Below, piece by piece: positions 1 to 64,000 of a DNA stretch of 64,000 bases (position 1 is its first letter; each line of letters begins with the position of its first letter). The DNA is from Desulfovibrio piger (GTDB lineage Bacteria; Desulfobacterota; Desulfovibrionia; Desulfovibrionales; Desulfovibrionaceae), in assembly GCF_012843875.1 (NCBI RefSeq), contig NZ_JABAFY010000004.1, forward strand, positions 62,001-126,000, read 5' to 3'. A model generated the notes under the pieces. It was not told where the DNA came from, ran no database searches, and worked only from the letters and a program-made list of their open reading frames with translations. Made by a program: the position numbers and the translations under genes.

Positions 1-169
1 CAGCGGCCGGGATTTCATGGCCGACCACGGCGACTGGTGCCGCGAGCTGGTCGTCGCCGGTCTGGCCCGTCTGGACGGGGACAGGCTGGCGCTCACGCCG
101 CAGGGCCTGCTGGTCTCCAATGCCGTGGTGGCCGATCTGTTTGAGCGTCTGGACGAGCTGGGGATGTAA
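1..169 (+). CDS. hemW: HemW-type radical SAM protein, C-terminal fragment
   Basis: This is the last 55 codons of a gene that enters from the left edge, read from base 2 to the TAA at 167-169. The fragment contains LTPQGLLVSNAVVADLFERL, which matches the HemN_C/HemW C-terminal region (the usual form is LTxxGLLxSNxVxxxL). HemW family members are radical SAM heme chaperones or coproporphyrinogen oxidase-like proteins. The catalytic N-terminus lies outside the window, so the split between HemW and HemN cannot be settled. HemW is favoured because the tail ends within a few residues of this motif. A copy of the dispersed hairpin repeat begins 18 bases after the stop. Confidence 0.7.
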   Translation, partial: SGRDFMADHGDWCRELVVAGLARLDGDRLALTPQGLLVSNAVVADLFERLDELGM

Positions 170-187
170 AGAGATCTGTTGGGCGGG

Positions 188-270
188 CGAGGGGAGAGGG
201 ACACCCTTTGGGAAAAGGGTGCTCCCTCTCCCCTCGTGCTCCCCTCTCCCTTCCCAAAACCTTTGCTCCG
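188..270 (+). repeat. Dispersed hairpin-plus-tail element, copy A
   Basis: A perfect outer stem (188-201 with 223-236, CGAGGGGAGAGGGA and its complement) continues into an inner CACCCTTT/AAAAGGGTG stem. It is followed by a pyrimidine tail (CTCCCCTCTCCCTTCCCAAAACC). The same plan recurs at 2783, 4035 (minus), 14903 and 37501. It sits just after the hemW stop in the same orientation, so it probably forms at the mRNA 3' end. There is no U-run directly after the stem. Confidence 0.8.
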
Positions 271-403
271 GTCCCTGGACAATGTCGGGAGCGCCCCGGG
301 CAGCCGTTGGCGTTGGTCTCCCGAAAGGTTTGGCGGGTGGAGGAGGCCGGACCCTTTCCTAAACAGGCTGCGGACAGGTTAAGCTGGCAGACATCGTCCC
401 GAT

Positions 404-443
404 AAAAACGGCCGGCATCCTGCAAAGGATGCCGGCCGTTTTT
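404..443. terminator. Bidirectional rho-independent terminator
   Basis: AAAAACGGCCGGCATCC, a TGCAAA loop, then the exact complement ending in TTTTT. The A- and T-runs flank a 12-bp GC-rich stem, so it can work in both directions. It lies between the convergent genes hemW and asnS and explains most of the 170-589 gap together with repeat copy A. No gene was seen in that gap. Confidence 0.92.
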
Positions 444-589
444 AGGTGTTGCGATGCTGTGGGCTCGGGCGCGGGAGGCACGTCCCTCCGGGTAAAGCGC
501 GCCGGGAAGAGCGCGGGAGGAGGGGATTCTTTTCGATCTGGAAGAGAGATTCCCCCCTCAAACCATGCCTGCCGCCGCAGGGCTCTTGC

Positions 590-1954
<1,365 letters not shown>

Positions 1955-2208
1955 GACGACTCCTTGTGTCGCAAAAAGGTAGAATGTGTATGGATAAGGC
2001 TCTTGCCGTATGTTCGGGACAGGGGACGCGGTCCTGTAAGCGGAACGCACCCCAACATGTTACTATAACGGCAAAGACGGCGCCCTTCAAGGCCGGGAGC
2101 CGGGGCGGTGCCGGGGGATGGAGCTTGGTTTTTGGGCGGGAACGTGCTTAGATGGAGGGATGGGACTGCCCTCCATCCCCGGCAGTCATGAAACAAGGAG
2201 ACTCGGAC

Positions 2209-2679
2209 ATGAAAAAGATCGCCACGCTGGCCCTGTGCGTCCTGATGCTGGCCCTGACGGCCCCCGTGATCCAGGCGGCCACCCCCCAGGCCGGAGCGCC
2301 CAAGGCCGACAAGCCCGCCAAAGTCGATGCCCGCAGCACGCCCGTCTGGGTGGAGCTGGAAGGGACGGACAGCATCGGTGCCCGCCTGGGCATGCGCCTC
2401 AAGGAAGCCTTCAACGGCAGCAACCTCTTCAGCCTCACGGACAAGGACATGCCCAAGATGCGCCTGCTGGTGAGCACGCAGTCCGAATTCCCCGGCCGTC
2501 CGGGCGTGGGCTCCGTGTACTCCATCTGCTGGACCTTCACCCAGGGCGAAGGCTACCTGGGCTATCTGCTGGCCCGCGAAGTGGGCACCCTGACCTATGA
2601 GGAGATCGACGCCCTGGTCAACCGGCTGGTGGAGCGCACCGACGGTCTCTCGGTCAAGTACAGCAACCTCTGGAAGTAG
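2209..2679 (+). CDS. Small exported protein of unknown function
   Basis: The 156-residue product starts MKKIATLALCVLMLALTAP and has a clear signal peptide, probably cleaved after IQAA, so it should be periplasmic. The mature part is about 130 residues with no cysteine pair and only one Cys. I recognise no family. The region around VWVELEGTDSIGARLGMRLKEAF, with a later YEEIDALVNRLVERTDGL, suggests a small alpha/beta domain. The start is fixed by AAGGAG at 2195-2200. It is transcribed alone and ends in a strong terminator. Confidence 0.75.
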   Translation: MKKIATLALCVLMLALTAPVIQAATPQAGAPKADKPAKVDARSTPVWVELEGTDSIGARLGMRLKEAFNGSNLFSLTDKDMPKMRLLVSTQSEFPGRPGVGSVYSICWTFTQGEGYLGYLLAREVGTLTYEEIDALVNRLVERTDGLSVKYSNLWK

Positions 2680-2712
2680 TTTTTTCTGGGAAAAGATCGC
2701 TCTGCGCTGTTG

Positions 2713-2748
2713 AAAAAGCCGCTGTCCCCTTGGGGACGGCGGCTTTTT
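2713..2748. terminator. Bidirectional rho-independent terminator
   Basis: AAAAAGCCGC-TGTCCCC, a TT loop, GGGGACG-GCGGCTTTTT. It terminates the exported-protein gene ending at 2679 and could also serve minus-strand transcription from holB. Confidence 0.9.
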
Positions 2749-2782
2749 GCATGGCAGGACATGCACGCGGGAAGATGTGTTG

Positions 2783-2866
2783 ACGAGGGGGAAGGAGGCC
2801 CTTTGGGCTGGCGCGACAAAAGGGCCTCCTTCCCCCTCGTGCTCCCCCTTCCTCCCCAAAACGCGC
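2783..2866 (+). repeat. Dispersed hairpin-plus-tail element, copy B
   Basis: A perfect 22-bp stem pairs 2783-2804 (ACGAGGGGGAAGGAGGCC...) with 2819-2840. The tail GCTCCCCCTTCCTCCCCAAAAC follows. It has the same architecture as copies A, C, D and E but a diverged stem sequence, so the structure has been kept by compensatory change. It lies between the terminator of the exported-protein gene and the end of holB. Confidence 0.75.
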
Positions 2867-2991
2867 TCATGGCGTCCCGTGCTCCGCACAGGACGCGGAT
2901 ATCCGTCATGACGGGCGGTCGGGGGAGCTGCAAGCAGCCGTGCCGTCATGGGGCAGACCGGGACAGACGCAGGAAGCGGAGGGGAAAAAGG

Positions 2992-3885
2992 TCAGTTCCC
3001 CATGCGGGTGACGTGCAGGCGGGCGGCCAGGGCCTCCAGCACGCGGGCGGGCGTGACGTTGAAGCCCAGGGCCTCCTGCGCCTCGTTGAACCAGAAGCAG
3101 CACTGGACGCGCTTCTCGCGGGGCAGCAGGGCCAGGGCCGTGTCCAGGGGGCAGAGGGCGTCGTCATTGCCGGACATGACCCGGCTCATGGATTTCTGGC
3201 AGGCCAGCAGGATCTGCCCGGCCAGGCGGGCATCCAGGGCGTTGCGGGCGCCGGTGCGCTCGAACAGGCCGCGACCGCTGGTGATGAACAGGGCCAGGGC
3301 CTCTTCCCAGGGCTGGAGGGCCGGATCTCGGGAGAGGCTGTCGGGCCAGGGCAGGGTCAGGCAGAGGGAGCGCGAGACCAGCGTGGGCAGGAGCTGTTCG
3401 CGCTGGGCGGCCAGCAGGACGAAGCAGGAGGAGGGCGAGGGTTCTTCCAGCGCCTTGAGCAGGGCATTGGCCGCATTGCTGCGGTTCTGTTCCACGCCCA
3501 TGAGCAGCACCACGCGGCGGCCCTGACCGTGGGGAGCGTCGCGCAGCTTTTGCTTGAGCTCGCGGATGTTATCCATGTTCAGGGCGCGGATGGGGCCGGG
3601 ATGGGCCTCGTCGTCGGCGTTGCTGATGCGGCCGTCGTAGGCCAGCACGTCCAGATGTTCACCGGCATCGATCTGCATGCAGGTGGGGCAGATGAGGCAG
3701 GGCCCGCCCTCGCCGCCCGGCTGCTGGCAGTTGACGCAGGCGGCCCAGTAACGGGCCGCGGCCAGGCGCTGGGGCTCGGTGCCGCCTTCCAGCAGCAGGA
3801 CCTGCGGCGGGTTGGCGGCCAGGCGGTGGAGCACCTCGCGGATGCGGTCGAAGTCCGGCGTGCTGATGTCCTGGAAAAGCGGCAT
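2992..3885 (-). CDS. holB: DNA polymerase III delta' subunit
   Basis: Clamp-loader delta' subunit, part of the cytoplasmic complex that opens and loads the beta clamp. The 297-residue protein has the AAA+ fold. Its Walker A region is degenerate (LLEGGTEPQRLAAAR, no GKT), as expected for the non-ATPase delta' subunit. A zinc-binding module has Cys at about 50, 53, 63, 66 and 69. The switch segment NAANALLKALEEPS is followed by SRS, a variant of the SRC motif. The gene stands alone between convergent and same-strand neighbours. An upstream GAGGG supports the ATG at 3885. Confidence 0.88.
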   Translation of the reverse strand: MPLFQDISTPDFDRIREVLHRLAANPPQVLLLEGGTEPQRLAAARYWAACVNCQQPGGEGGPCLICPTCMQIDAGEHLDVLAYDGRISNADDEAHPGPIRALNMDNIRELKQKLRDAPHGQGRRVVLLMGVEQNRSNAANALLKALEEPSPSSCFVLLAAQREQLLPTLVSRSLCLTLPWPDSLSRDPALQPWEEALALFITSGRGLFERTGARNALDARLAGQILLACQKSMSRVMSGNDDALCPLDTALALLPREKRVQCCFWFNEAQEALGFNVTPARVLEALAARLHVTRMGN

Positions 3886-4034
3886 GGCGTCCCTCGCGGT
3901 GCGGGAGCGTGATGGTCACGCACATGGCAGGGCTGCCCTGATGCGCCTCAGGCTCCACCAAAGATGGTTGGAAGGAAAAGGACCGGCCGGACAGGGTGGC
4001 ATACGCCGCCGGCCGTCATGGTCCAAGCTCCCCC

Positions 4035-4123
4035 TGATAAAAGTTTTTGGAAAAGAGAGGGGGGAGCGCGAGGGGGGAGAGGGAGAACCTTTTTTCAAAA
4101 AGGTTTCCCTCTCCCCCCCTCGC
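4035..4123 (-). repeat. Dispersed hairpin-plus-tail element, copy C
   Basis: Read on the minus strand: GCGAGGGGGGAGAGGGA, an inner AACCTTTTT/AAAAAGGTT stem, TCCCTCTCCCCCCTCGC, then the tail GCTCCCCCCTCTCTTTTCC and AAAAACTTTTATCAGG. It is nearly identical to copy D. It begins 25 bases after the purA stop and shares purA's orientation. Confidence 0.85.
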
Positions 4124-4147
4124 AGGATCTATCTCAAGCGCGAACGC

Positions 4148-5515
<1,368 letters not shown>

Positions 5516-5644
5516 ACAACGTTGGCCGCAATGCCTTAGTTTTTTCTAGCCGCTAACAGCGGACAAGTCAAATGCCGGGGCCACCGGGGGAGAAAAATGG
5601 GTAAAATTTTATGAGATCCGTGTCCCGGCAGGGGCGGGGCCGCG

Positions 5645-5693
5645 AAAAAAGGGGGGAAGGGACATCCCTGCCGGGATGCTCCTTCCCCCCTTT
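5645..5693 (-). terminator. Rho-independent terminator of the surface-modification operon
   Basis: On the minus strand, GGGGGGAAGGAGCATCCC, a short loop, then GGGATGTCCCTTCCCCCC followed by TTTTTT. It lies 28 bases after the stop of the YidC/sulfatase fusion gene. The stem composition is close to the dispersed repeat family, but the pyrimidine tail is replaced by a true U-run. Confidence 0.88.
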
Positions 5694-5720
5694 CATGACG
5701 CTGCCGGAGCAGCGGGACCG

Positions 5721-8261
5721 TTATTGGTAGGCGCCTTCACGCGTGCACTTGGAGGCATCGAACAGGGTGCCTTCCATGCGGTACTGTTCGAAGATGTAGG
5801 CGTTCTCCTTGTGTTCGCTCCAGCGCGCGCCGCCGCGGGCATGGGTGAGGATGCGCGGCTTGGGCAGGGCGGCCGGGTCACGCATCTCGAACTCGTCGGA
5901 GGTGCCGACGCCCTGCAGGGCCAGGGTGGGCACGTCGGCGCTGGACATGAAGGCATCGCTGATGCGCAGCTCGCCGCGCTGATGGGGTTCCTTGACCATC
6001 AGGAGGGCGTGGGGACGGCCGGGAGCGTAGGGCGCGGTCTGGAAGACGGTGCCGTCGGGGAATTCCTTGCCGTCGTTGTAGGTACGCTCCACCATGGGGC
6101 TGTCGCTCTCGCCGTGGTCGGAGACCAGGATGATGCGCGTGTTGTCGTAGATGCCGGCTTCCTTGAGCTGGTCGAAGAAGATCATCAGGTAGCGCAGCAG
6201 ATGGCGTTCGGCGTAGTAGTGTTCGGGCAGCAGGCCGTCGACGAAGAAGAGCTGGCCCTCGGTGGCCGGATAGGGGTCGGCCACGATCTCGGGCTGGCCG
6301 TCCTTGAGGTCGGGGGCGTAGTGCCACATGTAGTGGGACAGCATGGTGTAGAAGACCTTGGCCGTGCTGCGCGGGGCATCGGTGGTGATGCCCGAGGTGA
6401 AGGCGAAGCGGAAGAAGGCGTCGCCCGCGCGGCAGGCGTCCATGCTGGCCACCAGGATGCCGTCGCCGGCGTCATGCCAGTTGCCGTCGTCGTAGATCTT
6501 CTGCTTGATGATGTTGGGCGAGGCCTGGAACAGGCCCAGCATGGCGAAGAAGCTGCTGAAGTCCCGCAGGCTGGTGCCCTGGTGGTACTTGAGCTGGAAG
6601 TCGTCCTTGACCTGGGGCACGGTGGTGACGTTCTCCACCTTGCCGAGGTGACGTTCGTAGAAGTCCTGGTTGAAGAACTCCAGGCCGTTGAGCATGCAGA
6701 CGTCGTAGCCGTGGGCCGCGAAGTTGCGGGGCATCACGGCAAAGGCGCTGTTGATGTTCTCTTCCAGGGTCACGTCGCGGCGGGCGTTGACGGCCGCCGG
6801 GCTGTAGGCGTGGCCGCCGTAGATGCTGGGCAGGCTCATGACCGTGGCGTCGGCCATGGAGATGGTGTCGGGGTACCAGACGAAGCCGTCCATGCCCTTG
6901 CGGAAGCCGTTGGTGAACCAGGGGTCGTCCAGCATCCGTTCGATATGGCCGCCGGTGAACATGTCCATGACGATGACGATGACGTTTTCGCCGTCCTTGG
7001 AATAGGACTGCATGTCAGCCACATAGGCGGGCGGGGTGAAGCTGGTCTTGGCCTGTTCGGGCTCTTCGGCGGTCAGGGCGTTCCAGGCCGTGAGGGCCAC
7101 CAGGGAGAACACGGCGATGGAGAGCACGCGCGGCAGCTGCAGGCGCACCTTGGGGAAGGCGAACAGCAGGGCCGTCAGGCCCAGGGCCACCAGCACGGGC
7201 AGCAGGCCGTCCTTGAAGGTGCTCATGGGGCCGGTGAGGGCGGCCTCACGCAGGAAGCGGATGCCGTCCAGGGCGCCGAAGTGGCCGGGCAGCACGAAAA
7301 GGTTCACGAAGGCGAGGCTCAGGGCCCAGAAGGCCACGAAGGCCGGGATGGTCTTGGCCTTGGCCGGGAACCAGAGCCAGAGCACGAAGACCACGAAGAA
7401 GGTCAGCGAAAGGTAGCGCACCATGCCCAGCAGCACGTCCAGGGGACCGGCGGCGAAGAAGTTGGGGTCGCTGGCGTAGGACTGGAAGGGCACGTACAGG
7501 AAGATCAGGATGGCCAGACCGGCGCAGGACAGGCTGTAGACCGAGCGCATGGTGGCGGCCATGACGGTGTTCATGCCGCCCTGGGCAAAGCCGGGCTTGC
7601 GGAAACGGGGCAGGCGGATGGGCAGGCGCAGGTTCTGGAGCAGGAAGAAGACGTTGTTCATGGTCCAGAAGATGAGCAGGGCCGAGGCCGCGTTGTACAG
7701 CAGCGCCAGGAAGAAGAAGGCGATGATGATGGCCTGCAGGGTGTCCTTGCGCGTCAGGCCCGGGGTGGTCAGCGTGGCGATGATGTTGACCACGGTCATG
7801 ACGATGGGCAGGGCGTTGACGCCCCAGAGCAGGCCGTCGGGCTGCGAAAGGTCGGGGATCATCAGGCAGGGCTGGCCCTGCAGCTGGGTGAGCCCCAGGA
7901 TCATGTAGTACGCGCCGGTCAGGAAGGGGATCTGCAGGGCCACGCCGAAGGCCGAACGGACGGCCAGCAGCGGATGGTAGGCGTAGCGCTTGTAGAGGTT
8001 GTTGATGCGGCGCTGGCGCTCGGCCCCCTTGGATTCCTTGCGGATGCGGGCCAGCTGCGGGGCCATGATCATCTGGAGTTTCTTTTCCCGGGCTTGGGTG
8101 CCCACGGCCAGACGTCCCAGGGGGATGAAGGCCACGGCGCTGATGCAGGACAGGACGAGGATGCTCAGGCCGTAGTTGTGGGTGAACTGGAGGCTGCCGA
8201 GATAGATGGCCCGGTAGATGATCTCGATGGGCAGGATGAATATTTCATACAGAAGCGACAT
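5721..8261 (-). CDS. YidC-like domain fused to membrane sulfatase-family domain
   Basis: The 846-residue polytopic membrane protein has three parts. Residues 1 to about 215 match the YidC/Oxa1 insertase core: a YGLSILVLS helix, a charged KKLQMIMAPQLARIRKE hairpin, IPDLSQPDGL, LPIVMTVVN and a final FWTMNNVFFLLQN. About 230-395 holds four or five further transmembrane helices. About 425-846 is a sulfatase/alkaline-phosphatase-type domain with VIVIVMDMFTGG (metal Asp433, candidate nucleophile Thr436) and ILVSDHGES (Asp715, His716). The Thr nucleophile recalls LtaS and phosphoethanolamine transferases. The position of the conserved insertase groove Arg appears to be Ala here. The gene is last in an operon after a TagF-like gene, so transfer of a phospho-substituent at the outer face of the inner membrane is inferred. 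The start is supported by AAGGAAACGCC before ATG. Confidence 0.8.
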   Translation of the reverse strand: MSLLYEIFILPIEIIYRAIYLGSLQFTHNYGLSILVLSCISAVAFIPLGRLAVGTQAREKKLQMIMAPQLARIRKESKGAERQRRINNLYKRYAYHPLLAVRSAFGVALQIPFLTGAYYMILGLTQLQGQPCLMIPDLSQPDGLLWGVNALPIVMTVVNIIATLTTPGLTRKDTLQAIIIAFFFLALLYNAASALLIFWTMNNVFFLLQNLRLPIRLPRFRKPGFAQGGMNTVMAATMRSVYSLSCAGLAILIFLYVPFQSYASDPNFFAAGPLDVLLGMVRYLSLTFFVVFVLWLWFPAKAKTIPAFVAFWALSLAFVNLFVLPGHFGALDGIRFLREAALTGPMSTFKDGLLPVLVALGLTALLFAFPKVRLQLPRVLSIAVFSLVALTAWNALTAEEPEQAKTSFTPPAYVADMQSYSKDGENVIVIVMDMFTGGHIERMLDDPWFTNGFRKGMDGFVWYPDTISMADATVMSLPSIYGGHAYSPAAVNARRDVTLEENINSAFAVMPRNFAAHGYDVCMLNGLEFFNQDFYERHLGKVENVTTVPQVKDDFQLKYHQGTSLRDFSSFFAMLGLFQASPNIIKQKIYDDGNWHDAGDGILVASMDACRAGDAFFRFAFTSGITTDAPRSTAKVFYTMLSHYMWHYAPDLKDGQPEIVADPYPATEGQLFFVDGLLPEHYYAERHLLRYLMIFFDQLKEAGIYDNTRIILVSDHGESDSPMVERTYNDGKEFPDGTVFQTAPYAPGRPHALLMVKEPHQRGELRISDAFMSSADVPTLALQGVGTSDEFEMRDPAALPKPRILTHARGGARWSEHKENAYIFEQYRMEGTLFDASKCTREGAYQ

Positions 8262-8297
8262 GGCGTTTCCTTGAAAGCATATCCGGCAAGGGCCGTG

Positions 8298-9632
8298 CTA
8301 TTTCGCTTTGGTGGCGGCAGCTTCGGCCGCGTGTTCGGCGTCCATGCGGGCCAGGGTGTCCACGGTCCACTGGGCGATGGCTTCACCGCTCCGGCCCCAG
8401 CAGGCCACGGATTCCTCGCGGAAGGCGGCGATGGCGGAGGAAGGCGTCTTGAGGGCGCGTTCTACCACGGGCACGATGTTGTTGAAGTCCTCGGGCGAGA
8501 CCACTTCGCCCAGACGGGCGGCCACGGTGTCTTCCCAGATGACGCCCAGGTCCGCCACCTCGTAGAGTTCGGGGTTGCGCACGGGGATGTCCAGGGTGAT
8601 GACGGGCTTCTCGTAAAGGAAGGCGAAGTCGAAGCGCACGCAGGACTTGTCCGAGATCATGACGTCGGCCCGGCTCATGGAGGCGGTGGCGTCCATCTCG
8701 GTATCGAAGCTGACGTTGGGGTAGTCGCGCAGCATCTCGTGGATGGTGTCCAGCATCTCGGTCTCCACCTTGAGGGACTGGGGATGCGGGCGCAGGATCA
8801 CGTCATAGCCGGCCTTGGCCAGATCCAGCAGGAAGTTGGGGCCGCAGATGTTGAGGCAGCCCTTGTTGCCCCACGAGGGCGCCACCAGCACCACGGGCGG
8901 GGTGCTCCGGCCTTCCTTCTTGCGGGCTTTGGCGGCCAGCTCGTCCAGATAGGGCAGGCCCAGGGAGACGCATTCCTTGGGCGGCAGGCCGCGCAGCTCT
9001 TCCACCTTGCGGATGCTGGGCAGCATGAAGTCGCCCACCATCAGGACGGCGTCGTAATGGTCCAGGGAGCCTTTCTGGTACATGGCGATGTCGCCCACGC
9101 CGTGGCAGATATGGGCCAGGTTGGTCACGCGGCGCGGACGCGGCATGGGGAAGCCGGGCGTGCCGATGTTGGGCGTGGTGGAGAGCATGATGTCGGCGCG
9201 ACGACCGGCGGCGCGGGCAAAGGCCGCGGAACCCGTGCCGATGTAGCGCGAGTTCATGAGGTCGTTCTCGATGGTCAGGGCCGGGTCTTCCACATCCATG
9301 GTGATGTAGGAGAAGGGCACGCCGCGGCGCAGGAAGGCGTCGATGACGGGCTTGAAGGTGTAATAGTAGCTGCGGCCTTCGGAGAACATGAGGATGCGCT
9401 CGTGGTGCAGCTGCTTTTCGGGACGGCGCTCACCCTTGGCCCTGCCCATGATGGCGTAGACGATGTTCTTGACGAAATAGAGCACCGTACCCACCAGGCT
9501 GATGGCCAGGTAGACCAGCACGTTGCCCGTGCCGGGGTCGAGGTAGGCGTAGGAGGGCGCGGGGAACAGGGCTTCCAGCACCAGCCAGAGCCCCAGATAG
9601 GCGCCCACGGAAATCAGAAAACCGCGCTTCAT
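8298..9632 (-). CDS. CDP-glycerol glycerophosphotransferase-like (TagF-like) protein
   Basis: The 444-residue protein starts with a hydrophobic anchor (MKRGFLISVGAYLGLWLVLE and a second helix ending VLYFVKNIVYAIM). A GT-B-like domain follows, with LMFSEGRSYYYTFKPVIDAF, THICHG-like NLAHICHGVGD, VLVAPSWGNKGC, VILRPHPQSLK and MISDKSCVRFDFAFLYEKPVI. These last segments correspond to the TagF/TagB polyol-phosphate polymerase signature (RPHP and SD.SS...E). It probably transfers a polyol- or choline-phosphate group from a CDP-activated donor at the cytoplasmic face. Its ATG overlaps the upstream TGA (ATGA), showing translational coupling to the LicC-LicA fusion gene. The substrate is not known. Confidence 0.78.
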   Translation of the reverse strand: MKRGFLISVGAYLGLWLVLEALFPAPSYAYLDPGTGNVLVYLAISLVGTVLYFVKNIVYAIMGRAKGERRPEKQLHHERILMFSEGRSYYYTFKPVIDAFLRRGVPFSYITMDVEDPALTIENDLMNSRYIGTGSAAFARAAGRRADIMLSTTPNIGTPGFPMPRPRRVTNLAHICHGVGDIAMYQKGSLDHYDAVLMVGDFMLPSIRKVEELRGLPPKECVSLGLPYLDELAAKARKKEGRSTPPVVLVAPSWGNKGCLNICGPNFLLDLAKAGYDVILRPHPQSLKVETEMLDTIHEMLRDYPNVSFDTEMDATASMSRADVMISDKSCVRFDFAFLYEKPVITLDIPVRNPELYEVADLGVIWEDTVAARLGEVVSPEDFNNIVPVVERALKTPSSAIAAFREESVACWGRSGEAIAQWTVDTLARMDAEHAAEAAATKAK

Positions 9633-11107
9633 GCCAGTTGTTCTCCGCGTTGCAGCAGTTTCAGGTTGCGGTCCATTTCCGCGATGCGGCCACGACCGTA
9701 GTCGATGCACTCGCGGTAGAAGCCCCACAGGCCCCAGATGTAATCCACGATGATCATGGCCTTGAGCAGGCGGGTGCGGTCCGCGCCGCTGGCTTCGATA
9801 AAGGCGTCCAGCAGGGGGCCGGAAAGACGGGTCTCGGTGACGAAGCTGGCGTAGTCCCAGTAGGGCGAGCAGAAGCAGGCGTACTCGAAGTCGATGAGCT
9901 TGATGTCGTCGCCCTTGCGCAGGATGTTCTCCAGCACGAAATCGCGATGGCAGAAGCGCTTCTCGTCGCTGTCCATCTCGCGGGCGAAATCGTAGAACAG
10001 GCTGCGCTCATGGTCGGCCAGCAGGTTGACGCCGCTCTGGCGTTCGTAGAGCTTGACCTCGGAAAGCACGGAGAGCACGGCGCTGGGGCCGTACTTTTCG
10101 CGGAAGCCTTCGGGCATGCGGATGTCATGCAGGCGGCGCATGATGTCCACCACCCCGCGCACCTCGAACCGGTCCAGGGTGTCGTGGTTCAGGATGCGGT
10201 AGCCTTCCAGAAAGTCCGTGGTCTTGATGCCGCCCGCGTAGAAGTGGCACTCGGGCGTGATGTCCAGATCCTTCACCATCTCCAGCATGGCCGCTTCCAC
10301 GCTGCGGTCGATGATCTGGTCGGTGCCCTGGCCGGGGATGCGCAGCACAAGGCCCTTGCCGTCCAGCTGGATGTGATAGGTGTCGTTGGTCAGGCCCTTG
10401 AGCTTTTCGGCCATCTGGGTCTCGGAGCACTGGTCGGCCAGTTCGTCGGGCGTCAGCAGGCCCAGGGAAAGGGCGTCGCTCAGGCTGTCGATCTCGCAGA
10501 GCAGCATCTTCACCCGCGTGGCGTAGACGGGCACGCGGTCCAGGATGCGGATGACGGAGTCTTCCCAGTAGTCGTCCGGGCCGCTCCTGTCCAGTTCCTC
10601 GCGGATGAGGGCCGCTGCCTCCTCGGTCCAGTAGGAGACGCCGGACATGCAGTAGCCCGAGGGCGAATCCTTGCGCACGGAGACCACGCGGTCGTCGGCA
10701 TCGGTGATCAGTTCCCATTCATGGCCCTGCTGGGTCTGCTGGCAGATGAACTGCGAGACCCCGGGACGCACCAGGGGCACCACCGGACGGCGGATGTAGG
10801 TGTCACCGTCGATGACCAGGCTGTCGCCCAGGCGGTGGGCCACCAGCTGGAGGGAGGAATAGTTGTTGGCCGTGGCATACTGCGCCGAGATGATGAGCTG
10901 GACGCCGTATTTGTCCACAAGATAGTTGAAGCATTCGTGCTTGTAACCGACCACCAGGGCGATGTCGGTGACGCCGTCGGCATGGAGCTGGCGGATGGTA
11001 CGTTCCACCAGCGGATATCCGCCGATGTTGAGCAGGGGCTTGGGCTTCAGATAGGTGAAGGGGCGCAGACGCGTCCCGAAGCCGGCACAAAGAATGTTGG
11101 CACGCAT
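9629..11107 (-). CDS. LicC-like nucleotidyltransferase fused to LicA-like choline kinase
   Basis: The 492-residue product has two domains. Residues 1 to about 225 form a sugar-nucleotidyltransferase-type fold with ILCAGFGTRLRPFTYLKPKP and VIDGDTYI, as in LicC CTP:phosphocholine cytidylyltransferases. About 230-492 is a choline/ethanolamine kinase (APH-like) domain with CHRDFVLENIL (catalytic Asp389, Asn394) and LIDFEYA (metal-binding Asp406). Together they could phosphorylate choline or a similar alcohol and activate it as the CDP derivative. Choline itself is inferred from the family; ethanolamine or another alcohol remains possible. The start at 11107 has AGGAG upstream. An upstream in-frame extension lacks support. 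It is the first gene of the three-gene operon. Confidence 0.85.
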   Translation of the reverse strand: MRANILCAGFGTRLRPFTYLKPKPLLNIGGYPLVERTIRQLHADGVTDIALVVGYKHECFNYLVDKYGVQLIISAQYATANNYSSLQLVAHRLGDSLVIDGDTYIRRPVVPLVRPGVSQFICQQTQQGHEWELITDADDRVVSVRKDSPSGYCMSGVSYWTEEAAALIREELDRSGPDDYWEDSVIRILDRVPVYATRVKMLLCEIDSLSDALSLGLLTPDELADQCSETQMAEKLKGLTNDTYHIQLDGKGLVLRIPGQGTDQIIDRSVEAAMLEMVKDLDITPECHFYAGGIKTTDFLEGYRILNHDTLDRFEVRGVVDIMRRLHDIRMPEGFREKYGPSAVLSVLSEVKLYERQSGVNLLADHERSLFYDFAREMDSDEKRFCHRDFVLENILRKGDDIKLIDFEYACFCSPYWDYASFVTETRLSGPLLDAFIEASGADRTRLLKAMIIVDYIWGLWGFYRECIDYGRGRIAEMDRNLKLLQRGEQLA

Positions 11108-11211
11108 GGGAACCACTCCTGTGCGTTGTGCAGGGATGTGACGGACATCCCCGATGCTGGTGAGGGGGACTGCGCTTGCGCAGGAAAACCTTATCCCCCG
11201 GGGTTCGCGAT

Positions 11212-11230
11212 CCCGGATGCCGTATCCGGG
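11212..11230. repeat. Inverted repeat upstream of the Lic-type operon
   Basis: CCCGGAT, a five-base spacer, ATCCGGG. It lies about 105 bases upstream of the LicC-LicA start, in the promoter or leader region. It may be an operator or part of a stem-loop; the sequence alone does not decide. Confidence 0.35.
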
Positions 11231-11390
11231 GTGCGGAGGTTTCTCACGACACGCAAAAAAAGGCAAGGGCTGTCTGGCGGTTGTCGCCGGACGGGGCAGG
11301 CCGGGAGGTGCGGAAGACGGCCCGGCCCATGCTGTACAAGGCGAAGCGTTAGTTTTTTGTGAGCGGGATGCAGCGCGGGAAGGGCCCGGC

Positions 11391-11753
11391 TCAGTCGTCC
11401 TTGCGGGAGGGGGCCGTATCTCCCGGCGCGGGGCGGAACGAAAGGACGCGGCAGTGGTGCGGCGCGGGAGCTTCCGCCTGGCCCTGCATCAGGTCGAAGT
11501 CGGGGGCCAGGGGCTGGGCCGCGGGGGCGGGGCCGTCTTCATGCGGCTGGGCCTGCTGTGCCCAATAATAGTTGAACAGCTGGTTCTTGTAGCGTTTGGC
11601 CTGGATCATGGAAAAGACCAGGACGGCCTCTTCCCAGCGCTGGGTCGGTTCGAAACGGCTGGCGATGGTGGCGTACTTGCTCCACAGCGACATGAGCGAC
11701 GCCTCGTCGAGGGCGTCCAGCTGGCGGGCAAGGCGGGTGAGCAGTTTTTCCAT
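11391..11753 (-). CDS. Conserved-looking small protein of unknown function
   Basis: The 120-residue protein starts MEKLLTRLARQLDALDEASL. It has a charged, helix-rich N-terminal 80 residues (YATIASRFEPTQRWEEAVLVFSMIQAKRYKNQLF and so on, in pieces) and a low-complexity Pro/Ala-rich tail. No signal peptide or membrane segment is present. The start is chosen because GGAGG precedes the ATG at 11753, while the longer open frame is Gly/Pro-rich shadow. The partner genes give no functional clue. I do not recognise the family. Confidence 0.6.
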   Translation of the reverse strand: MEKLLTRLARQLDALDEASLMSLWSKYATIASRFEPTQRWEEAVLVFSMIQAKRYKNQLFNYYWAQQAQPHEDGPAPAAQPLAPDFDLMQGQAEAPAPHHCRVLSFRPAPGDTAPSRKDD

Positions 11754-11969
11754 GGTTTCCTCCGGCAGAAGCGCGTATATCGCGCCGTCGTTATGGCCCA
11801 TTTGCGGGCCTGCGTCAAATCCGGCGCCCCTCCGAGCCGGGGAGGCCCCTGCCGGCGGGCCTTCCTCCCCCCCCGGGGGACGCACTGGTGGAGAGGGGCG
11901 TTTTGTGCTACACCATTGCCGCGCCGCGAAGCGCTTTCACCTTTTTTGCTAGGCATACCTGGAGGCATC

Positions 11970-13250
11970 ATGACGACCGACCTGAAGGCCATGTACAAGA
12001 AAGTCCACAAGGACGCTTTTCCCGAGACCATGACCATTTTGCTGGGTGACGAAAAGCTTGTGTACCACAAGCGCGTCTGGACCTTGGACAACGAGGAAAA
12101 AGGTCTGCGCTACGGCGAAAACCCCGACCAGCCCGCTGCCCTGTATGAACTGCGTGAAGGTGGTATCACCTGCGGCGGCCTGCGCTGGCGTGGCCCCGGT
12201 CAGGGCATCGTGTCGGCCATGACCGAAGCCCAGATGATCCAGGCCGGCAAGCATCCCGGCAAGACCAACCTCACCGACGTGGACAACGGCGCCAACATCC
12301 TGCAGTACCTCAGCGAGCGCCCCGCGGCCATCATCCTCAAGCACAACAACCCCTGCGGCGCTGCCTGGGACGACGGCGGCGTGGCCGCTGCCCTGGACAA
12401 GGCCTTCTGGTGCGACCGTATCGCCGCTTTCGGCGGCGCGGTGGTGGTCAACCGTCCCTTCACCCGCGAGGCCGCCGAGATGGTGGCCGCCAGCTACTTC
12501 GAGGTGGTGGCCGCTCCTGCCTATGAAGAAGGCGCCGTGGAGATCCTCAAGGGCCGCAAGAACCTGCGCATCATGGAACTGCCCGGCCTGGGCCGCCTGG
12601 ACGAACTGACGCAGTCCGCCTTCCTGGACATCAAGAGCCTGGCCGACGGCGGCATCGTGGTGCAGAAATCTTTCGTGAACCGCATCCTCACCGATGCCGA
12701 CTTCCTGCCCGCCGAAGCCACGGACAAGAACGGCGTCACCGTCACCGCCCGCAAGCCCAACGCCCAGGAAATGGCCGACCTGCGCTTTGCCTGGGCCGTG
12801 GAAGCCGGCGTGACCTCCAACTCGGTCATCTTTGCCCGCAACGGCGCCACCGTGGCCATCGGCACCGGTGAACAGGACCGCGTGGGCTGCGTGGAACTGG
12901 CCATCCACAAGGCCTACACCAAGTACGCCGATACCCTGGCCTTCCGCGAGCACAACCTCTCCTTCTACGAGCTCAAGCAGAAGGCCGCCACCGACGCCGC
13001 CCTCAAAGCCACTCTGGACGACATCCAGGCCCGTACCCAGGAAGCCCGCGGCGGTCTGCCCGGCACGGTGCTGATCTCCGACGGCTTCTTCCCCTTCCGT
13101 GACGGCGTGGACGCCGCCATGGCCCAGGGCGTCACCGCCATCGGCCAGCCCGGCGGCTCCATGCGTGACACCGAAGTCATCGCGGCCTGCAACGAAGCCA
13201 GCCCGCAGGTGGCCATGGTCTTCACCGGTCAGCGTTCCTTCAAGCACTAG
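11970..13250 (+). CDS. purH: AICAR transformylase (single-domain PurH)
   Basis: Transfers a formyl group from 10-formyl-THF to AICAR, the penultimate step of IMP synthesis. The 426-residue protein covers only the transformylase part of bifunctional Pur[25 protein letters not shown] (with the Lys-His catalytic pair), the substrate segment [12 protein letters not shown] and a C-terminal [13 protein letters not shown]...QPGGSMRD. The roughly 100-residue N-terminal IMP cyclohydrolase (MGS-like) domain found in E. coli PurH is absent, so a separate cyclohydrolase must exist elsewhere. GGAGG at 11961-11965 fixes the start. A perfect terminator follows. Confidence 0.9.
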
Positions 13251-13259
13251 TCTCCCGCA

Positions 13260-13293
13260 GGGCACGACACCGGCCGGTGTCGTGCCCTTTTTT
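13260..13293 (+). terminator. Rho-independent terminator
   Basis: GGGCACGACACCGG directly followed by its exact complement and TTTTTT. It ends the AICAR transformylase transcript nine bases after the stop. The next gene, cbiA, begins only about 40 bases later, so cbiA must be transcribed by readthrough or from a very close promoter. Confidence 0.92.
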
Positions 13294-13330
13294 CATATCC
13301 GCGGCCCTGCCGCCTTCCCGTCAGCCAAGG

Positions 13331-14890
13331 ATGCCCGCCGTGTCTTCCCATCCCCGCACGCCCCGCACCGGGGCCTCGTCCGCCCGTATCTGCATCTCCG
13401 CCCTGTCCGGGGGCGGCGGCAAGACCCTGCTCTCGCTGGGCCTGGCGCGGGCCTTTTCCCGGCAGGGGCTGGCCGTCCAGCCCTTCAAGAAAGGCCCGGA
13501 CTATATCGACGCGGCCTGGCTCTCGCTGGCGGCCGGACGGCAGGCCAGCAATCTGGACCCCTATTTCCTGTCCCCCGCGCGTCTGCGGGCCCTGTTCCGT
13601 CATGTGATGGGGCGCAGCGGGGCCCGGCTGGCCCTGCTGGAAGGCAACCGCGGCCTTTTCGACGGCATGGACGTGCGCGGCTCCTGCGCCACGGCCGAAC
13701 TGGCCCGCACGCTGGACTGCCCGGTGCTGCTCAGTCTGGATTGTACCAAGATGACCCGTACGGCCGCTGCTCTGGTGGCCGGGGTACGGAATTTCGAGCC
13801 CGGCCTGCGTCTGGCGGGCGTGGTGCTCAATCAGGTGGCCTCGGCCCGGCATGAAGGCATTTTGCGTGAGGCCATCACCACCTACACGGACGTGCCCGTG
13901 CTGGGGGCCATTCCCCGCCTGCGGGAGAATCCCCTGCCGGAACGGCACATGGGGCTCGCCTCGCTGTGCGGTGACGATCTGAGCCCGCAGGCCCAGGAGA
14001 TATTGGAAAAACTGGCCGATGTGGTGCGCGACCATGTGGATATGGACCGCGTGTTATCCATCGCCGACGACCTGCCCGCTCTGCCCGAAGAGCCGGATTT
14101 CTGGGACGAGACCGCCTGGGCCGGGGAGGGCGCTGTGGTCCCTTCCGGCGAAGGGCAGCCTGTGGTCTGCTCCGAGGCTCCGGCCCCCGCTGCCGGGGCT
14201 GGGACGTCCCCCCGGGCGGATGCCCCGCGCATCGGCTATGTGCGCGACCGGGCCCTGTGGTTCTATTATGAGGAGAACCTCGAAGCCCTGCGCCGGGCCG
14301 GCGCGGAGCTGGTACGCCTTTCCTTGCTGGATGACGCGGCGTGGCCGGAGCTGGACGGCCTGTATCTGGGCGGCGGTTTCCCCGAAGACTGGGCCCGGGA
14401 GCTGTCCGCTTCGCCGCATCTGGCCCGGCTGGGTACACTGGCCGCCAAGGGCTTGCCCATCTACGCTGAATGCGGCGGCTTCATGGTCCTGGCTTCGGCT
14501 CTGGAGCGTGACGGGCAGCGCTGGCCTATGAGCGGCATCTTTCCCGTGGAGACCCGCTTCTGTCCCAAGCCGCAGGGCTTGGGCTATGTGCGGGCCGACG
14601 TGGTGCTGCCCAATCCCTATTTCCCCCAGGGCTCTGTCCTGCGCGGACATGAGTTCCACTACTCCCTCTGCCACGAGCCTGCCGCCGTCAGCGGCCGTCT
14701 GGATCATGCCCTGCGCCTGCGCAAGGGCACGGGCATGGGCCGCGATGCTGAGGGCCACGGCCGGGATGGTCTGGTGAGCGGCCGGGTCTGGGCCGCCTAT
14801 TGTCATATCTTTGCGCCGGCAGTGCCCGGATGGGCCCCCCGTTTCGTGGAGCTGGCCCGTTGCTACCGCCAGGAACGGACTGGGGGATAG
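13331..14890 (+). CDS. cbiA: Cobyrinate a,c-diamide synthase
   Basis: ATP- and glutamine-dependent amidation of the a and c side chains of cobyrinate in the anaerobic B12 pathway. The 519-residue protein has an N-terminal P-loop domain (ICISALSGGGGKTLLSLGLA, then KKGPDYIDAAWL and the LFDGMDVRG segment). A C-terminal class I glutamine amidotransferase domain follows, with LYLGGGFPEDWA, the nucleophile in YAECGGFMVLA and the His in RGHEFHYS. A Pro/Ala-rich linker near residues 270-300 makes it longer than usual. The start could be ATG 13331 or GTG 13340; AAGG is better spaced for GTG. No other cobalamin gene is nearby. Confidence 0.88.
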   Translation: MPAVSSHPRTPRTGASSARICISALSGGGGKTLLSLGLARAFSRQGLAVQPFKKGPDYIDAAWLSLAAGRQASNLDPYFLSPARLRALFRHVMGRSGARLALLEGNRGLFDGMDVRGSCATAELARTLDCPVLLSLDCTKMTRTAAALVAGVRNFEPGLRLAGVVLNQVASARHEGILREAITTYTDVPVLGAIPRLRENPLPERHMGLASLCGDDLSPQAQEILEKLADVVRDHVDMDRVLSIADDLPALPEEPDFWDETAWAGEGAVVPSGEGQPVVCSEAPAPAAGAGTSPRADAPRIGYVRDRALWFYYEENLEALRRAGAELVRLSLLDDAAWPELDGLYLGGGFPEDWARELSASPHLARLGTLAAKGLPIYAECGGFMVLASALERDGQRWPMSGIFPVETRFCPKPQGLGYVRADVVLPNPYFPQGSVLRGHEFHYSLCHEPAAVSGRLDHALRLRKGTGMGRDAEGHGRDGLVSGRVWAAYCHIFAPAVPGWAPRFVELARCYRQERTGG

Positions 14891-14902
14891 AAAAGGTTTT
14901 TA

Positions 14903-14991
14903 TGAGGGGGGAGAGGGACACCTTTTTGGAAAAAGGTTCTCCCTCTCCCCCCTCATGCTCCCCCCTTTCCCTTCCAAAAACTTTTATCAGG
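14903..14991 (+). repeat. Dispersed hairpin-plus-tail element, copy D
   Basis: TGAGGGGGGAGAGGGA (14903-14918) pairs with 14940-14955 around an inner ACCTTTTTGGAAAAAGGTT stem. The tail GCTCCCCCCTTTCCCTTCC and AAAAACTTTTATCAGG follows. It begins 12 bases after the cbiA stop in the same orientation and is nearly identical to copy C. Confidence 0.87.
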
Positions 14992-15081
14992 AGGCGTCGC
15001 AGGATATGGCGGGCCTGCTGACAGGGCTATGGCGGGTACGATCAACGGACAGGAATTCGCCCTGTCTGGTTTTGATGAGAG

Positions 15082-15129
15082 AAAAGGCAGCGTTCCCGGA
15101 ATATTGGCTCCGGGAACGCTGCCTTTTTT
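15082..15129. terminator. Bidirectional rho-independent terminator
   Basis: An A-run, then GGCAGCGTTCCCGG, a ten-base loop, the exact complement CCGGGAACGCTGCC and TTTTTT. It separates cbiA from the convergent nitroreductase gene. The rest of 14891-15266 holds repeat copy D and no gene. Confidence 0.92.
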
Positions 15130-15266
15130 GCTGTGGGGGAACGGAGGATGCGGGAAGGGAGCGGTGACCGGAGGCAGCCCGAAGAGCCTGCCCATGGTTG
15201 ATGCAGGCGTCTTGCGGGGCCCGGCAGCAGAGATATGGGGCTCCCCCCAGTGTGTCCTGTGCGTTC

Positions 15267-15845
15267 CTAAAAACGGTTCAGGATGAGCTTGTCCAGGGCC
15301 AGCTTGGGCACATAGTGCACCTGCTCGGCGTCACGCCAGTAGCCCAGGGCGCCGCTTTCGGGCACGTCGGCCACACGGCGCACTTCCTTGGCCACGCCAA
15401 GGCCCAGGACCAGCGTGGGGCGCAGGTCGTCGGGAAGCTGGACCAGTTCGCTCACGCCGCTATGGTCGAACGAGGCGATCATGCAGCAGCCCCAGTCACG
15501 GCTGGAGGCCGCCAGCTGGATGGTCTGGGCCGCGATGCCGGTATCCAGCCAGACCAGGTCGCCCGCGTTCTTGGGCATGCTCATGACGATGAAGCCCGTG
15601 GGGCGCTCACCGGGGAAGGGCCCCCCCCAGTCCTTGAGGGCCGCCGCCCATTTGGTCATGCCGAACAGACGCCGGCAGGTCTCGCCGGGGCCCACGAGGC
15701 TGTAACGCAGTTGCTGGGCGTTACGGGCGCAGGGGGTCAGGCGGGCGCAGTCCACCAGCCATTCCAGATCCGCCATCTGCAGCGGACGCTCTTCTTCGAA
15801 ACGGCGGCAGGTACGGGCCGCCAGTGCCAGTTGCTTGAAATCCAT
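15267..15845 (-). CDS. Nitroreductase-family flavoprotein
   Basis: The 192-residue protein fits the small FMN-dependent nitroreductase fold. It opens with a TCRRFEEERPL segment (RRS/RRF FMN-binding motif), then PCARNAQQLRYSLV, DTGIAAQTIQLAASSRDWGCCMIASF (dimer interface and flavin contact) and LVLGLGVAKEVRRV near the end. Such enzymes reduce nitro compounds or quinone-like acceptors with NAD(P)H; the substrate cannot be predicted. A CGGAG lies upstream of the ATG at 15845. It is likely monocistronic. Confidence 0.82.
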   Translation of the reverse strand: MDFKQLALAARTCRRFEEERPLQMADLEWLVDCARLTPCARNAQQLRYSLVGPGETCRRLFGMTKWAAALKDWGGPFPGERPTGFIVMSMPKNAGDLVWLDTGIAAQTIQLAASSRDWGCCMIASFDHSGVSELVQLPDDLRPTLVLGLGVAKEVRRVADVPESGALGYWRDAEQVHYVPKLALDKLILNRF

Positions 15846-16215
15846 ATGGGCTCCGCAGGTGAGAAGGGATCGCCGGGATCGCCCGGCGGGGAGGAGAAAA
15901 AAATAGCACCTGCCGGAGCACGCGTCTACCGTGGGCAGAGCGGCTGCGGCGAAGCGGAAGGCATGGTCGGGATGCGATGTGGCGGCACGGCCGGGAAATG
16001 CTGGCGGGCAGGGCGAACAGACCTGCAGTCACATAAATGGAGCTAGGGGAGAGGATTTGTCTGCGCAGGGCCGTAGGGGAGCCATCGTGCCGTCCGCAGC
16101 TCTCGGGCACGGCGCCATGCAGAGAACCTTGGCGTATGGCCTGCTGCGGGCGGTCAAAGACAAGAAAGGGGAGACGCCTGTGGGCGTCCCCCCTGAAAAA
16201 TCATGGCGGCCTGGC
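15846..16215. other. Intergenic region, no gene seen
   Basis: Open frames here are short shadows without ribosome-binding sites. The only structure is a hairpin at 16168-16193 (GGGGAGACGCC, TGTG, GGCGTCCCCCC) that may terminate rex on the minus strand, although its U-tract is weak. Confidence 0.5.
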
Positions 16216-16860
16216 CTAGCGGTGCTGGCTCGTGTGATCGAAGGCCAGGGCGTAGAGATGGTGGAAAAAGTCCACATACTCCACATGCACATGGTCCGGG
16301 GTCTTGATGCGCGCCGGGGCGAAATTGAGGATGGAGGTGATGCCCGCATCCATCAGGTGCTGGGCCGCACGCTGGGCGCGTTCGGGCGGCGTGGTGATGA
16401 TGCCGATCTCGATGTTCTGCTCGGCCACCATGGCCTTGAGATCCTTGGTGCAGTGCACTTCCAGGCCGTGGACGATCTCGCCGATCTTGAAGGGGTCGCA
16501 GTCGAAGATGCCCACGATGTTGAAGCCGCGGGCGCGGAATTCACCGTGGTTCAGGATGGCTTTGCCCAGGTTGCCGACGCCCACGAGCGCCATGCGCCAT
16601 TCACGGTCGACCCCCAGGGAGGAGGTGATGGCCGCAATAAGGGAGGTTATGTGATAGCCCACGCCGCGGATGCCGAATTCGCCGAAGTAAGCCAGGTCCT
16701 TGCGGACCTGGGAGCCGTTGACCCCGCAGGCTTCGGCCAGGGGGTTGGAGGAGATGACTTCAACGCCGTCGCGCGCAAAATTTTCCAGCACCTGCACATA
16801 GGTGGCCAGGCGCTGGATCGTGGCGCGGGGGATGTGTTTGCTTTTGGGTTCCGTGGGCAT
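16216..16860 (-). CDS. rex: Redox-sensing transcriptional repressor Rex
   Basis: NAD(H)-responsive repressor of fermentative and energy genes. The 214-residue protein has an N-terminal winged helix (IPRATIQRLATYVQVLENFA, CGVNGSQVRKDLAYFGEFGIRGVGY). It is followed by a Rossmann domain with the dinucleotide motif VGVGNLGKAIL and FDCDPFKIG, and a C-terminal swapped helix HHLYALAFDH. The start may be 16866 (MIM) or 16860 (MPT); the length is normal either way. The AT-rich upstream region holds TTGTGAA half-sites, consistent with autoregulation. The ATP synthase F0 operon next to it is a plausible target, as described for Rex in Desulfovibrio. Confidence 0.94.
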   Translation of the reverse strand: MPTEPKSKHIPRATIQRLATYVQVLENFARDGVEVISSNPLAEACGVNGSQVRKDLAYFGEFGIRGVGYHITSLIAAITSSLGVDREWRMALVGVGNLGKAILNHGEFRARGFNIVGIFDCDPFKIGEIVHGLEVHCTKDLKAMVAEQNIEIGIITTPPERAQRAAQHLMDAGITSILNFAPARIKTPDHVHVEYVDFFHHLYALAFDHTSQHR

Positions 16861-16887
16861 AATCAATACCTGCTCAAGCTTGTGATG

Positions 16888-16910
16888 CTTTTGTGAAATT
16901 TAGTCTTTTC
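16888..16910. promoter_or_regulatory. Possible Rex half-sites upstream of rex
   Basis: TTGTGAAATTTAGTCTTTTC lies about 30 bases upstream of rex. It carries a TTGTGAA half and a weak TTTTCAA half. A second TTGTGAA occurs at 17134-17140 in the same intergenic region. Rex operators are typically TTGTGAA-N4-TTCACAA, so both are imperfect. The rest of 16867-17184 is AT-rich with no gene. Confidence 0.35.
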
Positions 16911-17184
16911 AATTTACTGGAAAAAAAAAGAATCCGCAAGCACCGGAAATACAACCTTTATTCCTTGCATGCCCGGGCTGGCGAAATGATATGCCAATAT
17001 AATCAGTCTGCTGGCGGTGTGAATGGGGAAAAGGAAAAAAGTTGGATTTTAGAAAATATTTTTAAAAGTTTAGGGATGTCCTTTCAGCACCCGGGGTTGA
17101 GGCCGGTCCGCAGGAAAAAAGACATTTTGTTACATTGTGAAATAATTCCGTGAAGGGGCGAACAACCACGGCCTGCGCAGGACC

Positions 17185-17212
17185 AAAAAAAAGGGGGGAC
17201 CGAAGTCCCCCC
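17185..17212 (-). terminator. Terminator of the ATP synthase F0 operon
   Basis: On the minus strand GGGGGGACTT, CGG, TCCCCCC and then an eight-base U-run. It lies about 25 bases after the atpE stop and shows that the transcript ends before rex. Confidence 0.92.
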
Positions 17213-17237
17213 GTTGCAGCATTACTGCCTGGACGGC

Positions 17238-17648
<411 letters not shown>

Positions 17649-18353
17649 TTAATGTTCCGGGGCCTCGATGGCGCCCTTGATGTAGAACATGGTCAGCATG
17701 AAGAACACAAAGGCCTGCATGGTCTTGCCCAGCAGGAACAGGGCGTAGATCGGGATGGTGCCCAGGATGGGAGCCATGATGAAGAAGAGCACCATAACGA
17801 TTTCTTCACCGCGGATGTTACCGAAAAGACGGAGAGACAGAGAGACGGGACGCGACAGGTGCGACACGATCTCCAGGGGGAACATCAGCGGGATGAGGAA
17901 CTTGGAGGGCCCGGTGAAGTGGTGCACGTAGTGCGCCTTCCAGCGGATGATGCCCAGGGCGTTGTAGAACACGAGCACGAACAGGGCCATGCTCACGGTG
18001 GTGTTCAGGTTGGCCGTGGGGGCGTCGAAGCCGGGGATCAGGCCCAGCAGGTTCATGCCGAAAATGTAGATGAACATACCGGCCAGCAGCGGCACGAAGC
18101 GGCGGCCGGCCTCGCCCATCGTGTTGCAGATGAAGTTCTCGATGGTGTCGATGAGAGCTTCAAAGAAGTTCTGCATGCCTCCGGGCACCAGGGTCAGGCG
18201 ACGGCGCACGAGATAGGCCACCACGAAGAGCACGGCCATACAGACCCAGGAGTAGAAGACATGTTTGAATTCCACCACCTGTCCGCCGATCGTGATCTGG
18301 TCCATGTTGCAGAACGTGGAGAGTAATACCGGATGCGGCAAACCACCAGCCAT
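17649..18353 (-). CDS. atpB: ATP synthase subunit a
   Basis: Membrane stator subunit that forms the ion half-channels against the c-ring. The 234-residue polytopic protein contains the essential arginine in [10 protein letters not shown] (Arg175). Other conserved parts are [23 protein letters not shown]-type helices, [19 protein letters not shown] and the C-terminal [28 protein letters not shown] precedes the start. It lies 87 bases upstream of atpE in the F0 operon. Confidence 0.96.
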
Positions 18354-18393
18354 GAGACATGCCTCCTGCTCGGTTAAGGTGAAAAATCCGGCG

Positions 18394-18822
18394 CTAGCGC
18401 TTTCCGGCCGCGCGGCTTGCCCACGCGTAGGTAATGAGCGCCAATGCCGTGGCGGCGGCCAACCCTCCCAGCAGGGCCGTCAGCGGCGCCCCGCACACTG
18501 CAAGGGCCACATAGGTCACCACGGCCAGTACGGCCAGTCTGCCTCCCCAGCGCAAGAGCACCACGCGCAGGAACGCCGTACTGTATTCACCAAGGGGCTG
18601 CCGCAAGAAAAAGCGGGCCAATCCCCAAAAAGTCCAAGTAATCATTGCCGCGCCCACGCCAAACCAGAACAGGCCGGGCATGTGCGCATAACCGACGCCG
18701 CCCATCCCAAGGCAAATGCCGGTAAACAAAATCAAATTCCGCACCAGCGGCAGAATGACCGGATGACTTATACCCCGACGCCAGAGCCAGTTGTCAATAT
18801 CTTTCAGCAAGGGTCCCAACAT
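18394..18822 (-). CDS. AtpI-like ATP synthase accessory membrane protein
   Basis: The 142-residue protein has four predicted transmembrane helices (around [50 protein letters not shown] and [17 protein letters not shown]). It precedes atpB, as AtpI (subunit I, c-ring assembly or Mg2+ handling) does in many atp operons. Sequence identity to classical AtpI is low by eye, so the call rests on position and topology. Its ATG overlaps the upstream TAA as TAATG. Confidence 0.7.
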
Positions 18823-19298
18823 TATCCGTCATTGCGGTCGTGACCGCCGGTCTTCGTGCCTTCGCCCTCGGGGGCTTCCGGGCTGGTCGTGCCGGTGCGC
18901 AGCTGCGCCGTGGGGGCCCTGCCGCCGGTTTCCCGGCTGACGGCGGCGGTTTCCGCCGCACAGGCCCGGGCGATGCTGTCCGGGACGACCGTTTTTTTCT
19001 TCACCGTGACGCGCTCCGGCCTGTCGGCCAGGGCTTCGGCACGTTTTTGTTCTTCTTCGCGGGACATCTTGCGCAGCAGGCGCTGGGTATCCTCATAGAC
19101 GTTCATGAAACCGGCGATGATCCCGATGACCAGGAAGACCAGCTTCAGCCAGGGACCCGTCTCCAGCCAGGCGTCGAGTCCGTAGCCTATGGCGAAACCC
19201 ACCAGCGGGCCGCTCACCATATGCATGCCGATGGTGCCCGTGGTGGCAAGGGATTCCATGCCCTTGCTCTGCTGTTTGAAAATGTCCTTCAGTGACAC
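18822..19298 (-). CDS. AtpZ/AtpI-family protein, first gene of F0 operon
   Basis: The 158-residue protein has two transmembrane helices: HMVSGPLVGFAIGYGLDAWL and LVFLVIGIIAGFMNVYED. This is the AtpZ (F0F1-ATPase subunit Z) pattern, including GxxxGxxLD and AGFxNVY. A charged C-terminal tail is Glu/Arg- and Thr-rich and unusually long. The start is taken as GTG at 19298 because AGGAG precedes it; the open frame continues upstream without a ribosome-binding site. AtpZ proteins pair with AtpI-like proteins in F0 assembly or divalent cation transport. Confidence 0.78.
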   Translation of the reverse strand: MSLKDIFKQQSKGMESLATTGTIGMHMVSGPLVGFAIGYGLDAWLETGPWLKLVFLVIGIIAGFMNVYEDTQRLLRKMSREEEQKRAEALADRPERVTVKKKTVVPDSIARACAAETAAVSRETGGRAPTAQLRTGTTSPEAPEGEGTKTGGHDRNDG

Positions 19299-19374
19299 GT
19301 TTTCTCCTGCCTTCGGCTGTGATGACGGGCGGGTGGGGATCGCAAAATCCTTTGGACCCCCTGAAGCCGTGTCA

Positions 19375-19409
19375 ATGTACAAATTATCACAATGGCATCG
19401 CTGCGTCAA
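19375..19409 (-). promoter_or_regulatory. atp operon promoter with overlapping candidate Rex operator
   Basis: On the minus strand -35 TTGACG (19404-19409), a 17-base spacer, then -10 TAATTT (19381-19386). The TTGTGATAATTTGTACAT sequence (19375-19392) overlaps the -10 and resembles the Rex box TTGTGAA-N4-TTCACAA imperfectly. It lies about 80 bases upstream of the atpZ-like start. The overlap would allow repression by Rex, whose gene is downstream of the operon. Confidence 0.5.
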
Positions 19410-19582
19410 TGCAATTTGTGGATTTGCACCGGCTCCCCGTCCGGAAGACCTTGTGAAGTGTTGCTCTATCTTATTGAAAAATAAATTGTTTTTTAACTAT
19501 CTGACATATTTTATAAAAAGGATCGAAAACCCCGGAGGCGTCAAAAATCCGTACCGTGCGACACCGGCAAAAGGGGGCCGTC

Positions 19583-21121
19583 TCAGGCGCGACGCTGCCA
19601 GCAGCTCACGCTTTCCACATGCGGGCTGTGGGGGAAGAGGTCCAGGGGCGTCACCTGCACCAGCTCATAATCGGCGGACAGCATCCGGGCATCGCGGGCC
19701 AGAGTAGCCGGGTTGCACGAGATGTAGACCAGGCGCTCCGGAGCCAGATGGAGCAGGGCCTCCAGCGCTTCCGGGGCCACACCGCCGCGCGGCGGGTCCA
19801 GCAGGGCATGATCCCAGTGCCCGGGGCCGTGCTTGCGGGCCAGGGCCGTCAGCAGGCGGGCGGCGTCCCCGGCCTCGTAGCGGCAGTGGCCGAAGCCGAA
19901 ACGGCGGGCATTGCGCTCCGCCAGGAGCACGGCGCGGCGGTCGTATTCCATGCCCAGCACCTCGCCGAAATGCCCCGCGGCCAGCAGGCCAGGAGCCCCC
20001 GCACCGCAATAGACATCCAGCAGACGGCGGGGCGTCACACCCGCCTGGGGGGAGAGGAGCAGATCCACGGCCGTGGCGGCCAGCAGTTCGGCGGCCCGGC
20101 TGTTGACCTGAAAAAAGGATGCGGGATCGATACCGAACCAGCGGCCGCCCAGGGGCAGATACAGCGGCGCCCCGTCGTCCGGCAGGGCCTCGCCCCGGCG
20201 GTCGAGGCAGAGCACGCGCGTCTCTCCGGCCACCAGAGCGTCAGGGGTGGCACGTTCCTCATGGACGAAGGCCTGGATGTGCGGGAAGGCGTCCAGCAGT
20301 GCCCGGCCCATGCGGGCCACGGTACGGCGCTGTTCCGCCGTGCCCGGGCTGGTGACGCAGGTGAGCCACCAGCGGCGTCCCGGGGCATCGTCCGCGGCGG
20401 CCTGTGCCGGAGCGGGATCGGGCCAGCCGTAGCGCACCACCAGGAAGCGCCAGAAACCGCAGTCTTCCGTAGCCGGACGTTCCCGCCGGGGGCGGCGCCC
20501 GCGATTCTTTTCCGCCCGGGGCCGCAGACGGCCTTCCTCGGCGGCGCTGCGCGGCGGCACATAGGCGGGCAGGCCGCTGCGGGCGGCCAGATCGGCGCAG
20601 GCCGTGACCAGCTCCAGCCCCTCGCCGGGCGGCAGGGCGCAGCCGGGCACCGGCAGCACCCGCAGGCCGCCGCGTCGGCGCAGGCCCAGGCACAGGCCGC
20701 TGCCGTCGGCAGGGCCGAAGGCGAATTCCATCTTGTTGCGGAAGGCCCGCTGTTCCGGGGAGCCCAGAGCGGGCCGCAGGGGCAGGGCCGCATCACGGCC
20801 CAGACCGCCGATGCGCTCCAGGGCATCGCGTACCAGCTGGCCTTTCCAGCGCAGCTGGGCCGCATAGGGCAGGCGCTGCCAGGGACAGCCGCCGCAATCC
20901 TCGCCGTGGGGACAGGTGTCCGCCGCCAGGGCCACGTCCTCCAGCACCGCCGTACGCTGGGCCTCCCAGAAGCGTTTCTGGCGGCGGATGATGCGGGCCC
21001 GTACCGTCTGGCCGGGCAGGGAGCCCGCGACGAAAATGACAGGCCCGCCGTCCTCGGGGCGGTGCAGGCCGCGGCCGTCGTGGCTCAGTGTGTCGATACG
21101 GCAAACGATCTCATCGGTCAT
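19583..21121 (-). CDS. 23S rRNA (uracil-5)-methyltransferase, RlmD/TrmA family
   Basis: SAM-dependent methylation of a uridine C5 in rRNA or tRNA. The 512-residue protein has an N-terminal TRAM-like domain (IDTLSHDGRGL...VFVAGSLPGQTVRARI). Cysteines for a 4Fe-4S cluster are in CPHGEDCGGCPWQ. The methyltransferase core has DPASFFQVN, LLDVYCGAGAPGLLAA, LLDPPRGG and the nucleophile region VYISCNPATLARD. An Arg-rich insert occurs near residues 205-225. It is most like RlmD/RumA by the cluster; the exact target base is not certain. No strong ribosome-binding site is seen at 21121. Confidence 0.85.
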   Translation of the reverse strand: MTDEIVCRIDTLSHDGRGLHRPEDGGPVIFVAGSLPGQTVRARIIRRQKRFWEAQRTAVLEDVALAADTCPHGEDCGGCPWQRLPYAAQLRWKGQLVRDALERIGGLGRDAALPLRPALGSPEQRAFRNKMEFAFGPADGSGLCLGLRRRGGLRVLPVPGCALPPGEGLELVTACADLAARSGLPAYVPPRSAAEEGRLRPRAEKNRGRRPRRERPATEDCGFWRFLVVRYGWPDPAPAQAAADDAPGRRWWLTCVTSPGTAEQRRTVARMGRALLDAFPHIQAFVHEERATPDALVAGETRVLCLDRRGEALPDDGAPLYLPLGGRWFGIDPASFFQVNSRAAELLAATAVDLLLSPQAGVTPRRLLDVYCGAGAPGLLAAGHFGEVLGMEYDRRAVLLAERNARRFGFGHCRYEAGDAARLLTALARKHGPGHWDHALLDPPRGGVAPEALEALLHLAPERLVYISCNPATLARDARMLSADYELVQVTPLDLFPHSPHVESVSCWQRRA

Positions 21122-21487
21122 GGCGGAACAGGGGGTTGGAGTGGCGGGGAACAGGCCGGAGAGGCCTGCGGCACGATGATCTTTCTTGTAGCGGCTTTGC
21201 CCCGGGCTGGCAATGCGCGGCAGGGCGGAGCAAAGGGGGACAGCCGTCCCTCTGCGGCGGGAAAAGCGCGTCCGGCGCGGAAAAAAAGCGGCGGAAGGCA
21301 AAAAAGCATTGCCTCCCGGCGCTTCCTGTGCTATGCAACGCAACTGGCCTACGCCTCTGTCTGGCCCCGACTACCGCGCGTCCCACCACAGGATGCGTGG
21401 CCTGTGGCGCGGCCAAGAACAAAAATCACTTGACTTTTCTTGTAGCATGAGGCAAACAGGCCTCTCTCTTTTCGGAGGTTTAAGAGC
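21122..21487. other. Divergent intergenic region, no gene seen
   Basis: The region separates the minus-strand methyltransferase gene from rplU. A TTGACT hexamer at 21430-21435 could be a -35 for rplU, but no convincing -10 lies 16-18 bases downstream. No RNA gene or leader fold was recognised. Confidence 0.4.
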
Positions 21488-21796
21488 ATGTACGCTATTA
21501 TTGAAACGGGCGGCAAACAGTACCGCGTCGAAGAAGGTTCCAAGATCGTTGTGGAAAAGCTCGCTGGCGAAGCCGGCAGCGAAATCAAGCTGGACAAGGT
21601 GCTGATGCTTGGCGGCGCCGACGTGAAAGTGGGCGCTCCCTATGTGGAAAACGCTGCCGTGACCGCCGAAGTGGTGGAACAGGGCCGCGGCGCCAAGGTC
21701 ATGGTGTTCAAGCGCTGGCGTCGTAACGACTCGCGCAAGCTGCGCGGTCATCGTCAGGACTGCACCACCATCCGCGTCAAAAGCATTAACGGCTAG
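21488..21796 (+). CDS. rplU: 50S ribosomal protein L21
   Basis: The 102-residue protein begins MYAIIETGGKQYRVEEGSKI and ends RQDCTTIRVKSIN, the standard L21 length and layout with the basic MVFKRWRRNDSRKLRGHRQ segment. It binds 23S rRNA. CGGAGG lies upstream of the ATG. It leads the rplU-rpmA-obgE gene set. Confidence 0.98.
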   Translation: MYAIIETGGKQYRVEEGSKIVVEKLAGEAGSEIKLDKVLMLGGADVKVGAPYVENAAVTAEVVEQGRGAKVMVFKRWRRNDSRKLRGHRQDCTTIRVKSING

Positions 21797-21852
21797 CTTG
21801 ACGGCGTGTCCCTGCGGGGACGCACGGCAATCTGCCTTGTAAGGAGTATACC

Positions 21853-22125
21853 ATGGCTCATAAGAAAGCAGGCGGCTCTTCGCGTAACGGCCGCGACAGT
21901 GCGGGCCAAAGACGCGGCGTGAAGCGCTTTGGCGGCCAGAACGTGCTGGCTGGCAACATCATCGTGCGTCAGCTCGGCACCAAGATCTATCCCGGCACCA
22001 ACGTGGGCATGGGCAGGGACTACACCCTGTTCGCCAAGGTTGACGGCGTGGTGCGTTTTGAAAAGTACATCCGCAAGCGTCGCGTGCTTACCCGCGTGCA
22101 TGTGGAAGCCCCCGTTGCCGAATAA
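21853..22125 (+). CDS. rpmA: 50S ribosomal protein L27
   Basis: The 90-residue protein begins [20 protein letters not shown] and includes [22 protein letters not shown]27 reaches the peptidyl-transferase centre with its N-terminal tail. That tail starts directly with MAHKKAGG, so it lacks the cleavable N-terminal extension known from Firmicutes. AAGGAG precedes the start. It lies 56 bases after rplU. Confidence 0.98.
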
Positions 22126-22264
22126 CGGCGCGGCAAGGCGTGATTTTTGAAGGGAAGAGGCCGCAGGGCTTCTTCCCTTTTTTGCTTTTTTCAGGCCCCT
22201 GCGGCCTGCGGTACGCCCGCAAGGCGTCCCGAAGATCAGGGTGGTGACACCCGGGAGATTTTTC

Positions 22265-23368
<1,104 letters not shown>

Positions 23369-23448
23369 TGCGTGCGGGGCAGGGATGCGGGACCGCCGCT
23401 TGGCAGGCCGCGTTCCTGCCCCGTTTTTCGTCACTCAGGAGGAGAAGC

Positions 23449-23874
23449 ATGAAACATATCCTTCTGTCCTGCCTCCTGCTGCTGGCCCTGTGCGCCACCG
23501 CCCTGGCCGCCCCTGTGGAGAAGCAGACCTTCCGCGTGGTCGCCCCCGAGGGCTGGACCGTGACCGCCGTGCCGGACGTGACCGAAGGCGTGGTGCTGGT
23601 GGCCCCGGACAAATCCGTGAGCGTCACCATCGTCACTGCCGCCAGCGGGACCATGACGCCGGAACAGCTGGCGGCCGATTACGAGCAGAAGCTGCACGCC
23701 GCCCGTGTGGCGCAGAACGGCAACTATTACGGCCTCAAGGGCATGGCGGGCGATCTGCCGCTGGAGGTCTGCCTCTGGACCTTCGACGGCATGCACGGCG
23801 TGGCCAGCATCGTGGGCCGTACCGGCCATCCCGCCCTGCAGGGCATCGTGGACTCGCTGGAGTTCTACAAGTAG
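23449..23874 (+). CDS. Small exported protein of unknown function
   Basis: The 141-residue protein has a classical signal peptide (MKHILLSCLLLLALCATALA) cleaved before APVEKQ, giving a periplasmic product of about 120 residues. The mature part (FRVVAPEGWTVTAVPDVTEGVVLV, then SVTIVTAASG) is beta-rich and has WTV and GWT features seen in small lipoprotein-like or PsbP/Mog1-like folds. I make no functional call. AGGAGGAG before the start is strong. It follows obgE by 80 bases. Confidence 0.72.
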   Translation: MKHILLSCLLLLALCATALAAPVEKQTFRVVAPEGWTVTAVPDVTEGVVLVAPDKSVSVTIVTAASGTMTPEQLAADYEQKLHAARVAQNGNYYGLKGMAGDLPLEVCLWTFDGMHGVASIVGRTGHPALQGIVDSLEFYK

Positions 23875-24226
23875 TCCCGTACCCCAGTGTATTATGAGGG
23901 CGGGGCCGCCATGTTGGCCTGCTTTCCGATAGCGCGGGCAAACCCCGGACATCTTTGGCAAAGGCCGAAAGGCCCGCCGATCCGTCATGAGGTGACGGGC
24001 ATCGTCTGATACTCTCCTGCCCCGGACCGCAGAAATAAAAAAGGACGCCGGATATATCCGGCGTCCTTTTTTTGTGGCCTTTCCTTGGCGGGAAGACCAT
24101 GCCGCCATAGGATGGATAAATCTCCTGCATGTGCCCTCATGCAGCCCTGTCCGGCATCACTGTGGATGCGGGGAACGGCAGGGACCCGGCGTGCCGGTAC
24201 CATGCGGGTTCACAGAGCCGGGGCTT
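23875..24226. other. Intergenic region with terminator, no gene seen
   Basis: Contains one strong bidirectional terminator at 24037-24073. Open frames on both strands here have no ribosome-binding site and no recognisable protein features. Confidence 0.5.
24037..24073. terminator. Bidirectional rho-independent terminator
   Basis: AAAAAAGGACGCCGGAT, AT, ATCCGGCGTCC, then TTTTTTT. It sits between the exported-protein gene and the convergent psd-like pseudogene. Confidence 0.93.
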
Positions 24227-24933
24227 TTATCCCGCTCCTTTGGCAGACAGATTTTTGGGGGAAGGGCTGCTTTTCCTGTCTTCCGAGGGCAGGGCGCTGC
24301 AAGGCTGCCGGCGTATTGCCACGATGCTTTGACCGGCGAAGACCTTCTGTCCCACCACGACACGGGGCGCGTAGTTCTGAGGAAGGTAGAGATCGACACG
24401 GGAGCCGAACTTTATCATGCCGATACGTTCCCCTTTTTTCCCCATATCGCCTGGCTCCGCATAGCTGACGATGCGCCGGGCTATGAGGCCCGCGATCTGC
24501 ACCATGACGAAGTTCCCGTCATCGGCCTTCAGGGCATAGGCGCAGCGTTCGTTATCCCGGGAGGCTTTGTCCAGGGACGCGTTGAAGAATTTGCCGGGGT
24601 AATAGCGGATGTCCTCGATGCGGGCATCGACCGGCATCCGGTTCACGTGCACGTCAAAAAGATTCATGAAGATGCTGATGCGGGTGAGCCGCTCCCCTGT
24701 GAACGGTTCGTCGGCTTGCTCGATGCGCACGATTCTGCCGTCGGCCGGACTGAGGGCGCAGTGCTCCTCTTGCGGGCAGACCCGTTCAGGAAATGGCTGG
24801 ACAGCCAGAGCACGAGCAGGAAGGCCAGGGCCGGGAGCCAGAGCCCCAGGAGGGCGAACAGGAGCGCGCTGAACGCGACGAGGGCGAGGAAGGGGCACCC
24901 TTCCCTGCATATGCCGGTTTGGGGATGTTTCAT
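24227..24933 (-). pseudogene. psd: Phosphatidylserine decarboxylase, frameshifted
   Basis: Psd makes phosphatidylethanolamine from phosphatidylserine. The start codon at 24933 opens a frame encoding two membrane helices ([20 protein letters not shown], then [14 protein letters not shown]). The conserved core [48 protein letters not shown] and the pyruvoyl cleavage site [12 protein letters not shown] lie in another frame. The switch occurs near 24790, exactly where family members read FFRDPER. Here CATTTC joins CTGAACGG directly, about 10 bases shorter than expected. A deletion is therefore more likely than a homopolymer error. The C-terminal tail of about 25 residues after VAIRR is also longer than usual. 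Recoding or an assembly error cannot be excluded. Confidence 0.8.
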
Positions 24934-24991
24934 GAGCATGGCTCCAGGGGGAGACCTCCGTGCGCGGGCAGGGAGGCCTCCCGCAGTCAGG

Positions 24992-25417
24992 CTACACGAG
25001 TGACGGACACAAAATGTCCATCCCGTGCTGTCTCAGGATGTCGGCGCCGTCATAGTGGGCCCGTTTTTCAAGGAATTTTCCGTCCTTGAGCGTGATCATG
25101 AACATCAGGGAAAAGCGAACTTTTTTGTTCGTGGGCGGGAGGCCGAGAAAAGGTCTGGTGTGGACCCCCTCATAGACCAGATAGCAGGCCACCTTGTCGC
25201 CTTCCGCGAACATGTCGTGGATGCGCATGGTAAAGCCCGGGCAGGCGTCCATATGGTTCTTTTCCTGCCGGATGAACTCATCAGCCGAAAGAGGATGGTC
25301 TATCTGGGAGTAGAAACGGAAATCAGGGTGGCACAGCTCCTTCAGCGCATCATAGTTGTTCTCTTCGATGAGCTGGTAGAACTTTTTAACGACAGCTTTG
25401 TTTTCTTCAGGGGACAT
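24992..25417 (-). CDS. SnoaL-like (NTF2-fold) protein
   Basis: The 141-residue protein begins MSPEENKAVVKKFYQLIEEN and fits the SnoaL/ester cyclase-like NTF2 fold. Features are YDALKELCHPDFRFYS near the N-terminus, GFTMRIHDMFAEGDKVACYL, GVHTRPFLGLPPTNKKV and the closing DILRQHGM. Such proteins are often small hydrolases or cyclases, and the substrate is unknown. AAGGAG precedes the start at 25417. It is divergent from a MerR-type regulator, and a MerR-type operator dyad lies in the gap. Control by that regulator is therefore the simplest model. Confidence 0.75.
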   Translation of the reverse strand: MSPEENKAVVKKFYQLIEENNYDALKELCHPDFRFYSQIDHPLSADEFIRQEKNHMDACPGFTMRIHDMFAEGDKVACYLVYEGVHTRPFLGLPPTNKKVRFSLMFMITLKDGKFLEKRAHYDGADILRQHGMDILCPSLV

Positions 25418-25489
25418 GGATGTGCTCCTTGCTGGATGTTGGCAGTGCGGATCCGCGTATCCTTCCGGGAGGTCTGAATTGACGCTAAT

Positions 25490-25508
25490 CCTTATAGCAG
25501 CTATAAGG
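25490..25508. promoter_or_regulatory. MerR-type operator dyad between divergent genes
   Basis: CCTTATAGCAGCTATAAGG is a perfect 19-base inverted repeat around one central base. On the minus strand it begins inside TTGACC, with a candidate TAGCGT 19 bases downstream. A 19-base -35/-10 spacing with the dyad inside the spacer is the signature of MerR-activated promoters. It lies about 75-90 bases upstream of the SnoaL-like gene and about 50 bases upstream of merR. Confidence 0.8.
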
Positions 25509-25557
25509 TCAAGCACTTTTCGTACGATGTCGTCCCCTGCACGTCGGGGAGGTGAAC

Positions 25558-25995
25558 ATGAGGATAGGAGAGGTCGCAAAAATTTCCCGCTGCCCGGCAG
25601 TCACCATCCGCTACTATGAAAAGATCGGTTTGCTGCCCAACGCAAAACGCACGGCGGCAAACTACAGGATCTACGATCAGAACGATCTGGAGCGCCTGCG
25701 CTTCATCCGCCATTGCCGCAACCACGGCATGTCGCTTGCCGACATTGAAAAGCTGCTGTCGATCAAGGATGATGGCAGCGCCCTTCATGATGGGGATATC
25801 GTCGCCATCATCGAATCCCACAGGAAGAACATAAAAGCCCAGATAGCCTCGCTGGATGCCCTGCTCCGCAAGCTGGACGAGTTGGTCGCCGACCCGACCG
25901 GCAGCCGGGAAAAAGTGGACAGGATCATTGAGACCTTGGGGGCGCCGTGCCCTGACTGTTCCGATTATGCGAAGTTCTCGCATGATCCTTCCTGA
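25558..25995 (+). CDS. MerR-family transcriptional regulator
   Basis: The 145-residue protein starts MRIGEVAKISRCPAVTIRYYE and has the MerR winged helix (IRYYEKIGLLP, NYRIYDQNDLERLRFI). A coiled dimerisation helix follows (KAQIASLDALLRKLDELVA). Its C-terminus carries ETLGAPCPDCSDY, a CxxC pair that may bind a metal or a thiol-reactive signal. This resembles CadR/PbrR-type rather than MerR mercury sensors, but the metal is not predictable. GGGGAGG lies just upstream of ATG 25558. It probably controls itself and the divergent SnoaL-like gene through the dyad at 25490. Confidence 0.88.
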   Translation: MRIGEVAKISRCPAVTIRYYEKIGLLPNAKRTAANYRIYDQNDLERLRFIRHCRNHGMSLADIEKLLSIKDDGSALHDGDIVAIIESHRKNIKAQIASLDALLRKLDELVADPTGSREKVDRIIETLGAPCPDCSDYAKFSHDPS

Positions 25996-26146
25996 AAGGG
26001 CATAAGAAGCGGGGAGAAGACAGGCTCTTCTGCCGGGAAGACACGAACTGTCTGCACGCTGGCTGTTTGTCGTGCTTTGGGCTATGGTCAGGCGGCGTCC
26101 GCCGGAGGCGGACAGGAATTTTTTAGAGCCCTTGTTAGGAGCGATC

Positions 26147-27334
26147 ATGGAAAGACAGGCCGATTGGCGACAGGAAAAAGCACAGGCGCTGGCCCGTGCC
26201 CGTGTGGTGGTCATCAAGGTGGGCAGTGCGGTATTGACCGATGCCCAGGGGCTGAGCACGCCCGTGCTGGAAAGCCTGGCCCGTCAGATGGCCGCCCTGC
26301 GCACCGCGCCGGACGGGCATGAGCGCCGTCTGGTGCTGGTCTCTTCCGGGGCCGTGGCGGCCGGTCGCGCCGTCCTGCGCGCCCACGGCCACAGCGGCGA
26401 GACCTCCGGCCTGTCCGCCCGTCAGGCGGCTGCCGCCGTGGGACAGGGGCAGCTCATGCGCGCCTGGGACGAAGTCTTCCGCGCCTATGATTTCCCCACC
26501 TCGCAGGTGCTGCTCACCCGTGACGACCTGCGCGCCCGCCAGCGTTTCCTCAATGCCCGCAACACCTTCGCCGAGCTCATGGACTGGGGCGTGCTGCCCA
26601 TCGTCAACGAAAACGACACGGTCTCGGTCAGCGAGCTGAAATTCGGCGACAACGACTGTCTGGCCAGCCTGCTGGTCAACCTCATCGGCGCCGACCTCTA
26701 CATCAACCTGACCTCGGCCCCGGGCGTCTACGCGGCCAATCCGCAGGAAGTGCCCGACGCGGGCATCCTGGAATGCGTGGAGGACGTGGCGGGCCTCGAT
26801 CTGGGCCGCATGTGCGGCGGCAAGACCAGCGTGGGCACCGGCGGCATGTACTCCAAGCTGCAGGCCGCGCGCCGCGCCGCCCAGCTGGGCGTGCCCACCC
26901 TCATCCTGCCCGGCCGCGAAGCGGACGTGCTGGCGCGCGCCTTTGCCGGTGAGGCCGTGGGCACCTGGGTCCGTCCCGAGGAACACGCCATCCCGCGGCG
27001 CAAGTTCTGGCTGGCCTACCAGTCCGATCCGGCGGGCACGGTGCTGGTGGATGCCGGTGCGGCCGAGGCCCTGCTCAGCAAGGGCAGCAGCCTGCTGCCC
27101 GGCGGTGTGCGTCAGGTGCTGGGCAATTTTCAAAAGGGCGCGCTGGTGCGCGTGGCCCGTCTGGGCGAGAGCGACAGCCACGCCAGCCTGGGCGTGGGCC
27201 TGTCCAATTACAGCGCGGCGGACCTGCGCAAGATCATGGGCCTGCGGCGCCATGAGGTGGCCGCCATCCTGGGCGATGCCCACTATCCCGAGGTCATCCA
27301 TCGCGACAACCTGCTCATGGATGCCGCCATCTAG
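26147..27334 (+). CDS. proB: Glutamate 5-kinase
   Basis: First enzyme of proline synthesis; phosphorylates glutamate. The 395-residue protein has the amino acid kinase domain (VVVIKVGSAVLTD, VLVSSGAVAAG, VLLTRDDLRARQRFLNA, PIVNENDTVS, KFGDNDCLASLLVNLIGAD) and GGKTSVGTGGMYSKLQAAR. A C-terminal PUA domain (about residues 290-380) starts near AGTVLVDAGAAEALL. Short proB proteins without PUA exist, so this is the long form. TTAGGAG precedes the ATG. A small hairpin at 26097-26113 followed by a T-run 12 bases upstream of the ribosome-binding site may be a weak attenuator. Confidence 0.95.
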   Translation: MERQADWRQEKAQALARARVVVIKVGSAVLTDAQGLSTPVLESLARQMAALRTAPDGHERRLVLVSSGAVAAGRAVLRAHGHSGETSGLSARQAAAAVGQGQLMRAWDEVFRAYDFPTSQVLLTRDDLRARQRFLNARNTFAELMDWGVLPIVNENDTVSVSELKFGDNDCLASLLVNLIGADLYINLTSAPGVYAANPQEVPDAGILECVEDVAGLDLGRMCGGKTSVGTGGMYSKLQAARRAAQLGVPTLILPGREADVLARAFAGEAVGTWVRPEEHAIPRRKFWLAYQSDPAGTVLVDAGAAEALLSKGSSLLPGGVRQVLGNFQKGALVRVARLGESDSHASLGVGLSNYSAADLRKIMGLRRHEVAAILGDAHYPEVIHRDNLLMDAAI

Positions 27335-27482
27335 GCAGCGGCGTTTGCCGGGCGGCAGGGCGTATCCGTAGGGCATGCAGCACTGAAGAGCGGGGCTTGG
27401 CCCGACGGCGGGAGCCGGAGCGGCTTCCCTCCTTGGGCGGAGGAGCCCGGAAGACGGGCAGATCCTCAGGAGTTGGTGAGCG

Positions 27483-28046
27483 ATGGTCATATTGATCGCA
27501 GGGGAGAGCCATACGGGAAAGACCCTGCTGGCGCAGAAGCTGCTGGAGGCATACCGCTATCCCTGCCTGTCGCTGGATCACCTGAAGATGGGGCTCATCA
27601 GGAGCGGCCAGTGCGCGCTGTCTCCTGAAAGCGATGATGCCGAGCTCACACGCTACCTATGGCCCATCGTCAGGGAGATGATCAAGACATGCATAGAGAA
27701 CCGCCAGAACATGATCATCGAGGGATGCTATATCCCCTTTGGCTGGGAAGATGATTTCCCGGACGAGTACAGAAAAGAAATCGCCTATGTCTGCCTCGTG
27801 TTCAGCGAGGGCTACATCAAAGAACGATATGCGGATATAGCCAGGTATGAAAGCGTGATCGAAAGCAGGAAGGAAGCATGTCCTGCGCCTGAGAGCCTGC
27901 TTGAGGGAAATCGGCGCAATTTGCGGCAGTGCATCCTGCATTCCTATAAGTACATTCTAATGGACAAAGACTATGCCCTGGATATCGAAATGATACGGCG
28001 GCTCCTGCATACGGCAGCGCCCAAGGCCGATGCCGTTGCGGGATAA
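27483..28046 (+). CDS. P-loop kinase-like protein of unknown substrate
   Basis: The 187-residue protein opens with MVILIAGESHTGKTLLAQKL, a Walker A (GESHTGKT). It continues with a LSLDHLKMGLIRSG segment where small-molecule kinases bind their acceptor, an IIEGCYIPF segment and ERYADIARYESVIESRK, typical of the adenylate-kinase-like/2-phosphoglycerate kinase group. A Lys/Arg-rich LID is not obvious. No neighbour suggests a substrate. The start has CAGGAG upstream. The codon composition looks slightly more AT-rich than flanking genes, which might suggest acquisition. Confidence 0.65.
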   Translation: MVILIAGESHTGKTLLAQKLLEAYRYPCLSLDHLKMGLIRSGQCALSPESDDAELTRYLWPIVREMIKTCIENRQNMIIEGCYIPFGWEDDFPDEYRKEIAYVCLVFSEGYIKERYADIARYESVIESRKEACPAPESLLEGNRRNLRQCILHSYKYILMDKDYALDIEMIRRLLHTAAPKADAVAG

Positions 28047-28133
28047 TGAAGTCTTTTTCCCGTGCGCCTGCCCCAGCAGGCAGGGCACAGAGGCATCCTG
28101 CAATCCACTGCTCTCTGTCATCAAGGAGGGACC

Positions 28134-28631
28134 ATGTCCGGCAAAACAACTGTCATGAAACCCGGTGCGGCCATCGCCGCCTGCTTCGGCAAATTCGCCC
28201 GCTGCTACGGTCGCAGCTGCCGGGCCGAGTTCATCTGGTTCCTGCTGTTCTTTCTGGTGCTGGGGGCGCTGGCCGTGTGGTTCACCTCGCCCATGATCGT
28301 GGGCATGCTCTGGGCCCTGCTGATGATCCCGCTCAGCTCTGTGGGCATCCGCCGTCTGCACGACCTGAACCTGCCCGGCGGCATCTGGACGGTCTGGCTG
28401 ACCATCACCGTCATTTTGCCCATGTTCGGCCTTTCCAACTACATGAACAATGAAGGGCACCTTTCGGACTACATGCTCTATCTGCACTACGGCTGGCTGT
28501 TCGTCACCGGTACCTTGCTGCTTTTCCTCTGCTTCGCCAGCGGTCAGGAAGGCCCCAACAAGTACGGCCCGGCGCCGTGCGTGAAGGCCGCGGTCGCTGC
28601 GGACGAGGAAGAGGCGGCCAAAGAAAACTAA
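28134..28631 (+). CDS. DUF805 family inner-membrane protein
   Basis: The 165-residue protein has four transmembrane helices and the DUF805 marks: CFGKFARCYGRSCRAEFIWF at the N-terminus, SVGIRRLHDLNLPGGIW after the second helix, and a C-terminal SGQEGPNKYGPAP. Family members are small inner-membrane proteins of unknown function, similar to E. coli YhaH. AAGGAGGG precedes the ATG. The final tail is Ala/Glu-rich. A terminator follows. Confidence 0.85.
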   Translation: MSGKTTVMKPGAAIAACFGKFARCYGRSCRAEFIWFLLFFLVLGALAVWFTSPMIVGMLWALLMIPLSSVGIRRLHDLNLPGGIWTVWLTITVILPMFGLSNYMNNEGHLSDYMLYLHYGWLFVTGTLLLFLCFASGQEGPNKYGPAPCVKAAVAADEEEAAKEN

Positions 28632-28660
28632 CCATCTTTTCCTCTTCGATTTACATGATG

Positions 28661-28689
28661 AAGCGGAGCCCTCGGGCTCCGCTTTTTTT
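28661..28689 (+). terminator. Rho-independent terminator
   Basis: AAGCGGAGCCC, a TCG loop, GGGCTCCGCTT and a T-run, about 30 bases after the DUF805 stop. The 28632-28930 interval contains this terminator, the one at 28800 and a hairpin at 28872, and no gene. Confidence 0.92.
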
Positions 28690-28799
28690 ATGGCGCACGG
28701 GCCCCGCATCTTTGTGCGAGCTCCCAATATCCGCAATGGCCGGGCGGCCCCATGAGCGGCCATCCGTCATCTTGCGCATCGACTTTTTTGCCTGTCATC

Positions 28800-28840
28800 A
28801 AAAAAAGGCCCGCGGCCCGCCATCTGGCGGGACGTGGGCC
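28800..28840 (-). terminator. Probable terminator of the korDABC transcript
   Basis: On the minus strand GGCCCAC-GTCCCGCC, AGAT, GGCGGGCCGCGGGCC, then TTTTTTT. It lies about 90 bases after the last gene of the ferredoxin oxidoreductase operon. Confidence 0.8.
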
Positions 28841-28871
28841 CTGATAAAGCGCGCTGGGGAGGGATGGGGGT

Positions 28872-28922
28872 ACGGGGGAAGGGGACCGCTCTCGCGCGAG
28901 CAGAGGGGGCCCCTTCCCCCGT
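28872..28922. repeat. Degenerate member of the hairpin family
   Basis: ACGGGGGAAGGGG pairs perfectly with CCCCTTCCCCCGT at 28910-28922, around a GCTCTCGCGCGAGC inner hairpin. Composition and position (just after the gamma-subunit stop at 28931) resemble the dispersed elements, but the pyrimidine tail is missing. Confidence 0.5.
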
Positions 28923-28930
28923 CCAGTTCG

Positions 28931-29470
28931 TTACGCGAAGTCGTAGCCGGCCTGCAGGGCCTTGGCGTTGACCGGGATCAGCTTGGCATAGTGGGCGCTG
29001 ACCACGCGGTTGAGGGCTTCCTGCACGGCTTCCAGGGGCAGGACGCCGGTGGCCTTGATCCAAGCGCCCAGGGCCACCATGTTGGCCAGTTTCACATTGC
29101 CCAGTTCGTGGGCGATGTCGTTGACCGGGATGTAGACCGTGCGGTGCTTGCCGTCCAGCAGGCCTTCGGAGATGAGCGAGGCGTTGACGATCTGCACGCC
29201 GTCGGGATGCAGCCGGGGCTGGAACTTGGCCAGCGAGGGCTCGTTGAGCACGATGATGGAGCGGGGCGTGTTGACCAGGGGCGAACCCACGGGATGCTCG
29301 TCCAGCACCACGGTGCAGTTGGCGGTACCGCCGCGCATCTCGGCGCCGTAGACCGGGATGAAGCTCACTTCGAGGCCGTGTTCCATACCGGCCTGGGCCA
29401 GCAGGTTGCCGATGAGCATGACGCCCTGGCCGCCGAAACCGGCAATGATGACGTCCTGATACTTAGCCAT
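28931..29470 (-). CDS. korC: 2-oxoacid:ferredoxin oxidoreductase, gamma subunit
   Basis: The 179-residue protein begins MAKYQDVIIAGFGGQGVMLI, the gamma-subunit signature. It also has the conserved SFIPVYGAEMRGGTANCTV segment and ANMVALGAWIKAT. Together with alpha, beta and delta subunits it oxidatively decarboxylates a 2-oxoacid to acyl-CoA with ferredoxin reduction. Its ATG overlaps the end of korB by eight bases. The substrate (2-oxoglutarate or branched-chain) is not determined by this subunit. Confidence 0.88.
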   Translation of the reverse strand: MAKYQDVIIAGFGGQGVMLIGNLLAQAGMEHGLEVSFIPVYGAEMRGGTANCTVVLDEHPVGSPLVNTPRSIIVLNEPSLAKFQPRLHPDGVQIVNASLISEGLLDGKHRTVYIPVNDIAHELGNVKLANMVALGAWIKATGVLPLEAVQEALNRVVSAHYAKLIPVNAKALQAGYDFA

Positions 29471-30278
29471 GCTGCACCTCGCTTTCGGCCTGGGCGGTCA
29501 CGTCTTTGTAGACGCCCAGAGGGAATACAGGGATCATGGCCTCGCTGATGCGCTTGTTGGCGCTGACGGGGTCCATATGCCAGTTGGTGGGGCAGCCGGA
29601 GAGCAGCTCCACAAAGCCGAAGCCCAGGCCCTGCAGCTGCACTTCGAAGGCCTTGCGCAGGGCCTTCTTGGCCGCGCGCACATGCTTGACGCTGTCCAGG
29701 GCGCAGCGTTCGGAATAGGCCACGCCAGAGAGCTGGGCCATGAGCTCGGCCATGCGGATGGGGCCGCCTTCGTGGCGGGCCATGTCGCGGCCGCGGGGGC
29801 TGGTGGTGGTCTTCTGGCCCAGCAGGGTGGTGGGGGCCATCTGGCCGCCGGTCATGCCGTAGACGGTGTTGTTGATGAAGATGCCGGTGATGAGCTCGCC
29901 GCGGTTGGCCGCGTGGATGGACTCGGCCAGACCGATGGCGCCCATGTCGCCGTCGCCCTGATAGGTGAAGACAACGCTTTCGGGGCGGGCACGGCGCACG
30001 CCGGTGGCCACGGCGCAGGCACGGCCGTGGGGGGCTTCGAGGCCGTCCACGTTGAAGTAGTCGTAAGTGAAGGTGGCGCAGCCCACGGAGGCCACCAGGA
30101 TGGTCCTGTCGGCCACGCCCAGCTCGTGCAGCACCTCGCTCACCAGGCGGTGGGCGATGCCGTGGTGGCAGCCGGGGCAGTAGTGGGTCACGCGCTCGTT
30201 GAGCACGGGATTGGTGTCGAAGACCAGGGTCTCGCCATCCTGGGGCACAAGGGCCTGTTCAAGTTCGTGCGCGTGCAT
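29463..30278 (-). CDS. korB: 2-oxoacid:ferredoxin oxidoreductase, beta subunit (TPP-binding)
   Basis: The 271-residue protein carries the thiamine diphosphate site: HYCPGCHHGIAHRLV at the start, VGCATFTYDYF, HGRACAVATGV and YQGDGDMGAIGLAES (the GDG...N metal-binding motif, ending with INNTVYGMTGGQ). It closes with ELLSGCPTNWHMDP. Two cysteines in CPGC and others may hold a cluster, as in related enzymes. AAGGAG precedes the start at 30278. It is the third of four genes in the order D-A-B-C. Confidence 0.9.
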   Translation of the reverse strand: MHAHELEQALVPQDGETLVFDTNPVLNERVTHYCPGCHHGIAHRLVSEVLHELGVADRTILVASVGCATFTYDYFNVDGLEAPHGRACAVATGVRRARPESVVFTYQGDGDMGAIGLAESIHAANRGELITGIFINNTVYGMTGGQMAPTTLLGQKTTTSPRGRDMARHEGGPIRMAELMAQLSGVAYSERCALDSVKHVRAAKKALRKAFEVQLQGLGFGFVELLSGCPTNWHMDPVSANKRISEAMIPVFPLGVYKDVTAQAESEVQHG

Positions 30279-30279
30279 C

Positions 30280-31368
30280 TTAGTTCTCCTTGCAGGCCTG
30301 ACGGATGGGATCTTCCAGGGCATCGGCGCCGATGAACAGGCCGGGCATGACGCCGTGCCAGTCCACCCTGGCGTTCTCGCCCATCAGGGACAGGCGCACG
30401 TCTTCCACCATCTGGCCGGTGTTCTGTTCGATGACCAGGAAGCGGCGGCCCGGAGCCAGGGCGCGCAGGGCGTCGGCCGGGAAGGGATAGAGCGTCTTGG
30501 GACGGAACAGGCCCGCCTTGAGGCCTTCTTCGCGCAGCTTGCGGATGGCGCTGCGGGCGATGCGGGCCATGGAGCCGAAGGCCACCACCACGAGTTCGGC
30601 GTCGTCGGTGTTCCAGCATTCGGCGCAGGCTTCGGCCTGCATGGCGGCGTACTTTTCCATGAGCAGGCGGTTGCGGGCGGCCAGGGCGCCTTCGGCCAGA
30701 TACACGGACTTGAGCAGACGGGGCTTGGCGCCGGGGCCGCGCTTGCCGTAGCCTTCCATGCGCCAGGGCGCGGCCAGTTCGGCCAGGGCCTCGGGGCTCA
30801 GGGCGTCGGCCGGGGGCTGACGGCGCACGGGCTCCTTGATCTGGGCCACGATGGCGTCACCCAGCAGCATGACCGGGTTGGCGTACTTGAAGGCCAGGGC
30901 GAAGGCGCGGAACATCATATCGTAGCATTCCTGCGCGGTGGAGGGGGCCAGCACCAGGTTGCGGTGGTCGCCGTGACCGCCGCCCTTGACGGCCTGGAAG
31001 TAGTCGCCCTGCGAGGGACCGATATCGCCCAGGCCCGGGCCGCCGCGTTCCATATTGACGATGACGGCCGGGATATGGCTGCCCGCCATGTAGGAGATGC
31101 CTTCCTGCATCAGCGAGATGCCGCAGCTGGACGAAGAAGTCATGGCCGGGATGCCGCAGGCGCCGGCGCCCAGCAGCATGTTGATGGCGGCCACTTCGCT
31201 TTCGGCCTGCACGAACTGGCCGCCGCATTCGGGCAGCCGGAGGGACATGGTCTCGGGGATCTCGTTCTGCGGCGTGATGGGATAGCCGAAATAGCAGCGG
31301 CAGCCGGCGTCCAGGGCGCCAAAGGCCACAGCTTCATTGCCCTTGATGAGAATGCGGTCGTGACTCAT
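30280..31368 (-). CDS. korA: 2-oxoacid:ferredoxin oxidoreductase, alpha subunit
   Basis: The 362-residue protein starts MSHDRILIKGNEAVAFGALD and has CRCYFGYPITPQNEIPETM, FVQAESEVAAINMLLGAGA and TSSSSCGISLMQEGISYMAG. The rest is the transketolase-pyrimidine-like fold with VNMERGGPGLGDIGPSQGD and a C-terminal LFRPKTLYPFPADAL. It overlaps the upstream ferredoxin gene by ATGA. The subunit set fits KorA/VorB families; 2-oxoglutarate:ferredoxin oxidoreductase is the likeliest but not proven. Confidence 0.9.
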   Translation of the reverse strand: MSHDRILIKGNEAVAFGALDAGCRCYFGYPITPQNEIPETMSLRLPECGGQFVQAESEVAAINMLLGAGACGIPAMTSSSSCGISLMQEGISYMAGSHIPAVIVNMERGGPGLGDIGPSQGDYFQAVKGGGHGDHRNLVLAPSTAQECYDMMFRAFALAFKYANPVMLLGDAIVAQIKEPVRRQPPADALSPEALAELAAPWRMEGYGKRGPGAKPRLLKSVYLAEGALAARNRLLMEKYAAMQAEACAECWNTDDAELVVVAFGSMARIARSAIRKLREEGLKAGLFRPKTLYPFPADALRALAPGRRFLVIEQNTGQMVEDVRLSLMGENARVDWHGVMPGLFIGADALEDPIRQACKEN

Positions 31369-31586
31369 GCGGTCTTCTCCGTTTTTTTGGATTTGAAGAC
31401 ACGGATGGCCACGTCCGGGCACATGAGCGCACAGGAGGCGCAGCCCGTACAGCGGCCTTCGGTTTCCATCACCTCATAGCCCTGGCGGTTGAACCGTCCC
31501 GAGGGGCGAATGATGTGCGCCGGGCAGACTGCTACACACAGGCCGCAGCCTTTGCAGCGTTCTTCCAGAAAAACAATTCGCGACAT
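31365..31586 (-). CDS. korD: 2-oxoacid:ferredoxin oxidoreductase, delta (ferredoxin) subunit
   Basis: The 73-residue protein has two 4Fe-4S ferredoxin motifs, CKGCGLCVAVCP and CTGCASCALMCP. It is the electron-entry subunit of the complex, cytoplasmic. AGGGGAA precedes the ATG at 31586. Upstream, a long stem-loop at 31621-31645 (GCGGCATCCTG, CCA, CAGGGTGCCGC) and a TGATACTTATCA dyad at 31658-31669 may belong to the operon's leader and promoter. queA lies upstream in the same direction. Confidence 0.93.
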   Translation of the reverse strand: MSRIVFLEERCKGCGLCVAVCPAHIIRPSGRFNRQGYEVMETEGRCTGCASCALMCPDVAIRVFKSKKTEKTA

Positions 31587-31620
31587 GCTGTTCCCCTGAT
31601 CGATACAGATTGCACATGGC

Positions 31621-31669
31621 GCGGCATCCTGCCACAGGGTGCCGCACCATGCGGTGTTGATACTTATCA
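31621..31669 (-). promoter_or_regulatory. Leader stem-loop and dyad upstream of korDABC
   Basis: GCGGCATCCTG and CAGGGTGCCGC (31621-31645) form an 11-bp stem with one wobble pair around a CCA loop. Just upstream on the minus strand is the small palindrome TGATACTTATCA (31658-31669). No U-run follows the stem, so it is not a standard terminator. Either element could be regulatory. Confidence 0.35.
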
Positions 31670-31741
31670 TGCCCCGAAGGGCCGGTTGCGGATGCGTCCG
31701 GCTCCGTCCGTACCGGAAAGCCGGGCAGCCGCAAAAAATTC

Positions 31742-32854
31742 CTACCGGATGAGCATGGCATCCCCGTAGGAGAAGAAGCGGTAGCCTTCCTTCACGGCCT
31801 CCTGATAGGCTTCCAGGATGCGTTTGCGGCCCGCGAAGGCCGAGACCAGCATCAGCAGGGAGGACTCGGGCAGGTGGAAATTGGTGATGATCCCGTCCAC
31901 CACGCGGAAGGGACGGCCGGGGTAGAGGAAGATGTCCGTCCAGCCGGCAAAGGGCTGGGCACGGCCGCAGACCTGGGCCACGCCTTCCAGCGTGCGCACC
32001 GAGGTGGTGCCCACGGCGATGACGGGCCGGTGCCGGGCCTTGGCCTCGGCGATGGCGTTGGCCGTCTCTTCGGGCAGTTCCACGTATTCCCGGTGCATCT
32101 GGTGGTTGCGGATGTCTTCGCAGCGCACGGGGCTGAAGGTGCCGTAGCCCACATAGAGCGTCACTTCGGCCCACTGGAAGCCGCGCCGGCGCAGGGTCTC
32201 GCGCAGCTCGTCGGTAAAGTGCAGGCCCGCCGTGGGCGCGGCCACGGAACCGGTCTTCTCCTCGCGGGAGTAGATGGTCTGGTAACGGCTGGAATCTTCT
32301 TCGGCGTCGGAACGCTTGATGTAGGGCGGCAGGGGGATGTGCCCGGTGGCGGCAAAGGCGTCGGCCACGTCGCCCTTCCAGCACATGCGCACACGCCGGT
32401 GGCCGAAGGTGCCGCATTCAAGGATGGTCACGCTGATGCCCGCACCGAAGTGCAGGGTCTCGCCTTCGCGCACGCTGCCCCCGGAACGGACCAGGCCGTT
32501 GACCTCGGCGCTCCAGGTGTCCTCACAGCCCTTGACGGGCGTGGCGGCGGCCCGCACCAGCGGCAGGGGCGTCAGCAGCAGGAATTCCACCTTGCCGCCG
32601 GTACTGCGGCTGCCCAGCAGGCGGGCCTGCAGCACTCGGGAGTTGTTGGCCACCAGCAGGGAGCCTTCGGGCAGGCAGTCCGGCAGGTCGCTGAACATGT
32701 GGTGCTCCAGGTCCAGGGCGCCGTTGCGGCGCATGGTCAGCAGGCGCGACGTGCCCCGCTGCTCCGGCGGATACTGGGCTATCTGCTCCTGAGGCAGCTC
32801 GTAGGTATAGTTTTGCAGCAGAAAATCATCTTCGGAAACGAAAACAGGCGGCAT
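31742..32854 (-). CDS. queA: tRNA ribosyltransferase-isomerase QueA
   Basis: Transfers and isomerises the ribosyl moiety of SAM onto preQ1 in tRNA to form epoxyqueuosine. The 370-residue protein begins with YELPQEQIAQYPPEQRGTSR and contains LLVANNSRVLQARLLG, HIPLPPYIKRSDAEEDSSRY, TIYSREEKTGSVAAPTAGLHF, LYVGYGTFSPVR, HREYVELPEETA, AVGTTSVRTLEG and TNFHLPESSLLMLV, all QueA landmarks. A Cys replaces the usual residue in RVRMCWKG. The start at 32854 gives normal length. Confidence 0.95.
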   Translation of the reverse strand: MPPVFVSEDDFLLQNYTYELPQEQIAQYPPEQRGTSRLLTMRRNGALDLEHHMFSDLPDCLPEGSLLVANNSRVLQARLLGSRSTGGKVEFLLLTPLPLVRAAATPVKGCEDTWSAEVNGLVRSGGSVREGETLHFGAGISVTILECGTFGHRRVRMCWKGDVADAFAATGHIPLPPYIKRSDAEEDSSRYQTIYSREEKTGSVAAPTAGLHFTDELRETLRRRGFQWAEVTLYVGYGTFSPVRCEDIRNHQMHREYVELPEETANAIAEAKARHRPVIAVGTTSVRTLEGVAQVCGRAQPFAGWTDIFLYPGRPFRVVDGIITNFHLPESSLLMLVSAFAGRKRILEAYQEAVKEGYRFFSYGDAMLIR

Positions 32855-33051
32855 GGGTCTTTTCCTTCACTTCTCTTCGGGCCGCGTGGCGGCCGCAACA
32901 TCTGCCGTCGGACAGGGCCGGGCGATGCCGTTTTCCATGCCCGCCCCGCAGGGGGAGGGGCAGCCGGAGAGACGCTTGTCAGTCCGTGCCGGAGAGGCTA
33001 TCCTTTTCGGGCTGTCCGGCCTTCCGGACGACAGTTGAAGGAGTATAGCCA

Positions 33052-33720
33052 ATGCGACGCCTACTTGTCACCTTGATCCTTGGGGTCTTCCTGGCCAGCG
33101 CCGCCGGTTGCGCGGACCTGGGCATCAGCAACCCCTTTGAATCCACGCCGACCGCCGCAAACAGCCAGCTTTTGGGCATCAGTCTGCCTGCGGGCATGGA
33201 ACTTTCCACGCAGCACTGCGCCCGCACCACCGGCAGCGACGGCCAGCCCCAGGGCATGGAGACCGCGTACGGTCAGGCCGACCGGATGCAGGTGGCGCAG
33301 AGCCTGTTCAACAACATGCAGGGGGCGGGCTGGAACGTGCGCATGAGCCTGCGCAAGGCCGACCGCATCATGCTGGCCTTTGAGAACGGCAACCGTCTTG
33401 CCGTGATCAGCCTGTATTCGCAGACGGTCTACAGCTGCGTGGCCGAGATCTGGGTCTCGGAAAAGATGGCCGACGGTTCCTCCCTGAACCTCCTGCCCCT
33501 GCGCGGTGAAGGCAGCCAGAACAGCGGCGGTTTCGGCGGCTTTGGCGGCAGCTCCGACGGTGCTTCCGGCGGCGGCTTCGAGAGCAACGGGCCCGCCACG
33601 GGCGGCGGTTTCGAGACGCCCGACGGCGGCAGCACGCCGCCTCCGGTGGGCAACAGCGGGGGCTGGGGCTCCTCTTCGGGCGGCAGCAGCGGCAGCGGTC
33701 TGCAGGAGCGTCTGCTGTGA
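33052..33720 (+). CDS. Lipoprotein with Gly/Ser-rich tail
   Basis: The 222-residue protein has a lipoprotein signal, MRRLLVTLILGVFLASAAGC, so Cys20 should be lipidated. A globular part of about 130 residues follows (MELSTQHCARTTGS, YGQADRMQVAQSLFNNMQ, RIMLAFENGNRLAVISLYS, YSCVAEIWV). The last 70 residues are Gly/Ser/Pro-rich low complexity (GGFGGFGGSSDG, GGWGSSSGGSSGSG). I do not recognise the family; the membrane side is not known. The stop overlaps the coaBC start (GTGA). Confidence 0.75.
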   Translation: MRRLLVTLILGVFLASAAGCADLGISNPFESTPTAANSQLLGISLPAGMELSTQHCARTTGSDGQPQGMETAYGQADRMQVAQSLFNNMQGAGWNVRMSLRKADRIMLAFENGNRLAVISLYSQTVYSCVAEIWVSEKMADGSSLNLLPLRGEGSQNSGGFGGFGGSSDGASGGGFESNGPATGGGFETPDGGSTPPPVGNSGGWGSSSGGSSGSGLQERLL

Positions 33721-34946
33721 GCGCGTCGCCCTTCCACAACAGCCGCCGTTTCGCGGGCAAGCGTCTGCATCTGGGCGTGTGCGGCTCCATCGCCTGCTAC
33801 AAGGCGCTGGATCTGCTGCGCGCCCTGCACGCCCTGGACATCCACGTTTCCGTCACCCTCACCGACGGCGCGCGCCGTTTCGTGACGCCCCTGCTTTTCG
33901 AGGCCCTGGGCGCCATGCCGGTCTATGGCCGCATGTTCGAGGGCGACGAGGTCTTCGATCATCTGGAGCCGGGCCAGCGGGCCCAGGCCATGCTGGTGGC
34001 CCCGGCCTCGGCCGACGCCCTGTCGCGTCTGGCGGCCGGAGCGGCGTCGGACATGCTCTCGGCGCAGGCGCTTGCCTTTGACGGGCCGCTGGTGGTGGCC
34101 CCGGCCATGAACCCGCGCATGTGGCGGCACCCGGCCACCCAGGACAATGTGGCCACCCTGCGGCGGCGCGGGGCCCGGGTCGTCGTGCCCGGCTGCGGCG
34201 GCACGGCCTGCGGCGATACCGGCCAGGGCCGTCTGGCCCCGGTGGAGGATCTTTTTCTGGCCGCCCTGCGTGCCCTTTCGCCGCAGGACATGGCGGGACA
34301 GCGCGTCATGCTGACCATGGGCCCCACCCGCGAAAAGTGGGACGGCGTGCGCTACTGGACCAATCTCAGCAGCGGCACCATGGGTGCGGCGCTGGCCACC
34401 TCCGCCTGGCTGCGCGGGGCCGAGGTCACGGCCGTGTGCGGGCCCGGCTGCCCCGACCTGCCCGCCGGGGTGGAGCGCATCGGCGTGGGCAGTGCCCGCG
34501 AGATGTTCGAGGCCGCGTCCGACTGCTGGCCCCGCATGGACATGGGCCTGTTCTGCGCCGCTGTGGCGGACTTTTCGCCCGAACCGCTGGGCCCGCAGAA
34601 GTTCAAGAAAGAAGGGCGGCAGGACGGCTTCAGCATCCGCTTCACGGCCAATCCCGACATCTTGCGGACCCTGTCGCACCAGCGGCGGGAAGGGCAGAAA
34701 GTGCTGGGCTTCGCGGCCGAGACCACGCCCGACATGGACAGCCTGCTGGAGCTGGCCCGCGGCAAGCGTGCCCGCAAGGACGCCGATCTGCTGGCGGGCA
34801 ACCGCGTCAACAGCGGCGACAGCGGCTTCGGCGCGGCCACCAACAGCATGGCCGTGGTGGACCGTACCGGCCATGAAGAGATCTGGCCCAACCAGAGCAA
34901 GGCCGACGTGGCCTGGGATCTTTGTTCGTGGCTTTTGCGCCTGTAA
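33717..34946 (+). CDS. coaBC: Phosphopantothenoylcysteine decarboxylase / synthetase CoaBC
   Basis: Bifunctional enzyme of CoA synthesis. Residues 1 to about 190 are the FMN-dependent CoaC decarboxylase: GVCGSIACYKALDLLRAL, APAMNPRMWRHPATQDN (the PxMNxxMW motif) and the catalytic Cys in GGTACGDTGQGRL. Residues from about 200 are the CTP-dependent CoaB synthetase: TMGPTREKWDGVRYWTN, SSGTMGAALA, KFKKEG and LGFAAETT. The GTG start overlaps the previous TGA, suggesting translational coupling. The next gene overlaps its end by about 20 bases. The coaX gene at 46923 supplies the upstream kinase step. Confidence 0.92.
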   Translation: MSASPFHNSRRFAGKRLHLGVCGSIACYKALDLLRALHALDIHVSVTLTDGARRFVTPLLFEALGAMPVYGRMFEGDEVFDHLEPGQRAQAMLVAPASADALSRLAAGAASDMLSAQALAFDGPLVVAPAMNPRMWRHPATQDNVATLRRRGARVVVPGCGGTACGDTGQGRLAPVEDLFLAALRALSPQDMAGQRVMLTMGPTREKWDGVRYWTNLSSGTMGAALATSAWLRGAEVTAVCGPGCPDLPAGVERIGVGSAREMFEAASDCWPRMDMGLFCAAVADFSPEPLGPQKFKKEGRQDGFSIRFTANPDILRTLSHQRREGQKVLGFAAETTPDMDSLLELARGKRARKDADLLAGNRVNSGDSGFGAATNSMAVVDRTGHEEIWPNQSKADVAWDLCSWLLRL

Positions 34947-35821
34947 ACCCGCTGGCGGCCCCCTGGCAGGCACGCGGCCTCGACTGGCTGCTCATGCCCG
35001 AGGATCTGCCCCCGGAGCTCTCCCTGTGCGTCATGCCGGACGCCGTCCCGGCCGCGCCCGTGCGCCGTCCGCAGCCTGCGGCCCCGCGGGCGCCCCGTCC
35101 CGTGCGTCCTTTGCCTTCCCAGCTGCAGCAGGAAGGCCAGGGCAGTGCGTCCGCCGCACCGGCACAGGCCGTGAGGCAGGGCGGTGCCCCCGTGGCTTCT
35201 CCCGCTCCCGCAGCGCCCGCCCCGGAACAGCGGCGTCCGGCCCGTCCGCAAGCTGCGGAACAGGCCCCGGAGACCGCCGCACCGGTCAGGAGCTGGCGGC
35301 CCCTGCCGCCCCACGTCTGGCCCGCCGTCTGGCAGGAGCGCCTTTCGCGCACCCGGCAGGGACGAGTGGTCTGGACCTACTGGAACCTCGGCCCGGACCT
35401 TTGCGAAGCGCAGGCCCCGGGCAAGGCGCAGCGCAGCGCCTTTTTCCGCCGTCTCATGCAGGATCTGGCCTATCCGGCGGGTACCAGCACCTTCTGGCCC
35501 GCCTGTCTGCCCGATCCTGACGCCATGCCCGCCTCCCCGGCCCCGGCCGAGGGGGAGGACAGGCCCCGCTACCAGCCCAATGCCGACGTGTTCTGGTCCG
35601 GCGTGCAGGCCCTGCATGCCCGTGCCGTGGTGGTCATGGGCTCCGTGGCGGCCCGCGCCCTGGGGCTGCCCGCCGGGGTGCGCCCCCTCCAGCAGTTGCG
35701 GCATCGCGGCACGCTGGTCTGGGTGCTCTGGGACGTGGAATTCCTTCTTGATGAACCGCAGCGCTACGCGGCCATGCTGGCCTTTGTGCGCCGGGCGCTG
35801 CAACAGATCTCCAGACGCTGA
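34928..35821 (+). CDS. Hypothetical protein with uracil-DNA-glycosylase-like C-terminus
   Basis: The roughly 297-residue protein has an N-terminal Pro/Ala-rich low-complexity region of about 95 residues and a C-terminal globular domain. That domain includes TSTFWPACLP, DVFWSGVQALHARAVVVMGSVAARAL and a later GTLVWVLWDVEFLL. The order of a hydrophobic strand ending in VMG...AA and a short 'RG...' motif resembles the family-4 UDG core, but the catalytic and cluster residues are not evident. The start is uncertain: TTG 34922 or GTG 34928, both overlapping coaBC. It may be an inactive UDG-fold protein or unrelated. Confidence 0.45.
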   Translation: MAFAPVNPLAAPWQARGLDWLLMPEDLPPELSLCVMPDAVPAAPVRRPQPAAPRAPRPVRPLPSQLQQEGQGSASAAPAQAVRQGGAPVASPAPAAPAPEQRRPARPQAAEQAPETAAPVRSWRPLPPHVWPAVWQERLSRTRQGRVVWTYWNLGPDLCEAQAPGKAQRSAFFRRLMQDLAYPAGTSTFWPACLPDPDAMPASPAPAEGEDRPRYQPNADVFWSGVQALHARAVVVMGSVAARALGLPAGVRPLQQLRHRGTLVWVLWDVEFLLDEPQRYAAMLAFVRRALQQISRR

Positions 35822-35831
35822 AAACAACGCC

Positions 35832-36194
35832 ATGTTCACTGCTATCGGACTGATGCTCACGGGCATCGCTCTGGGCTTTGCCCTGCGCTCTTTCCAGTGG
35901 CCCGAACTGCTGGGCCGCGCCATCTCTCCCACCATCATGCTCATGCTCTTCGCCCTCGGCGTGGCCGTGGGCGGCAACGAGACCCTGATGACCAACCTGC
36001 CCGTACTGGGCGGCAAGGCCCTGATCCTCACCGTGGCCTGTGTGGCGGGCAGCCTCATCTGCATCGTGGCCGTGCGCCGTTTCTTTCCCGATGCCGGGCC
36101 CCGGCGCCATGCGGCCGCTGGGGCCGACAGCGAGGACGCGGGCGCGGCCATGAGCGTGCGCCGTGACCGGGAAGACGGGGAGGGCCGGGCATGA
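35832..36194 (+). CDS. Small membrane protein, N-terminal half of LysO-type exporter
   Basis: The 120-residue protein has three hydrophobic segments (IGLMLTGIALGFALRS, ISPTIMLMLFALGVAVGG, LILTVACVAGSLICIVAV). It matches the N-terminal part of the DUF340/Lys_export family, such as E. coli LysO. A polar tail of about 35 residues follows, ending at the overlap ATGA with the next gene. LysO members are normally one polypeptide of about 300 residues, so the gene is split here. Lysine export is the family-based inference. Confidence 0.78.
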   Translation: MFTAIGLMLTGIALGFALRSFQWPELLGRAISPTIMLMLFALGVAVGGNETLMTNLPVLGGKALILTVACVAGSLICIVAVRRFFPDAGPRRHAAAGADSEDAGAAMSVRRDREDGEGRA

Positions 36195-36790
36195 GCGGGA
36201 GCCTGATGATCCTGGGCTGTTTCGTGCTGGGCGTGCTGCTGGCCTGGCTGGGCTGGATACCGGACTATTTTCTGGAGCACGACGGCACGCTCTACGTGCT
36301 CTATGTGCTGATGTTCCTGGTGGGCATCTCCATCGGGCACGACCGCCGTCTGGGAGAGATATTGCGCACCCTGCGGCCCCGGGTGCTGCTGCTGCCCCTG
36401 GCCACCACCGTGGGCACCTTTGCCGGGGCGGCCCTGGCCAGCATCACGCTGGCCTATTCCCTCAGCGAATGCCTGGCCGTGGGTTCCGGCTTTGCCTATT
36501 ATTCCCTTTCGTCCATCTTCATCACCCAGTACAAGGGCGCGGAGCTGGGCACCGTGGCCCTGCTGGCCAACATCATGCGCGAGCTGGCCACATTGCTTTT
36601 CACGCCGCTCATGGTACGCTGGATCAGCCCGCTGGCCGCCATCTCGTGCGGCGGCGCCTCCACCATGGATTCCACCCTGCCGGTCATCACCCGCTTCGCG
36701 GGCAAGCAGTGGGTGTTCGTTTCCATTGTGCACGCCATGATCCTGGATTTCAGCGTGCCTTTCTGGGTGACTTTCTTCTGTACCCTGTAA
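36191..36790 (+). CDS. LysO-type exporter, C-terminal half
   Basis: The 199-residue membrane protein has about six helices and the LysO core: FLVGISIGHDRRLGEILRTL, LAYSLSECLAVGSGFAYYSLSSIFI and GTVALLANIMRELATLLFTPLM, then GGASTMDSTLPVITRFAGKQ. This is the part with the charged residues thought to carry lysine. Its ATG overlaps the stop of the N-terminal half (ATGA), so the two products are translationally coupled and probably associate. Confidence 0.8.
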   Translation: MSGSLMILGCFVLGVLLAWLGWIPDYFLEHDGTLYVLYVLMFLVGISIGHDRRLGEILRTLRPRVLLLPLATTVGTFAGAALASITLAYSLSECLAVGSGFAYYSLSSIFITQYKGAELGTVALLANIMRELATLLFTPLMVRWISPLAAISCGGASTMDSTLPVITRFAGKQWVFVSIVHAMILDFSVPFWVTFFCTL

Positions 36791-36806
36791 CGCAAGGAGC
36801 TGCGCC

Positions 36807-37487
36807 ATGGCCCGTATGCGTGCCGTCAAACAGCAACTGAAAGATCTGCTTTCCGCGCCCGACTGGCGTGACCATCTGTCCGAACTGCGCTCCATGGGCC
36901 AGCCCGCCGTGGGGCCGCTCTTCTCCTTCCTGCTGCTGGAACCGCTCATGCGCCACAAGGCCGCCCTGGCCCTGGGGCAGGTGGTGGCCGGTCTGGAAGA
37001 GGGCAGCGCCGAAGACATGCACAACATCATGCGCCGTCTCATGTGGCACATGAACGAGGAGTCCGGCAACATCGGCTGGGGCATCCCCGAAGCCTTCGGC
37101 GAAGTGCTGGCTGCCTGTCCCCGCGCGGCCAAGGAGTTCCACCGGGTGCTCATCTCCTATGTCATCGACCTGGGCCGGGACGACAACTTCTGCGACCACG
37201 GCCCGCTGCGCCGTTCCTGCTTCTGGGCCATCGGCCGTCTGGCGCAGGCCCGGCGGGACTTGGCCGTCATCGCCCGTCCCTGGCTGCTCAAGGGGCTGGA
37301 GGACGAGGACATTCCCTGCCGCGGCATGGCCGCCTGGGCCCTTGCCCAGCTGCCCCGCGACTTCATGGATGCCCCGGCCCTGCGCCGTCTGGCCGAAGCC
37401 GGACATGAGGAGATCTGCGAGGTCTTCGACGGCGAGAAGGTAGTGGAAAAGACCGTTTCCGAGCTGGCCCGCGAGGCCCTGGGGTAG
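36807..37487 (+). CDS. HEAT-like repeat protein (DVU0298-type family)
   Basis: The 226-residue protein is all helical by eye with HEAT-like pairs: QLKDLLSAPDWRDHLSELRSM, PLFSFLLLEPLMRHKAALAL, LRRSCFWAIGRLAQARRDLA and IPCRGMAAWALAQLPRDFM. A tail FDGEKVVEKTVSELAREALG closes it. Family members are known from sulfate reducers without assigned function, and an adaptor or scaffold role is likely. The ribosome-binding site AAGGAG is upstream. It follows the lysO pair by 16 bases, so it may be co-transcribed. Confidence 0.65.
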   Translation: MARMRAVKQQLKDLLSAPDWRDHLSELRSMGQPAVGPLFSFLLLEPLMRHKAALALGQVVAGLEEGSAEDMHNIMRRLMWHMNEESGNIGWGIPEAFGEVLAACPRAAKEFHRVLISYVIDLGRDDNFCDHGPLRRSCFWAIGRLAQARRDLAVIARPWLLKGLEDEDIPCRGMAAWALAQLPRDFMDAPALRRLAEAGHEEICEVFDGEKVVEKTVSELAREALG

Positions 37488-37500
37488 AGTGATGCCGTAT

Positions 37501-37586
37501 TGAGGTGGAGAGGGGAACTTTTTTTCTTGGAAAAAGTTCCCCTCTCCGCCTCAAGCTCCCCCTTTCCCTTCAAAAAACGCTGTTCC
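37501..37586 (+). repeat. Dispersed hairpin-plus-tail element, copy E
   Basis: TGAGGTGGAGAGGGGAAC (from 37501) pairs with 37531-37553 with one G-U-type mismatch. The tail AGCTCCCCCTTTCCCTTC and AAAAAACGCTGTTCC follows. It begins 13 bases after the stop of the HEAT-like gene, in the same orientation. Confidence 0.8.
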
Positions 37587-37634
37587 GGTCATTGGGCGGG
37601 GAGCGTGACGCCCCTGTCCGTACCGTGTTTGATG

Positions 37635-37662
37635 GTCCCCCGGTAGTGCGGGGGACTTTTTT
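37635..37662 (+). terminator. Rho-independent terminator downstream of repeat copy E
   Basis: GTCCCCC, a nine-base loop, GGGGGAC and TTTTTT. It follows the repeat element and would terminate the rightward transcript. The rest of 37488-37919 contains copy E, this terminator and a second one at 37844, and no gene. Confidence 0.82.
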
Positions 37663-37843
37663 GTGCCCGGTGGACGGAGCGGGGGAAAGGATGGGCCGGG
37701 GACAGATACCACAGGATGGGGCAGGCAGGACGGGAGCGGGGCGGGGAGGATGGCGCGGACGTCTTGGGATGGAAAGAAAGGCAGGGGAGCGGGCAGTTCG
37801 GACAGCGTCCGCTTTTTGAGGCTGACGGGCTTGAAATATATGC

Positions 37844-37871
37844 AAAAGGCCACCCGAGCGGGTGGCCTTTT
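37844..37871. terminator. Terminator between convergent genes
   Basis: AAAAGGCCACCC, GAGC, GGGTGGCCTTTT. A symmetric hairpin with A- and T-runs, about 48 bases downstream of gapA on the minus strand. Confidence 0.9.
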
Positions 37872-37919
37872 GTGTTCATGGGGATGCCGGAGCAGGGCAG
37901 GCCCGCTCCGGGGGATTTT

Positions 37920-38936
37920 TTACAGGCCCTTTTCCTGCATCAGGCAGACCAGGTCGCAGACGCGGTTGGAGTAGCCCCATTCGTTGTCGTACCAGGCCAC
38001 GACCTTCACCAGATTGCCGTTCTGCACGGTGGTGTAGGGCGCTTCCAGGATGGAGGAATGCGGGTCGCCCTTGAAGTCCATGGAGACCAGGGGCAGGGTG
38101 TTATAGCCCAGGATGCCCTTGAGGTAGGTCTCGCTGGCGTCCTTGAGGGCGGCCAGCAGGGTCTCGGTATCGGTCTCCTTTTCCAGGATGCCGTTGAAGT
38201 CCACCACGGAGACCGTGGGGGTGGGCACGCGCAGGGAGTAGCCGGTGAATTTGCCGGCCAGTTCGGGGATGACCTTGGCCACGGCCTGGGCCGCACCGGT
38301 GGAGGTGGGGATGATGTTGCAAGCGGCGGCACGGGCACGACGCGGGTCCTTGTGGGCCATGTCGAGGATGCGCTGGTCGTTGGTGTAGGAGTGGATGGTG
38401 GTCATGTTGCCCAGCTTGATGCCGAAGTTGCGCTGCAGCACCAGGGCCACGGGCGCCAGGCAGTTGGTGGTGCACGAGGCGTTGGACACGATGTGGTGCT
38501 TTTCGGGATCGTACTGGTCGTGGTTCACGCCCATGACGATGGTGATGTCTTCTTCCTTGGCCGGAGCGGTGATGATGACCTTTTTGGCGCCGTTGTCCAT
38601 GTGCACGGACGCCTGGGAGGCCTTGCGGAAGATACCGGTGCTTTCCACCACCACGTCCACGTCATACTGGCCCCAGGCCAGCTGATGGGGATCGCGCTCG
38701 GCGAAGCAGTGGATGTTCCAGTCACCGACCTTCACTTCCTGACCGTCCACCTGGGCGTCCAGGAAGGCGCGGCCATAGACGGAGTCGTATTCCAGCAGCT
38801 GGAAGTTGGTGGTGGCGTCGAAGAGGTCGTTGATGGCCACCACTTCCACGCGATCAGCGTAGCTCTGGCGCAGGGCGCGGAACACCTGGCGGCCGATGCG
38901 GCCGAAACCATTGATACCGACACGAACTTTTTTCAT
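37920..38936 (-). CDS. gapA: Glyceraldehyde-3-phosphate dehydrogenase
   Basis: Glycolytic/gluconeogenic oxidation of GAP with NAD. The 338-residue protein has the Rossmann motif [16 protein letters not shown], the catalytic [12 protein letters not shown] (nucleophile Cys), the anion-binding [18 protein letters not shown] and the C-terminal [12 protein letters not shown]. Asp appears at the NAD-specific position in NDLFD. AGGTG precedes the ATG at 38936. A GAF-domain gene lies upstream on the same strand, possibly co-transcribed. Confidence 0.96.
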
Positions 38937-39072
38937 TGTATTCACCTTTGCCCTTGCGGGCATACTGTCTTGATGGGGGCGGAGCGGCACGGCGGCGGGC
39001 AGGGCCCCTGATGCCGTCATGCCGGGGCGCATGCCGCCTGGCCCGGCGGATCGGGATGTGCGGCAGGGCCGG

Positions 39073-39627
39073 CTAGTCTTCGTAGACCGAGTAGGCGTGT
39101 TTGGCCATCAGCTCGTAATTGTTGCGCAGGGCGTCATGCAGACGGGCATTTTCGATGGCCACGGCGGAGATGGCGGCCACGGCCATCATGAAGCTGTCTT
39201 CGTCGTCGGTGAACTCGCGCTCTTCGGAGGAGTAGACGCGGATCAGGCCGATGACCTTGCCGCCCACGCTCAGGGGAGCGGAAAGCACGGAGACCAGGCC
39301 CTCAGCCTTGGCGGATTCGGGATACTGGAAGCGACCGTCAGAGGTGGCGTCCTTCAGGTGGATGGCCTTGCCGGACAGCACTTCGCTGTCCAGGCCGCTG
39401 CGTTTCACTTCCACGGGGCCTTTGCGCATGTAGGTGGCGGAGAGGCCGTAAGCGGCGCTGGGCAGCAGGAAGTGCCCGGTGCTGTCCAGCAGGCGGATGG
39501 TGCAAGCCTTACAGTTCATGGTCTGTGCCGTGTGCTCGCTGATCTTGTGCAGCACGTCCTTGGGATCAAGGCTGGCATTGATGGCCAGGGCCACATCACG
39601 CAGGGCGCGGAAATAATCCTGGGGCAT
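39073..39627 (-). CDS. Single GAF-domain protein
   Basis: The 184-residue protein begins [20 protein letters not shown] and consists almost entirely of one GAF domain: [19 protein letters not shown] (core strand), [37 protein letters not shown] and [19 protein letters not shown]. No output domain is present, so it may sense a ligand or redox state and act through a partner. Cys in NCKAC could bind heme or nucleotide, but this is speculative. AAAGGAGG precedes the start. It lies upstream of gapA. Confidence 0.85.
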
Positions 39628-39879
39628 GGAAGACCTCCTTTGGATGGGGTGACGCCTTCCCCGGCAGGCGTCGGTGATTGCCGTTGGCCGCCCCGGGCGC
39701 AGGCGCGTTACCGGGGATGACGGACGCGCGCGGGACGGCGGGGATGGGATAGTCGTCGGCCGGTCGCCCGGCAACGGGATATCCGGATGGGACATGCGGC
39801 GGGTTCCCGGCTGTGCCCCGGGAAAGGAGGTGGGAGCTCTCCTGTCCGGCATGCCTGTCCAGGCAGGCATGCCTCAGGC

Positions 39880-40986
39880 TCAGCTCTTGAACATGAAGCG
39901 CCGCATAGAAACATTAAGCACGATGCCCAGTAATGTGAAGTTCACTACCGTGGCACTGCCGCCGTAGCTGATGAAGGGCAGGGGGATGCCCACCACGGGC
40001 ATGAGCCCGATGACCATGCCCATATTGATACATATCTGCCAGAAAAAGTAAAAGAAGACACCCACGGCCAGCATGCTGCCGAAACGATCCTTGGCCTGGA
40101 CCACCGTGGAGAAGATGGACAGTAGGAACAGGCAGAACAGCGTCACCAGGGCCACGCAGCCCACAAAGCCCCATTCCTCGCCGAATACGGCCAGGGCAAA
40201 GTCCGAGTGGCGCTCGGGCAGGAAGTTGAGCTTGTTCATCATGCCTTCCATGTAGCCCTTGCCCCACAGCTCGCCGGAACCGATGGCGATGCGCGACTGC
40301 AGGATGTGGTAGCCCGCGCCCAGGGGGTCGTCGCCGGGATTGAGGAAGGTGAGCACGCGTTGCTTCTGGTAATCGTGCATGAGCACGCACCACATGAGGG
40401 CGGCCACGCCGGGCACGGCCAGCAGGCAGGTGCCCAGCACATAGCGGCGCAGGCCGTGGAACAGGATCATGCCGCCCATGATGAGCAGCACCATCATGGC
40501 CGTGCCGAGGTCGGGCTGCTTGAGGATGAAGACCACGGGCACCAGCCCCACGGCCAGGACGGAAAAGAAGTTCTTCCAGCCCAGGGGCTGGCTGTCGCGG
40601 GCCAGCAGGCGCGCCACCAGAATGAGCACGGCGATCTTGATGGGTTCCGAAGGCTGGATGGTGAACAGGCCGAAGGAGATCCAGCGCTTGGCGCCGTAGA
40701 AGGTGGAGCCGACCAGGGGCACCAGCATCAGCAGCACCAGGAAGATCAGATAGGCGGGCCAGGCCAGATTGCGCAGCTGCCGGTAGTCGAACAGCGTGGC
40801 CAGCAGCATGCAGCCCAGGCCGCACAGGCCCCAGACCAGCTGGCGCTGGTAGAAGCTCTCGAAGGCGAAACCGGTCTCCACGCGGGTGCCGCTGGCGGAA
40901 TAGAGGTTGGCCACGCCCGTGAAGTAGAGCAGCAGCATGCAGGCCAGCAGTGCCCAGTTGATATAGCCGAGAAGGCGCTTGTCCAT
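39880..40986 (-). CDS. rodA: SEDS peptidoglycan polymerase RodA
   Basis: Lateral-wall glycosyltransferase of the elongasome. The 368-residue polytopic protein carries typical RodA landmarks: GAKRWISFGLFTIQPSEPIKIAVLI, VLTFLNPGDDPLGAGYHILQSRIAIGSG, NFLPERHSDFALAVFGEEWGF and GIPLPFISYGGSA. It is the last gene of mreB-mreC-mreD-mrdA-rodA, with 18 bases after mrdA. It forms a complex with PBP2 (mrdA). Confidence 0.96.
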   Translation of the reverse strand: MDKRLLGYINWALLACMLLLYFTGVANLYSASGTRVETGFAFESFYQRQLVWGLCGLGCMLLATLFDYRQLRNLAWPAYLIFLVLLMLVPLVGSTFYGAKRWISFGLFTIQPSEPIKIAVLILVARLLARDSQPLGWKNFFSVLAVGLVPVVFILKQPDLGTAMMVLLIMGGMILFHGLRRYVLGTCLLAVPGVAALMWCVLMHDYQKQRVLTFLNPGDDPLGAGYHILQSRIAIGSGELWGKGYMEGMMNKLNFLPERHSDFALAVFGEEWGFVGCVALVTLFCLFLLSIFSTVVQAKDRFGSMLAVGVFFYFFWQICINMGMVIGLMPVVGIPLPFISYGGSATVVNFTLLGIVLNVSMRRFMFKS

Positions 40987-41004
40987 GGGGCGTTCCTGTT
41001 GTCG

Positions 41005-43014
41005 TCAGCGGCGACGGCGCTTGGGGGGATCGTTGCTGTCGTTGGTCATGCCCGGCAGGGGGCCTGATACGGTGCCCAGCATCCTGCCGGCGGGCTGGGG
41101 CGCTTCCGGCGCCCTGTAGCCGGGCGCGGCGGTATCCGGCCCGAAAAGATATTCGTAGACTTTTTTGGCCACGGGGCCGGCCACGCTGGAACCGCCGCCA
41201 CCGTGTTCCACCATGACGATGACCACATAGGTCTTGCCGTTCTTGCTGCCCCAGGTGGCGATCCAGGCATGGTCGCGGTGCAGGTAGGCCAGCTCCGCGG
41301 TGCGCAGGCGGCGGTCGTTGGCGGTCATCTTCAGTTTGGTCACCTGGGCCGTACCGGTCTTGCCGCCCATGTCGGCATCGTGGCGGCCCACCACCTTGGC
41401 GGTGCCGCCCCCGGCCGTGCGGCGCATGGCCTGGACCACGAAGCGCAGATGGCCCAGCTCGGCGGGGATGCGGCCGCGCACCTCGCGGGGGGCATCTTCC
41501 AGCAGCTGGGGCTTGAGCAGGTCGCCGCCGTTGAGCATGGCCGACACATAGACGGCCATCTGGATGGGCGTGACCAGGGTGAAGCCCTGACCGATGGAGG
41601 TGTTGAACGTATCGCCGCGTACCCAGACCTGCTTGCGGTAGCGCTGCTTCCAGTCACGCGAGGGCACCAGGCCCGAACGCTCGTGGGGCAGGTCCACCCC
41701 GGTGGGGCGGCCGAAGCCGCATTGCTTGGCAAAGGCCGAGATCTTGTCGATGCCCAGGCGCTCGGCCATGATGTAATAATACACGTCGCAGGAGTTGATG
41801 AGCGACTGCTCCAGCGTCTGGCTGCCGTGCCCGCCGCGCCGCCAGCAGCGGAAGATCTGGTTGCCCAGCTTGGTCTGGCCGCCGCAGAAGACGGTCTCGC
41901 GGGGATCCACGCCGTTCTCGAGGAAGAACACGGCCATGAGCAGCTTCCAGACCGATCCCGGCGGGTAGACGCTCTGGATGACGCGGTTCTGCAGGGGATA
42001 GCGCTTGCTGGTGCGCAGGGCTTCCCAGTCGCGACGGGAGATGCCCGCGGCGAACAAATTGTTGTCGTAGGCCGGGGAGGTCACCAGCGCGCGCAGCTTG
42101 CCGGTGTCCGGCTCCATGACCACCACGCAGCCCGCCTCGCCGGCAAGGGCGTCCCAGGCGGCCTGCTGCAGGTCGCGGTCCAGCGAAAGGGCCAGCTCCT
42201 GTCCGGCGCTGGGGGCCTCGCTCAGGCTCTTGGCCAGCATGCGCCCGTGGGCGTCCACTTCCATCTGGTACAGGCCCTTGTGGCCGCGCAGGCGCTTTTC
42301 CAGCTCCAGTTCCAGACCGGCCTTGCCCACCAGATCGCCCATGGCCAGATCGGGATCTTTCTCCATCTCGGCGCTGTTGGCTTCGGCCACATAGCCGAGC
42401 ACGTGGGCGAAAAGGTCTTTTTCGGGATAGTGGCGGTTGGTACGGACCATGATCTCCAGGCCGGGCCAGTTGACCAGCTCGGCCTCGATGCGGGCCACCT
42501 GGCCGAAATCCAGACCGGAGACCAGCGGCAGGGCCTCGAAGGGCTTGGTCTTGAAGCGGTCCTGGTTGTAGCGGTTCTGGAGCTGCTCCAGCGGCGTGTC
42601 CGTCCACTGGCTGATCTGGGCCAGGGTGGCGGGGATGTCCGGGCAGTCCTCGCGGATGATGCCCAGGCCGTAGGCCGTGCGGTTGTCGGCCAGGATATTG
42701 CCGTGATCGTCGAAGATGCGGCCGCGCGGGGCGAAGATGCGCTCCGTGCGCAGGCGGTTTTTCTGGGCCTGTGTAGTCATCTCCGGCCCCAGATGGAGCT
42801 GGAGGTACCAGAAGCGGGTGACGAAGACGAAAAAGAAGATGCCCACCAGCACCTGCAGGAGCAGGATGCCGCTGCGCGGCGGCTGGTAGCGTTCGCTTTC
42901 CACCTGTATGGTCAGCCAGGAACGCCAGTTCTTGCGCTTGCGGCGGGGGGCCTCCGTCAGGGGAGAGGCCGGTTCCGGAGCGGCAGAGGGGAAGATACGC
43001 CTATTCTTCGTCAT
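41005..43014 (-). CDS. mrdA: Penicillin-binding protein 2 (transpeptidase)
   Basis: Class B monofunctional transpeptidase for cell elongation. The 669-residue protein has a basic cytoplasmic N-terminus, one transmembrane anchor (LLLQVLVGIFFFVFVTRFW) and the PBP dimerisation domain (RGRIFDDHGNILADN). The catalytic domain has SVWK (Ser354-Lys357) in YPPGSVWK, SCD (408-410) in place of SxN, and KTG (552-554) in GGKTGTAQ. It overlaps mreD by 14 bases and lies upstream of its partner rodA. Confidence 0.95.
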   Translation of the reverse strand: MTKNRRIFPSAAPEPASPLTEAPRRKRKNWRSWLTIQVESERYQPPRSGILLLQVLVGIFFFVFVTRFWYLQLHLGPEMTTQAQKNRLRTERIFAPRGRIFDDHGNILADNRTAYGLGIIREDCPDIPATLAQISQWTDTPLEQLQNRYNQDRFKTKPFEALPLVSGLDFGQVARIEAELVNWPGLEIMVRTNRHYPEKDLFAHVLGYVAEANSAEMEKDPDLAMGDLVGKAGLELELEKRLRGHKGLYQMEVDAHGRMLAKSLSEAPSAGQELALSLDRDLQQAAWDALAGEAGCVVVMEPDTGKLRALVTSPAYDNNLFAAGISRRDWEALRTSKRYPLQNRVIQSVYPPGSVWKLLMAVFFLENGVDPRETVFCGGQTKLGNQIFRCWRRGGHGSQTLEQSLINSCDVYYYIMAERLGIDKISAFAKQCGFGRPTGVDLPHERSGLVPSRDWKQRYRKQVWVRGDTFNTSIGQGFTLVTPIQMAVYVSAMLNGGDLLKPQLLEDAPREVRGRIPAELGHLRFVVQAMRRTAGGGTAKVVGRHDADMGGKTGTAQVTKLKMTANDRRLRTAELAYLHRDHAWIATWGSKNGKTYVVIVMVEHGGGGSSVAGPVAKKVYEYLFGPDTAAPGYRAPEAPQPAGRMLGTVSGPLPGMTNDSNDPPKRRRR

Positions 43015-43471
43015 GCGAACATGCCAGGGGCCGCGTGGCCGTCAGAAGCAACCAGGCCACGGGCAGGTAAAGGGCCTGGATCAGGCTCCTGTCCAAAAAT
43101 TCCTGCGGATCGAAATGCACGGCATAGAGCGGGGAGAACAGCCAGCCCAGGCCGAAGCAGGCCCCGCCCAGGCAGATGGAGAGCAGCAGCACGAGGAAGA
43201 AGTTCCCCAGGCCCAGCAGCCAGCGCAGCAGGCGGTAGATCAGGCAGACCAGCGCGTACCAGACGATGGTGGCCCCGAAGGGGCTGGTGCCGATGCCTTC
43301 CTGCAGCAGGACGAAGAGCGGCAGCAGCCAGCAAAGGTTCTTGTAGTCCCTTTCCTGCAACAGGATGACCAGCCCCACCACCAGGGCATCGAGGCAGGGG
43401 ACGAGGCTTTGCACGCAGATGCCCAGGGCCACGAAGCACAGCCACCAGAAGATGTTGCGCACGGCCTGCAT
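43001..43471 (-). CDS. mreD: Rod-shape-determining protein MreD
   Basis: The 156-residue protein has about five transmembrane helices (for example FWWLCFVALGICVQSLV, LVVGLVILLQ, FFLVLLLSICLGGACFGL). It sits between mreC and mrdA as MreD does in the conserved cluster. Sequence conservation of MreD is low, so the call rests mostly on size, topology and context. It overlaps the PBP2 gene. Confidence 0.88.
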   Translation of the reverse strand: MQAVRNIFWWLCFVALGICVQSLVPCLDALVVGLVILLQERDYKNLCWLLPLFVLLQEGIGTSPFGATIVWYALVCLIYRLLRWLLGLGNFFLVLLLSICLGGACFGLGWLFSPLYAVHFDPQEFLDRSLIQALYLPVAWLLLTATRPLACSHDEE

Positions 43472-43474
43472 GGG

Positions 43475-44365
43475 CTAGCGCTCCCTTTTGGGGGGCCGGG
43501 GCGGGCCCACGAAGTCCGGGGCGGGCTCGCTGGGGCGCAGGGGCCGGTTGATGCCGCTGGGCTCCAGCAGCAGCACTTCTTCCAGACGGCGCACGTCCAC
43601 CAGGGGCCGGGCCGTGACGGCCAGAAACTGGGTGGAGTCCGAGGGGGCCACGCTGTCCACGGTGGCCACGGGGATGCCCTTGGGATATTTGCCGTCCAGA
43701 CCGGAGGTGATGAGGATCTCCCCGGCGGTCACCGGGGCGTCGCGTTCCACAAAGCCCACTTCCAGCGGCTGTTCCAGGCCCTGTCCGCTCAGGATGCCGG
43801 CCGAGCGGCTCTGCTGGGCGAACACGGCGATGCGGCTGCCCGGGTCGGTGATGAGCAGGACCGTGGCGGCATGGGGGCTGGCCCGCAGCACGCGGCCCAC
43901 AAGGCCCATGTTGGTGACGATGGGGGTGCCGGGGCGGGCGCCCGAGGTGTAGCCCCGGTTGATGGTGATGCTGTCCTGGATGGCGTTGGGGCCCATGCGT
44001 CCGGCCAGGATGCGGGCGCCCACGGGCTTCCAGGCGCTGTCCACGGGCAGCTGCACCAGCTCGCGCAGCCGGGCCAGTTCCGCCAGATCCTCGCCGTGGG
44101 AGACGATGCGGGCCTGCAGTTCGGCCACCTGGGCGCGCAGGCGCTCGTTCTCTTCGCGCACGCCCACCAGATCCACATAGCGCCGCCAGGCGTCCATGAC
44201 GCTGCCCTTGACGGAATCGAAGGTGCCCAGCACCGTGCCGCTCATCTCCAGGCCGACGTTGGCGGCGATGTCATCGAGCGTGTGCGTGCGCTGGTTCCAG
44301 GAATACATGCCCAGAAACAGCACCAGAAGGCCGCCCGCCATGAGGAGAAAGCGTCGGAATGTCAC
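43475..44365 (-). CDS. mreC: Rod-shape-determining protein MreC
   Basis: The 296-residue protein has a short cytoplasmic N-terminus, one transmembrane helix (FLLMAGGLLVLFLGMYS), a periplasmic coiled coil (EENERLRAQVAELQARIV) and the beta-barrel core with ITINRGYTSGARPGTPIV and GLVGRVLRASP. The tail is Pro-rich (PAPDFVGPPRPPKRER). MreC organises PBP2 activation in the elongasome. It follows mreB and is three bases from mreD. Confidence 0.95.
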   Translation of the reverse strand: MTFRRFLLMAGGLLVLFLGMYSWNQRTHTLDDIAANVGLEMSGTVLGTFDSVKGSVMDAWRRYVDLVGVREENERLRAQVAELQARIVSHGEDLAELARLRELVQLPVDSAWKPVGARILAGRMGPNAIQDSITINRGYTSGARPGTPIVTNMGLVGRVLRASPHAATVLLITDPGSRIAVFAQQSRSAGILSGQGLEQPLEVGFVERDAPVTAGEILITSGLDGKYPKGIPVATVDSVAPSDSTQFLAVTARPLVDVRRLEEVLLLEPSGINRPLRPSEPAPDFVGPPRPPKRER

Positions 44366-44445
44366 AGTGGCACCCGTGAGAGCAGCAGGAAAAAAAGGAC
44401 GGCCGTGCCGGAAAAAGGCGACGGGCCGTCCTGCACTTGCAAAGA

Positions 44446-45726
<1,281 letters not shown>

Positions 45727-45743
45727 CTAAAAAGGCGTGAATC

Positions 45744-46682
45744 ATGCTGCTTTGGCATACCCTGGCCACCTATTTCCGGCGCAAATACGGCGTCCGGGTG
45801 CAAAAAATTCCACTGGATGCGGGCGCCACCTGCCCCAACCGGGACGGCACGCTCTCCGCGCGGGGCTGCATCTTCTGCAACGACAGCGGCTCCGGTTCCG
45901 GCATGGGCCTGCGCGGTCTCGACCTGCGCGCCCAGTGGGACGCCTGGTACACCAAGTACACCACCACGGACAGCGATCGCCTGTTCATGGCCTATCTGCA
46001 ATCCTTTTCCAATACCTACGGCCCGGCCTCACGGCTGGCGCATCTGCTGGAACAGGTGGCGGCCCTGCCCGGCTGCCGGGGCATCGCCGTAGGCACGCGG
46101 CCGGACTGCCTGGACGGGGAAAAGCTGGCCCTGCTGGCCGGCTGCGGGCTGGACGAGGTCTGGCTGGAGCTGGGACTCCAGACCTGCCGGGACGACACCC
46201 TGCGCCGCATCAACCGCGGGCACACGGCGCGTCAGGCCGAAGAGGCCGTACGCGCCGCGCTGGATGCCGGGCTGCTGGTCTGCGGGCACCTCATGGCCGG
46301 GCTGCCCGGTGAGGACGAGAACGATTTCCTCGACGGTGTGGACTGGGCCGTCTCGCTGGGCATGCAGGGCCTCAAGCTGCACAACGTCTATGTGCCGCAG
46401 GGCACGGAACTGGCCCGGCAGTGGCGGGCGGGCGGCTACCGTCCCCTTGCCCGGGACGAATATGTGGACATGCTGTGCGCCGCCCTGCCGCGCATCCCCT
46501 CCACCGTGGTCATGCAGCGCATCCAGGCCGACCCCGCGCCGGGCGAGCTGCTGGCCCCTGCCTGGGCCCTGGAGAAACGCGGCATCATCACCGACCTGCG
46601 CCGTGCCCTGGCCGCCCGCGGCCTCTGGCAGGGTTGCCGCGCCGATGCCGCGGAGGCCCGGCCGGAGTGGTTCGGCGGGTAG
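45744..46682 (+). CDS. Radical SAM protein, YhcC/TIGR01212 family
   Basis: The 312-residue protein has the expanded radical SAM cysteine motif C-x-N-R-D ... GCIFCN (Cys in TCPNRDGTLSARGCIFC), then GSGSGMGLRG. The TIM-barrel parts include YLQSFSNTYGP, AVGTRPDCLD, WLELGLQTCRDDTLRRINRGHT and GHLMAGLPGEDENDF. The TIGR01212 family is cytoplasmic and its substrate is not well defined; tRNA-related roles have been proposed for YhcC. A GGCTTGAAGTCAAGC palindrome lies about 85 bases upstream. Divergent from mreB. Confidence 0.85.
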   Translation: MLLWHTLATYFRRKYGVRVQKIPLDAGATCPNRDGTLSARGCIFCNDSGSGSGMGLRGLDLRAQWDAWYTKYTTTDSDRLFMAYLQSFSNTYGPASRLAHLLEQVAALPGCRGIAVGTRPDCLDGEKLALLAGCGLDEVWLELGLQTCRDDTLRRINRGHTARQAEEAVRAALDAGLLVCGHLMAGLPGEDENDFLDGVDWAVSLGMQGLKLHNVYVPQGTELARQWRAGGYRPLARDEYVDMLCAALPRIPSTVVMQRIQADPAPGELLAPAWALEKRGIITDLRRALAARGLWQGCRADAAEARPEWFGG

Positions 46683-46922
46683 GGGACAGGAACGTTTTTT
46701 TGAGGGGCTGGGAACTATGGTGCTGTGACCGCGGTCTCCGGGAAGGGGAAGGCGAACAGACCGGGAGCGCCAGGCCATCGGGGAGATACCATGTGGGGCA
46801 GGCCGCCCCGCAGACAGGCAGGCAACGGGCCGTGCCCTTCCTTGCGAACGGGCGGGCTTTCTGGCATACTTTCTGCCTGCGGATTCCTGTGCGCGGGGCA
46901 TCTGTTCCCCAAGGAGTATGAC

Positions 46923-47711
46923 ATGCAGCCAGAGCTTCTTCTTTTCGACATCGGCAATACCTGCATCAAGGTCGGTCTGGCCGACTCCCGGGGGGTGATG
47001 ACCTCCTACAATCTGCGCACGGACCCCGCCCAGACCTCGGACAGTCTGGGCCTGACCCTGCTGGAGCTGCTGCGCCACGCCGGTGCCGAGCCCCGTTTCA
47101 CGGCCTGTGTGGCCTCGTCGGTGGTGCCGGGTTTCGATCCCCTGTTGCGTGAAGCCGTCCAGCGCTATCTGGGCTGCCCCCTGTGGATGGTGCCGCAGGA
47201 CATGCCCATCCCCCTGCAGAACCATTACGAGCGCCCGCAGGAAGTGGGCGCCGACCGCCTGGTGGGCGCCTATGAGGCGCGCCGTCTGCATCCCGGCCCG
47301 GAATCCCTCATCGTGGTGGACTTCGGCACGGCCGTCACCTTTGACTGCATCAGCGGCAATGCCTACCTCGGCGGCCTGATCTTTCCCGGCCCGCGCACGG
47401 CCATCTCGGCCCTGGCGCGCGAAACGGCCCAGCTGCCCCGCGTCAACCTGGACGTGGACGCCCTGGAGCCCGCGCCCGGCCGCAGCACGTCGGTGAGTAT
47501 CCAGCACGGTCTGGTCTTCGGCTTCGCCTGCATGGTGGAAGGCCTGACGCAGCGCCTGAAAAAGGGCCTGCCCGGTGACTGTCTGGTGCTGGCCACGGGC
47601 GGCTTTGCCCCGTCCATCGCGCGCATCAGCCCCGACGTCTTCGATGCCGTGCTGCCCTCGCTCTTGCTGGAGGGCCTGCGCCGCCTGTATTACGAACGTC
47701 ACCCCTATTGA
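46923..47711 (+). CDS. coaX: Type III pantothenate kinase
   Basis: Phosphorylates pantothenate, the first committed step of CoA synthesis. The 262-residue protein has the ASKHA motifs: LLFDIGNTCIKVGLAD (phosphate 1), VGADRLVGAYEA and VVDFGTAVTFDCI. Type III enzymes are insensitive to CoA feedback and have high Km for ATP as family traits. AAGGAG precedes the start. It lies 240 bases downstream of the radical SAM gene and 207 upstream of eno. Confidence 0.94.
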   Translation: MQPELLLFDIGNTCIKVGLADSRGVMTSYNLRTDPAQTSDSLGLTLLELLRHAGAEPRFTACVASSVVPGFDPLLREAVQRYLGCPLWMVPQDMPIPLQNHYERPQEVGADRLVGAYEARRLHPGPESLIVVDFGTAVTFDCISGNAYLGGLIFPGPRTAISALARETAQLPRVNLDVDALEPAPGRSTSVSIQHGLVFGFACMVEGLTQRLKKGLPGDCLVLATGGFAPSIARISPDVFDAVLPSLLLEGLRRLYYERHPY

Positions 47712-47720
47712 GGGCCGTAG

Positions 47721-49220
<1,500 letters not shown>

Positions 49221-49263
49221 TCCGGCGGACGCAGGCACGGCCTGCCGTCATCCGTATTCCCGA

Positions 49264-49287
49264 GGGGGCCGCAAGGCCCCCTTTTTT
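49264..49287 (+). terminator. Rho-independent terminator after eno
   Basis: GGGGGCC, GCAA, GGCCCCC, TTTTTT, about 45 bases after the eno stop. Confidence 0.93.
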
Positions 49288-49312
49288 ATGCGGCAGGGAG
49301 AGCTTGTCGGAC

Positions 49313-49347
49313 AAAAGCGCCGCCTTCATCAAGAGAAGGCGGCGCTT
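49313..49347 (-). terminator. Terminator of the SBP-EAL protein gene
   Basis: AAAAGCGCCGCCTTC, ATCAAGA, GAAGGCGGCGCTTT; on the minus strand the stem ends in GCGCTTTT. It is about 70 bases after the stop of the gene ending at 49416. Confidence 0.85.
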
Positions 49348-49415
49348 TACTTTTTGGGGGAGGGGCGTCAGACGGAGCCCTTCTCCGTCGGAGAAGAGGC
49401 CTCCGGAGCATGTGG

Positions 49416-52400
49416 CTATTTCCGCTCCAGCTCGTGGGCATCCACGTAGGCGTCGAAGGTCTCCAGATCCATGGGCGGGGAGAAGAGATAGCCCTGTCCG
49501 TACTTGCAGTGCGAGGCAAGGAGCTTTTGCAGCTGGTCTTCGGTCTCCACGCCCTCGCAGAGGATCTCGATGCCGAGGCGGCGGGCCATGTCCACGAGCG
49601 AGGAAATGATGATCCAGACCGAGCGCTGCTTTTCCTGCCCGGGGGCTAGGAAGGCCCGGTCCAGCTTGATGGTGTCGAAGCCGAAGGAATGCAGCATGGC
49701 CATGGAGGAATAGCCCTTGCCGAAGTCGTCGAGGCTCAGGCCGATGCCCGCACGGCGCAAGGCATCAAGGGTGCGGATGAAGGCTTCTTCATCCAGCCAG
49801 GCCATGCTTTCCGTGACCTCCACATGCAGCAGGTGGGCGGGAACATCGTGGCGGGCCGCGATGCCGAGGACGGTCTCGACATAGTTGTCGTGGAAGAACA
49901 GGGCCTTGGACTGGTTGATGCTGATGGGGGGCACCTTTTTGCCTTCGTCCAGGTGGCGGCGTATCCAGGCGCAGACCGTATCCAGGACAAAGAGGTCCAG
50001 TTCGCGGATGAAGCCGTTCTGCTCGAACAGGGGGATGAATTCGTCGGGATAGACCATCTTCCCGTCCGGGCCCTGCCAGCGGATGAGGGCCTCGGCCCCG
50101 AGCAGTTTCCTGTCCGCAAGGCAGACCTGGGGCTGCATGAAGACGGTGAACTCCCCGTGTTCCAGGGCGTTGACCATGCGGTTTTCGATGTCGTTGGCCT
50201 TGAGCTGCCGGGCCCCGATGAGCTCGTTGTAGATCAGGAACTGCGAGCGGTAGCCGCCGGAAGCGATACTGGCTTCCGCCGTTTCGGCATAGAGCAGATA
50301 ACGGGAGACGAAGCGCTCGGATTCGTTGATGTTTTTTCCCGCCCCCGACGTGGGCTGCGGTTCGTGTTCTTCCATGTCGGCGTCGTTGCGGATGACGTAC
50401 ACGCCACAGGAGAAGCTCACCGGGCGCTGGTACAGCTTGCGGGCCATGTCCGCGACGCTGAACAGCTCTTCCATGCGCTGGGTGAAGGTGGTCTCGTCAG
50501 GGCATCTCCAGAGCAGGAGATATTGTCCCGAGCCGCTGTAGGCGGCCAGTTCCCCCTGGCGGCTGCGCAGGGCGAACTCGCGGTTGCAGAAGCGGATCAG
50601 GCTGTCCCCGGTGCGCAGGCCGCAGGCCCGGTTGATGAGCTTGAGCTTGCGGATGTTGATGGTGGACAGATAGTAACGCCGCGGGTCCTTTTGCAGGATC
50701 TTGGCCGCATCTATAAGGAACCTGGCCCGGTTGGGGCCCTGCGTCACGGGATCGGTGAGCGCCGCCGCGCGGAGATCGGCCAGACGCCGCCTGTTGTGGC
50801 GCATGACGAGGAGCATGATCAGGCCCAGCAGCAGGCCCAGGCCGCAGAGCGTCTCCACCAGGTTCCGGCGCAGGAAACGGCGAATGACGTCCAGCAGGGA
50901 ATCCGGCGCGGCGGAAAGGAGCAGGGCGTCGATGGTGGCCGTGGTGGTGGAGGTGATGACCTTGTCCAGCACGGAAGTCACGAAGGGCGAGGCATGGGGC
51001 GAGATGCCCAGCGCCATGGGATACATGGCCCGGGTGGGGAGCAGCAGCTCGTCCTTGGGCGGATCGTCCTGGAGGGAGGCCGCAGGGTAGGGCCAGAGGT
51101 AAACGTCCACTTCCCCTTTCTCAAAAGCTTTGCGGCAGGCGTCGATATTGGGGAAGATCTTGGGGGTGTCCTCGGGGTAGGCGCTCTGGTAGGCCAGCAT
51201 CACGCTGCGCATCTCGCGGGTGAAGCCCACCGTGCAGGACTGGCCGGGGATATTTTTGTCATGGAGCCGGCCCACCACCGTGATGGGCGCGTTATAGAAG
51301 GGCCTGCCCGAAAAGATGTTCTGGCTGCGCAGGAAGGAAAGCTGGGGATAGACGTCGGGCATGATGTCCGCCGTACCGTCGGCCAGCGCCTTGAGACAGG
51401 CGTCATAGGAAGGCTGGGGAAGGAATTCGAAACGGATGCCGCTCTGGCGTTCCAGCATCTTCAGGAAGGCATAGAGGAAATTGCCCCCGAATTCGGGGTC
51501 CATCATGTCCTGTTCGCGGCTGTAGGCCACGCGGATGGCGGGCTTGGTGGCCAGCCACCGGCATTCGGACCGGGTGAAGACCACGGGCATGTCCGAGGAG
51601 ATGTTGAGATAACTGTCGTACAGGCGGGCCAGATAGCTGGGATGATTCAGGAGGATCTGGAGCATGGCCTCGTTGAGGGGAGCCATGACCTCCATATCGT
51701 CCTTGCGGGTGACGAAGAAGAAAGGATCCGTGGAGATGGTGGCCACCACCTTGGTACCATTGCCGCGCAGCACACCGTCCACATAGCCGTCGATGCGGCC
51801 TTCGGCCAGGGCCTGGGCCATCTCGTAACTTTCCTCAAAAAAAACGGGGGTGAACGAAAAGCCGTTCTGTGCCGCGAAACGCGTCATCACGACATATTGC
51901 TGGGAATCGTTGAAAAAGCCGATGCGCATGCCGTTGAACGCATCGAGATCCATGTAATATATGTCGCTCATGCTGGAGACATGCAGACAGGTGTTCTCGT
52001 ATCCGGCACGCAGTTTGGAAAAGCTGTAGAGCCGGGAACGCTCGGGCGTGAAGCTGATGCCGCAGGAAAGGTCGATGGTGCCGTCGTCCAGGCGCTGGGC
52101 CAGCTCGTCGAAGCGGATCTTGACCCACTTGTATTCCCATCCCGTATAGCGCGAGATGGCCGTGAGCAGGGCCACGGCATAGCCGGAAAGGTGTTCCCCT
52201 TCACCTTCGAAAACGCCGTGCTGGTCAAAATAGCCCACACGGATGATCTTGGATGCTTTATAATTGGCGGCGATGTCTTCGGGAGAGAAAAAATGGAAAG
52301 TCGTCCTGTTCAGGGGCAGGCTCGTTTCCGCCTGGACCGGGGTTTTCCCGGAGGAGGCGGCGGCGAGAGCTCCCAGGGGAACGGGCAGGAGCAGGCAAAG

Positions 52401-52427
52401 CAGGAAAAGCAGCAAAGTTCGGAGCAT
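49416..52427 (-). CDS. Periplasmic-binding-domain EAL phosphodiesterase
   Basis: Membrane-anchored c-di-GMP phosphodiesterase, 1003 residues. Order: signal peptide ([20 protein letters not shown]), two amino-acid-type periplasmic binding (SBP_bac_3) modules at about 60-290 and 295-510, one transmembrane helix at about 525-543, a degenerate GGDEF at about 555-690 and an EAL domain at about 740-1000. The GGDEF signature is replaced by SGSGQ (631-635), so cyclase activity is unlikely. The EAL keeps its catalytic and metal residues: E779, N838, E870/E873, D900-D901, K921, E958 and Q978. External small ligands are probably sensed and c-di-GMP degraded. No clear ribosome-binding site. Confidence 0.88.
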
Positions 52428-52581
52428 GGTACGTTCTCACATCATGCCGTTGCATCGGAGACATGGCATCACGGCAGGGACTTCCCGGGGACGGGAAGGG
52501 CCGTTCAAAGTATGAATGTACAACGCATCATGCTCGGAGCGCAAGACGCTTCGGGGCCTATGGGTCAGGGATATCGCGGAC

Positions 52582-52610
52582 TTGAGCTTGCCGCGCTCCC
52601 GGAGTATACT
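52582..52610 (+). promoter_or_regulatory. Probable sigma-70 promoter of folD
   Basis: TTGAGC (52582-52587), a 17-base spacer and TATACT (52605-52610). The spacing is ideal and both hexamers are close to consensus. It lies about 50 bases upstream of the folD start. Confidence 0.72.
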
Positions 52611-52661
52611 CCGCCCCTTCCACGCGCCGGCCCCGGCGCCAACGTCAGCCACGAGGTCGCC

Positions 52662-53516
52662 ATGATCCTTATTGATGGAAAGCAGACTGCCCGCGACATC
52701 CGCGCGGAACTCAAGGCCCAGGTGGAGGCCGCTGTGTCGGCCGGCCGCCGCGCTCCCGGCCTGGCCGTGATCCTGGTGGGAGAAGATCCCGCATCGCAGG
52801 TCTACGTGCGCAACAAGGAACGTGCCTGCGCCGAGGCGGGCATCCTTTCCTTCCCCTACCGTCTGCCTGCCGATACCACGCAGGAGGCCCTGCTGGCCCT
52901 CATCGCCGAGCTCAACGGCCGTGACGACGTGGACGGCATCCTTCTGCAGCTGCCCCTGCCCAAACATCTTTCCGCCTCCGCCTGCCTGCTGGCCATCGAC
53001 CCGGCCAAGGACGTGGACGGCTTCCATCCCGAGAACGTGGGGCGCCTTTCCCTCAACCTGCCCGGCATGGTCTCGTGCACGCCGGCGGGCGTCATCGAGC
53101 TGCTGCGCCGCTACAACCTGCCCACCTGCGGCAAGAAGGCCGTGGTGCTGGGCCGTTCGGACATCGTGGGCAAGCCCCTGGCCCTGCTGCTGGCCCGTCC
53201 CGGCGAATTCGGCGATGCCACGGTGACCCTGTGCCACTCCCGCACGCCCGATCTGGCGGCGGAATGCCGCAGCGCGGATTTCCTCTTCCTGGCCATCGGC
53301 CGCCCGCGCATGATCACGGGCGACATGGTCCGCGAAGGCGCGGTGATCATCGATGTGGGCATCAACCGTACGGACGACGGCCTGTGCGGCGACGCGGACT
53401 TCGAATCCGTGAGCAAGAAGGCCGCGGCCATCACGCCCGTGCCCGGCGGCGTGGGCCCCATGACCATCGCCATGCTGTTGAAGAACACCGTCCAGGCCTG
53501 GGAAGGCCGTGCGTAA
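52662..53516 (+). CDS. folD: Methylene-THF dehydrogenase / cyclohydrolase FolD
   Basis: Bifunctional one-carbon enzyme that interconverts 5,10-methylene-THF and 10-formyl-THF. The 284-residue protein carries [20 protein letters not shown] (catalytic Lys in the YVRNK segment), [42 protein letters not shown] (NADP-binding), DVGINR and [21 protein letters not shown] lies just before the start. It supplies the formyl donor used by the AICAR transformylase at 11970. Confidence 0.96.
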
Positions 53517-53550
53517 CGGCCCGCTCGCGGCATAAGCCTGACTTGTATTG

Positions 53551-53585
53551 GGGGAAGGAAGCATCCTGCGTCCTTCCCCTTTTTT
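53551..53585 (+). terminator. Rho-independent terminator after folD
   Basis: GGGGAAGGA, an 11-base loop, TCCTTCCCC, TTTTTT, about 35 bases after the folD stop. The 53517-53867 gap has this terminator and otherwise nothing convincing. Confidence 0.9.
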
Positions 53586-53867
53586 CGTCCTGCCGGTCAT
53601 CCCTGGCGGATGGGGCCTGTGCTGCTGCCTTCGGCACCCGTGATGTCCTGTCGTCTGCGGAGGGCCCGTCTTCCCTGCTGCCGGTTTGTCCGCAAGGCCG
53701 GAGGGGCGCTGCGGCCTTGCGGAGGAAGCTCTGTGTTGCAGGGCGGGACATGCCGGATGGCCTGCGTACAGTGCGGCACAAGACAAGGAACGTACTCTGG
53801 CCGTGGTAGACACGGCCGCGTCCCCGAAAGGCGGGACGCCGGCAAATAAGAAGGAAGGAGACGCATC

Positions 53868-54620
53868 ATGCGCGTGATGATGGCCCTGCTGCTGGGCCTG
53901 TATCTGGTCGTGCCCGCGCGGGCGGCCGACGGCGGGCCGGTCCTGCTCCTGCCGGGGCTGTCCGGCCCGACGGCGGAAGCGGCGCCGGGCTACCGCTGTG
54001 CCGATTTTCTGGAAGAGGCGGGCCTCAGGCCGGAAGGGCTGGAATATCTTTTTTGCCGTCCTGCTACGGAACCGCGTACAGGACGCCGGACCCTCACGGC
54101 CCGCTATCGTGTGCCGGGGCCGCAGGCCGCTGCCGTGGAGACGGCCTTGCGGGAGCGCACCGGCATGGCCGCTCTGGAACGCCAGATGGGCATCTGGCAG
54201 CTGCCGGAAGGCGGGGAAGGTCGGTTCGTCCTGCGGCAAAGCACAGGGGAGGGCAGGCCCGGCGGACAAATGGCGGGCACGTTTTTTTCGGTCCAGGGGC
54301 TGCGGGACGGTCTTTCCGGGGATGGCACCACCGGCAGCGAGGCCGGCACGCTCCCGTCTGCCGGGCGCTCTGTCCCTGCGGCACAGGATGACGGGATGGC
54401 CGGAGCTGCCGGAAGCGTCGCGGAGGGAAGCCCGGCCGCTGTACCGGGTGCCGCAGCTGAGGAGAGGGCGGCCCTTGCGGACAGCGCTCCAAAGAAGGGG
54501 CCGTCCTGCACGGTAAGCATGGGAGAGGTCCCGCAGCAGGGGACGTTCGCACCACAGCGGGAAGACTGGGGAAAAGTGTCCTGGTTCGCGGTGACGGTGC
54601 GTTTGGAGCTGCCCCGGTAA
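53868..54620 (+). CDS. Exported DUF4952-like protein
   Basis: The 250-residue protein has a signal peptide (MRVMMALLLGLYLVVPARA). The mature N-terminal part, YRCADFLEEAGLRPEGLEYLFC with TARYRVPGPQAAAVETALRERTGM, resembles DUF4952 proteins. This is a modest match by eye. The C-terminal 110 residues are Ala/Gly/Ser-rich low complexity, then a short terminal LPR. The protein is probably periplasmic; function unknown. AAGGAAGGAG precedes the start. Confidence 0.6.
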   Translation: MRVMMALLLGLYLVVPARAADGGPVLLLPGLSGPTAEAAPGYRCADFLEEAGLRPEGLEYLFCRPATEPRTGRRTLTARYRVPGPQAAAVETALRERTGMAALERQMGIWQLPEGGEGRFVLRQSTGEGRPGGQMAGTFFSVQGLRDGLSGDGTTGSEAGTLPSAGRSVPAAQDDGMAGAAGSVAEGSPAAVPGAAAEERAALADSAPKKGPSCTVSMGEVPQQGTFAPQREDWGKVSWFAVTVRLELPR

Positions 54621-54959
54621 CTGGTGGCTCTGGGAGGTCTGTTGCAGGCGCGGGCCTGGGTGGTCTTTGGCATGCCCTGCGGGAAGGATGGAGGGCACGC
54701 ACCTGGTACGGAACGCGAGCAGGGAGATGTTTGCGCGGTCACGCGGGACTGGTTCGCTTTGGGGGCTTCTCCGCGCCACAGGCACGTCCCTGTCTCTCTA
54801 TCTATACGTGGCCAGTCCGTACAGGCCCAGAGACGGCACGTGATGCCGGAAAGGTATCGCAGAAAAGGTGGCCGTGCCTGTCGTGGTCGTGGCTGCTGGA
54901 AGGCCTGTCCCGTGCTGCCGGCGTCGGCAGACAGGGGCGGCAGACTTTCGGCAAGAGGC
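54621..54959. other. Intergenic region, no gene seen
   Basis: An open frame at 54731-54991 has no recognisable fold or ribosome-binding site. The region lies between two convergent genes, but I see no strong terminator hairpin here. Confidence 0.45.
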
Positions 54960-55661
54960 TTACTTTTGCCGGGGCGGCATCTCGGCCTTGATTTGACGCA
55001 GGAGCCGGCGCTGTTCCGGGGACCAGAGCAGGGGCTTCAGCTTGCGTGTCCAGGGCGAGGTCAGGCGGGCGAACATGCCCACCAGGACGGCCGAGAGCAC
55101 GGTGCCTTCGCGCAGGCCCACGATGCTGCCCAGCACGGCAAGCCCGAGAAGGCACGAGGCCAGGACCAGCGAGCAGTCGAACAGGACCTTGATGTTGCCG
55201 AAGTTCTTGCGGGAACGTGCCGCGATGACGATGACCAGGCCTTCGCCGGGGATGACCGTGGCATTGCTCATGATCTCAAGACTGATGCCCGCGCCCAGCA
55301 CGGCACTGCCCACGATGCACATGACGATCTGCCAGACATAGACGTCCGTGACCAGCGCGCCGGTGAGGTGCATCCAGAAGTCGATGAACACGCTGAAGAT
55401 GAGCACGGCCGGGATCTGCAAGAGCTCCGCGATGCCCAGCCTGCGCCGGAGCAGGATGCGCTGGAGCAGCAGGAAGAGCAGGTTGCAGGCAAAGGTCGTG
55501 GTGCCCAGGGTCAGGCCAAAGATGGCGGCCAGGGTATAAGGCAGGGTCGTGATGGGGGTGGTGCCCAGGTGGGCCTGGGTGATCAGGGCAATGCCCAGGG
55601 CGTTGAAGAACAGCGAGACGGAAAGACAACCATACCGTTTGACGACATCCGAAGTTTTCAC
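54960..55661 (-). CDS. YczE/YitT-like inner-membrane protein
   Basis: The 233-residue protein has about five transmembrane helices and the features of the YczE/DUF6198 group: LFFNALGIALITQAHLGTTPITTLPYTLA at the start, TTTFACNLLFLLLQRILL, GSAVLGAGISLEIMSNATVIPGEG and a charged tail. A transport role is likely but not established. The start is GTG 55661, chosen because AAGGGGG lies upstream; earlier in-frame codons have no support. Convergent with the exported protein at 53868. Confidence 0.72.
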   Translation of the reverse strand: MKTSDVVKRYGCLSVSLFFNALGIALITQAHLGTTPITTLPYTLAAIFGLTLGTTTFACNLLFLLLQRILLRRRLGIAELLQIPAVLIFSVFIDFWMHLTGALVTDVYVWQIVMCIVGSAVLGAGISLEIMSNATVIPGEGLVIVIAARSRKNFGNIKVLFDCSLVLASCLLGLAVLGSIVGLREGTVLSAVLVGMFARLTSPWTRKLKPLLWSPEQRRLLRQIKAEMPPRQK

Positions 55662-56021
55662 GATGGCCCCCTTGCACGCGGCATGTCCGGGAAACAGCAA
55701 CCGCCCCTTCCCTGGACGGCTGCCGGGAGCTGCCTGCTGGTCTGCAGCATATCCACAGAGTAATCATCATGCCCGCATTCGCAAGGGCATCACGAATATC
55801 CATGAAATCATGGCTGTTATGGAAACACACCCCTGCTCCCACCGTTGGCGCGGTGGGGCAGGGGATGTATCCGGGGCATGCCTCGTGCTTCTGGAAAGGC
55901 TGCCTGAAGAGGGGGACGACCTGTAGGGGTGGGAGATCAGGCCGCCCCCCCACCGGAAGGAGGACGCCAGGCCGGATGACGGATCAGGGACGAAAGGATG
56001 CCTCCGGCCTGGAGATGGATG
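55662..56021. other. Intergenic region with hairpin, no gene seen
   Basis: One strong hairpin at 55830-55864 (CCCCTG-CTCCCACCG, TTGGCG, CGGTGGG-GCAGGGG) without a U-run. It lies between the end of the catabolic operon (minus) and the start of the YczE-like gene (minus). It may be a weak terminator, an attenuator of the YczE-like gene, or unrelated. Confidence 0.45.
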
Positions 56022-57134
56022 CTACAGCAGGGCTGTATAGATACCGCTCATGTCGGCTACCGTCATTTCCTTGGGGCTGTGGGCCAGCAGGCGTTGCTGG
56101 GTCCGCAGGACGGCCTCTGCGAAAGGCAGGGCCTGGGAAGGCTCCATGCCGTAGGCGGACAGTCTCTTGAGCGGGAGGATCTTTTGCAGCAGGGCATCGA
56201 GGCTGTCCATGGCGCCGGAGGCGGGGCAGCCCAGTTCCCGGCCCAGGAGCTCCTGCAGGTCTGCCAGGCCCGGGACCTGCTGCTGTTCGTAATGCCGCAG
56301 CACACCGGCAAAGACGGCGTAGTTGGACTCCCCGTGCGGGATATGGAACGTGGAGCCCAGCGGATAGCTCATGGCATGCACGGTGGCGCATCCTGCCGTA
56401 CCAAAGGCAAGCCCGGCATAGGTGCTCGCCAGCAGGAAGTCGCCAAGGCGGGGACGCAGGCTGTCCCTGCCGTGCAGGGCCACGTCCGTGTAGCCGGCCA
56501 GGATGAGCCGGATGGCTTCCGCGGAGAACATGCGGGTAAAGGGGCTTGCCGCGGTGGACAGGTAGGACTCCACGGCATGGACCAGGGCATCGAGCGAACT
56601 GGTGGCAAAGACGGGATAGGGCAATTTCTCCAGCAGCTCGGGCACCAGGACGGCATGACGTGCGTACAGGCTGTCGTGGACGAGACCCACCTTGATCCCG
56701 AGGCAGGTGCGGTTGATGATGGAGATATTGGTGACCTCGCTGCCCGTGCCGCAGGTGGTGGGCAGGATGATGAGTTCCTTTTCCTGCTTCAGTTCCTTGC
56801 AGTCAAAAACGGCACTGGTATCACTGCCGGCCGGAGCCACCGCCAGGACTTTGGCCACGTCGATGACGGAACCGCCGCCGATGGCGATGATGCGGCGGAA
56901 ATCATAGCGGGAGGCCGCTGCCAGCAACGCGTCCACCATGGTGTCGCTGGGCTCTCCCTGGCCGTAATCTTCCAGAAAAAGCGCCTTGGCACGGCAGTCG
57001 AGACCGTCAAAAAAGGGTTTGAAGATATACGCGTTGCTGAGGACGAGGTCTTCCTCGCCGATGTCGAAGCCTGCCAGGAAGTCCTTGCAGGTGGGGAACA
57101 TGTGGATGGTCGGTTTGCAGACGAACTGTTTCAT
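56022..57134 (-). CDS. Iron-dependent alcohol dehydrogenase, 4-hydroxybutyrate dehydrogenase-like
   Basis: The 370-residue protein is a group III metal-dependent ADH. It has the nucleotide motif GGGSVIDVAK, the PTTCGTGSEVTN loop and the metal ligands Asp182 and His186 (SLDALVHAVESY), His253 (GCATVHAMSYPLG) and His267 (FHIPHGESN). MKQFVCKPTIHMF at the start and ATSSLDALVHA strongly recall 4-hydroxybutyrate dehydrogenases, which interconvert 4-hydroxybutyrate and succinate semialdehyde. This is inference; another short hydroxyacid or alcohol is possible. It is the last gene of the sigma-54-type operon. Confidence 0.84.
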   Translation of the reverse strand: MKQFVCKPTIHMFPTCKDFLAGFDIGEEDLVLSNAYIFKPFFDGLDCRAKALFLEDYGQGEPSDTMVDALLAAASRYDFRRIIAIGGGSVIDVAKVLAVAPAGSDTSAVFDCKELKQEKELIILPTTCGTGSEVTNISIINRTCLGIKVGLVHDSLYARHAVLVPELLEKLPYPVFATSSLDALVHAVESYLSTAASPFTRMFSAEAIRLILAGYTDVALHGRDSLRPRLGDFLLASTYAGLAFGTAGCATVHAMSYPLGSTFHIPHGESNYAVFAGVLRHYEQQQVPGLADLQELLGRELGCPASGAMDSLDALLQKILPLKRLSAYGMEPSQALPFAEAVLRTQQRLLAHSPKEMTVADMSGIYTALL

Positions 57135-57169
57135 TACCGTTTCCGGCCCGGTGTTTCCCGGGCGATGGG

Positions 57170-59095
57170 TTAGATGGTTTCGGCTGTGGCCGTGGCCTGC
57201 CAGACCGCATCACAGATGCGCGTCCCGCCGTGACAGTCGCCGATGCTGTGGACAGGCACGGCCATGCCGCGCAGGGCTTCGGCAAGCGCCGTACGGGGGC
57301 GGTAGCCCGTAGCCAGCACGATGCGGGAACAGGGCAGGTGCTCTTCGGCATGTCCCGTCCTGCACAGGACGGCTTCCCCTTCCCCGATGCGGTCGACCCG
57401 GCAGGAGGTCAGCGTCCTGATGCCGTATTCCTTCAGATGCAGGAGCATGACGGCCCGGGAACGGGGCTCGATGTCCATGCAAAGATCCTCGCGCATCTCT
57501 GCCACCAGAGGATGGCAGCCGTTTCGGGCAAGGAAGAGCGCCGTCTCGCAGCCGACCAGTCCGCCGCCGATGATGAGGACGTCCTGTCCGGGGGCGGGCC
57601 CCTGCTGCTGCAGGACCTGTTCCGCAAGAAGGAAACGTTCCGGTGCAAGCCCGGGGATGGGCGGGATGACGGGCTCGGAGCCGACAGCCAGCAGCACGAC
57701 GTCCGGTGCCAGTTCGGACACCAGTGAGGGCGTGGCCTTGGTGGAGCAGCGGATGTCGGCGCCCAGATCCCGGGCCTGCCGTTCCAGCCAGACGGCGTAG
57801 CCTGCCAGCTCTTCCTTGAACGGAGGCCGGGCCGCAAGAGGGATCTTGCCGCCGCAGGCGGCCTCTTTTTCCAGGACCGTGACCCGGTGGCCCCGCCGGA
57901 GTGCCGTACAGGCAGCCACGAGCCCGGCCGGACCGGCACCGACGATGAGGACATGCCGCGGGCTGGCGACCCGGCGCGGCAGGGGGCGGTATTCATTGCC
58001 CACACGGGGATTGACGGCACAGCAGATGTCGAGCCCGCGGGACAGGCGGCCGATGCAGCCTTCGTTGCAGCCTATGCAGGGACGGATGTCTTCCTCCCTG
58101 CCCTGCAATGTCTTGAGCGGCAGTTCGGGATCGGCCAGCAGGGCGCGCCCCATGACCACGAAATCGACCTTTCCGGCCGCGATGAAGCTGTCGGCCAGGG
58201 AAGCGGACGTGATCCTGCCGATGCCGATGACGGGCCTGGAGGCCTGGATGGCCTGCCGTACGGCTGCCGCCTTTTCGATATGCGTGCCCCGGGGCAGGGC
58301 CAGGGGCGGCGTCACCCACATGCCGCCTTCCCGCATGCCGGCCGTCACGTCGAAGGCGTCGATGTCCTCCCGGGCCAGGATGCGTGCTGCGGCCACGCCG
58401 TCTTCCAGCGTCAGGCCTCCGCTGACGGGTTCCGCCACACCGAGGCGCAGGATGATGGGGAAGTCCGGTCCGACAGCCGCCCTGACGGCCCGGATGGCCT
58501 CCACGGTGAAGCGGACGCGATTCTCCAGGCTGCCTCCGTAGCCGTCCTGCCGGGCATTGGTGAAGGGCGAAAGGAACTGCTGGGGCAAATAGCCGTTGCC
58601 CGCATGCAGCTCCACGGCGTCGAAGCCCGCTTTCTGGGCCCGCAGGGCCGCGCCGGCATAGTCACGCAGGACCCTGTCGATATCTTCCTGCCGCATGGCG
58701 CTGGTCTCGTCATTGCCGAAACGGGTCACCGAGGGCGAAAGGAGCGGCAGGCCGGTCACGGCCCGGGAGGTCTGTCTGCCGGCATGGCACAGCTGGACGG
58801 CGATGCGGGCCCCCGCCGCGTGGACGGATTCCACCAGACGCCTAAGGCCGGGCAGCAGGCCGTCGTCATCGATACCGAGCTGATGCGGGAAGCTCTTGCC
58901 GTCGGGGCTGATGTAGGTGGCTTCCGTGATCAGGAGACCGGCACCGCCTTTGGCCCTTTCCTGGTGGTAGGCCACCAGCCTGTCGGTCACTTCGCCCCGG
59001 GTGGAACAGTAGTTCGTCACCATGGCGGGGAAGACGATGCGGTTGCGCAGTTCCAGCCGTCCCATGCGGGCCGGGAGCAATGTCGTATATGTCAT
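57170..59095 (-). CDS. OYE-type Fe-S flavoenzyme (2,4-dienoyl-CoA reductase/enoate reductase family)
   Basis: The 641-residue protein is a two-domain flavoenzyme. The N-terminal FMN TIM barrel has GGAGLLITEATYISPDGKS, HAGRQTS and VELHAGNGYLPQQFLSPF with candidate catalytic Tyr169. A 4Fe-4S cluster motif follows (Cys340, 343, 347 and 358/359, RPCIGCNEGCIGR). The C-terminal FAD/NAD(P) domain has VLIVGAGPAGLVAA and LIIGGGLVGCETA. Members reduce enoates or dienoyl-CoA, or act as bile-acid and aromatic enone reductases. The substrate here is unknown; the operon suggests a small unsaturated carboxylate or lactone-derived compound. Confidence 0.85.
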   Translation of the reverse strand: MTYTTLLPARMGRLELRNRIVFPAMVTNYCSTRGEVTDRLVAYHQERAKGGAGLLITEATYISPDGKSFPHQLGIDDDGLLPGLRRLVESVHAAGARIAVQLCHAGRQTSRAVTGLPLLSPSVTRFGNDETSAMRQEDIDRVLRDYAGAALRAQKAGFDAVELHAGNGYLPQQFLSPFTNARQDGYGGSLENRVRFTVEAIRAVRAAVGPDFPIILRLGVAEPVSGGLTLEDGVAAARILAREDIDAFDVTAGMREGGMWVTPPLALPRGTHIEKAAAVRQAIQASRPVIGIGRITSASLADSFIAAGKVDFVVMGRALLADPELPLKTLQGREEDIRPCIGCNEGCIGRLSRGLDICCAVNPRVGNEYRPLPRRVASPRHVLIVGAGPAGLVAACTALRRGHRVTVLEKEAACGGKIPLAARPPFKEELAGYAVWLERQARDLGADIRCSTKATPSLVSELAPDVVLLAVGSEPVIPPIPGLAPERFLLAEQVLQQQGPAPGQDVLIIGGGLVGCETALFLARNGCHPLVAEMREDLCMDIEPRSRAVMLLHLKEYGIRTLTSCRVDRIGEGEAVLCRTGHAEEHLPCSRIVLATGYRPRTALAEALRGMAVPVHSIGDCHGGTRICDAVWQATATAETI

Positions 59096-59134
59096 GTTCG
59101 TTCCTTGACTGTATGGCCGGTCATGCCCTGGATG

Positions 59135-59911
59135 TCAGATGATGCGGTAGACGCCGGGGGCCACCTGGGGATGGCGTTCCGTGATGGCCGGGTCGTGTCC
59201 GGGCAGGATGTCGTCCGCGGATCGGGTCATCCGGCTGACGGTCTCGAGGGCCTGGAGGGCTTCGGTGACATCATAGTGAATGCCGCAGGGGGTCATCTCG
59301 CTGATGTTCCGGTAACGCGGGACGACATCGCTGCAGATGATCTTCGTCCCGCCTTCGGTCTCCACCGCCACGGACATCAGGCCGGGCGTATGGCCGCCCG
59401 TCCTCAGGCAGGTGATGCCTTCGCAGATCTCCTCGCGTTCATCGTGGACCAGATGGACCCGTCCGGAAAAATGCAGGTGGAGCAGATGCTCGATGGCCTT
59501 GAAGTTGTAGTGCTGCGCATAGGTCGTAAAGCGCATCAGGGGGCCGGTCACATATTCCAGTTCCTTCTGGTGCACATGATAGCGGGCATTGGGATAGAAC
59601 TCGTCGCCTGCGTAGTGGTCCCAGTGCAGGTGCGACAGGATGACATGGCGCACGTCCTCGGGACGGACATTGATACGGTCGAGCAGCTCAAGGGGGCCTT
59701 CCTTGACCTGATAGGGGATCTTCATCTCGTCAAGGCATCGCTGGGTGAACGACTGGTCGACCAGGATGGGGCCTTCCTTCTCGTCCAGGATGCACCAGAA
59801 GAAGAACTGGGTGCACAGGGATTCCTTGATGTCGGGACGCATGTAGAAATGGTTGGGGATGACGACAGGCTTCTGGCCGGCGGTGAGGGCATAGATGGTA
59901 CGGGATGACAT
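59135..59911 (-). CDS. MBL-fold metallo-hydrolase (lactonase-like)
   Basis: The 258-residue protein has the metallo-beta-lactamase motif HLHWDH at residues 94-99. Further ligands are GGHTPG, CSDV (bridging Asp region) and a C-terminal GHDP. The arrangement resembles N-acyl-homoserine lactonases and related hydrolases. No signal peptide, so it is cytoplasmic. In this operon a lactone or ester intermediate is a natural substrate guess. It follows the amidohydrolase-like gene by 11 bases. Confidence 0.84.
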   Translation of the reverse strand: MSSRTIYALTAGQKPVVIPNHFYMRPDIKESLCTQFFFWCILDEKEGPILVDQSFTQRCLDEMKIPYQVKEGPLELLDRINVRPEDVRHVILSHLHWDHYAGDEFYPNARYHVHQKELEYVTGPLMRFTTYAQHYNFKAIEHLLHLHFSGRVHLVHDEREEICEGITCLRTGGHTPGLMSVAVETEGGTKIICSDVVPRYRNISEMTPCGIHYDVTEALQALETVSRMTRSADDILPGHDPAITERHPQVAPGVYRII

Positions 59912-59922
59912 GGCAAGGCTCC

Positions 59923-60768
59923 TTAGGCGTTGTGCAGGGAATGGCCGATGAGGTGCAGGGCGTTCTTGTGGAGCATGTTGTCCCGGGCTTCGTCCGAGAG
60001 CCCGAGGCGGCCGATCTGCTCCAGGGCCTTGTCCACATCCACGAAAGGATTGGCGCTGGAAAAGACGAAGCGGTCGGCAAGGCAGTCATTGGCGGCTTTG
60101 ACATAAAGCTCGCCACCCGGTTTGTTGATGGACGAGGAAAAGTCCAGGTAGATGTTGCGGTGCCGCAGGCAGACGGCGATGGTCTCGCCGGCCCAGGGAT
60201 AGCCGCCGTGGCTGACCAGGATGCGCAGGTCCGGGAAATCGGTGGCGACCTTGTCCAGGGCCGCAGGCGATGTGGGGCTCAGCAGGACGCCGGGCATGTG
60301 GGGCGACAGGCCCGCGGTGACGAGGAGCGGCAGGTCATGGTCGCAGCACAGGGCGTACAGCGGATAGTAGCGGGCATCGTCCAGAGCGCAATGGGCCATG
60401 GCCGGTTCGATGGATGCCCCCAGGCTGCGCCCTTCGGCAAAAGCTTGCCGCATGGCCTTGTAGGCCCGCATCCCCTTGTGCGGATCATAGCCGTAGATGC
60501 CGATGAAAAGGTCGGGGAAGGCCGCTACGCAGGCATCCACAAGCCCATTGGAGGAAGGGCTGGCATAGGTGCTTTCGATATCCCTGCCCGAGACAAGGGC
60601 CTTGCTGATGCCAAGCGAGGCCAGCTGGGCCGCACAGGCCGCAAGGGACTGGGTGGGCTTCCGGTCGAAGTGCGTGAGTTCGACATACTCCGCGTAGACC
60701 GGGTTGCGGGTAAAGGTCGCCATCCATTCGGGCGTATTGGGTCTGTATCTGCAATCGATGATGTTCAT
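59923..60768 (-). CDS. Amidohydrolase-2-like protein with altered metal ligands
   Basis: The 281-residue TIM-barrel protein resembles the amidohydrolase_2/COG2159 group: LASLGISKALVSGRD, ASIEPAMAHCALDDARYYPLY, ILVSHGGYPWAGE, HRNIYLDFSSSIN and VFSSANPFVDVD. The canonical N-terminal DxHxH is IDCRYRP here, and the late Asp ligand position reads SSANPF rather than SDxPF. The usual metal site looks lost, so a metal-independent hydrolase or a non-catalytic partner is possible. The start is 60768 (MNIID) or 60774. It is second in the operon. Confidence 0.72.
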   Translation of the reverse strand: MNIIDCRYRPNTPEWMATFTRNPVYAEYVELTHFDRKPTQSLAACAAQLASLGISKALVSGRDIESTYASPSSNGLVDACVAAFPDLFIGIYGYDPHKGMRAYKAMRQAFAEGRSLGASIEPAMAHCALDDARYYPLYALCCDHDLPLLVTAGLSPHMPGVLLSPTSPAALDKVATDFPDLRILVSHGGYPWAGETIAVCLRHRNIYLDFSSSINKPGGELYVKAANDCLADRFVFSSANPFVDVDKALEQIGRLGLSDEARDNMLHKNALHLIGHSLHNA

Positions 60769-60780
60769 GGCCATTTCTCT

Positions 60781-62172
60781 TTACTTGAGGAAACCGATCA
60801 TCTTCCAGTAGGGCACGAGTATCAGGGGGATGAAGAACGCGAAGGCCACCATTCGGATGGCGAAAGCGCCCATGATGTGGCGCAGGGTGACGGCGCCGCT
60901 CATGAAGGTGTACAGCAGGTAGCCGATCTCATAGGGGAAGAGCAGCTGGTCCAGACCGTACAGCAGGGCGTAAACGAGGGTATAGGGGTCCATGCCCAGG
61001 CTGACGGCCAGCTGTGCCAGCGGGCTGCCCAGGGCCCCGACGGCCGCCATGGGGGTCATCAGGAAGTTCACGATCACGCCCAGCACATAGGAGAAGCTGA
61101 TGGCCATGACCGCGCCGCGTCCTTCAAACAGGGAAGACATGTGGGCCGAGATCCACTTGGGGATGTTCAGGTCCTGCGCCACGGCACCGATGGACATGCA
61201 GGCCGCCAGGAAGATGAGGAACGAAAGGTTGACCTTGCGCAGATCCTGCTCGGTAGCCAGGTTCATGCCGGGCATGAAGCAGGCCATGCCCACCAGGGCA
61301 AAGACGAACGCGCCGGGGAGATGGTGCCACTGTTCGGTCACGAAGGCGATGAAGCCGATGGACAGCACCAGGAAGATCTTGATTTCATCAGCGGAGACGG
61401 GCCCCATCTCCTTCAGGCGTTCCTCAAGGACGGTCTTGAGGGATTCTTCGTTCTGGAGCCGCTCCTTGCCGCGGATGATGAAGACCATCATGATGGAACA
61501 GGCCATGTAGAAGATGGAGAAGGGCGCCATCTGGATGATGAAGTCGACATACTCTACGGGAACACCGGTGGTGTTGGTGACGACCTGAAGGGCAAGAAGG
61601 TTCATCTCCGTACCGGTGATGCAGAACAGGCCGGGGGCGATGGCCGCCAGATAACCGCCCATGATCAGGGCCGAGGACATGCGGGAGCGGGTGTCCACGT
61701 TGAGGGCCTGGATCAGGCCCTGGGCGATGGCGACGAAGATGACCGTGCGGGCCAGACCGGAGGGGACAAGCAGGGTCAGGATGATGCCGGCCCCCATGAG
61801 ACCTATCATGGTCTTGGTGAAGGAGGAGCCCATCAGGATCATGCTGTGCAGGGCGATGCGCTTGCCGAGGCCCGTACGGTTGAGCACCTGGGCGATGATG
61901 AGGGCGGAGAAGCACATCCACGGCAGGAAGGTGCACCAGCTGGAGAAGGCGACGGCAGGCTTGGTGACAAAAAGCGCATACAGGAACGTGAGGATGGCCG
62001 CGACGATCGCGGAGGGCAGGATCTCCACGGCCCAGGCGATGACGGCCCACAGGGTGATCGCCAGGAAAAGCGGCGTCTTCGGGCTGGCGATCTCCATTTC
62101 CGGGACGGTAAAGAATACGATCAGGGGCAAGCCCAGGCTGAGAGCCCACTTCCACCAGTTACCTTGGACCAT
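60781..62172 (-). CDS. DASS/SLC13-family anion transporter
   Basis: The 463-residue integral membrane protein has about 12 helices and the divalent-anion:sodium symporter (SLC13/CitT) pattern: PLFLAITLWAVIAWAVEILPSAIVA, SSWCTFLPWMCFSALIIA, GIILTLLVPSGLARTV (SNT-like motif positions) and LVYALLYGLDQLLFPYE. It probably imports the di- or tricarboxylate-like substrate of the operon. GGAGG precedes ATG 62172; the ORF start four codons upstream is less likely. It is the first gene after the sigma-54 promoter. Confidence 0.82.
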   Translation of the reverse strand: MVQGNWWKWALSLGLPLIVFFTVPEMEIASPKTPLFLAITLWAVIAWAVEILPSAIVAAILTFLYALFVTKPAVAFSSWCTFLPWMCFSALIIAQVLNRTGLGKRIALHSMILMGSSFTKTMIGLMGAGIILTLLVPSGLARTVIFVAIAQGLIQALNVDTRSRMSSALIMGGYLAAIAPGLFCITGTEMNLLALQVVTNTTGVPVEYVDFIIQMAPFSIFYMACSIMMVFIIRGKERLQNEESLKTVLEERLKEMGPVSADEIKIFLVLSIGFIAFVTEQWHHLPGAFVFALVGMACFMPGMNLATEQDLRKVNLSFLIFLAACMSIGAVAQDLNIPKWISAHMSSLFEGRGAVMAISFSYVLGVIVNFLMTPMAAVGALGSPLAQLAVSLGMDPYTLVYALLYGLDQLLFPYEIGYLLYTFMSGAVTLRHIMGAFAIRMVAFAFFIPLILVPYWKMIGFLK

Positions 62173-62248
62173 GATGACCTCCATTATAATATACCGACAA
62201 GATTGGTTTTATTTTTTCTTTCGGTAGAACGCTCTTTTTTTCACTAAC

Positions 62249-62264
62249 ATCAATAAACGTGCCA
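62249..62264 (-). promoter_or_regulatory. Sigma-54 (-24/-12) promoter of the catabolic operon
   Basis: On the minus strand TGGCACG-TTTA-TTGAT, matching the consensus TGGCACG-N4-TTGC with one mismatch in the -12 element. It lies about 75-90 bases upstream of the DASS transporter start. The divergent gene encodes a sigma-54 activator, which supports the assignment. Confidence 0.75.
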
Positions 62265-62290
62265 TTTTAAAAAGATTATTAAAATCAGTA

Positions 62291-62312
62291 TGTTATTAAA
62301 ACAGAAATAACA
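62291..62312. promoter_or_regulatory. Inverted repeat, candidate activator-binding site
   Basis: TGTTATT, an eight-base spacer, AATAACA, upstream of the sigma-54 promoter in the AT-rich divergent region. It lies about 30-60 bases from the -24 element, closer than typical upstream activation sites but possible. The 62340-62368 stretch also shows TAGACA-17-TATATT, a plausible sigma-70 promoter for the regulator. Confidence 0.45.
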
Positions 62313-62450
62313 AAATAAACATAATGTTGCAGATAATCTTAGACAATCTATTGAAATTATTTTATATTATTTTTGAAACATTTGAAACGCAGTGTCCATC
62401 CTGCCGGATGGGCAGGCGGGATCCGCCGTCCTTTCACAAAAGGAGTCTCC

Positions 62451-64000
62451 ATGCACCCCGGATTTTGTGAGTCCATCATCCATGTAGGTGAGCAGCCTGC
62501 GGATTTTTGTGTCGTCACTCCGTTCAAGACGCTGGCCAAGTATGCCGAGGAGACGGCCCATCAGCTCAACATGCGGACCTGCATCGCGGTATCGAAGTTC
62601 GACAATGACGTAGAGGTCGCCCTGCACATCCTCAATACGGAAAAGATCAAGCTGCTGGCCACACGCGGGCATGCGCTCCACATCCTCAGGAATTCCACCT
62701 CCATCCCCATCCTTTCCATCGAATACTCGGCCGAGAATTTTTTCGAGACCCTCCTGCCTTTTCAGAACAGCAACATGCGTGTGGGCCATCTCTGCTTTCC
62801 CGGCCAGGGGCTCAAATTCATGCGGATAGCACAGCTGCTCGGTCTGCGGGGCTACAGGCTGGAAGTCGAGGACAGGAACAATATCGAAGCGGCCCTGAAG
62901 AAGGTCCGGGAGGAAAACATATCTCTGCTTGTGGGGGGATTTGGCCTGATAAGCAAGGCAAGGGAGGAAGGTTTCCACGCCATTCCCCTGCTTTCTGAAA
63001 ATCAGGAAGCTGTCTACAAGGTGTTTTTGGAGGCAAAACACATCATAGAAATGGATGCTCTGAATATACAGAGACGAGATTTCATAAATACTGTTTTGAA
63101 TATCAATCCGAATATCATCATAGTCGTAGATAAAAACTATACGATACGCTACGCGAATGACAAAGCCCAGGGGGTCTTTGGCGTCATATCGGAGCAGATC
63201 ATCGGCATGGATCTGGGCAGGATATTCCCCAGGACGGATTTCTCGCGCATCATGGGAGAAAGGAAAGGTGCATCGGACTCCTTTATCCTGAAAGACATGA
63301 TAAAGCGTGAGTTCCTCTTCACCATCGTCGATATCAAGCTCAAGGGGAATTTTGACGGCTATGTCCTAAGCCTGAACAATACCGTCGATATCCAGAAGAA
63401 TGAACGGCAGGTGCGGCAAAACATCTACCAGAAAGGGAAGCGCCGTTACTTCATGTTCAACGACATTATCGGCGACAGTGCCGCCATCAGTCAGGCGAAG
63501 TTCATAGGGCAGCGTTTTGCGGACAGCGACGGGCCCGTGCTGCTGATCGGAGACACGGGCACAGGCAAGGAGATGTTCGCCCAGGCCATCCATGCGCACA
63601 GCCGGCGGCAGGAGGCGGCCTTTGTTTCCGTCAACTGTGCGGCCGTGCCCGAAAGCCTGCTGGAAAGCGAACTCTTTGGCTATGAGGAAGGCGCTTTTAC
63701 CGGGGCCAGACGCGGGGGCAAGACGGGGCTGGTGGAGCTGGCGCATGGGGGGACCCTGTTCCTTGACGAGATAGGGGAGATGCCCTTGCGCTTGCAGGCC
63801 CGCCTGTTGCGGGTCCTGCAGAACAAGGTCGTGACCCGTCTGGGGAGCACCCGTTTCGTGCAGGTGAACGTGCGCATCATCTGTGCGACGAACAGGAACC
63901 TTTTTGCCATGGCCAGGCAGGGGCAGTTCCGGCAGGACCTGTTCTACAGGATCAATACCCTGCTGCTCAAGATCCCGTCGCTCGAAGCCCGCAGGGAAGA
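62451..64000 (+). CDS. PrpR-type sigma-54 activator (3' end outside window)
   Basis: The visible 516 codons begin MHPGFCESIIHVG, with AAAGGAG 7 bases upstream. The N-terminal part (about 10-190) resembles the PrpR N-terminal sensor (MRTCIAVSKFDNDVEVAL, GHLCFPGQGLKFMRIAQLLG, EENISLLVGGFGLI). A PAS domain follows at about 205-320 (NIIIVVDKNYTIRYANDKAQG). The AAA+ sigma-54-interacting domain starts at about 355 with Walker A GDTGTGKEMF, GAFTGARRGG and FLDEIGEMP. It runs off the right edge, and no stop was seen. The ligand is unknown. It is divergent from the catabolic operon, which it probably activates. Promoter-like TAGACA-17-TATATT lies upstream. Confidence 0.88.
   Translation, partial: MHPGFCESIIHVGEQPADFCVVTPFKTLAKYAEETAHQLNMRTCIAVSKFDNDVEVALHILNTEKIKLLATRGHALHILRNSTSIPILSIEYSAENFFETLLPFQNSNMRVGHLCFPGQGLKFMRIAQLLGLRGYRLEVEDRNNIEAALKKVREENISLLVGGFGLISKAREEGFHAIPLLSENQEAVYKVFLEAKHIIEMDALNIQRRDFINTVLNINPNIIIVVDKNYTIRYANDKAQGVFGVISEQIIGMDLGRIFPRTDFSRIMGERKGASDSFILKDMIKREFLFTIVDIKLKGNFDGYVLSLNNTVDIQKNERQVRQNIYQKGKRRYFMFNDIIGDSAAISQAKFIGQRFADSDGPVLLIGDTGTGKEMFAQAIHAHSRRQEAAFVSVNCAAVPESLLESELFGYEEGAFTGARRGGKTGLVELAHGGTLFLDEIGEMPLRLQARLLRVLQNKVVTRLGSTRFVQVNVRIICATNRNLFAMARQGQFRQDLFYRINTLLLKIPSLEARRE

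What the first reader, a model, noticed from the sequence alone, without database searches (positions are those of the whole stretch)
5721..11107. LicC-LicA fusion, TagF-like transferase and YidC/sulfatase fusion form one operon
The first two genes overlap by ATGA, the third follows closely, and a strong terminator closes the set. The order suggests an alcohol (choline or similar) is phosphorylated and CDP-activated by one fused enzyme. A TagF-like enzyme would then transfer the phospho-group, and a membrane sulfatase/phosphotransferase-like protein would act outside. I know of no described pathway with exactly these three parts in a Gram-negative sulfate reducer. It may decorate a glycan or lipid with phosphocholine or a polyol phosphate.
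Basis: partly seen in the sequence, partly recalled or inferred. Interest (0 to 1): 0.85.

Follow-up and report, generated by a model that had tools for sequence, protein, structure and literature searches.

The report
Mobile cassette for phosphocholine surface decoration
Three neighbouring genes in a Desulfovibrio bacterium look like a self-contained kit that activates choline and attaches it to something on the cell envelope, and relatives of the last two genes recur in very different bacteria, in part beside genes for other small head groups, so they may be an undescribed attachment machine.

Summary
On the minus strand licCA (11107-9629), a TagF-like gene (9632-8298) and a YidC/alkaline-phosphatase-superfamily fusion, "YSF" (8261-5721), form one operon with an ATGA overlap and a strong terminator. 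The site between purA and a small conserved ORF that they occupy is empty in 24 of 28 Desulfovibrio purA loci: the trio behaves as a mobile unit. In 60 genus genomes common to three searches, 8 have all three genes and 52 none in full. All 7 aligned choline contacts of pneumococcal LicA are kept. No LicD and no CDP-choline lipid transferase was found in the genome. YSF joins a YidC-like domain to an EptA/LtaS/PbgA-type enzyme; Asp, Thr, Asp, His of the presumed active site are invariant and the YidC groove Arg is replaced in 49 of 49. Elsewhere TagF-like+YSF pairs lie beside LicA/LicC, PEP-mutase/PntC-type or TagD-like genes, but 45 of 80 YSF loci show no such gene in the DNA held. Best reading: LicCA makes CDP-choline; TagF-like and YSF move phosphocholine to an envelope acceptor. 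Nothing has been assayed. A shared transfer module for CMP-activated phosphates and phosphonates is the bold, testable reading.

The parts
9629..11107 (-). licCA: choline kinase / CTP:phosphocholine cytidylyltransferase fusion (492 aa)
10463..11107 (-). LicC-type cytidylyltransferase domain (aa 1-215)
   Evidence: phmmer to 1jyk E 1.1e-33; equivalents of Spn D105, D107, E216, D218 kept (Asp100, Asp102, Glu205, Asp207); D192 is Glu182, R129 is Gln124
9695..10441 (-). LicA-type choline kinase domain (aa 223-471)
   Evidence: phmmer to 4r77 E 3.3e-19; of 12 Spn LicA active-site residues checked 10 are identical, incl. all 7 aligned choline contacts; I43 and K45 are Val and Arg
9629..9632 (-). ATGA overlap of licCA stop and tagF-like start
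8298..9632 (-). TagF-like GT-B protein with N-terminal helices and YLDPGTG motif (444 aa)
   Evidence: PF04464 23.1 bits; model pLDDT 89.3; first Foldseek hit TagF 3l7l E 1.3e-11; H177, R281-P-H-P284, D328, S330 invariant in 46 of 46
5721..8261 (-). YSF: YidC-like domain + membrane helices + alkaline-phosphatase-superfamily domain (846 aa)
7620..8249 (-). YidC/Oxa1-like domain (aa 5-214), groove Arg replaced
   Evidence: 6al2 Z 18.1, rmsd 3.2, 198 aligned; residue 42 column is N 34, S 9, A 3, T 3 of 49 (alignment to E. coli YidC)
6996..7586 (-). helical, presumed transmembrane block (aa 226-422) as in PbgA
   Evidence: match aa 226-846 to PbgA 6xlp, Z 19.3, 403 aligned, rmsd 14.2
5724..6995 (-). 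alkaline-phosphatase-superfamily domain (aa 423-846), presumed periplasmic; D433, T473, H643, D715, H716
   Evidence: LtaP 4uop Z 19.7, rmsd 4.0, 309 aligned; residues invariant in 49 of 49
5645..5694 (-). intrinsic terminator
5426..11390 (.). interval occupied by the cassette between purA and the small conserved ORF (stop at 11391)
   Evidence: no cassette in 24 of 28 Desulfovibrio purA loci

Best explanation
A horizontally moving three-gene cassette that decorates an envelope molecule with phosphocholine. Inferred from homology and residues: LicCA phosphorylates choline and makes CDP-choline. The membrane-anchored TagF-like enzyme moves phosphocholine from CDP-choline to a membrane-held acceptor or carrier on the cytoplasmic side. 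YSF takes the phosphocholine as a covalent Thr473 intermediate on the outer side of the inner membrane and passes it to the final glycan, lipid or protein acceptor; its YidC-like part, unlikely to be a normal insertase, gives a membrane groove or docking site. Shown here: gene linkage, presence/absence as a unit, folds and conserved residues. Not shown: any activity, the acceptor, the membrane topology, or the order of steps two and three.
For: Operon and terminator. Same trio, same order, in the window's genome and 5 others, in at least two settings. Of 60 genomes common to searches have all three and 52 have none in full. No cassette at the purA site in 24 of 28 loci. LicA: all 7 aligned choline contacts and 3 catalytic residues kept. 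LicC: Asp at the 105 position, never the Glu seen in all 5 PntC-type rows. No LicD match; the only PF01066 matches are PgsA and PssA, so no other known consumer of CDP-choline was found. TagF fold. YSF D433/T473/D715/H716 invariant and PbgA/LtaS/EptA-like fold. Separate licA and licC genes beside TagF-like+YSF in Clostridia (L090, L095, L115), and transporters in three LicA-bearing clusters: L102 BCCT (over cut-off), L036 SSS-like and L111 NCS1-like (both under the curated cut-off). In 13 loci YSF ORFs outnumber TagF-like ORFs, the reverse once with the YSF cut by the contig end, 41 equal, 25 without a TagF-like ORF of 350 aa or more: fits one donor-maker serving several acceptor-specific transferases.
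Against: 45 of 80 YSF loci have no recognised head-group gene in the DNA held; 65 flanking ORFs from 13 such loci showed no such family among the 25 most frequent of 83, so the pair may do something else there or use genes elsewhere. 25 of 80 have no full TagF-like ORF in the DNA held. Asp105 is not general among LicA-linked LicC domains (D 4, S 6, P 3, C 1 of 14 rows); R129 of Spn LicC is Gln here; I43 and K45 of LicA are Val and Arg. Ethanolamine is not excluded. No choline transporter gene was identified in the operon. YSF model confidence is moderate (pLDDT 76.9, pTM 0.66). Absence of the cassette at purA could in part be loss rather than gain.
Confidence: 0.55

Rival explanations
1. The TagF-like enzyme adds phosphocholine directly to a cytoplasmic glycan, as LicD does, and YSF does a later separate job (a second transfer, polymerisation as in LtaS, or removal of the group).
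For: TagF and TarL act on the cytoplasmic side (recalled); LicD gave no match in the genome and could be replaced; the YSF catalytic domain scores alike against LtaS/LtaP, PbgA and hydrolases of the superfamily.
Against: YSF ORFs outnumber TagF-like ORFs in 13 loci and the two lie within 300 bp in 54 of 80.
Confidence: 0.18
2. The head group is phosphoethanolamine or another small amino alcohol rather than choline.
For: The kinase matches the mixed choline/ethanolamine kinase family; Glu at the Asp192 position as in Tde PntC, though 12 of 14 LicA-linked rows share it.
Against: Aligned aromatic contacts and Glu213 of LicA kept; Asp105 and the aromatic positions 82, 136, 190 of LicC kept (their role in the choline box is recalled).
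Confidence: 0.15
3. The operon makes phosphatidylcholine, as LicCA does in Treponema denticola.
For: LicCA fusion known in that pathway (passage in PMC8590670).
Against: PF01066 matches in the genome are only PgsA and PssA; in T. putidum LicCA lies about 180 kb from the YSF array, beside a BCCT-like transporter ORF.
Confidence: 0.07
4. YSF is a regulator or sensor, as PbgA/YejM is thought to be, not an enzyme.
For: The longest structural matches are to PbgA/YejM.
Against: The presumed catalytic Asp, Thr, Asp and His are invariant in 49 of 49 members.
Confidence: 0.05

Closest known systems
Lic-1 phosphocholine pathway (Haemophilus, Streptococcus)
   Same: choline kinase plus CTP:phosphocholine cytidylyltransferase, here inferred to feed a surface decoration
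   Different: LicA and LicC fused; no LicD match in the genome; transfer assigned by inference to a TagF-like protein and YSF
Treponema denticola LicCA/CPT phosphatidylcholine pathway
   Same: LicCA fusion (passage in PMC8590670)
   Different: no CDP-choline:diacylglycerol transferase found here; other partner genes
PntC phosphonyl-tailoring clusters (PMC6697681)
   Same: LicC-like enzyme activating a small head group with CMP; PEP mutase lies in 9 of 80 YSF loci, 7 of which also hold a TagF-like ORF
   Different: here a choline kinase is fused on, and the 105 position is Asp, not Glu; the paper's text has no occurrence of YidC, sulfatase or TagF
EptA/MCR-1/LtaS/PbgA alkaline-phosphatase-superfamily membrane proteins
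   Same: fold of the C-terminal domain and, against PbgA, of the helical block; invariant Thr with Asp/His
   Different: carries a YidC-like domain at the N-terminus and is paired with a TagF-like gene
TagF/TarL/Cps3D polymerases (PF04464)
   Same: GT-B fold, RPHP and SD-S motifs; profile hits Cps3D E 3.4e-7 and TarL E 3.5e-4
   Different: short, N-terminal helices with YLDPGTG motif; 34% identity or less to relatives outside Desulfovibrio; no solved structure matched by the single sequence

Membership tests
Lic-1 pathway | LicA choline kinase | tested here: met
   E 3.3e-19 to 4r77; all 7 aligned choline contacts and 3 catalytic residues kept, I43 and K45 changed, Y268 not aligned
Lic-1 pathway | LicC CTP:phosphocholine cytidylyltransferase | tested here: met
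   E 1.1e-33 to 1jyk; Asp105 kept; Asp192 is Glu, Arg129 is Gln. Activity not testable here
Lic-1 pathway | LicD transferase | tested here: not met
   PF04991: 0 matches in the window's genome
Lic-1 pathway | LicB permease | not tested
   LicB itself was not searched; a weak EamA-like carrier follows YSF in G008, G043 and G044 and lies elsewhere in this genome
LicCA-CPT phosphatidylcholine pathway | CDP-choline:diacylglycerol transferase | tested here: not met
   PF01066 matches are only PgsA and PssA, both over their NCBIfam cut-offs
PntC | Glu at the LicC Asp105 position | tested here: not met
   Asp100 here; Glu in 5 of 5 PntC-type rows
YidC/Oxa1 insertase | fold | tested here: met
   6al2 Z 18.1, rmsd 3.2, 198 aligned; PF02096 65.6 bits, cut-off 35
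YidC/Oxa1 insertase | curated YidC score (TIGR03592) | tested here: not met
   62.3 bits, cut-off 84.3
YidC/Oxa1 insertase | conserved groove Arg (E. coli R366, name recalled) | tested here: not met
   N 34, S 9, A 3, T 3 of 49; alignment
EptA/LtaS-type phosphotransferase | Thr nucleophile with Asp/His metal ligands | tested here: met
   T473, D433, D715, H716 in 49 of 49; their roles are inferred from order and spacing (pattern recalled), not from superposition
EptA/LtaS-type phosphotransferase | transferase activity | not testable with these tools
   needs assay
type I sulfatase | formylglycine motif C/S-x-P-x-R (recalled) | tested here: not met
   absent from the window's YSF and from the 440-500 region in 49 of 49
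PF04464 TagF family | curated score | tested here: met
   23.1 vs 22.1 bits, marginal
PF04464 TagF family | TagF fold | tested here: met
   first Foldseek hit 3l7l, E 1.3e-11; VIA Z 19.4, rmsd 6.3, 341 aligned, while UDP-GlcNAc 2-epimerases reach Z 21.5
PF04464 TagF family | use of CDP-glycerol | not testable with these tools
   needs assay

The most novel reading that the evidence does not exclude
The TagF-like + YSF pair is a general, so far undescribed transfer machine for CMP-activated head groups. It puts phosphocholine, aminoethylphosphonate, glycerol phosphate and others on bacterial envelopes depending on which cytidylyltransferase it is bundled with, and it supplies the missing transfer step of phosphonate tailoring; its YidC-like domain has been turned from protein insertion to handling the head-group donor or acceptor.
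Probability: 0.42. Interest if true: 0.9.

Novelty: new variant of a known kind. Interest (0 to 1): 0.76.

Why it matters
Phosphocholine and aminoethylphosphonate on bacterial surfaces affect dealings with the host. The steps that lead from activated phosphonates to modified surfaces are stated as unknown in PMC6697681 (passages), and PMC10434233 (abstract) says that some phosphocholine-bearing species have no known pathway. A compact gene set that predicts both, in a Desulfovibrio close to D. piger and in many gut and rumen assemblies (record titles), makes these questions testable by single-gene deletions and mass spectrometry.

Tried and rejected
Sulfatase reading of YSF: dropped; motif absent and Thr invariant in 49 of 49. 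Phosphatidylcholine reading: no matching transferase found. LicB-like permease downstream of YSF in G008, G043 and G044: weak EamA similarity (17.7 and 28.1 bits, cut-off 28.2), no solved relative (one chance hit, E 0.92), and the gene is in 25 of 61 genus genomes, 18 of them without the cassette, so it is not used as evidence for choline. Asp192 of LicC as a discriminator: dropped, since 12 of 14 LicA-linked rows have Glu and 2 of 5 PntC-type rows have Asp. Flanks of loci without head-group genes: 65 ORFs that I chose from 13 loci (of 146 ORFs in 16 loci listed): mixed families, no pattern, only 25 of 83 families shown. One spirochaete locus read separately (10 ORFs of L049) has LicD, radical SAM and GT2 genes.

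Literature: no held paper contains YidC + sulfatase + 'CDP-glycerol glycerophosphotransferase' or YidC + sulfatase + fusion + phosphocholine. In the rows listed (10 to 20 rows of up to 1,795 papers; titles and abstract starts seen) I saw no YidC-phosphotransferase fusion. Most subscription papers are not held, so this proves no absence. Seen: passages of PMC6697681, PMC4364537, PMC8590670 and PMC8861647; outline, abstract and section 5 of PMC10434233.

Limits of my controls: LicC and LicA profiles were built from two sequences each and other neighbour queries were single sequences, so head-group genes may be missed; only some hits were checked by Pfam or NCBIfam. A3 holds the window's YSF and 48 of 77 listed YSF references, A4 the window's TagF-like and 45 of 53. 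28 loci were held of the 31 genomes searched with purA. An earlier count said 11 loci; the recount is 13. Foldseek and VIA lists for YSF are filled mostly by the C-terminal domain; absence of other folds says nothing.
Full report
Where it is. The window belongs to a Desulfovibrio genome (G000). The D. piger ATCC 29098 record (L038) matches its YSF at 99%. Three minus-strand genes run licCA 11107-9629, tagF-like 9632-8298, YSF 8261-5721. The first pair overlaps by ATGA, the second gap is 36 bp, and a hairpin of -40.6 kcal/mol (z -6.5) with six T closes the set; the simple scan did not list it.

licCA. Residues 2-215 match pneumococcal LicC (1jyk, E 1.1e-33) and 223-471 pneumococcal LicA (4r77, E 3.3e-19). 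PMC4364537 (passages) names the active-site residues of LicA. Of the 12 that I checked, 10 are identical: the choline contacts T29, D176, V178, Y197, E213, W251 and W254, and N181, D194 and E196. I43 and K45, which touch nucleotide and MES, are Val and Arg. Y268 was not aligned. In an alignment of pneumococcal LicA with 11 kinases (the window's and 10 relatives), the window's and G008 keep all ten, the others vary at V178 and E213, and the L115 ORF is cut short. In LicC, PMC6697681 (passages) contrasts Asp105 and Asp192 of the choline enzyme with Glu in T. denticola PntC. In one search, 14 LicA-linked rows (pneumococcus included) have D 4, S 6, P 3, C 1 at 105, never Glu, and 5 of 5 PntC-type rows have Glu; the window's is Asp. 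Position 192 does not discriminate (Glu in 12 of 14 LicA-linked rows, Asp in 2 of 5 PntC-type rows). R129 is Gln here. Tyr82, Trp136 and Tyr190, recalled as part of the aromatic box, are kept. Choline is the most likely substrate; ethanolamine is not excluded.

TagF-like. PF04464 is met only just. A profile of 46 members finds Cps3D (E 3.4e-7), TarL (3.5e-4) and Bcs3 (0.003). The model (pLDDT 89.3) has TagF as first Foldseek hit, although UDP-GlcNAc 2-epimerases score somewhat higher by VIA-align (Z 21.5 vs 19.4). H177, RPHP, D328 and S330 are invariant in 46 of 46.

YSF. Residues 5-214 match E. coli YidC (6al2, Z 18.1, rmsd 3.2, 198 aligned). Residues 226-846 match PbgA (6xlp, Z 19.3, 403 aligned, rmsd 14.2, so the parts are shifted), and 423-844 match LtaP (Z 19.7, rmsd 4.0); sulfatases score alike (first row Z 21.2). 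Across 49 members D433, T473, H643, D715 and H716 never change, and the column of the YidC groove Arg is N, S, A or T in all 49 (alignment to E. coli YidC). The sulfatase motif C/S-x-P-x-R is absent from the window's YSF and from the nucleophile region in 49 of 49. The curated YidC score is not met (62.3 vs 84.3 bits). I read YSF as an EptA/LtaS-type phosphotransferase with a YidC-derived module that has lost a hallmark of insertases; the roles of the residues are inferred. The model is of moderate confidence (pLDDT 76.9, pTM 0.66).

Conservation and movement. The trio has the same order in G057 and G006 (same purA/purH flanks) and in G008, G043 and G044 (none of those flanking genes in the 18 kb held). 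G007 has a distant version: licCA-like, SSS-like symporter, tagF-like, YSF. G031 has tagF-like, YSF, YSF on a 6.5 kb contig and a LicCA-like gene on another contig. A LicCA match over both domains and a near-full-length TagF-like match were found in the same 9 of 61 genus genomes. Elsewhere, LicCA gives only short matches, mostly to its first 70 residues, as expected of other nucleotidyltransferases (60 of 61 genomes have some match), and the TagF-like protein gives four weak short matches, two of them in genomes without the cassette (G020, G037). YSF was searched, where most genomes also show an ordinary YidC. For the 60 genomes common to the three searches, 8 have all three and 52 have none in full. 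Of 28 purA loci held (31 genomes searched), 24 have the small ORF that lies next to the cassette here within 6-574 bp of purA (15 of these also show purH), 2 (L134, L135) carry YSF next to purA, and 2 (L150, L158) gave no small-ORF hit. G008 has no cassette at purA (L144) and carries it elsewhere. Gain as a unit is the simplest reading; loss in some lineages is not excluded.

Wider family. A TagF-like ORF lies within 300 bp of a YSF ORF in 54 of 80 (52 on the same strand), and in 36 of the 47 loci with at least 3 kb on both sides of the YSF block. Within the DNA held: a LicA-type kinase in 14 loci (6 Desulfovibrio, 8 others); PEP mutase in 9 (a TagF-like ORF in 7 of these); a LicC domain with a class I/II aminotransferase in 5 (4 checked by Pfam); a TagD-like cytidylyltransferase without PEP mutase in 4 (2 checked, both under the NCBIfam cut-off); another LicC-like ORF in 6 (one, L064, is a nucleotidyltransferase fused to a HAD domain, perhaps of sugar metabolism); none in 45. 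Three loci (L063, L066, L103) are in two classes. Examples: L095 and L115 run tagF-like, YSF, licC, licA; L074 has tagF-like, YSF, PEP mutase, aminotransferase, LicC-like and decarboxylase-like genes; L063 has a PEP-mutase/CTP_transf_like/NTP-transferase fusion. In T. putidum, PEP mutase, decarboxylase and PntC-type genes (about 2,028,695-2,032,977) and an array of YSF and two TagF-like genes (2,064,051-2,083,277, some YSF split in two ORFs) lie about 31 kb apart in a region whose ORFs look, by eye, like polysaccharide genes (names of the first genes rest on homology to L063 and L076 and on recall). YSF ORFs outnumber TagF-like ORFs in 13 loci, are equal in 41, and are fewer in one, where YSF is cut by the contig end; 25 loci have no TagF-like ORF of 350 aa or more in the DNA held.

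Mechanism. No other consumer of CDP-choline was found: no LicD, and the only CDP-alcohol transferases are PgsA and PssA. I propose that the TagF-like protein moves phosphocholine to a membrane-held carrier or acceptor and that YSF completes the transfer outside through Thr473. The surplus of YSF over TagF-like genes fits one donor feeding several acceptor-specific transferases, as one phospholipid donor feeds several Ept enzymes (recalled). The first step rests on strong homology and residues; the split of labour between TagF-like and YSF is inference, and the acceptor is unknown.

What is known. A LicCA fusion is described in T. denticola (passage in PMC8590670). Carbohydrate-linked phosphocholine is otherwise tied to Lic-1 with LicD (PMC10434233, section 5). 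PMC6697681 calls the steps to phosphonyl modifications unknown; its text has no occurrence of YidC, sulfatase or TagF and names LicD-like phosphotransferases or glycosyltransferases as neighbours. In C. difficile flagellin, an AEP decoration and an N-methylthreonine-phospho decoration of GlcNAc are reported, with three genes of that cluster without defined function (PMC8861647, passages). Ten library searches listed no description of a YidC-phosphotransferase fusion in the rows shown.

Verdict. Observation confirmed; interpretation largely right for this operon but too narrow. New variant of a known kind, with a good case for a general transfer module.

Noticed in passing
L063:1112-2914, L066:8097-9899, L077:16659-18644, L082:3063-4892, L094:7871-9883: LicC-like cytidylyltransferase fused to a class I/II aminotransferase near YSF (Pfam checked for all but L082): suggests a further, unidentified CMP-activated amino head group.
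   Followed up: partly
L090:8364-9989 and L115:5408-7123: The TagF-like ORF is longer than usual (542 and 571 aa); in L090 the N-terminal part matches a Rce1-like CAAX-protease domain. L115 was not scanned for it. Two of 65 flanking ORFs in other loci also match Rce1-like.
   Followed up: partly
L123 and L124 (Treponema putidum 2,064,051-2,083,277): Array of YSF genes with two TagF-like genes; some YSF are split into a YidC-like ORF and a phosphotransferase ORF, broken or naturally separate.
   Followed up: no
L049:6916-7743: A spirochaete YSF/TagF-like locus also carries LicD, so LicD and this pair can coexist.
   Followed up: no
window 62001-64000: G+C drops to 0.50-0.55, against 0.54-0.74 and mostly above 0.60 in the rest of the window.
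   Followed up: no
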